This document shows positions 1 to 64,000 of a stretch of DNA of 64,000 nt, piece after piece. The notes beneath the pieces were generated by a model. The model saw only the letters and a program-made list of their open reading frames with translations. It was not told the DNA's origin and made no database searches. The translations under genes were made by a program, and so were the position numbers. Each line of letters starts with the position of its first letter. Position 1 is the first letter of the stretch. The DNA is from Gigantopelta aegis (Eukaryota > Mollusca > Gastropoda > Neomphalida > Peltospiridae), in the NCBI RefSeq assembly GCF_016097555.1, contig NC_054702.1:88176905-88240904 (forward strand), given 5' to 3'.

Positions 1-325
1 TTCACAAATGTCTTTTTGGATAGAGTTTACTACATTTTGGATCTCAAGAATTATTGTAATTTCGTTTACAAAAAATACACGTCTTGCTATTTGAGATATT
101 TAGCTGATGTGTAATAATGTAAATCAAACCATTGTATTTCACTGAAAAAAAGTTCAAAAAACATAAATTGCTTTAGTTAAATTCTCCCCCTACATTTCAA
201 TATTTCAATCTCCTGATGAAGATGATAGGATGTCACTGAAACATAGTGACAAAATTGTAATGAAGGAGATTTGCATTAAATTTCAGACATTTAACATAAC
301 TGTATTTATGCCTATTTTAATGTTT

Positions 326-405
326 TATTTTTCATTTCTAGGATTTTTTGTTGGATAACAGTTGAGTGAACTGTGATGAAATAAAAAAAAAATGCTGTGG
401 CCTAC
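326..405 (+). pseudogene. Decayed tandem copy of the MRCK exon at 440-520
   Basis: The stretch resembles the acceptor and first two thirds of the exon about 100 bp downstream. Shared blocks include TTATTTTTCA, TTCTAGGA, GTGGATAACA (here TTGGATAACA) and AATGCTGTGGCC. The CAG acceptor of the real exon is CAT here. The reading frame is lost, an A tract has grown in the middle, and there is no matching donor. It looks like a duplicated host exon that decayed in the intron. Chance similarity is unlikely because the blocks are collinear. Confidence 0.7.
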
Positions 406-439
406 TTGTAAATCTAATCTTGAGCATCTTATTTTTCAG

Positions 440-3400
440 TTCTAGGAGTGTATGTGGATAACAATGGTGAACGATGTCGAAATCAAGAAATGCTGTGGCC
501 GGCCCCACCACTGTTTGTCAGTAAGTGCAATGTTGCTAGGATGGTTTTCCACCTTAAAGGTACCTGAACATATTACTTTAATCTTGTCCCTTTTTTGTCT
601 GTTCTGTTTTACAAAGATCAAGGCATCAGTTTTCCATGTTTCTAGTTCATTTAAAAACTGGCACTAATGAACGACCTCTGGTAGGTGGTTACAAGTGCCT
701 CTTAACAATGCCAGAATTAACTACTGAACACTCTCCGAAGTGGTCAGACTAAGCTCACAGCTAACAGTTGATCAATGGGAAATGGTAGTTTTGTTGTACG
801 GATAGCCACAAGAGACAAGCACCTGTTGCGGTCAGAGAGATTATAGAACTGAGATTTGAAGGTGGACAGCGAAAGTAGTTGAAAGATAGATGTCAATTCA
901 GAAAGAAAGGGATTGTATTAAAATGAGATCAAGGAAAGAGGAGTGAGGAATGAAAAATTAAAAACGGGTTTGTATATTTATAATATTATGCTTGTCTTTT
1001 TAGGTTACTGTGATCCTCACCTATTGTGCTACACCGAGAACTCTGTGTTCATCTTTGATATTCATACCTCAGAGTGGGTTCAGACGTTAAATCTTAGGAA
1101 GGTGAGTCGCTTTCTGTTGAGCAGAACACATTTATAACAACTCTGTATTCCTCACTAGTTCTAATAATTTGTGTCGGGATTCAGTACAACCTTTCCAAAG
1201 TCTTTTGAAGTAAAATGGTAAATTTAAGAAACTGTCTTTATAAAAATAAAAACAAAAAACAAATGGGGTACAAATATTTTAATTTTTTGACAGAAAAACG
1301 TGATCAGAATCATTATACATGTTTCAGTTGAACATTGAATAAAATTTAGATAACATTAACATGATAATGCATTAAAAGCTTTATGTATTTGTGATCTTTA
1401 TATAATTTTTTTTTTTTTTAAACTTGTTCCAAAAATAATTTTTTAATGCCAGTGAGCAAAAGTGAAATTTGGAGAAGACTGGAAAGAGATTTAATCAGTA
1501 TATTTATCTTTTTCAGTCCAAACCACTGTGCAAGGATGGTTCTCTGAGTCTGTTCCATGGAGTGGACTCCCAACATATTGCTTACTTCAGAAACATCCAA
1601 GCAGGTATGGAATTTGGCTGTTTTTAACCTTGCTTGTTTGATATGAGGACATCTTTCCTTACTAAATTATAGATACGTTTCGGGGGTGGGGAAAAATCAA
1701 TTCTCGATCTCCGAGACAGATAATTATTTTTTAAAAACATGTTTGTTGTCCCACTTCTGTCATTCCTGTTATTCTTGTCGGTCCGAAGCATGTCCGTTTT
1801 TATTATTGGAAGAAATTATATTTTTGTGCTGTTTATCTGCACGTCTTTATTTGTCTACATCAGTAAACTGATGTGCATTTTGATTCTTAAGACTTTAATT
1901 GGTCCCAAATTTAATAAAGGGTGGTCACTTGCATGCACCACTCCACTAGGCTAGACATTCGTTCAAAGTTGCTAAGTCGGTCACGAGATTAAACAGTCGT
2001 TAACAATAACACCATTCTTGGTGAGAAAGCTATCAAGGCATTACACTCAAATTAAAACAAAGGACCCAGATTTTGCAACTGGTTACAATCATTGTCCCGT
2101 CTCAATGGAAGTGTCGTCGTAATCTATACCTGTGTATTGAGCCCTTTTGAGTCGAGTGGCAAGAGTCTGACAAAATTGCAAGAGGCCTTTGTGAAATAAA
2201 CACAGATACCAACATTCCACTAAATACTCTCTGAAAACCACTTTTTCAGCTGAAAATTCCCCGGTATTTATCACAGAAAAACAAATAATTAAATCAATCC
2301 TGGTCTCTATCATCTGAATGCAATGATACACAGTGTGTCAGTATGGGCTAGATGTCTCACCTGCAATATCTTAAAGATTAAAGACACAATTGTATTACAT
2401 AATGGATGTATTTGTGATGAATGTGCAGGTTTTGTTTATGTATTTAAACTTGGTTAAAATAAGGTTTGGTTAATAGATTGTTTTCATATTTGGTATACAT
2501 TTTCCCCAAACTACATTATCTTATATCCATAAATGTGACACCAGGGCATGGTACAAATTTGAAAATAAATGGACAAGAACTGTTGTGGAAAACTACTGTT
2601 TAGTGATTATTTAATGTAGGGTTATGGAAGACATTATAAAGTGTTAGGAGGATTGTGGAGTTAAGTGAAAATATTACCTACTCACTTTTTGAAATTATTG
2701 TCAAGCATTTATTTTTGTTGATTTATCGTTTCACTGATAGTGAAATAATATTTGAGACATTTTATTTGAGTATCATTTTCTTAAATTAATTCTTTGTATA
2801 ACAGAAGAAGATCGGTTGGCGATCACTGAGGTTGCTAAGATCAGAAGTAGTAGAAAGCGAAGGTTTTCATTCAAGTCACGTGACGATGACAGAAGTAGTA
2901 AAGGGTATGTAGTTTTTATTTATGTATGTTTTATTTGATCAGTAGTTGTTGATTGTACTCAAGATTACAAGAGGTTTGTGTACAACAGACCTCAGAAAAT
3001 ACAAGAACAGTCAATTCGTTTATGCATTGCTCATCAAATGTAATTTTGCTTAACCAGTTTTTCGTTCCTGCATTTAAATTTAGGACATTCATTTACATGG
3101 ACAAAACAGGTTACATGAAAAGGAAATGGGTTACCTAAATTTCTTTTTGAGTAACTATAAATGTATATTTATTATATAAATACCTTGCTGTTAATTAGAA
3201 ATCTCTTGAGGAAATGTCCCCATTTTTATTAATCATCCAGGAGCCACTGATTAAAATAAAGCATAATTATATAAATACAAATTTTACATTACCGTTAAAA
3301 AATTGTTTTTATCCATTGAGAAATTTACTCAAAATAGATTTTTAAAATTAATTGAAGTTTAACAAAATTAATGATAGAAGGTTATAAAAGTAATAACATT

Positions 3401-6400
3401 AATTTTTCTTACCTGTTGCATGTTAGCATACTGTGTGCATTTTGATTGGAATGAATTATAAAAGCTACTGACAGAAATGGCACACTACCACATTAAAATA
3501 TTTGAAGAAATAAAAAATTTAAAATCTTGCCAGCATACATGATTTGCATGTTTTAATTTATATGTGTTTTGTCATACTTAACATAATTAAACACAATTAT
3601 TCATTAAGTTTGTGTATAATTCTATGTGTTACTCTATTATAATTGTAATAATATAGATAATCTTTGGGCTCTTTATATCATTTTTTAATCATATATTTCC
3701 GGTCATCTGCTTCAACAGTTCTTTATTTTGTATTTGTAGTGGACCCCTGTAATGTTGTACGTTCCCATCTGTTAATATCATTCGCTTTCATCTTGTATTT
3801 TAACGAGACTAATTTTATTTCTGATGGATTTTTTTGTTAGTTATGTTAATTAAGATTTTGTATCTACAACATCCCCTATTCAAACATTTAAATTAAGTTA
3901 CAATATCTGTATTTTATTTATTTTGCCTATTTGTTTTCTTTTTATTATTATTATTTTAATTTTTTTATTCCCCCATCTTTAATATTTTTTGTTTGTCACA
4001 ATTATAGTTTTCCCTACATTCAGTGGAGCTTTTGGTAAAACGTACAGTGTATTGGGTAATTATTGTACTGATAATCAGTCACATTAATTTAAATGTTAAT
4101 TTAATAATTTTATTACAGTCATGGTATACATACCCATAGGGTGGATCTTCAATTAGAGGGTTCTGTGATTTTGGGCAAATGCAGCATGTAAAAAACAATT
4201 TTGTGTTGACCTCTATGTATTGTAATTTTTGATCCCTCTTATATGATTAGAGTTTATTTCCCATTTGGGTGCAGTTTGAGAGAGAGAGAGAGTGTGTACC
4301 GTAGACCATAAAATGGAATAAATGTACATCATTCAGATAATGTTATGGAGGTCGATTGAACCCCAAATCCTCCCCCACCCCACCCTATGGACATGGTATG
4401 CTGTTTTTTTCTGGGTTTTTTGCTTTTTGTTTGTTTTTTTAATGTGAACTTGCAAAAAAGAAAAGAGAAAAAAGTACATGATATATAATTGAGCTCCACT
4501 GTCCGAGATTTCTCTTGTTGACTAACATTGTCATTTCCTTCAATAAGTCCAATTGCCTCAATTGCCTTGCTTAGGTCTGAAAGACGTAATCGAGATATTT
4601 CGGGGCCACTATCATTCAGCCATGTTGCCCACGTTGGACCTGACCAGGTCTTGCCCAGTGTACCTCCGCAGTAAGACGTTTTCCCTGTCGCTTGTAGTAC
4701 TTCCATTGTTTGCTTAGCATTGTGATCTGTATCCTCTTTCTCTCCTCTGATGTTGTTCATATGCTTTGGCTTTGGCCTAATCTTAATTCAAAGGCATGTT
4801 GTGACGGGTAAAACCAAAAAAAAAGAAAGAAAAAAAAAGAAGATTTTGTTATGTATTGAATGTATATACTATAAATGTTTAATAATAGTTTTACAGTATT
4901 TAACTACATGTAGATTTAGCAGCAGTGTGATATTTTAGCATTTTCACAAGTTTACTGTTTTCATTGATCCACATCCCCTAACATCTTCCCCCATAAAAAC
5001 AGAAGAGGACTGATATTAATTTTATTACTGTTTATGTATACTTAAAATAGTATCAAATCATTAGAACATTTTTTGCTATTGGAATAGCATTTAGAACTTA
5101 TTCAAAGGTATACATTTGATAAAGACCTGACTCCCATCGTTCTCCTTGTGAAAATGTTGAAGCATTTCTTATTAGTACTACATTGTGTATTAAAACAAAA
5201 TACTGTAAATGTATAAAATTATTTCTATATTGTATGTGTGGTGTTTGTACGTGTTTAAGTATTTGTGATCTGTATACCTGTATTATGTTCTGCATCATGA
5301 TCTTACTAACAAGACTTGTTTCAAGTGGATTTCAGTACCCATTGCTTCATCAGTAATAATTCACCATTACAGTCTTCACCAGAAGTGAGATTATTCTACT
5401 TTTACTTAAATTCCATTCCAATAATGACAGTTTTGCAAACAAGAACTATTGGTAGTAGCATTTAGTGTTAATTGTAACTCTGGAACATTTTCGGATTTGT
5501 CTTCTTTGTGATTTAAGGAACTGGTAATAGTAGCATTTAGTGTTAATAGTAACTGGAACATTTTCGGATTTGTCTTCTTTGTGATTTAAGGAACTGGTAA
5601 TAGTAGCATTTAGTGTTAATAGTAACTGGAACATTTTCAGATTTTTCTTCCGTGTGTGGTTACACCTACTACTTAAAAATCTAAACTTATCCACTTTAAT
5701 AATGGGAGTGGGTTTTTTCTTATTTATTTGTCAGTCTGATTATCCATAAGTTTTTGTTTTTATTTCTTTCATTCACATTCTTACATAAGTTACTTGAATA
5801 AGTTTGTTTTTACAATGGGTACTGAATGATCACTTAAACTGAGTTTGCATCATTATTAAAGTAGAATAGTTGAACATGTCTGTAGTTGAACATAATCTGT
5901 AACTAGCATGCCCTCCTATTTTTAATGTGCTAAAAAAAATTTGCTTTTTTATGTGTCCAACATTTAACCGACTGAACTAGTTAGTGAACCAGGTTAAGCA
6001 TGATACTATAGTCCTGTTCAATTGTTTCAACAAACCCAAACCCTGACAGGTTTTATATATAATTCATCATCTAAAATGCACGAAGTTGACTTATTTCCAT
6101 TTTACAAAAATCTGTTTCGCATGCAGGTTAGTTCGTTCTCCAATTGAACAGGACTATAATATGTATCTGCAGGTAAAAATGTATTCACTATTCAAAACAT
6201 CTGTATCGCCAGCAAAATCTAATCTTATGATATTTCAACTAGTTTATTAATAATATACTAAACAAAATTAGTTAAGGGCTAGTAGATGTTTTCGGAAATG
6301 TCCTTTAAAAATGGTATAAACCCCCCAGATTCTTCCGTTGTAAAAGTGTTGATGTTTGCTGACATTTCTTAAACTTGGTGATTTAAACAACAATTTAGAG

Positions 6401-9400
6401 CTAACAAAGTATTGTTGAGAACCGACATGCAATGACTCCTAACCGAATGAGCATTTCGGTAGTTCTCAAACATGCATCAAACCCCACTGTGTACAGTTAT
6501 TATATGTATGTATCATGGGTCAGATTTTACTGTAGCAATGTTTAGAAGTCATCTGTGATCAAAACGTCATTAAATTTTAAGACATTAGCAAAGACGTACT
6601 TAAAGTCTGTTGGCCCTTAATTAATTTTGTTGAGTATAATAAGTAATAGTGTCTGTTGCTTGACCACATATTTATCTAACATAGTTCAGAGATGGATAAT
6701 ATTACCTGTATATGCTGATTGGTTCGTTAAATCACTATTATTAAAACATTTACTCAATACTACTTGTATGACCGTTTAAAATAAGATCAAAGTGATTTTG
6801 AATTTGCTAGATTTTATTTTAATTATTTGTATCCTTTCATGGATAAGTTAAATATTTTGTGTTAATAGTCTGTAAACTGCACGCACCCATGTCCACAAAT
6901 GTAAAACCAGAGCAAAGTAGAAATTTGGTAACATACATCATAAATTTGGTAACTAACAGTTTTAGTTTATTTTTATTTATTGCAAAAATTACTGGTTTAA
7001 AATCGCTGTAGGTTCATAATGGCTGTGAGTGAGAATTTTGCCTATGGCAAAAACTTTACAAAATTCTATCCCTGTAAATAACAAATCCTGAATGTGAGCC
7101 CTGCCCTAGTGTGTCTTACAGTGGAGAAACTTAAGTTTGGTGTCACAGTCAGCTGCTGCTGCTTAAAAACAAAAAGGATGATGTAAAAACAAACCAAGAA
7201 TAGTGGGGTGATGGACATGTTAGCAATGAGGCAGTGAGAACACTGATCTACTTTCACTGGATTGATTACCCACAAACAGCTTATGGCTGCCAAAGGGTTA
7301 AATCTGCAGAGTTGGAGAAATCAAAATGATTTATTACAAGGGACCTTTTGCTTATCAATGAATAACTTTTTTTTTTTTAACTTTCCAACGTTAGCATCTC
7401 TATGTATATAAGCTTTAAGCTGGACTCCAAAAATTAATATCAATTTGGCGAAATCGATCAGAAAATCTGTAGCCAAATTCATGTATCATTAGCTAAACAG
7501 AATTATTTTATAAAATAGCTATACACCTCCAAATGACACGGTTTTTGAATTAGCATTTTGGCAAATCGACAGGCCAGTAGGTACTGGGTTCGGATCCCAG
7601 TCGAGGCATGGGATTTTTAATCCAGATACCGACTCCAAACCCTGAGTGAGTGCTCCACAAGGCTCAATGGGTAGGTGTAAGCCACTTGCACCGACCAGTG
7701 ATCCATAACTGGTTCAACAAAGGCCATGGTTTGTGCTATCCTGCCTGTGGGAAGTGCAAATAAAAGATCCCTTGCTGCTAATCGGAAGAGTAGCCCATGT
7801 AGTGGCGACAGCGGGTTTCCGCTCAAAATCTGTGTGGTCCTTAACCATATGTCTGACGCCATATAACCGTAAATAAAATGTGTTAAGTGCGTCGTTAAAT
7901 AAAACATTTCTTTCTTTGGCAAATCGATAATGATATATTCACCAAATTCAATTATAAATCGCATTTGGCGAACAACAGCTTAATCCTGGTATGAATCTCA
8001 CATCTTGACCACTTGGCATTAATGTTTTAGTTATGTTAAAAAGTGACCCTAAGTAATGGCTTAAAGACGAATTAAAATGATGTCATCACTCCATGTATTC
8101 TTATTCAATATTGTTTTCAATTAGGTCACTGAACCAAGTTTTTCAATATATATTTATAATTTGAAAAATATGAATAGTTTGGTATGCAAGAAAAATAATC
8201 AAACATTAATTTTGGTGAGAGACCAGGAAATCCCACTCTTCATTATATGTTGTTTTAAACAGGTTTTTCTGGGTTATTTCCCTGTCGTAAAGAACCATTC
8301 ATGTTTTATTCTCTTTTATCTATACACTATCTATTTTAGCCATCATGCCTTTGTCATTCTAGTTTTATCTACTTTTTTTAGAACTTACAAATGATCGTAG
8401 AAGCACCGATACATTACATACTGTTATACATTTATTAGTTATAATTTGATGTTCTATCTAGACTGCATTTGATAATTGTAACTACTAACACACTACTATT
8501 TTTATGTTCATTGTTTGTGTTGACAGCTTGACATTCCTATTTCAGAGTTGTAAGAAATTAAGATTTTTTATTTTTTAAACTATTTATTCATAAAATGAAA
8601 TGGATTGTTTAAATACTTCTCCACAATAGGACATTTACAAATACAATTTTAAACGAACGATAAATGTAAAACATTAAACATTTAGAGGCATGCTGCTATG
8701 TAAGTCAATTTAGTCGAATGTATTCCAACTTTCTTGTCACAAACATGCATGCATCTGGAATTAACATTAATTTATTTATTAACAAATTAGTTGTTTTCAT
8801 TGTCTTGTTGACAGTGTATTGTAATTAATTTGTGATTTTTATGTTTCATGGTTTATTGTATTCAGTATTTTTATTAACCAAATAATTATTGCTAAATTCC
8901 CATAATCTTTTCATTTTACATTTTAAAAACATATAAATTAAATGCATACAAATATATGTAGTTTGTGAACCTTTGATTTATTTTCTAAATGTTTGCCTAA
9001 TTCCAGAACTGATAGAAGATCGCGATTGATTTCAAATCCAATCAACTTCAGTCATATAGCACATTTGGGCCCTGACCAGGGCATGCAGGTGCTCATAGAT
9101 CTACCAAAGGTAGGTTACGTTCATAACCAGTTGTCAGCTATATAATATAGGTGATGTACTCGTTAAACCATTGGCCTTATGACTAATAGGTGCTAGGTTC
9201 GCATCCCAGTACTGGCCCCAAGCCAGATTGAGTTTACAGCTTGTTGGCAAAAAGGGCACTACACCGACTTCACCCTCAGTAACCACGAATGCCAAATCAT
9301 TAACTGTTCTATACAGATAGTTCAGGATGGTATGCTCTATCTTAACATGATATAAGAACAAAACTAAGTGAAACTAATGATTATGAGGTAGATATTGGCC

Positions 9401-12400
9401 TTTGAAATGTGATCAAGAAACTACTGTTTATGTTCTGTTCATTTGTGCCAAATAATTTTTTCATTTTAAATTATGTATAAATTTTTGCTTAGTAATCTTT
9501 GCAGTTCTAAATTTTATGCTCAGTATTTTGCTGAAAAGCTTGCAATAACCCGTACTTTTCAACACTAAGGGTTGGGGTTTGTTTTGGAGGGAGGGGTCTA
9601 AGATTATTTTTATCTTAGAAGATTGTTTGCTACATGTTACAAAGAACTATTTGTACATGTGTGAATTGTTTGATGTGCTGACTGTTGTAGGCTGCAAGTG
9701 GTGGCACGGACCTGGAGCAGATGCAGCGAGTGAAGAGCATGTTCCAACCTCAACTCAAGTCTATCCACGAGGCGCAGGCCCGCGGACCTCGACCGGCCAG
9801 CTCACACTACAACGGTACGGTTCACTACAGCCTAGTAGGCAATGCAGTCAGAGGCTGTGGTATGTGCTTTCCTGTCTGTGGGAAAATGCATATAAAAGAT
9901 CCCTTGCTGCATTAAGAAAATGTAGCGGGTTCCCTCTATTGAATACGAGTCAGAATTACCAAATGTTTGACATCCGATAGCTGATGATTAATATATCAAT
10001 GTGCTCTAGTGGTGTTGTTAAACAAAACAAACTTTTAAAAACAATTTTTTTTTTTTGCAGTCTTGTTTTAAAAATTGTCTTTATCTAAGGTACAATTTTA
10101 ATAGTTGTGTTGTTTGTCCTAGTTTTTTTAATGACTTTACTTAAAGTGTTATACTTTGATAATGCTAATGGTTTTTTTTTTTGACCTGGATCGGTATTGA
10201 TAAGTGAATGTTTTCTGAATTTGCAGGCAGTGCCTCTAACCGTGCAGACGGTGGAAGACCGGGAGTGAATGCCGGCAGAGCGGGTCATAACACGTCGTCA
10301 AACTGCTCTCACGACTCCAACAGCCTAGAGAAAGAGTCACAAATGTTTGAGGCAAGTAGATTAATATTCGGCTTCAGTATGGTACTTAAAACATATTCCA
10401 AAGAGTAATTTACTATACATTTAAATAATTCAATACATTTCCATTTTACCATATCAAGTCAAAATATCTGTGTCATATTTTAATGTCATTATGAAATTAG
10501 TTAGTAGAAGTTACTTGGTAAGAAAGTTACATTTTTCAACTGCCGTCAGTGGTTTAGCGTACTTGGGATTGTTAAATAGTCACATTGTTGATTTCCAATC
10601 TTTCACTTTTTTCCCCACATTAAAACAACCGTAAACGGTTAATATATTAGAATGTATGCAATTTGGATCCATTACATGTTATTTTCATGGGAAAGTATAT
10701 ATCTTCATAAATTTTCTTTAAAAGCTTTAAGTTAATTTTTGCTTTGAGATAAAATATTTCTAAATGATCAGAAACATACTTGGTCCATAAAAGCTTTTTC
10801 ATAAGATGTTAAATTAAAATAAAAAAGATTCTTAGATGTATTGTAAAGGCAGCAGATTGCTATAGTTATAGATAAGAAATTATTTATGAGGTTAATATTG
10901 TCTCGATATTAATTCATTTAAGGACTTATCAATGTCTGCTAAATCTTGAAACATGACAAAATAATAAGAGATGTGGCTAATATATATTATTTGACATTAC
11001 GAGGTTTGCATTTAAGAAAGTTGGTTAAATTCAGTAATTTTAAACAATTTTTATTGATCAGTAGCCATCATTTATTTCAGGATCGTTTTTTCTCTCTCTT
11101 TTATTGTTATTAAAACATTTTTGCCAGTATTGTTCTTATTGTGTATTGTACTGTTTAGAACTAATTGCTAATATTCTCACAGATGGTTAGCTCTACTCAG
11201 GCAACAAATGGCTCTAGTGGGAGTTGCTGGTCTTTACCGAATTACAACAATACAAAGAGTTAGCCAGGGTAGATCTCTTTGTTGTCTTTGCAGCATGATG
11301 TGCGTGAACCTTTTCCTGTACTGCACCTCACCTGCATTTAAAAAACATTGTTACACAAATTCATTGCTTGCCAAAATGCCTTCCTACCCACTTCTTAGAA
11401 ACATATCATTACAATACTCTAGTTGTAAGAAAAATGGCCAAGGAAAGGTTAGATGAGAAATTTGTTAGTTTATCACCATTTCTTGACCATGTCAAAAGCA
11501 GTTGAGCAACACAAGAAAATCTTGTTCTATGTTTATTTTTTTGTAGTTGCATTAATAGAAACATCTTCATATACTCGTACTTCCATATTATAGTGGTTTA
11601 ATCCAAAAATTACTCAAACGGGGAAAAGTGAATTGCAGACAGTGCTATGTAATTGCTTTTATTGATATAGCAATGGAAAAGTGTGCCTTCCATTCATCTC
11701 TACCCTATTTAAAAATACCTGAAGTGTTACAAACTTACAATAATAATAATAATAATTTTTATTTATAGAAGGTATCTCAGTTAGTTCTAGACTTCTCCCC
11801 TGAGGCCTTCTTACTAACTATAACAATATTAATAATAATCATATTAATTATTAAAAAACAATCTATTAAAACCGTACATTTATGTACAACATATATAACC
11901 ATAAAAGATTATTAAATCATATTATGTAGTAGAGTAATCATGTTATTTGGATTAATGTAGCATCGTTGTAAAACCTGCATTATACTTAACACGAGTAGTT
12001 CACATTAAGAACAAAACACTCTAGCCTGTAATCCACCAAAGACCTCACAAGAGATAAAACCATTGTTCTATAAGAACTCAGCCTTTTCCTATTGGCAGCT
12101 CTCATTCCAATGCAACCCTTTGTTTTTAAATATTTTCTAAATTTTATGTTTTTCGGAATGTACTTTTTTTCACGTATTTGTTTTAAATGTGAAAGTAATT
12201 TGCTTTGTAATGTGCTTAAATTTGTGGTCTGTGAATATTATTATGGATGTTGTCAATTAAACGAGACATTCTACTGTTGCCACAATATTAGAGTATCTTG
12301 CTTTGCAATTGTTGAAGCATTTCTATCTTTCCAATGTGCTGGCATATATACATTTCTTTGGTAAGTACTATAGAAGTTTTTAAAAAGTTATAAAGTTAAA

Positions 12401-13747
12401 GAAAACAGCAGTGCCAAATGTTTCACCTGATATATTTTTTTAACAAGTTGTAAAGTAGCCAAAGAGAAAACCACAATCACTGAAACCAGATATTTGTATT
12501 GTGATCACTTAGTTTCAATATTCATAAAGGTGAAATAACAATTTTTTATTTTTTTTGAGTTGTTTGAATTAGACTGACAATAAACCTAGCAATTCCTCAT
12601 GTCAGTATTGGTGTTGACCATTGTGAATTTTATTCTTGATGAATTAAAACCCATTGAGCTATTTCACGTTCCGGCCAGTGCACCGCCACTGATATATTAA
12701 AGGCTGTGGTATGTGCTATCTAGTCTGGGCGATGGTGCATATAAAAAATTCCTTGCTACTAATGGAAAAATGTAGGTGGTTTATTCTCAGAAACTATATT
12801 TCAAAATTTGCAAATGTTTGACATCCAATAGCCAATTATTAATAAATCAATGTGATCTAGTGGTGTTGTTAAACAAAATTAACTTTCTTTATAACATATT
12901 TCTTTATTTACTTATTTAAGGATTAGTAGAGCATTAGTATCAGTGTCGGTTCACTTTTATTTCCCATTGGACATTGTTTTTCTTTTTAATGGTGTGATGA
13001 AGAATTACCTTTTTAAACCTTTATTTTGTAAGATGTGCTCATTAATGCATGGAAGAGACTAAATATTGTCCAGTATTTTGTGTTTTTGTTGAATACAACT
13101 GTTTTGCTTAGAGGCAATTTGTTTGTTATACTGGTAACATATTTATATATTTTTAAAAAATCAGTTTTAGTATGGCCGAAATAGTCTTTTTATTCAATAT
13201 GTTTGATTATCAATAAGGCATGTTGGCCAATATTTATTAATTAATCAGATGTTTTGTTCTTTTTATCAAGCAATATTTCATCAACATTTTTTACTAATTG
13301 ATAAACCATTTTATTATCTTTATAAAAGCAAACAGAATGTATTTCCATACGTTTGCTTTGACTCGTGCAATGATTAGAGTCAAAAATAGTATTTACAAAG
13401 CATTTAAAGAAATGAAAAAAACAAAAAATCATAAGTGTCTGCACACATTGTCTGCACATGTTTTGTATTTAGAAGAAAATTAATTACCTTGAACAAAGTC
13501 ACTTTATCATGTCTAATTATCTGATACATGTTATGTAGCATGTTTGTAACTTTGTGTCTTGTTTCCGTTTTAGGATAGTACTGAACAACCGAACTGGCGT
13601 TTTTCCGTAGCCTCCAACAACAGCAGTAGTTTGAGCAGTCCACCTGGCTCGAACCGCCACAGTCTTATAGAAGACCGGGACCAAGGCACAGACACGTCCG
13701 AGCCTGAGCGTGCGACGTCCGAGCGTGCGACATCCACAAACCTGTAG
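440..13747 (+). CDS. CDC42BP-like (gek): MRCK/Genghis Khan kinase (CDC42BPA/B family), C-terminal exons; 5' part outside window
   Basis: Eight coding exons: 440-520, 1004-1101, 1517-1604, 2805-2904, 9007-9109, 9691-9814, 10227-10351 and 13574-13747 (stop TAG). All phases agree and give about 297 codons. The first four encode the end of the citron-homology (CNH) domain; recognisable pieces are [24 protein letters not shown] and DGSLSLF, which align with vertebrate MRCK. Exon 5 carries the CRIB (CDC42/Rac-binding) motif [14 protein letters not shown], with the conserved I-S-x-P, F-x-H and H-x-G residues. Exons 6-8 form a Ser/Gly/Asn-rich tail with [14 protein letters not shown], like the vertebrate tail. 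MRCKs are CDC42 effector Ser/Thr kinases that phosphorylate myosin-light-chain regulators; the kinase, coiled-coil, C1 and PH parts must lie upstream. The first exon could instead start at 446, since a second AG in the same phase is present. The seventh intron has a GC donor. Alpha and beta type cannot be separated here. Confidence 0.93.
4329..4760 (-). other. Unrecognised 143-codon open frame in MRCK intron
   Basis: The frame is open from an ATG at 4760. The first 90 or so residues have mixed, protein-like composition (for example [20 protein letters not shown]). The last 50 are Lys- and Phe-rich low complexity read from A/T tracts. I do not recognise a family, and neither a promoter nor splice context is evident. 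It may be a fragment of a transposon or a chance open frame. Confidence 0.2.
5447..5650 (+). repeat. Tandem repeat, about 72-bp unit, three copies
   Basis: Three adjacent copies share AGTAGCATTTAGTGTTAA, then GGAACATTTTC and TCTTCTTTGTGATTTAAG. The first two copies are nearly the same as each other, and the third diverges at its end. It lies in an MRCK intron and has no visible coding role. Confidence 0.85.
7570..7915 (+). mobile_element. SINE, tail type A, 5'-truncated, with 12-bp target duplication
   Basis: The copy begins inside the tRNA-like head, just before box B (GGTTCGGATCCC), and runs through the central core (AAAAGATCCCTTGCTGCTAA) to the tail GTCGTTAAATAAAACATT plus a TTTC stretch. 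The target duplication TTGGCAAATCGA is perfect at 7558-7569 and 7916-7927. A near-identical, less truncated copy lies at 57591-57973. Confidence 0.9.
9148..9375 (+). mobile_element. Diverged tRNA-like SINE (third head type)
   Basis: Contains a box B-like AGGTTCGCATCCCAGTACTGG followed by a body resembling the repeats at 37160-37360 and 57235-57497 (ACTACACC, CAGGATGGTATGC, TGATATAAG). It sits 40 bp after the donor of the CRIB exon. Edges are approximate. Confidence 0.55.
9852..10040 (+). mobile_element. SINE fragment, tail type B
   Basis: Central core (CCTGTCTGTGGGA, TATAAAAGATCCCTTGCTG) with the type B tail: AAATGTTTGACATCCGATAG, then AATGTGCTCTAGTGGTGTTG and TTAAACAAAACAAAC. The head is missing. 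It begins about 37 bp after the donor of MRCK exon 6. Confidence 0.85.
10352..13573 (+). other. MRCK last intron with GC donor
   Basis: The donor reads GAG|GCAAGTAGA and the acceptor CGTTTTAG|GATAG. The phase is 0 on both sides, so the joined reading runs from MFE into DSTEQPNW. The nearest GT alternative, five bases further, would change phase and reach a stop at once. The intron contains a SINE (12665-12892) and an AAT-rich stretch near 11740; nothing else is recognised. Confidence 0.85.
12665..12892 (+). mobile_element. SINE fragment, tail type B
   Basis: Starts in the head-proximal part (CCGGCCAGTGCACCGCCACT), passes through the core (GGTGCATATAAAAAATTCC) and ends in the B tail (TTTGACATCCAATAGCC, GTGATCTAGTGGTGTTG). 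Diverged and lacking box A/B. No clear target duplication was seen. Confidence 0.82.
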
Positions 13748-16700
13748 TGACTACTGTGATCTTTTAACTGTGCCTCAGACACATGTGTGCACCCTGCCCA
13801 ACGAAACTGCCCCACCCACTTTCGCTATACAATTAACCTCAATGTGTAGCCTTTAACACCATGTCCTTTGTTCCCCATCCAGAACAGTCGTGTGATGAGT
13901 TCGTTCGTGGAATACAACAAATAATCTTCCTGTTTCGTCGTTCAAGGGTCTGAAGAGGGCTTTTCACAAACCACTGGGCGAGTGGGTTATGGGAGATGTT
14001 TCAGATCAACCTACACATGGCAAGAATTACCCGATTTTGTCGTCTTCCTTCAGAGTAGCGACCACGAGCAAATCATGTAATCTTGCTGCAACTGTTGTAA
14101 ATATTAAAACTAGTAATTTAAGATGTTATCCACGTTCAAAACACAAAACATGGCCATTCATGCTGAGTGTTTTTGTATCCTTGCTTAAGTAACTGTCATT
14201 TTCTCGGATCTATATGTTTGCCAAATGGAAATATGTCCCACAAATTGTTACTTAAGTTAATATGTAATACGTGTATACAAGTTATTCTCCTGTAATGTTA
14301 TGTGGTTTGTATCAGTTTTATTGCCCACCAATTAGCATAACATATTTATATTGAGAAAACAAGAAGGAAATTTTATCCTGCCTGTATGTGGTTATTTTTG
14401 AATTGTAGGCCGAGTTAGATAAGTTGTAAACCAGGTCAGAGAGTAAATCTTGAACATTGTGAAGCCATAAAGATGGTTAGTTGGCGGTGTTCTGGAATTA
14501 AATTAATTTATTACATAAATTGCCATAAATATACAGAAACCATTAAAGTAATAATAGGTAAAAAGTCTTATTTTCACTGCAAAAGTCGTATTTTACTGAA
14601 TTTAAGCTACAGTGAAAATATAGAAACTATTTAAATTTTACATGGAACAAGTTCATGCTTTATTTACCTCCTTTTAATAGATTCTTTGAGCACACTTGTT
14701 AAATGACAGCTTACACACTGTACAAACAAAAGTATTGAAACAACACAAATTGTGGGTAGATCGATTTTCTAGTTTTGGGCTTTGAAAAACCCAAATTGGT
14801 TTCATACTGAATCAACAATAGCATTATTAACTGTTTGTTTTTAAATGGCAGAATTTCTTCAGAGTACAACTGAATATGGAGCGCATCGGAGAAAAGTATT
14901 ACCTTTAAATTTGTGATTTGTTTGCTTTATTTGTTTATGTTGCATGCACACAATGCAAATGTTTTTGTTAAAAGTTGATGTTTTGTTTTCATCTTGCCAG
15001 TGTGCAGTGACATGGTGAAGGTTTTCGTAGACACTCATACCTGTAGAAGTGTAAGATTAAGGATCAAACATGCTATCTTTCAAGTGCCTTGGTGGGTCAA
15101 TAACAAAAGAACAACTTTGCCCCTTTATTGAATTGACAAGGTCACTGAAAATGTAGAACTGATGTCTAAACATTTTTGGTTTAATGATTATTAATTTTCA
15201 TTACAGATAATACTAGTAAATAAAAAATGGGGCCTATATATTAGAATACATGTGTATATTAAGTTTTTAAACAGTAAATAGTCTTTAATTGTTGAATATT
15301 ATATGGGAATACTGGGGGTTTTTCTCTCACTGATGTACCTTTAATTATGCAAATGTGAAAAGTAAAGAAAAAACATTGGTGATAAAAAAAATCAGTCTAA
15401 TTATAATTACTACCGTACCCGTCTTGAAGATGAGTTCAGACTTGACGAGGGAATCACTTGGATATTTTATCTGCCTTGCATGCTTTGCCAAAGAATTGAT
15501 GCATTGTAGAGACTGAAACCAGTGGATTTTGAATGTCTTCCATTTCTGTATTGGAGCAGTGCTCACAACATGACCAGTGAAGTTTAAAAATGGTATATGA
15601 CTTTCATGTTTGACATTAATGCAGTTTAGGAAAGAGCCAGCAAACTGTAAAATATCCATGTGCTGTTCATGTATTATTAAAGTGTGGTCATCAGACTTAT
15701 TGAAGTTATATATATATTTTTTCTGCCCTTCACAAAGCAGTATTTGATAGTGAAATATGCATTTGTCTATATTGTAATGCTTAAAAGGAAAGTTTTGAAA
15801 GTTTTTCTAGCCCATGTATTTTGAGAATGCTATTGAGGTACAATTAGTTGTGGGTTTTGAAATCTGTCCTATATGTGCATCAAGCAAACTTACAAAGGTT
15901 GGACTAGAAGAATGTTCAGTTTTTTCAAGAAGAAGATTAGATACAGTTTTGAAGCGAACTTAAAAAAATGTCTTCACATTTCTGTACATTAGGATTGCAT
16001 TTGTACACAAACAACTTCTGCCGTGTTAGTTTTGGTTGCAACTGGAAATGGTGGATTTATTATGAAAAAAAAAATATGCTTATTTGCAGGTGCCTACCTC
16101 ATTAAAACAATACACTGTACAAATTACAATGCTGTTTGTTTTTTAGTCACAGTTTATGACAACACTTGACATCTTCTCCTTATTTTAAACTGTTTTAAGA
16201 GTGTCTAAAGCAATATTGTGCATATCAAAGTGTGCTTTGACTTTAAACTGTGACATAAAATATTGAGGTGAGATTATTTTAAGAGCTCTAAAACAGCTTT
16301 GTTGACTTTACAGCATTTTATGAAGGATCCATTCCTGTACACGGTATTAATAACTAGATATGTTTGGCTACTGTTGTACATCTAAGTACACAGATGCTAA
16401 ACAGGGTTTCCAGAAACACATTTTGCACACTGATGGACGCATTAAACCTGTTTTGTTATAGACCTGATTGATGTTATTCTGGTGGACTTGCCGTGTGGAT
16501 TTGTAACTAGCTTGTTGATTGTTAAGAACATTTGTTGTTTATCTAAATGATGAGTGTGATGTTGGGGCGTGTGTGGTACCAAGTACATGTGATATAATAG
16601 GTGGCTTGTGATATCATGTAGTTAGGCCACCGTTGTGGCAATCTTGGCATGTGTGTACATCACAGCTTTTTGCTGCCCAGTTCTCATTTCTCTCTCTTAC

Positions 16701-19700
16701 TTGCAGTTTCTTCCATTATAACGGGAGAATTAATGAAGTGTGCATAATTATTTTCATTTAAATTTTTGAGAATGTGTGAACTCAAACATTTGTTGACTTT
16801 AAAAAAAGAAAAACATTTTAACAAATTAAAATCTGGTTAAATTTGTTGACCGTTCACATCATTGCCATCAATTGTTATGATTCCTCACTGCAGTAATCAA
16901 AAGAAATTATTAAACTGGTTTCTAGTCACAAAATATTGTATAATATTGATAGGGGGGGATTAATGATTACATTCATTTTTTATTTGTTTAAATATGGAAT
17001 TATAGATCTGATTATTTTCTGAATTTATGAACTAAAACAATTGGCATACATGTATTCTACATCAATAGAATTGTTGGCATAAACATTTTCAATTTAACTT
17101 GTGTTAAGAAAGTATTTGTAGTGCTTACGGTTTTTTATATAGTTTCTGTCGAATCATTGTTACTATCAAATTTGATTTATGATGATTGTATTGCATTAAT
17201 GGTGTCTTCCTTGAATTCTAAACCTGAAGTGCAATACAGGTGCTTTTTATTCTTGGTAGGACCCTATTTGTTTTAATGATAGTTAAGGATTGGTGATTTT
17301 TTGGTTTCTCTGTGTTGCATTACATAAAAATATCAGTATTTTAAGTAGGAGCAAATTTTCCACCGATATTTTTTTTTTTTTTTTTTTTTTAAATATTGAG
17401 TTGGCATTTGGCTTGCCTATGCTGTATAGGGCCTGCTTATGTCCCCAACTATACAGAATTACATCTTTCTGTGTTGTTGATTAAATAAAAACCCATCTTG
17501 TTATTGCAATCCATATTTTTCAACACTGTACGGTTTACTCAAAATAGTATGTACATATATTATTTTTTTTAATCTTGGATATAATTGCACTCTTAGAGTA
17601 GATAAAAAGGCCTATATAAATTTGCTGTTTTACACAGAAGTTTGTATTTATATAGACAAGTAACAACTCTCAGTTTGATGTGGCAACAAGATGGTTTCAC
17701 CACCTATCATAAAGGTGAAATGGAATGAATGGGTTGAATTTACAAAGCCTGTTTATATTTTACACACGTGTAACTACATATACTTAAAATGTGTGTAAGA
17801 AAAACAGGCTTTGCAAATTCGGCCCTATATGTTTAATAGCAAAGTTGCTTCTGGCTAATACCGTCTTTGCATCTCATTTTGTTATTAATAAATTTGTTGT
17901 TGTAGTTAAGTATGATTTTGTTAGTAGAATTCAGTGTAGTAATAGTTGCACCAAATGTAAACAATTTGTGACTCGATTTAACCTGTGTTGATTAAGAGAA
18001 GCAGAATGATTTCGGGTATCTTATTTGTGCTCAATCCTTCTGGGGTTTTAATTTATTTGAATAGTGCTCATGGTATTTCAGGTTATTAGTCATTTTTTTA
18101 AACTTTTTTTTTTTTTTTACAAGATATATATGATGGTACTCTTGTTACTACTACAATAACCAGCTTATAAGCTTGGAATCGGTGCTCTACAATAAACAAT
18201 ACTGTATTTACTCTATCTTTGTAAAAAAGAACACAAACCCCACTTTCCATGCATATGTATAATTACAAAATAATTTTATGTGTAACATTATTTTAATAAC
18301 AGCAAAACTTAGAAACAAAAACACCCATTACAAATGTTCTTTTCTATATGCAAACGTTTCTGATCTCCCCAGATGAAGAATACAGGTATATAGAATTACT
18401 GAGGAAGTTCACCAAGTTTTTGTGATGTACTAGCTTCACCATGTGTACAGGTACTGTACTAGATTGTGAACATTTCAGTACAAAGCTCACAAATATTCTG
18501 GTACAAAGTTCATGTAAATACAATGTACTACTTTTGGGCTCAGTAGAATCCCATCCATAAATGGTTGCGCTCAAGAGTGCTTTGTGGAGTATGGATTCAG
18601 ATGGGATGCTGGGGTTTGTTTACCTATATTTTGGGGTTAAAATTCCAAAATAATTAAAATGTTCTATGACCAAAAATAATTAATGTGTGTGGATTAAGGT
18701 AAGCAATTTTTTATTGTACACTAGCTGGGAGTATTCTGGTAGTGACGTTACATGATGGAGTATGTATTGTATAATATTTTCTCTAATATGAAGTAAAAGT
18801 AAAGTTAAGTCATCTATCGGTTTAAAAATATAATTCATATGAAGTTGAAGTACATTTAATAGTGTTGTGTAAAAAAAACTTTAAATGTTTTAAATTATTG
18901 TTTTTAAAACTATACGCTTCCTTATAACTAGATGTGTATTATAAACAAAATATGGCTTTTTATACTTCAGGTTTCTTATTAGGTTTTTGATGAGCATACT
19001 GGCTAGAAAAATCACTGCAAATTGTATAACAAGTATGCACCTTAAGTGTCTCAGGAATATTATCTTTTATGTTCCCTGCAAAGTGAATAGTTGATGGCAT
19101 TTTGATATTCATAATATTGTATATATATTAGTATAAAGCAATTATTGTAACAAGTATAGAGTTTAAAAGTGTAACTTCTTGGTATATTGAGTACTTGCAA
19201 ATAACTGCTGCTTTTTGGAGGGAATATGAAGTACAAAGCTCTAATAGCAAGTTGTCTTCCCTTTCTTGCAAGTTGTGGTGATATACATTTGTGTTCTTGA
19301 CACATCTTTTAGAAAATTGTATTTGTAACTAATTTCAATATTAGTTCACTTTAAAACAACTTGCAAACTGTGAATTAACATAGTCCCCATGATGTGTATG
19401 TATTTTGCATATAATCCTGTGTTGAAGTATATTATTATAATTATTTGTTTTAATTTTGCAGAATAGAATGGGGTCATTGCTATCACCACTACTTTTACGT
19501 TTTAATCTCCATGTTCCTGTATATTGTAAACATTATTGTGCTATTTATGGTATGTCTTTGGTTTGCTTTTAGTACTAGTTGCAAAACGGATTACTGAGTC
19601 TGCAAAACTTTTTATATTGTCTTCTGTTGATATATTTAGAGTTGTGTTCGAATACTGGTCACTTTGTGGAAGTAAACACAAACAAAATGCAGACTAGCAA

Positions 19701-19924
19701 GTATTGGAAATAATACACTGTAAGAATGTAAATATCTCAATTTGAATGTTACAATAGATCTAAACAAAAATTTATGTCAAAAATCATTTGGAGTTTTCGA
19801 AAGATGTTATTGAAACATTACTCAATAAAATGTTGTGCACTGAATAACTATAAAGAAAGCCTGAATGTTTGTAATAATCATGAAACTTTAAAGAAATATT
19901 TTGAATAACAGTTTTTATTTCAGG

Positions 19925-19951
19925 ACCCCCCCCCCCCCCCCCCCCCCCCCC
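19925..19951 (+). repeat. Poly-C tract
   Basis: About 27 C in a row inside the presumed MRCK 3' UTR. The length is prone to assembly error. Confidence 0.9.
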
Positions 19952-20485
19952 AAAGTAACAACTGAATTTTTTTTTTTGTCTTAGTGATGTTCTCATTTAA
20001 AAAGCCTACGATGTGTGTAAAACAAAACTTGTACTTTCAGTTTCATGACCAGTGCTTTAGCACAACACACCTACGTTGTATAAATTTCTGAAAAAGACTT
20101 GCTGATAATTATACAGGAACAAAGTCCTTAAATGGAAAGCAGTTGTAATCAAAATTGTATATAAAAACAAATCAATGTATTCATATTACACTCATATGTG
20201 CAATGATTGTATCCGCGTTTTTAATCCATAGGTACAAATCTAGCATTGTTCTTAGCCGATTGTAACTGTGTACAAAGTGTATCATAGAATATGCTAGCTG
20301 TATAAAACAAAACAAAATCCCTCATCTGGGCTGTGTATAGCATTAGATGCATATTGAGCCAAACTGTACAGCCTTTTGTATAAGCAGTGCTTTGCTGGCC
20401 ACCACATGAGTAATCTTGTATATTTCCAGGTATGTTTTGTATTAATATTATGTTATGTAAACTTGTATATGTCTCTTAAAAAAAT

Positions 20486-20491
20486 AATAAA
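20486..20491 (+). terminator. Polyadenylation signal AATAAA (MRCK)
   Basis: AATAAA followed 15-30 bases later by a T/G-rich downstream element. It is the last good signal before repeat-rich intergenic DNA on this strand. Confidence 0.6.
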
Positions 20492-20511
20492 TGTGAATAT
20501 CATGCTGTGTC

Positions 20512-21774
20512 TTTGCTTTTTATGTACAGAAAGAGTGGGACTAGAAAAGGGTTAACCATGTAGAGCTTTTATATTAAGGTCTGCCATAAGCAATTTCATG
20601 GTATCCAAGCAAATAATTCCTTATGACCATGTGTTCCATACAATTATAATTATTACAGTTAACAGCTTATAGTATATTGGCTCCTATACTTATTCTTTTA
20701 AATAAAATGAAGAATAGTCATGGAAAAGTATATATTTTGTATGAAATATGTGGGAAGCCTGGTTTGTTTTTGTGTGTATTTAAAAGAAGAAAAATCTATT
20801 GAATAAGCATTAAATGTGAAATTGGTGATTTGTAGGGTCTTTTACAGTGAAGATGGTGTATAGTTCTAATAATTCGAATCTTTCTCAAGTGTTCTATAAT
20901 TCTATTGGATTGTATAACTGAAGTTGATCAAACCGATTATATCCATGATTGATGATGAAATTACAACCAATTCGCAACACTAGCTTGGATTAGTACTAGC
21001 TAAAAAACAAATCCTGCTCCTTTTAACCTGAAACTTGACTTGTGGTGTGACACAGTTGGTGAACTACATGACCTATGCATAAAGTCATTGATCAACTGAA
21101 ATTAACACAATTGTATTTCAAAATTCACAGCACATTTTTAGAAATTCTGCTGATCAGCATGTCGGTTTGTCATGTTTAATTACTGATAGCTTTCTCTACT
21201 CCCCTTGAATTGTTTACTTTTGCCACCAAAAACATAATTATTCTAGGAGTACTTAAATAAAAACAATGCAGAAGTTTATTCACCACTGCATATGAGCAAA
21301 AATTAAAACCAAAACCTAAGTAAACAATCAGTTGACCAGTTTTACTGACCTTTTAACAATTGTACATTTTCATATATTTTTAACCCAATGTTTCAGGTCC
21401 AGTGTACGATCTGTCATTAAAAAACTTCCAAAACCTGATAAAACACTGTTATATCTGGTGTAAGCACCTGGACCCAGTTTAATGGAGCAGTTATAATGCT
21501 ACTTGCGACAGTGCTAGCCATGGTATCGCAGTATGCCAACATAAACTGCAATGTTTGCTAATAATGAAGCGGTTACATGGGAAACTGACAGAACAGTGAT
21601 TATCGTACTTTACAACACCTTCCCACCAGACTTAACCACTGTTCACTATCACAAGCTGAGCGAGTGTGCTGTGTTTTAACATGCCTGTAGCACTCGTCTT
21701 GCACTTTGCCGTCCCGTTAGAAGAAAACGCATATTTTGAGATCGATCAATTTGAACAGAAATATGTATACAGGT
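20512..21774. other. Intergenic DNA, nothing recognised
   Basis: AT-rich sequence between the MRCK polyadenylation site and the integrase fossil. No exon-like frame, SINE or inverted repeat stood out. Confidence 0.6.
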
Positions 21775-23068
<1,294 letters not shown>

Positions 23069-23138
23069 AAGGGTTCAGGCACGCCCACTTCGGATTTAGC
23101 CTCTGACATCGCCAGTGACAAACTCCGAAGCAGGAGGG

Positions 23139-23160
23139 TGGGGGGGGGGGGGGGGGGGGG
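23139..23160 (+). repeat. Poly-G tract
   Basis: More than 20 G in a row with a few leading interruptions. A second tract follows at 23509-23543. Both are likely assembly-sensitive. Confidence 0.9.
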
Positions 23161-23507
23161 AAGTGGTGGTTGATGGGGGCAATTTAAATATGTGGTAAGA
23201 CCACTTAAAACATAAATTAATAATATTAGGGACTCTTTTTTTTTAATATTTAAAATTGCACCGATAAAACCTAAAGCCTGTTATTAACAATTAATTTTAT
23301 ATTTAGCTGGTGCCACTAACATTTCTGTTTCGGGCTGATCGAATTAAACTAATTAATATATATTAATATAATTAATTTAAACCATAACATCAATTAAATT
23401 TATTAAGCCCTGGAGGATCAAGGATTCGTAGAGGGGGGAGCGTTGCGCCCATTCTTCTTTGCGGTCCAACATCCGGAAGACCCACTCCAACATATCCGGA
23501 TTTCCAT

Positions 23508-23508
<1 letters not shown>

Positions 23509-23543
<35 letters not shown>
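23509..23543 (+). repeat. Poly-G tract
   Basis: About 35 G in a row in intergenic DNA; its flanks resemble no recognised element. Confidence 0.9.
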
Positions 23544-23544
<1 letters not shown>

Positions 23545-23794
23545 GGAGAGGCCTCCTAACTGGCAAACCTACCGGCCCAAACCGCCAACGCCCTATCGCT
23601 CCAAAAAAAGCTCCCTATCACGGCGTCCCTCCCTCTACAGACAGGATTAGTTAAAACAGCAGTAGTGGATTATACAGATTAACTAACATTTTCTATGAAA
23701 TGATTTAACAATGAACATGTACATCAAAGGTATTGTGACCAATCAAGGAGAACTTGGACTACATTGATCAAAAGACTTGTTTTGAACTGAGAAC

Positions 23795-24195
23795 TTGGTC
23801 TACATTGCCCATGGTTATCGTTCACCACTAGTCATCATTGATGGCAATTTAAATGCTCAACGTTACCGCGATGACATTCTCGCTCATCACGTCAATCCTC
23901 TGTTCCATAACAACGCCAACATCTCGATTTTTCAGCATGATAATGCCACCTCTCATACAGCTAGAGACACTGTAAATTGTCTTAGGACAAATAACATTGA
24001 TTTCATTGATGACTGGCCCGCTAAAGTCCTGATCTCAACCCCATCGAGCATGTCTGGGATAGTCTGGACAGACAATTGAGGCGTCGTCCCAACCCACCCG
24101 CTAACGTCAATGAACTTCGTCAAGCGCTCATTCAGGAATGGAACAATATTCCACAGGCAGAAATCAACACTTTAGTCAATTCTATGCGCCTTTGA
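23795..24195 (+). pseudogene. Tc1-like transposase relic (C-terminal half)
   Basis: The catalytic-domain half of a Tc1/mariner transposase is readable: DGNLNAQRYRDDIL, then FQHDNATSHTA with the second catalytic Asp, then after a one-base loss near 24027 the block PDLNPIEHVWDSLDRQLRR with the Glu of the DDE triad, ending near NTLVNSMR at about 24190. The N-terminal DNA-binding half is absent and I saw no terminal inverted repeats. It is a different lineage from the intact copy at 49014-50021, with which it shares GNLNAQ and NPIEH. Confidence 0.85.
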
Positions 24196-24438
24196 TGCAC
24201 TGCAATGGTCAGTTCAAGAGGTGGTCATAACCTATTAAATGGGTTTTTGTTTTTTTTAAACCCCTACCACACCTGGTCAAAATTTCTCCCAGTTTCTGTT
24301 AACCTCTGGTCATGATTTTTGCACCAAACGATGCATCATGGAACACTCTTAAAACGCATATATAACAATTATTCCCCCGGTTTGTTTTCATTAGGTTATG
24401 TTCAAGCAAAGTTAGCAGAAGTTTCTTATTTTGTTCAG

Positions 24439-24439
<1 letters not shown>

Positions 24440-24467
<28 letters not shown>
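24440..24467. repeat. (TA)n microsatellite
   Basis: About 14 TA units in intergenic DNA. Confidence 0.9.
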
Positions 24468-24470
<3 letters not shown>

Positions 24471-24755
24471 CAGAACCGTTTACATTTGTTATCTGTCCCA
24501 ACCACAGGGATGAAGTGAAAGAGTTACAGTACAAAATTATACATTACCGTTTTGGTATACACATCAAAATTTTCATTCAGTATTTACAGTAGTTGTTATA
24601 CATGTATGTATGAATATTAATAATACAGATAGAAAAAACCGATTGTATATTGTACATAGCTTGTAATTGAACATGTAAATTGAACAGGAATATTGCATAC
24701 GTTTGTTCATTAAAATGACAAGTAAAACTAAATATCAAACACAAGGTTCTTCACT

Positions 24756-24893
24756 GTGTGTATGTACTACCCTGTCTGTGGGATGGTGCATATAAAAACA
24801 TCCCTTGCTACTGATGAAAAATGTAGCAGGTTTGTTCTCTCAGCCTTATGTCAAAATTACCAAATGTTTGAAATCCGATTGCCGATCATTAAT
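24756..24893 (+). mobile_element. SINE fragment, tail type B
   Basis: Core CCTGTCTGTGGGATGGTGCA and TAAAAACATCCCTTGCTAC, then CAAATGTTTGAAATCCGATT. Cut at both ends, no target duplication seen. Confidence 0.8.
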
Positions 24894-25238
24894 TTTACTC
24901 CATTTATAGTAAAGTTCGTACTGTGTTTCAATAAAAGTAGCAGGCCGTATGAACAAGACTGATGGGGGATGGGGGATACGCTGTGGTCCAAAACATTCAC
25001 TTTGCTGTACTCTATATAGTGTGTATTCCAAACACATAGCTTACACATGTACACATATCATTACTACGGGCCTGAGCTGGGTCATATTGACTTTGTTAGC
25101 AAGGCCCTAAAAACAAAACCTGACTTTCAATATAGTTAACGTATTTTTTGTTTTGTTTTGTTTTGAACAGAGTCCATCATTCAACAAACGGAAGAAACGG
25201 ACGTATTTTAAATTTTAAAAATCTTAATTCTTGCTTTT

Positions 25239-25490
25239 TGTTTAATGACACCTCTAAAGGGTATAGGTGCATTAATCATTTATATTGAACTTTTTCTTGA
25301 AAGAAAACCCGCTACATTTTTCCAGTAGCAGCAAAGAATATATATGTACTTTTCCTTGTATAGGACAGCACATACCACAACATTTGATATACCAGTCGTA
25401 GAGCACTAGTTGGGACGGAAAGAATTTCAGGCATATTGGTGTAGCGAGATAGGTGAGTGGGACACGCCTCTCGATCACATCTTTTTTCTT
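25239..25490 (-). mobile_element. SINE, tail type B, diverged
   Basis: On the minus strand it reads head remnant (GTGCTCTACGACTGGTATATC), core with TATACAAGGAAAAGTACA in place of the usual motif, then the B tail ending in TAATGCACCTATACCC. Heavily diverged. Confidence 0.65.
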
Positions 25491-26640
25491 TCCACCGTAT
25501 AATTATATATACTGGCAGGTCTTACAATCGTAACATAATTTATCATGGTGGGGTTTTGTTTGAGTAACTGGCTCAGACAGGATTTTGAATTTGGTGCAGG
25601 AGGGGCACTCATATTGGAGGGGCCAACCATACTGTCTACCATACTAGTTGTGCTGTGAAGCGACAGAAACATATAAAAGGTGGAGGGGGGGGGGGGCTCC
25701 CTCTCTCTGGCTACACTAGTGGCTGCCACCCCAATAAAAAAATTTCTGACTACGCTAGTGCTTAGGTGAAGGTAGAAACAAACTGGAAGCTTGCATCGGA
25801 TGTACAGGGAAATCCTGGGGTTACCTATCGCAGCTACATATAGTTTGGCTTGTGCCATCCCACTTAGACATTGAGCAATTTTGGTATTGTGGCTGCAAAA
25901 CTGTGGAGTTGTCAACTTTGTTACATGTGCATGGCTGCAACCACGCATTGGAAAGTACAGCTTTTTGTTGTCATAACCATGCTCATTAAACTGGGTCCAG
26001 ATGTCCTGATTAAGTTTGTAAAACTCTGCCCTTGGAGGTAACTAAATGCAACTGTGGATGTTATACTAATACTTGTTAAGTTTTTATAGGAGAGTCCTAG
26101 ACTCATACTAAGATCAAACTGATCCCAAAAGTCTTCATTTTGAGCGAGATCAGGACATTTACCTACCAAGGCAAAGTGTTGACTGCATTCCAAAGCATAT
26201 TGTCCAACACTGCAAGAATTCTACAAGGCTTGGCTTTGTCATACATGAATACAGGATGGGAACGAAGTGGATGATTGTCAAAATTTAGAACTGCATTTTT
26301 TCAAGGATCTTGCCGAGATAACATTGCCCATTTAAATTTTCCTGAAACACTCTGAAACACTGTATGACATTTGTAAGACCTGACATTATTATATTTGATT
26401 TTATTCTTGAATGAAGTGGATGATTGTGAAACTGTACCACTGCACCCATTTAAGTTTTTTTTAACTGTTATTAAATACAGTTTTAAAGTCTTCACCCCAA
26501 CCCCAAACAATGACGGAAACACTATCAAAGGGCTCTGCGGGACAATTGTTCTCCATAATTGATGCCCGTCAGCAAACCTGTTTCTGGATAAGACGACTTA
26601 TGTTTGTTTGGTCGACATCGGTTACTTAAGAAATGTCCTG
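25491..26640 (-). other. Unrecognised, possibly degraded coding fragments
   Basis: Minus-strand frames contain stretches of protein-like composition, for example NHPLRSHPVFMYDKAKPCRI (about 26220-26280) and EDFWDQFDLSMSLGLS (about 26090-26140), each cut by stops. I do not recognise the family. They may be an old transposon or a processed pseudogene. A short poly-G lies near 25685. Confidence 0.25.
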
Positions 26641-26645
26641 GTTAC

Positions 26646-26975
26646 GATTACAATTCATTACGATTGCAAACACAGTGTCCAGTAATCATCATTACATTTC
26701 CACAAATAAACACAAGTAGTGAAATGATGTTGCCAACATGAAATTAACCACTTTATTTCACAACCATATTAATTTTATTAACTAAAAGACACAATGGATA
26801 ATTCTGGATTATTTATTAAATATTTCAGTAATTTATGAACATATGTACACTATAAGAATAACACCAGCTGATAATGTTTGTGAAATGTCTGACTGATCCT
26901 GATTCTGGTTATGCAAAGTGTGCATTGTTCTTAATATACATGAATAACAGTGTGTTAAATATGCTTTGAAAATAT
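26646..26975 (+). repeat. Direct repeat, copy A (empty site)
   Basis: Collinear with 28168-28469 and 28784-28830. Shared blocks are AGTGTCCAGTAATCAT, AAGTAGTGAAATGATGTT and ATTATTTATTAAAT. Here the block GTGTGCATTGTTCTTAAT is continuous, whereas copy B is split by an inverted-repeat element. Confidence 0.85.
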
Positions 26976-27669
26976 TGCATACCCGGTAATATTGTCGACT
27001 TGACATTGAGATCCCTGGTACTGGAACATGACTTGATATGCCAGTCCTCTATCTCGTGGTCCATTCCTTGACGTGGTGACTTAGCTTGCATGTCTCAATG
27101 ACTCGAAGAGCTATGCCAGCTATAGCATCAGCTCCTAGAAGGGTCATCCAAGCTGGATTGATCAAAGGGTAGAGACAAGACTAATATGGACCGGACAGAC
27201 AGAGGACGTGAGTCAAGAAACACATCTGTCTAGCAGAAGCAAACTCCAAAGTCAAAACTGGGCTGAAGAGGCTCAGAATCCTAGTAAGGAAACTCCTAGG
27301 AGAAGGAAAACTCCAACTCAAACCAAGTCCACTGAAGTGAGAGTACAGAAGCTATGCATCAGCATTAGCGTGGAAACCGATAGGACATGCACCAAGCTCT
27401 ATGATCATCATTCCAGTCCTATGCATATCTAAAATTTGCCATTTTACATTTTCTGTAAGGTGATTTCTCACCATATCTAAATTAAAAATTATCGACTCTA
27501 AATAACTAAAGATGAAACTTATGTTTGACTCTATGCTGAAACATAAGTGCGAGTTTGTGTTCAACATTATACAATGTGACTGGCATGTCAAAAAAAAACC
27601 ATGCATAAATTATCATGGAAGTGTACAGAATGTTATTTGGAAAACAATGTAAAGAATATTGGTGTTTGA

Positions 27670-27960
27670 ATATTTAGTTAATGAACTGCACTATGTAAAT
27701 ATCCTTGGTCATGGTCAAGTAGTATGTGACTATTCATCTGTCTATCAGATACTTTTGCAGACCAGTGATTTTGATGGATGGTTTTTGCCCTAGTGCATGT
27801 TCGTTTTCCTAATCCAATAAATTTAGCATTTTTTAATTTACTCTCTGGGTTCAAGCTGGACTGACAAAACAGAGAGAAGTAATTTAGGGAGAAGTGAGGA
27901 GATTCAGGGAGAAGTGGTGCAAGAATGACCATTTTTTTTTAATCAATATATGGACACAAT
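27670..27960 (+). repeat. Inverted repeat pair, left arm
   Basis: Matches the complement of 31788-32096 along its length with small indels. Shared blocks include TTAGTTAATGAACTGCACTA, GGTTCAAGCTGGACTGAC and GAGATTCAGGGAGAAGTG. The arms lie about 3.8 kb apart and enclose the last two APMAP exons. Confidence 0.88.
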
Positions 27961-28167
27961 ATTAAGTAAATACAATTCATGTAGACTAATTAATATAATT
28001 ATTTTGTTTTAAATTAATTTAATGCATATATAATTGATTAATATTGATTAGTTACTTCCCTAAGCAGTAATGATGCATTTTGTTTGTGCTTAAAGCTGCA
28101 GACCCTAGTTTCCACCTGTGAAAATGGACACATTTGGATAAAGTTACAATAAAGTGAAAATTTAGTG

Positions 28168-28830
28168 TAATTCATTATGATTGCAAATGTAGTGTCCAGT
28201 AATCATGATAACATTTTCACAAATACATGTATGCACAAGTAGTGAAATGATGTTACCAACATGAAATTTGCCACGTTATTTCACAACCATTCTAATTTTA
28301 TTCACAACCATACTAATTTTATTAACTAAAATACATAATGGATAATTGTGGATTATTTATTAAATAATTTCAGTAATTTATGAACATATGTACACTGTAT
28401 AAGAATAACTAGAGCTGATAATGTTTGTGAAATGTGACTCTGGTTATGCAGTGTGTGCAGTGTGCTTAACAGGGCTTCTAGATTTGTTTTTTAATCCACT
28501 ATCCATGGGATCAGTGATTTAAAAAATTTACTAGCCCTAACTTACTTTAAGTTAATACAATTTTACTAAATAATAGTAATAAAGAGCGAGAACTGAGCTT
28601 AAAAACACTAACATTGGGGGTTGGGTGGGGTCAGGGTATTCATATTTACAAAACAGACTTAACTGCAACATTTGACAATTTTTTTTTCACTAGCCATCGG
28701 GCATGGTAATAGTAGTCATTTACTAGCCCAACATCGAATATCACTATTCATGGGAGTGGGGCTACCATAATCTAGAAGCCCTGTTCTTAATATATATGTA
28801 AAACAGTGCGTTAAATATGCTTTGGATATG
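28168..28830 (+). repeat. Direct repeat, copy B (with insertion)
   Basis: Diverged copy of 26646-26975 about 1.5 kb downstream, split by the element at 28470-28783. Later blocks (CATCATGGAAGTGTACGGAA near 28862) match 27610-27680, so the duplicated unit is longer than the clear core. Confidence 0.82.
28470..28783. mobile_element. hAT-like nonautonomous element, 314 bp
   Basis: Ends are perfect 15-bp inverted repeats, CAGGGCTTCTAGATT and its complement. The flanks TGCTTAA and TTCTTAA look like a seven- to eight-base target duplication with one change. The insertion is supported by the uninterrupted copy at 26646-26975. No coding frame. Confidence 0.85.
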
Positions 28831-29354
28831 TCACATAATACTGTGAAAAACATGTATAAATCATCATGGAAGTGTACGGAATATTATTTGGAAAACACTT
28901 TAAAGAATATCGGAGTTTGAATCCAATGGTGCTTAAAGTCACAGACCCTAGTTTCAAAATGGACACCAAGTTTGGTTAATCTACTAAGGGTAAAACATTT
29001 GGATAAAGTGAAACAAGAGTGTGTGACATTGAAATGGGGAAATACCTTTAAACATTTACAAGAGCTCATCTCCATAACCAGTACATCTGAGATATGTGCG
29101 TTTAAAAAACAAAAAAACTAAACAATTTGTGGTATTAGAAACACCAACATGACCAGAAACACTTAAGACGTATTAAAATGAATAATCTAAACAACAAAAT
29201 CAAAGTTATGTTTCATTTCAACTGTCAAAATAAAAGCCGTGGAAAATATGCCGTAGTGTTTAGAAACTAGGGTCTATCACTTTAAGTCTTGTCCAGGGCT
29301 AAGACTGCTTTGTGGAACGGGGCCCTGGTGTACACATAAGTGAACTTGAGTAAT

Positions 29355-32300
29355 TTATACAGCCATCATGTACAGTCTTCCCAGGTGTGACAGATGGTAA
29401 GATCCGATATACAAGACTCCGTTCTTTTCTTCGATCTCACTTGCATCACTCTGCCGGCCTGTGGGGTCGTGCAGACTCTGAATTATCTTGCCAGTTTTGT
29501 CAAGCTCCAGAATTAAGCCATACTTTGGAAGAAGTAACATTAGCATCTCTTGTGGAAGTACCTGCAAGCAAGATATACAGTGAGACCTCGATATTCCAGA
29601 CTTCAGTAGTCTGGAAACTCCACTTTATGGATACCCGAAATACAAAATGAACTCTACACTATATAAATGTGTTCGTTAATCTGGATATTCAGCTTCCAGA
29701 ACTGGATGAACATTATCCAAACAATTTGTTAAAAAATAAAAACAATTTGCTTCACTTAACCGGACATAATTTCTTTCAACAGATCATTTAATTAGAAACA
29801 AATGTATAACTTGCTTAGAGTTCGGTCACATTTTAAGCTGTTCAACAAATCGTCAAGTACTGGTTAAATTTTGTTAAAATATTCTGTAATATACTGATGG
29901 AAAGAAATAAGGGAACACATACCGTAAACAAAACTAGCAAACAATGACAGCAACCAGAACCTTCATCCATAGTATCAGGAGGATAACTGTGTTCCTTACA
30001 TTCAATTCACATTACAGACCGTCAATCCCATATGACATCTTTGTGCTTTTATACAGACATTACTATGCTAATAGTGAATTAAATTGGTCTACAATATCAC
30101 ATGTTCCCATATTTCTTTCCATCAGTATATCTGTGCTAAAAAGCAAATTTAAGAAGTAGCATGTTTAATGGTTTATTTTTGTAACATTTTATTTGACTAA
30201 AACCATATTTGGCAACAAATGTTAAAAAACAATTCACCAAAATGATATTGATATAGACCAGTGTCCGAGACTTTGCCTGAGGTACTGTATACGCAAATAT
30301 GTTCGCGAATAAAATATACCGCAAAAATCGCGAACATGTTGAAAGCACCGTGAATTTAATTACGCGCGAACTTATTTCCGATTTTGTATAATATTATTTA
30401 CCTTATAATATGTAGTCTTATCTCTACATGCCCAACCCATATCAGAATCAAGCAGTCAGAGGTCCGCAAGGTCACATGATTCTGTAAACCTGCCTGGTTA
30501 CGTGGATTTGATCGAAGTGACACACAGTTGCGCGTAAGTCTGTGGTTACGTAACCTCAGTTTTGTTTGTTTTCTTTGTAACCTTGAATGGAAGTTTTTGG
30601 ATACCACCAATAATTAAACGTTATTTCTTCTGATATTTGCGTTTTTCAATTCTCTCTATCGCATGTGCGTGTTCCACCAATAACATGTCTTATCAGACAT
30701 ACATACAACATTGACGTCTCGCTGACAGCATGTGCGTGAAATCGTCATTGAAAAGAGTTTGGCAAATGAAATGTGGGTAATTTTGATTTTATTATCGGGG
30801 GACAGTCGCGAAAATAATTCCTCGCGAAATGTAAAATGAAAGCCCGATCGTGAATTATTTTAGCCACGAAAATATTTACGTATATGGTATGATGAGTCAG
30901 TGAACTTGGGGTTTTCCCAGTTCCAAACAATGTGCTTTTAATATGTACTGTCCTGTTTATGAGAAAGTGCATGTAACAGGTCCCTCAGTTTTTTTCAGTA
31001 AGAGTAACCTATGTGGTTGAAGCAAGTTTCCTCTAGACCATGTGTTAAAAAAATGCTAAATTTTTTTATATTCCTTTACATTCCAAAATGCTAAATAATT
31101 TTTGGGTCCAAGATTAACACTGAAATAATTTAGTACAGCAAAATCCCTATGTGAAAACCGTTTAATGATTTTTTACAGCCTAAAATAATTAACATAGCAA
31201 TACTGTTCTGTCAGTTTAAAAAAACATAAACCTTTGCAAAGAAGGCTCTCCATAATGGTTTTGATGCCATAAAATCCACGCCATTAAACCGTGCTTTAAA
31301 TCTGACACCTGCCAGACCAATCCAGTACGTTCCACGGCTTGATCTGCGGATATTGTCCGGAAACCCAGGCAAGTTGTGTACAAACACGTCAAGTTCACCT
31401 TTCTTCTCTCCTTGTAAATAATACCTAAAATTAAGCCCATACTGGAATTTTAAAAAACCAGAGCTTGTAATATTTACAAAATTATTTTTCACTTTTATTC
31501 GATCTAGTTGAAATTGGATTTAAAATCCACTATTTCCTATGATGATTACTCCACATCATCAGCCTCCTACCACCCAACCACCTACCCCAAAAATGTATTA
31601 TGGAATTGTTACATTCATAAACTAATACATGTGTATATTGTTAGTTGAAACTGTATTTGACAGAGGGATCACAATAGTTGGCGATTCGGTGAAGAAGTTG
31701 CTCTATGCCACTTAAATTTGCCTTGTTTAAACTCGAGGGTGAAATCCACTTTGCCATCTTGGAATTAAAGTCATTACATCATCAGTCATTGTGTCCATAT
31801 ATTGATTCTTTTTAAATGGTCATTCTTGCCCCACTTCTCCCTGAATCTCTTCACTTCTCCCTAAATTATCTGGAGGGATAGGTGATTTCTCTCTGTTTTG
31901 TCAGTCCAGCTTGAACCCAGAGAGTAAATAATAAAAATAATAAATTTATTTGATTTGGAAAACAAACATGCGCTAGGGCAAAACCAAAATCAAAATCACT
32001 GGTCTGCAGAAGTATTTGACAGACAGATGATTAGTCACATACTACTTGACCATGACCAAGGATATTTACATAGTGCAGTTCATTAACTAAATATTCATAA
32101 CAGATTAACAGCCCAAAGGTTGCGTGTACTAGGACTATCTCCCACTCACCAGAACTGCAGAAAAATAAGACATTTTTTTAACAATGATACCCAACAACTA
32201 ATAACTGGCATATCTAGCAGGTGCAATAACTTTCTCATTTTTAATCAATTGAAGACAAATATTCCAGTGCTATCCCCACTCAGTCTATTACTAAAAAGCT

Positions 32301-35300
32301 CCACTATAAACTTTCATAAATATACTAAAATGAAAAGTACTATGGTAAAGACTGATAATAAAAATGCTTCTGGAAACAAGCAATAATAAACATTAACTAA
32401 AAACTTTAACTTTTCAGACCTCATGATCCTGGCTGTGGTTGTTTCTGAGATGAGCAGAACATCTTCTTTAATTGACAGCTGTACACCATTTGGAAACATC
32501 AGCCCACCAACAAGTTGTGTCATATGCTTTGTTTGTGGATTATAAGAAAGTAATCTGAAACAAATTTATGAAGGTTCATTAATAAAGAAGAAATAATTAA
32601 TTATGCCTCTTAACAAAATTTAGGAAGGATTATGTAAAGTCAGTACAATATTTTTTATATTTTTTTGACACAGAACACATAAAAAAATCCAATTTGACAA
32701 TGTTTTTAGGACTTCTATATTCTGTAAACTGGAATAAAAATACACTGATATAAATTTTGCACTGTTTGCACCTAACCTCGAGTTAAAAAATGTATATAGA
32801 AGCTTTAATTTCATATATGCACTGCAGATAAAAACAGACATTTACAAAATTTACACATGGTGAATATGCGGGGAGAAACAATCCATGTCAAAATGATAAT
32901 CCAGTTTATGTCTATTTCAATCAGAATGTTTTTACGCACTCTATCCCAATTTCCACCCAAACAAAAGAACAGAGAAGAAATAAGATGAAATTAACTATTT
33001 TTTTGTGCTCAGGTATACCTAACTAAAACGGCTCTTTCAAATTAGCAGCAAATGATCTTTTATATACACATACTCTGAATTTTGTTCTATGATCTGTTTT
33101 ATATTAGAGTGTCAGTAGTTAAAGTATGGAATATACTTTAATATAAAACAGTCCACACACACACACACACATGCACTCCCCCACCCACAGAGACCAACTA
33201 CAAGCATGCACACACCCACACACCTCCCTTGAGAGTCCGACACATCTGTTATAGTTTACCTGCCCGATGATTCTGCTTCTAGTAAAACATATCTGTTGTG
33301 ACGTCTGTCCCATTTTGTGCTGGAGTCAGTGACATAAATAGTGCCGTCCTTAGCAATGTCAAGGTCATTCAAGAATTTGGGAATTTTTCCATTTATTGGT
33401 TCAGAAGATGAATAAAGTTGATGCACATCTCCTGAAAACTCAAAATAATACATAATAATAATGATCATTAAAATAATGTTTATATTATAGAACCTCAAAA
33501 ATAATTCAAACCAAACTACTTTTTATAGTATGTCCCCTGGGCAGTGGTTTGCGAAACAAATGTGGAATAGTATTATGGAATGTGCTGCAATAAAACTAAG
33601 TCATAAAACATAATTATGAATATTCTGGTCCCTAGCATAAGTCTTTACAGTGGATCAGTCTTATAGACTATACTGATTTTGACTGTGCATTGTTTTTGAT
33701 GATATATTCCTTTTTAACCCAAGACAGACTGACAAAAAAAAACAATCACCCAGTGCACTTTGCATGATACTAAGATCACACAAAGTGCTTGCCTTTTAAT
33801 TTTATACATAAAGAAAAATGAGATCAAAAACACAAATTGGCAAATCGTCTTCATAAAGCAACAGGGCTCGAACTTAACGACGGCACTGACAGCAATATAA
33901 ATTGCCATAGGTAGAGAGCACTGCCGATGGCACTTTTGTGCCGATGCTAAATCTCCTCAACAATGGCAAAATATATACACCTGGTGTACATAATCTGCCA
34001 ATATTTAACATTTTCAGATTTGAAATATGTCTACATCATGTACATACAGCAAAATAACCTTTTAGTCATATTTATTTTCTGCAAATGTCACATTAAAAAA
34101 CAATTGTTATAGGCAAACTCAAAGTTGGCATCGGTGGGCTGTTTCACCCATGGCAATTCTTTTTAAAATTGCTGTAGAAGACTAATTCTTAAGTTCGAGC
34201 CCCGGAGCAAAGTATTTCAGCTAGCAAAGTATTTGACGAGACTTGACCGAGTACAACCATTTACTATTGACAATAATCATCCATCAATATTTCAGAATTT
34301 ATTTGTTTGAGTACAGACCTCGCAAGGAAAGTCTTGAACATCATCTTACCTGTAGCTACGTTGACTTTAAAAAGACCCAAGTAAGCATCCACTACAACTA
34401 AATAGCCGTCATTGTCAAGGCGCATTCCAAGTGGTCGTCCACAGGTAGGCTCATTCTCAAAACCACCTGAAAATTATAGATCATGCTTTCACGACACAAC
34501 CAACATTAATATCCATTACACATGACTGAACATACATATAAAACATCCTGATATAAATGAGCATGTACCAGGCCTGCAGAATCCAGGGGGTGGGGGATAG
34601 AGGCTCTTCCACTTACATCGAAAAGGTATAGTTTTTTCCCCCATCTTTGTATAAAGAATGAATGAATGAAATGTTTTGTTTAACGATGCACTTAACACAT
34701 TTTATTTACGGTTATATGGTGTCAGACATATGGTTAAGGACCACACAGACATAGAGAGAGGAAACCCGCTGTCGCCACTTCATGGGCTACTCTTGTCAAT
34801 TATCAGCAAGGTATCTTTTATATGCACCATCCTATAGACAGGATAGTACATATCACAGCCTTTGTTACTCCAGTTGTGGAGCACTGGCTGGAACAAGAAA
34901 TAGCCCAATGGACCCACCGATGGGGATCAATCCTAACTGACCATGCATCAAGTGAACACTTTGCCACTGGGCTACGTCCCGCCCCTCGATCATTATATAA
35001 ATAAAGGTAAAAATCTGGCTTGTGCCCCCCCCCCCCCCCCCAAATTAGAGATTAAGCCCACACACTAGAGCTGGTGACCCCAACATCAGGTATCATTCAA
35101 ATGGGCAACGCGCTACGCCATTCATACAGTGTGTAAAGCAGTTTTGCGTTTCATACTAGCATGAAACTCAAAATGTTCACGTTCAATTCTTAAATGCAGT
35201 TCACATTTGTAAGACTACAATTTTGATTGTATTTTTCTTACCAGGTGTAATTTACAAATAATGAGGTTTTAAAATATACAGTAGAATCTCGTTGGGTTGA

Positions 35301-38300
35301 ACTCGGAAGGGTCGAATACACCGCAACGCTTGAACCAAAAATGAAGTCCCGAGTTACACTTACACGTTGTTGACTAAATGGTTAGGTTGAACTACCCGAT
35401 GGGTCGAACACTTTCTCGAGCACCGACAGGGTTCAAGCCAACAGGATTCAACTATATTTTATATCCATAACAAATCTTATTAACAAGGATGAGCTACACT
35501 ATTTACTCAGGGCCATACCTAGGTTGAAATAATTGGGGGTGCAGTGAGGCCAATAAAATAAATTGGAGCATATTAATACTGGATTTTCTCCTGTTAGAAA
35601 AAAATAATTAACTTTTAGAGTGAAAAAGGTTTTTTTTTTATTTGTTTGTAGGTCAAGACATGCCACTCTGCCCTTCATGCAAGATAAGGTTCTGTTACTA
35701 TTATGTACTCAGTATCTTCAATAAAAAAGGGCATGGAATGTAACCCAGCACTCTCTTGACGTATGGTTGGTCTGGGATTGATCCCCATTGGTGGGCCCAT
35801 TGGACTATTTCTCATTCCTGCCAGTGCACCACGACTTGTATATCAAAGGCTGTGGGATGTGATATCCTGTCTGTGGGATGGTGCATATAAAAGATCCCTT
35901 GTTACCAATTAAAAAATGTAGCAAGTTTCCTCTCTAAAACTGTATGTCAAAATTACCCAATATCTGACATCCAATAGCCGATAATTAATAAATCAATGTG
36001 CTCTAGTGGTGTTGTTAAACAAAAACAATCAATCAATAAGAAGTTCCAAGCAGAAAAATTTTCTACCTTACCACAAGGATCTTGACCTAGTTTTGCCAAA
36101 ACTCTTGCCGTTCCTTTGTAGATAACAAGTATCTTTCCATCAAGGGTACCTGTATATATATGCTCTGGAAAGAGAAACAGAACATTTAATAGTTTTTAGA
36201 TTTGCAGAAACGGTTAAAAAGAAACTAATGTGAACAAAAAAAGGTACATTATAGGCCTAAACTGACAGTTAACACAGGTTGCCTTTATTACATCACTCTA
36301 AACTAAATGTACATAAATTGACACTGTCAAACTATATCAAACAAAAATATCTTCATTCTACTTAGCTATTTATGAGAATGGTCAGGCCAGTTTGAAGGAA
36401 GGAAATGTTTTATTTAACGATGCACTCAACACATTTGATTTATGGTTATATGGCATCGGACATATGGTTAAGGAAAACACAGATATTGAGAGAGGAAACC
36501 CGCTGTCGCCACTTCATGGGCTACTCTTTTTCTATTAGCAGCAAGGTATCTTTTATATGCACAATCCCACAGACAGGATAACACATACCACAGCCTTTGA
36601 TATACCAGTCGTGGTGCACTGGCTGGAGCGAGAAATAGCCCAATAGCCCACCGACGGGGATCGATCACAGACCGACCGCGAATCAAGCGAACGCTTTACT
36701 ACTGGGCTACGTCCCGCCCCTGAAGTTTGAAGCAACTTGAATGAGTAAAATTATTATTTTATTTAGCTATACTTGTTCATAAACTACTTTAACTGTTGTA
36801 TATTTTGATAGCAAAAAAATATTAAGAATACCAAAAACAATTCTCACAAATATAAAAAAAATATAAATAATAATAATTTTAAAAAACCTGACTTAAATTT
36901 ATAGCACTCTTCAAGGTATTAAAACACTATTAGTAATAATAATATAATTATATATAGTGAAACCCTTCTAAGCATGACACCCACGGGAGCAAGTAAAAAA
37001 AATCCAGTTTTGAGGGTTCTCTTCTGTACTGATAATTAAAAAGGGGCCATGAAAACCACCTGGCTTTGAGTGAATTCCGGTTTACTAAGGGTCCAGTTTT
37101 GATGGATTCCACTGTATATATAATGTCTGTGATGTATGTATGTGTTATTTTGCATGGGATTCAGTTAGAAAGAAGTACCGGCTCCCACCTAGAGCAGGTT
37201 TTAATGACTCAATGGGTAGATGTAAGGCCACTACATCCTCTTCTCTCTCACTAACAATTAACAACTAACCCATTGTCCTGGAAAGACATTCTAGATAGCT
37301 GAGGTGTGTGTGCCCAGGACAGTATGCTTGAACCTTAATTGGATATAAGCACAGAAATAAGTTGAAATGAAATGTAGGGGGTGGGGGTGGGGTGGGGAGG
37401 AAGGCTAGTATGAAAACTTTCTCAGCAACCAACCTCCATCAATGACAATTGACTCGGGACCAATAATTTCATTCTCATGAAGTCTTTCCGTCTTTGACAA
37501 TTTTTCATTACGTACCAGAGGGCCAGTCAGATCAGGTGGATCTGGAAAACTAACAGCTCAAAAAAATAATATTCACAAGTTCTAGCTTCAAGTTTAACAA
37601 GGACCATACCTAGCATGGGTACAAGGAGGACAGTTGCACCCAGAGAAAAATATTAAGCAGTGTTTCTGCCAGAAAGAAATTTTTGGGTATGACGCTATGG
37701 AATTGAATTCAACCACAGTCAACAAGGGGTATGGGGGGCTTCCCACAGAAAGAAAATGAGTTAAGTTTAGCGTTAGGGTTAAAAAAATCATACAGTAATG
37801 ATAAGAGCAATTAATTTTGTCAAAAAGTTAACGTAAAAAAAAAAAAAAAATCAGCAAAAATATTTGGGTATGGCGCCATACCCATTTTACCCTCTGGCAG
37901 AAACAACTTCAACTTCTATTTGTTTTTACTGCAACAACAGCTTAAATCATATTATATTTCAAAGTACAACAGTTACTGTGCTACAATGTATAACACATAT
38001 TGGAAGGAAAATTATTTAAATTATAATGACAACAAGAAAGCAATCTAAAAACATGGAAAATGGTAAACATCTGTCATGACTAAAGAAACAAGGACTGGGA
38101 TGTGGAGGAAGTTGAAAGATAGAAGGAGCTGTCAGATCACAACTAAATATGATGGAATTCAAATGAGAGAAAGGTCAATAGGTAGTGGGATAAAAATAGT
38201 TTTTAAAAAGATAAGGAAAAAAGAAAAGAAAAGAGGAAGATATTTACTAAAATTAAGTTCTGTTACAGAAAAGATACCTGAAAGCGACGGGTTCGATTGG

Positions 38301-39877
38301 CGATGGAATTAATATCAGAACAACAATCACAAGAATCACAGCAACTGCAAAGGCAATGGCAAAGGCACCCCAGCTAAAGAAAATACATAAAATCGAGATT
38401 AATAAAGGCACCCCAGCTAAAGAAAATACATAAAATCGAGATTAATAAAGGCACCCCAGCTAAAGAAAATACATAAAATCGAGATTAATAAAGGCACCCC
38501 AGCTAAAGAAAATACATAAAATCAAGATTAATAAAGGCACCCCAGCTAAAGAAAATATATAAAATACAGATTAACAAAGACACCCCAGCTGAAGAAAATA
38601 TATAAAATCAGGGGTAGAATTAAAAAAAATTCAGGGCAAGGCCATTTTGACTTTGGGTTTGAGGAAATGTTTGGGGCACCAAGGCCAGTGGGCAGGGCAC
38701 CAAGGGCAACATTTCTTTCAAGGGTAGGGCACCAAGGCCACTTTCTGTAAAGTTTTCACTGATGCGAGTGAGAGATGAGGTTCCATGCGCAGAACAGTCT
38801 TTATAGAGCGACTGCGCAGTTACTTCTCGGCGACCACGTGGTTCTCGGATCTGTGGCTTGTAAACAATAACAATATGGCTGCGCCCATCGAAATAGCGTG
38901 TCTGAGAGTCGGCAATAATTTCTTTGGATTTCTGTTTTTATGGACGAATACACGGCAAGTGACAAATGCTGCAAAGTTCAATTTAGTTGGTACCAGGCAT
39001 GAGAAGGGCACTAGGGCATACAAGGAAAGCAACCACGGCTACTTATGGCCGTGGACACAGTCCCAATTTATCAGGGCACCGCGTCCAGTAACAAGGGCAC
39101 CTACGGCAATAGCCGTAGTGCCGTGGGCCAAAATCGATCCCTGTAAAATACAGATTAACAAAGGCACCCCAGCTGAAAAAAATATATAAAATAGAGATTA
39201 ATAAAGGCACCCCAGCTAAAGAAAACATATAAAATAGAGATTAATAAAGGCACCCCAGCTAAAGAAAATATATAAAACAGAGATTTAAAAAAAAAAAACA
39301 GCTAAAGAAAATATATAAAATATGGATTAATAAAGACAACCCAGCTAAAGTCCAATCTTGCTTTCTTTGCTTGTTTTAACTTTATTTTTACAAACATTTC
39401 TGTGAGTATGACATACGTTTGTTTACTTTGCTCATGCAAGAGTCAAATTCATCAAAAATATTCAAATGTACGTACTGATGCGCACAAACAACACCACTGA
39501 AACAGGAACCTCACCGAAACAGGGCAACAAACGATATTATTATCTAGCCAAATAACTAGTTAACACTTTTAATTAATCGTTTAATTTACCATATGAAAAC
39601 TATTTTCATGCAAGTTTAAAGGCATAGTGTCTCTTTATATTTTGCGCTACATGGATGGGATGATACTGATAACAAAATATGAGTATTGTCACAAAAATGT
39701 TAACATTATCAACAATAGCAAATGTTTTGGTATAAGATAACCATAATCAATGTTTTCTAAACATCAAAACAAGTACCCTTGTGCAGCCACTGTTTCTCTT
39801 TTTACATCATCATTACTTGATTTTATTTCTTCACGTGACAGATTGTCAAGTTTTCTCTGTCTTAAATTAGTTGTCAT
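29355..39877 (-). CDS. APMAP: Adipocyte plasma membrane-associated protein homologue (strictosidine-synthase-like), complete
   Basis: Nine exons in transcript order: 39877-39777, 38373-38278, 37549-37434, 36164-36072, 34466-34350, 33431-33260, 32554-32420, 31424-31232 and 29561-29355. Phases agree throughout and give 409 codons plus stop, close to the 416 of human APMAP. Residues 1-34 form a polar cytosolic tail. Exon 2 encodes one hydrophobic segment (AFAIAFAVAVILVIVVLILI), so a type II single-pass membrane protein is expected. The rest is a six-bladed beta-propeller of the strictosidine synthase/arylesterase family, with IGPESI, CGRPLGMR, FLNDLDI, YVTDSSTKWDRR, FPNGVQLS, NLPGFPDNIR and the C-terminal ELD...SLHDP...LYIGS. 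Mammalian APMAP shows weak arylesterase activity; its substrate is not settled. Start codon: first ATG of the open exon-1 frame. Exon 3 has two competing acceptors, and only the upstream one keeps the frame. It faces BTBD9 head to head. Confidence 0.95.
29577..29800 (+). mobile_element. Pogo/Tc1-like nonautonomous element, right end unclear
   Basis: Left end CAGTGAGACCTCGATATTCC after TA has the look of the pogo-like elements at 35279, 36955 and 40994. The right end was not found with confidence. It begins about 15 bp upstream (in transcript sense) of the APMAP exon 9 acceptor. Confidence 0.45.
29891..30128. mobile_element. Tc1/mariner-like MITE, 238 bp
   Basis: Near-perfect inverted ends ATACTGATGGAAAGAAATA with TA at both flanks. 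Noncoding. Lies in APMAP intron 8. Confidence 0.85.
30281..30887. mobile_element. Nonautonomous inverted-repeat element, about 600 bp
   Basis: Left end TACTGTATACGCAAATATGT and right end (complement) TACCATATACGTAAATATTT are imperfect inverted repeats followed by CGCGAA-rich subterminal sequence. Probably TA-targeting. APMAP intron 8. Confidence 0.7.
30940..31040 (+). mobile_element. Diverged SINE core fragment
   Basis: GTACTGTCCTGTTTATGAGA, then GTGCATGTAACAGGTCCCTC and GCAAGTTTCCTCT, resembles the shared SINE core. Both ends are lost. Confidence 0.5.
31788..32096 (-). repeat. Inverted repeat pair, right arm (APMAP intron 7)
   Basis: Inverted copy of 27670-27960, inside the intron between APMAP exons 7 and 8. 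No terminal repeats were identified, so the element type is unknown. Confidence 0.88.
33862..34204. mobile_element. hAT-like nonautonomous element, 343 bp
   Basis: Left CAGGGCTCGAACTTAA and right (complement) CGGGGCTCGAACTTAA are inverted repeats. Subterminal TGCCGATG/GGCATCGG also pair. In APMAP intron 5. A related but diverged stretch without clear ends lies near 45186-45372. Confidence 0.8.
34657..34988 (-). mobile_element. SINE, tail type A
   Basis: Reads on the minus strand from a tRNA-like head (GGGGCGGGACGTAGCCCAGT, later GGATTGATCCCC) through the core to TCGTTAAACAAAACATTTCA. In APMAP intron 4. Target duplication not clear. Confidence 0.88.
35025..35041 (+). repeat. Poly-C tract
   Basis: About 17 C in APMAP intron 4. 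Confidence 0.85.
35279..35454. mobile_element. Pogo-like MITE, 176 bp, uninterrupted
   Basis: Left CAGTAGAATCTCGTTGGG and right (complement) TAGTTGAATCCTGTTGGC form inverted ends beside TA. A second copy at 40994-41489 carries a SINE. In APMAP intron 4. Confidence 0.85.
35764..36035 (+). mobile_element. SINE, tail type B
   Basis: Starts at box B (GGGATTGATCCCCATTGGTG), continues through CAGTGCACCACGACTTG and the core, and ends in AATGTGCTCTAGTGGTGTTG plus TTAAACAAAAAC. It stops about 35 bp before the APMAP exon 4 boundary. Confidence 0.88.
36398..36723 (-). mobile_element. SINE, tail type A, near full length
   Basis: Reads on the minus strand from GGGGCGGGACGTAGCCCAGT with box B CGATCCCCGTC, through the core, to TCGTTAAATAAAACATTTCC. 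Target duplication AGTTTGAAG at 36389-36397 and 36724-36732. In APMAP intron 3. Confidence 0.92.
36955..37114. mobile_element. Pogo/Tc1-like MITE, about 160 bp
   Basis: Left TAGTGAAACCCTTCTAAGC and right (complement) CAGTGGAATCCATCAAAAC are imperfect inverted ends inside TA-rich flanks. APMAP intron 3. Confidence 0.65.
37160..37360 (+). mobile_element. SINE, third head type, 5'-truncated
   Basis: CCGGCTCCCACCTAGAGCAG, ACTCAATGGGTAGATGTAAG and TGTGTGCCCAGGACAG match the complement of 57235-57497. It ends in TTGGATATAAGCACAGAAAT. Confidence 0.8.
38374..39351. repeat. 43-bp tandem array copying the APMAP exon 2 acceptor, split by an insertion
   Basis: CCCCAGCTAAAG blocks recur at 38411, 38454, 38497, 38540 and 38583, exactly 43 bp apart and in register with the exon 2 boundary at 38368-38379. 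The array resumes at 39167, 39210 and 39253 and decays by 39351. In APMAP sense each unit reads TATTTTCTTTAG|CTGGGGTGCCTTT, the same 3' splice site and first 13 exon bases as exon 2. Lies in APMAP intron 1. Confidence 0.95.
38609..39143. mobile_element. hAT-like element inserted in the 43-bp array, 535 bp
   Basis: Ends CAGGGGTAGAATT and (complement) CAGGGATCGATTTT; flanks share TAAAAT. The interior has GGCACCAAGG-type repeats and is richer in G+C than the flanks, with no credible gene. It interrupts a repeat unit, so it arrived after the array formed. Confidence 0.75.
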
Positions 39878-40993
39878 CTTTTAATAATGCATCAAAACAC
39901 TGTTTACAGTAACCTATCGATACATGCATGAAGAATTATTACTCTTCAAAGAGGTCTTAACCGCAATTAATTATTCTTGTAATCAACATATATGCCATAT
40001 AAATATTTTGTTACAATATCTATTTTACAACTGTTCTAAAATGATTGCATTATACTATATTCACTAATGATATACAATTTTACTGATGAAATGCCTAAAA
40101 TGATGGCGACGGTTTTAACACTGTAAGTTATATTGAAGCCACTCCACAGAACTAACTGTGGTATGAGACATCGCCGAGAAAGCTGTTAGCGGAGAAATAT
40201 TATCAAGTGTGAAAATAAACCTTTTAACATACTTCTTTTAAACTATCAACTGTAATTATTTAAAAATATACTTTAATTCTGTGTTCAACTAAGTTCTAAT
40301 TGTTCATTATCACAGATAGCGAATAGTACAATTTGTAATGTTTATGATGGAATATTTTGTTTTTGCGGATACTTTTATAAAAGGTGTTATGAGGAAAACA
40401 TGTCTTCCGCTTTGCTGGTGATTTTGGAATATTGATTTGCATGTGTTAAATTTCTTTTTATAACTTTCTCAGGTTTGACATTATTCAACAGTATTGATTC
40501 ATAGTGGATTTTTATTTTCCAGATCAATTTAATGAAGCAGTAACAAGCTTTTGTTCATTTTTAAAACTTAATTTACAGGGACCCCAGGCTGAGCCTGAGT
40601 GTAGATCGAATATTTTTATCATTATAAACTGGCTTTTAGCTATATTTTATAAATATTTTGTATTATTTGGATGTTTTTTTATATTCACTGATATTATGGA
40701 CCAAAGATAGGTCAATGGTAAAGTATTTCACCATCATACAAAATGATTCAAAATTAATTGTTTAATTTTCTTGCTTATGTAAATATGTTTCATTCATCAT
40801 TGTGTGCAATTTTTCTTCGAATTTAGTAGCATATTAAGTGGTGTTCTTACTATGCAGTTTGTTGCACTGAGTTGTCACATACAATTTGCCAATCCTACAA
40901 AAATCTAAAGAGTAACTATTTGTATTGTCTGGGAAGACGTTACATCATAAGATTCTGTGATGATGTCAACCAAAGCTTGCCAGTTTAAAGATA

Positions 40994-41489
40994 CAGTAGA
41001 ATCTTGTTGGGTCGAACTCAGAAGGGTCAAATACACTGCAACGCTCGAACCAAAAATGAAGTCCCGAGTTACACTAACATGATGGTGACCGAATGGAAGG
41101 AGCAGGAAATAGCCCAGTGATAAAGTGTTCGGTCTGGGATCGATCCCTGTCGGTGGGCCCATTGGGCTATTTCTTGTTCCAGCCAGTGCACCATGACTGG
41201 TATATCAAAGGCCATGGTATGTACTACCCTGTCTGTGGGATGGTACACATAAAAGATCCCTTGCCGTTAATCGAAAAGAGTAGCCCATGAAGTGATGACA
41301 GCGGGTTTCCTCTCTCAACCTGTGTGGTCCATAACAATGTCTGATGCCATATAACCGTAAATAAAATGTGTTGAGTGCGTCGTTAAATAAAACATTTCTT
41401 TCTTGTGACCGAATGGTTGGGTCGACGTACCTGATGGGTCGAACACCTTCTCAAGCACTGACAGGGTTCGAGCCAACATGATTCAAATG
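40994..41489. mobile_element. Pogo-like MITE interrupted by a SINE
   Basis: Second copy of the element at 35279-35454, with ends CAGTAGAATCTTGTTGGG and (complement) CATTTGAATCATGTTGGC beside TA. The SINE at 41097-41404 lies in its middle. Confidence 0.9.
41097..41404 (+). mobile_element. SINE, tail type A, nested in pogo-like MITE
   Basis: tRNA-like head with GGGATCGATCCCTGTC, core, and tail GTCGTTAAATAAAACATTTC. Perfect 12-bp target duplication GTGACCGAATGG at 41085-41096 and 41405-41416. Confidence 0.95.
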
Positions 41490-41832
41490 TATTTTGCATA
41501 AAAATTACCATTGAAGTAAAGAAATTATCAGTGTACAAAACGTAATGATGATATTATGTGTACATTACAATAAAACAATAGACCACATGAGAGTTCTGAT
41601 TATTTTCGGTTTAGCAGTAAATTCTGGTAGATGAGACATTTAATTCTACATATTTATACTTCTGTGTACACATAATCCTATTTGCCATTCATTTTGACAA
41701 TATATATATATATATATTTATTGTTTAACTTTAAGATTGTTTTGCATTTCAGTTGCTGGCTTGAGCTACATTTTTGCAATATGTAGTACTTAGGTATATC
41801 AATTGCTTCTGATGTTTGAATTTGGGTAAAAG

Positions 41833-62483
<20,651 letters not shown>

Positions 62484-62490
62484 GTAATAG

Positions 62491-63800
62491 CGTTATACAC
62501 AAATCAGCACTTGTTTTATAATGTAACACATCACTATACACCAATCAACACTTTAATGTAACACGGCACTATACACCAATCAACACTTGTTTTATAATGT
62601 AACATGGCACTATACACCAATCAACACTTGTTTTATAATGTAACACATCACTATACACCAATCAACACTTGTTTTATAATGTAACACAGCACTATACACC
62701 AATCAACACTTGTTTTATAATGTAACACGGCACTACACTCCAATCAACACTTGTTTTATAATGTAACATGGCACTATACACCAATCAACACTTGTTTTAT
62801 AACGTAACACATCACTATACACCAATCAACACTTGTTTTATAATGTAACATGGCACTATACATTAATCAACACTTGTTTTATAATGTAACACATCAGTGA
62901 GCACTATACACCAATCAACACTTGTTTTATAATGTAACACAGCACTATACACCCATGAACACTTGTTTTATAATTTAACACAGCACTATACACCAATCAA
63001 CACTTGTTTTATAATGTAATACAGCACTATATACCAATCAACACTTGTTTTATAATGTTATACAGCACTATGCACCAATCAACACTTGTTTTATAATGTA
63101 ACATGGCACTATACACCAACACTTGTTTTATAATGTAACATGGCACTATACATTAATCAACACTTGTTTTATAATGTAACATCAGTGAGTGCTGTACACC
63201 AATCAACACTTGTTTTATAATGTAACATGGCACTATACACCAATCAACACTTGTTTTATAATGTAACACAGCACTACACACCAATCAACACTTGTTTTAT
63301 AATGTAACACAACACTATACACCAATCAACACTTGTTTTATAATGTAATACAGCACTATACACCAATCAACACTTGTTTTATAATGTAATACAGCACTAT
63401 GCACCAATCAACACTTGTTTTATAATTGTATACAGCACTATGCACCAATCAACACTTGTTTTATAATGTAACACAGCACTATACACCAATCAATACTTGT
63501 TTTATAATGTAACACAGCACTATACACCAATCAACACTTGTTTTATAATGTTATATAGCACTATGCACCAATCAACACTTGTTTTATAATGTAACACAGC
63601 ACTATACACCAAGCAATATTTGTATAATGTTATACAGCACTATGCACCAATCAACACTTGTTTTATAATGTAACACAGCACTATGCACCAATCAATACTT
63701 GTTTTATAATGTAACACAGCACTATACACCAATCAATACTTGTTTTATAATGTAACAGCACTATGCACCAATCAACACTTGTTTTATAATGTAACAGCAG
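62491..63800. repeat. Satellite, about 41-bp unit, roughly 31 copies
   Basis: The unit contains CCAATCAACACTTGTTTTAT, AATGTAACACAGCACTATA. Copies vary at a few sites (CAGCAC, CGGCAC, CATCAC, TGGCAC). The first copy starts about eight bases after the donor of BTBD9 exon 10 and the array ends near 63800. Copy number is estimated from length. Confidence 0.96.
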
Positions 63801-64000
63801 TATCAGAAAGTTGTAGTTATTTTTTTATTTTTTTTGCATTCGTAAACAAACATGTAAAAATTAAGTTCTGTAGTTTTTGGTCATCTAAATTTTTTTTTGA
63901 AAATATTAGTAATATATGTAAGTTATTTATTTTTGTGATATTATTTTGATCTCATTCATAACGAACATTTAAAAAATAGTGTAGTGTTTTGTGATCTAAA
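63801..64000 (+). other. BTBD9 intron 10, remaining part
   Basis: AT-rich sequence to the window edge. No exon seen; the last BTBD9 coding exon(s) are expected downstream. Confidence 0.7.

Follow-up and report, generated by a model that had tools for sequence, protein, structure and literature searches.

We analyzed a window of 64,000 bp (C4:88176905-88240904, G+C content 34.8%), this being the whole stretch of DNA under study, taken from an assembly with a total of 1,149,253,464 bp. A gene on the minus strand at positions 29355 to 39877 is modeled as nine coding exons with an open frame of 409 codons. The predicted protein contains the Str_synth, SGL and SSL_N domains (strictosidine-synthase-like), consistent with the name APMAP, which we take to be that of the gene. 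Exon 2 (38278 to 38373, minus strand) comprises 96 nt and is followed directly by a gtatct donor. An earlier note on this DNA had proposed that this exon codes for a membrane segment, and the translation read by eye does contain the transmembrane segment WGAFAIAFAVAVILVIVVLILI. The peptide encoded by exon 2 has one match genome-wide, and there is therefore a single exon 2 locus. The real acceptor AG of this exon is placed at 38374 to 38375 (minus strand), since of eleven candidate starts 38373 is the sole one that leaves the frame open.

The coding part of exon 1 (MTTNLRQRKL...) is predicted to lie at 39777 to 39877 on the minus strand, with a gtactt donor in phase 2. A search for strong donors gave no candidate for exon 1, and the accepted exon was picked by eye among 13 weaker candidates, nine of which had better-scoring donors than its own score of 3.8. 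The choice was made from its location between the array described below and the divergent BTBD9 gene, together with its basic N-terminus. Given this predicted exon, intron 1 has a length of 1,403 nt, of which approximately 977 nt are taken up by the array and its insert.

The 3′ splice site of exon 2 is contained within a tandem array with a period of 43 bp (38361 to 39350, minus strand), made up of ten full units plus 19 bp and split by a transposon. Read in the transcript sense the unit is ATTAATCTCGATTTTATGTATTTTCTTTAG followed by CTGGGGTGCCTTT, corresponding to 30 intron bases and 13 exon bases. There are eleven AGCTG cores, with a step of exactly 43 bp between them save for a single step of 584 bp, and on removal of the insert the array measures 449 bp, i.e. 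10 × 43 + 19. The earlier note had described a 43 bp unit in exact register from the exon boundary that generates eight or more decoy acceptors; the register is as described, and the number of decoys is ten. One end of the array is exon base +13 and the other is CTTTAG. The latter, the left end, is out of unit phase with the right end, so that the original duplication can no longer be traced. Counted from the exon, units one to three are identical, the fourth is 98% identical, and the other six have identities of 74 to 95% to the nearest. One unit has been partly replaced by poly-T. The sequence TTAAT, which resembles a branch point, is kept near position −27 in 8 of the 11 acceptor copies.

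The ten decoy acceptors lie between 38416 and 39344 on the minus strand, with exon-side starts at 38416, 38459, 38502, 38545, 38588, 39172, 39215, 39258, 39301 and 39344, and the AG is intact in every one. The decoys at 38416 and 38459 are the same as the real acceptor throughout the stretch −30 to +13, and that at 38502 differs by one base. Any scoring scheme limited to this interval must therefore give a tie between the first two decoys and the real site. Beyond +13 the real exon reads on with GCC, and the decoys with ATT, GTT or TTA.

We translated from each decoy in the frame of exon 2. All ten run into an in-frame stop codon, nine of them within 20 codons, and in eight of those nine the stop is supplied by the acceptor TAG of the following unit. 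From the remaining decoy, at 39172, reading continues for 42 codons, into the transposon. Production of the normal APMAP protein therefore requires the exon-proximal acceptor, and this argument, which needs just the exon 2 frame, is independent of the choice of exon 1. The exon-proximal acceptor is thus probably the one used in APMAP, judged from the reading frames. An AT-rich intron yields stops in any case, so the stops are a consequence of decoy use and not evidence of selection. Where a decoy was used, it is possible that repeat sequence would be added to the mRNA.

The step of 584 bp within the array contains a 535 bp non-autonomous DNA transposon, which is absent from the earlier note, and a 6 bp target-site duplication. 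The transposon (38609 to 39143, plus strand) has the ends CAGGGGTAGAATT and AAATCGATCCCTG, with terminal inverted repeats that are present but imperfect by eye, and both its flanks carry the target duplication TAAAAT (38603 to 38608 and 39144 to 39149). It has at least 43 further matches genome-wide (40 of 108 candidates scored), and all fall within positions 231 to 782 of the query, corresponding to the transposon plus a few edge bases. The window copy is 97.0 to 97.9% identical to seven retrieved copies. Target duplications of 6 bp were read in the window copy and in L002, L003 and L004, the three retrieved copies that matched on the plus strand; L005 to L008 are matches on the other strand. 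Since the transposon sits inside the array with its target duplication, the array must be older than the insertion.

The unit of the APMAP array is private to this locus. A search with the 43-mer allowing up to three mismatches gave eight matches in 1,149,253,464 bases, all inside the array, and the reversed 43-mer gave none genome-wide, so that a chance origin is excluded. With array DNA alone (38376 to 38598) as the query two places were found in the genome, both in the APMAP array. The earlier note had allowed that the array might prove equally common elsewhere, the exon match then being the insertion of a known satellite, but its unit matches nothing else in this genome. The note's proposal of growth from the splice site gains support, as the array is built of the splice site and its unit is found nowhere else. 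A dispersed satellite was considered as a separate candidate and is rejected, there being no related arrays of the APMAP unit at other loci.

A second splice-site array is present in the same window. A gene on the plus strand beginning at about 41830 has BTB and BACK domains, and is BTBD9-like. One of its exons (SWQTIRFERRPVALIRIVGIHNTANE; 62405 to 62483, plus strand) ends NTANE/gtaata, with the donor GT at 62484, and an array of approximately 32 units of approximately 41 bp begins at this 5′ splice site (62484 to 63800, plus strand). All but two of the units start with GT(A/T)A following AAT or AAC, and the first of them is the real 5′ splice site. The unit has 24 matches genome-wide, all within the BTBD9 array. 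Because it starts at the donor with little or no exon sequence, this array spans the boundary only in a loose sense. Both of the longest arrays in the window start at a junction. A shorter array at 5453 to 5650 (73 bp × 2.7) contains a CTG/GTAATA-like sequence, with no recognized exon adjoining it.

We sampled exon ends elsewhere in the genome by Pfam search, using 68 of 93 p450 matches and 10 of 21 ABC transporter matches. The ten best p450 matches, which are long and mostly single-exon, were left out, as were two adjoining another match in the same frame, near-duplicate members of clusters, small contigs, and matches that were rich in stops or prokaryote-like in length. Some of the sampled regions were fixed by rank and place ahead of any inspection of their sequence. 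Arrays were identified using Tandem Repeats Finder (period ≥20, score ≥80), and an end counted as positive when the edge of an array fell within the matched exon. An array runs into the exon at 7 of 156 p450 and ABC ends, i.e. 4.5% with a 95% interval of 1.8 to 9.0%, where the ends are partly interdependent through paralogues and some matches stop at the limit of a domain rather than of an exon. By family, the counts are 4/136 for p450 and 3/20 for ABC. None of ten kinesin exon ends carries an array (5 of 124 matches sampled), giving 7 of 166 sampled ends over the three families. The nearest kinesin array, at L119, begins 23 nt past the end of the match, which may not coincide with the end of the exon. 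The earlier note had called growth from a splice site unusual; that seemingly holds for genomes in general, but less so for this one, given the second array in the window and the seven p450 and ABC ends.

Arrays occur at 3′ boundaries in APMAP, L048, L069 and L107, and at 5′ boundaries in L048, L063, L105 and L108, with that of BTBD9 extending from the donor. L048, L063 and L069 are p450 loci, and L105, L107 and L108 are ABC loci. A single p450 exon in L048 has arrays at both ends. Its acceptor array (L048:1144-1545) has five units of 80 bp including the real site, and its donor array (L048:1927-3026) has 15 copies, 11 of them contiguous, at a spacing of 48 or 56 bp. Counting by eye with the real site included, there are about 20 donor units in L063, seven acceptors in L069, seven acceptors of two unit forms in L107, about eleven donor units in L108, some of which are degraded, and two donors in L105. 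At an eighth end, in L080 (577 to 844), a 34 bp array abuts the acceptor of a p450 exon, and its units are without AG. Among decoys detected by pattern, use would lead to a stop in 4/4 acceptors and 11/11 donors of L048, 14/15 in L063, 6/6 in L069, 4/6 in L107, 7/7 in L108, 27/29 in BTBD9 and 1/1 in L105. Two of the six decoys in the ABC locus L107 are open over the stretch tested, so that the use of a decoy would not have to be destructive in every case.

The units of several arrays diverge with a polarity. In the acceptor arrays of APMAP and L048 the units next to the exon are the most alike, and L069 shows a mild form of the same trend. For BTBD9 and L108, whose arrays are at donors, the exon-adjacent unit is the most diverged, or nearly so; the L108 units compared were partly cut at fixed spacing. 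No clear gradient was found in L063 or in the donor array of L048. Where a gradient is clear, it is the more uniform end that lies downstream in transcription, which for so few arrays is a lead only. As a separate candidate, hairpins driving the repeat were rejected. Folding of single-stranded DNA from four stretches of the APMAP and BTBD9 arrays gave z-scores of 0.5 to 1.2, and the folds are no more stable than those of shuffled sequences.

The APMAP array is a mirage, i.e. a minisatellite of an intron/exon boundary of the kind described in amphioxus, and it has the testable features that define the class. The unit spans the boundary, the AG is kept in ten of ten decoys, the unit is private to the locus, and arrays at both 5′ and 3′ boundaries are found within the one genome. 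With a probability of roughly 0.78 we consider that this mirage arose by tandem duplication followed by expansion, that splicing occurs at the exon-proximal copy, and that the array is near-neutral. Tandem duplication of a 43 bp segment lying over the acceptor end of APMAP intron 1 would have been the first step, with slippage or unequal exchange later adding copies, in a genome where intronic minisatellites are abundant and some of them start at splice junctions. Growth was probably tolerated on the intron side only, because exactly one copy must remain joined to the body of the exon. With the local signals tied, the spliceosome would be expected to take the exon-proximal copy, as exon definition should favor the shortest exon; the likely cues are how far downstream the next 5′ splice site lies and enhancers in the exon past +13. 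Occasional use of a decoy would give an early-stop transcript that is degraded, leaving the array close to neutral. Most likely, then, the array has no function and splicing stays at the exon-proximal acceptor.

Several other explanations bear on the APMAP array itself. The decoys might be regulatory, such that leaky acceptor use generates early-stop APMAP transcripts and tunes expression through nonsense-mediated decay, with the copy number acting as a dial. The identity of the decoys at 38416 and 38459 with the real site, and the AG and in-frame stop shared by all ten, are what such a role would employ. Yet retention of the AG rests on few changes in few diverged units, the stops are expected anyway in AT-rich sequence, and in the available excerpts of the amphioxus studies mirages reportedly neither disturb splicing nor make aberrant mRNA (PMC3087553, PMC3902484). 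We therefore regard regulation as improbable. An artefact of assembly, whereby misassembled long reads have multiplied a single splice site, is suggested by our reliance on one assembly and by the aberrant assembly of one amphioxus mirage in a draft genome, as noted in an excerpt of PMC3087553. Sequence differences from the nearest unit are present, however, in seven of the ten full units, similar arrays occur at other loci, and the divergence of the units together with an inserted transposon that has a clean 6 bp duplication indicates that the array is neither fresh nor a ghost of assembly. An artefact is accordingly unlikely, to the point where we would give it very little weight, although the exact count of identical units could be off. 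It is scarcely credible that a dispersed satellite or a transposon-borne repeat was inserted beside exon 2 and supplied its 5′ end. A transposon does sit in the array, but its matches elsewhere (40 of 108 candidates scored) stay within positions 231 to 782 of the query, no copy of the unit was found away from the array, and the 13 exon bases are themselves coding, for part of the membrane segment.

A different alternative concerns the cause of the class, and is compatible with the anatomy of the APMAP array. Ordinary intronic minisatellites may be so dense that they cover junctions by chance, without any seeding by splice sites. Arrays cover about 9 to 11% of bases at 100 to 300 nt from p450 and ABC exon ends and 5% at the boundary, and the ten kinesin ends are free of them, all of which agrees with chance overlap. 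Against this, array edges are concentrated just inside exons, where coding constraint should deplete them. Seven edges lie between −80 and 0 in the exon, compared with 14 in nine 40 nt bins from 40 to 400 at a score of 80, or 10 at a score of 120. The excess is approximately two-fold at the lower score (Poisson p = 0.039) and three-fold at the higher (p = 0.008), for bins that were chosen after the data had been seen and a small sample that includes paralogues. The start of both of the window's longest arrays at a junction also stands against chance. These data are suggestive, but not proof, that junctions are special for the edges of arrays. Since the excess is only two- to three-fold and the kinesin ends are negative, part of the class could be chance overlap of dense intronic minisatellites with junctions, and we rate the chance explanation as a real contender at a little under even odds. 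The opposite proposal would be that junctions seed minisatellites in this lineage, recurrently and independently of amphioxus, at about one exon end in twenty, perhaps as a result of co-transcriptional DNA damage or R-loops at the junctions, and with growth along the direction of transcription, in line with the polarity of unit divergence. We find this doubtful.

Arrays of this kind have some general significance. Identical acceptors or donors that differ only in position offer a clean test of splice-site choice when the local signal is tied, setting exon definition against first-come kinetics. They also provide many loci at which to ask how minisatellites start at junctions, and whether they feed the growth or gain of introns. 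That mirages occur in a molluscan genome, where several percent of the sampled exon ends carry them, takes the phenomenon beyond the cephalochordates. For gene annotation they call for caution, as an exon with such an array has several borders that score equally.

The nature of the host was examined using a mitochondrial-like fragment that we observed in the chromosome-scale contig C6 at approximately 42.727 to 42.732 Mb (L023:5359-9401 into L024). On one strand it carries cox3-K-A-R-N-I-nad3-S-nad2-cox1 plus three further tRNA genes, with frames that are open under code 5; cox1 was identified by Pfam, the tRNAs by ARAGORN, and cox3, nad3 and nad2 by eye. The fragment is either a nuclear copy or a scaffolding error. 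The excerpted text of PMC11488289 gives this block as the plesiomorphic molluscan arrangement, and that of PMC6881320 reports the KARNI cluster in strombid gastropods. The mitochondrial gene order thus provides good support for the host being a mollusc and not a cephalochordate. Such a host falls outside the reported range of mirages, which is not part of their definition.

Mirages were reportedly first described at the Adh locus in Nucleic Acids Research in 2002, according to papers citing that work. In the excerpts of PMC3087553 and PMC3902484 the amphioxus examples are Adh3, the globins BflGb6 and BflGb9, TnC and PGBD5, all being tandem repeats over an intron/exon boundary. They lie at 3′ or 5′ boundaries, many of the copies have AG or GT, and the units are 10 to 72 bp in Adh3 and 150 to 160 bp in the globins. 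Variation in length, from haplotype to haplotype or somatic, also belongs to the picture of the class. Within the open-access literature, searched mostly at the level of title and abstract, we found no mirages outside amphioxus; the mirage is a known kind of structure for which the molluscan lineage is apparently new. PMC2812944 concerns tandem repeats and gene structure in humans. Register with a splice site is not described in the accessible portions of PMC12783039, PMC2206037, PMC4039745, PMC3862624, PMC6905558 or PMC7931591. The last but one of these concerns a minisatellite in intron 3 of an abalone TSSK1-like gene, with a 27 bp unit that varies between individuals. It resembles the APMAP array in having units of tens of base pairs within a molluscan intron, but unlike APMAP no splice-site register is described for it in the text available. 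The Rogers model, in which introns are gained when AG/GT proto-splice sites are tandemly duplicated (as cited in the excerpt of PMC3087553), also multiplies splice signals, but APMAP shows no new intron or exon, only a longer intron. The closest likeness is to the amphioxus mirages, with which the arrays studied here share tandem units that span the boundary at 3′ and 5′ ends and keep their splice dinucleotides. They differ from them in their molluscan host, in the ten decoys and the transposon of the APMAP array, and in the presence of arrays at 7 of 166 sampled exon ends.
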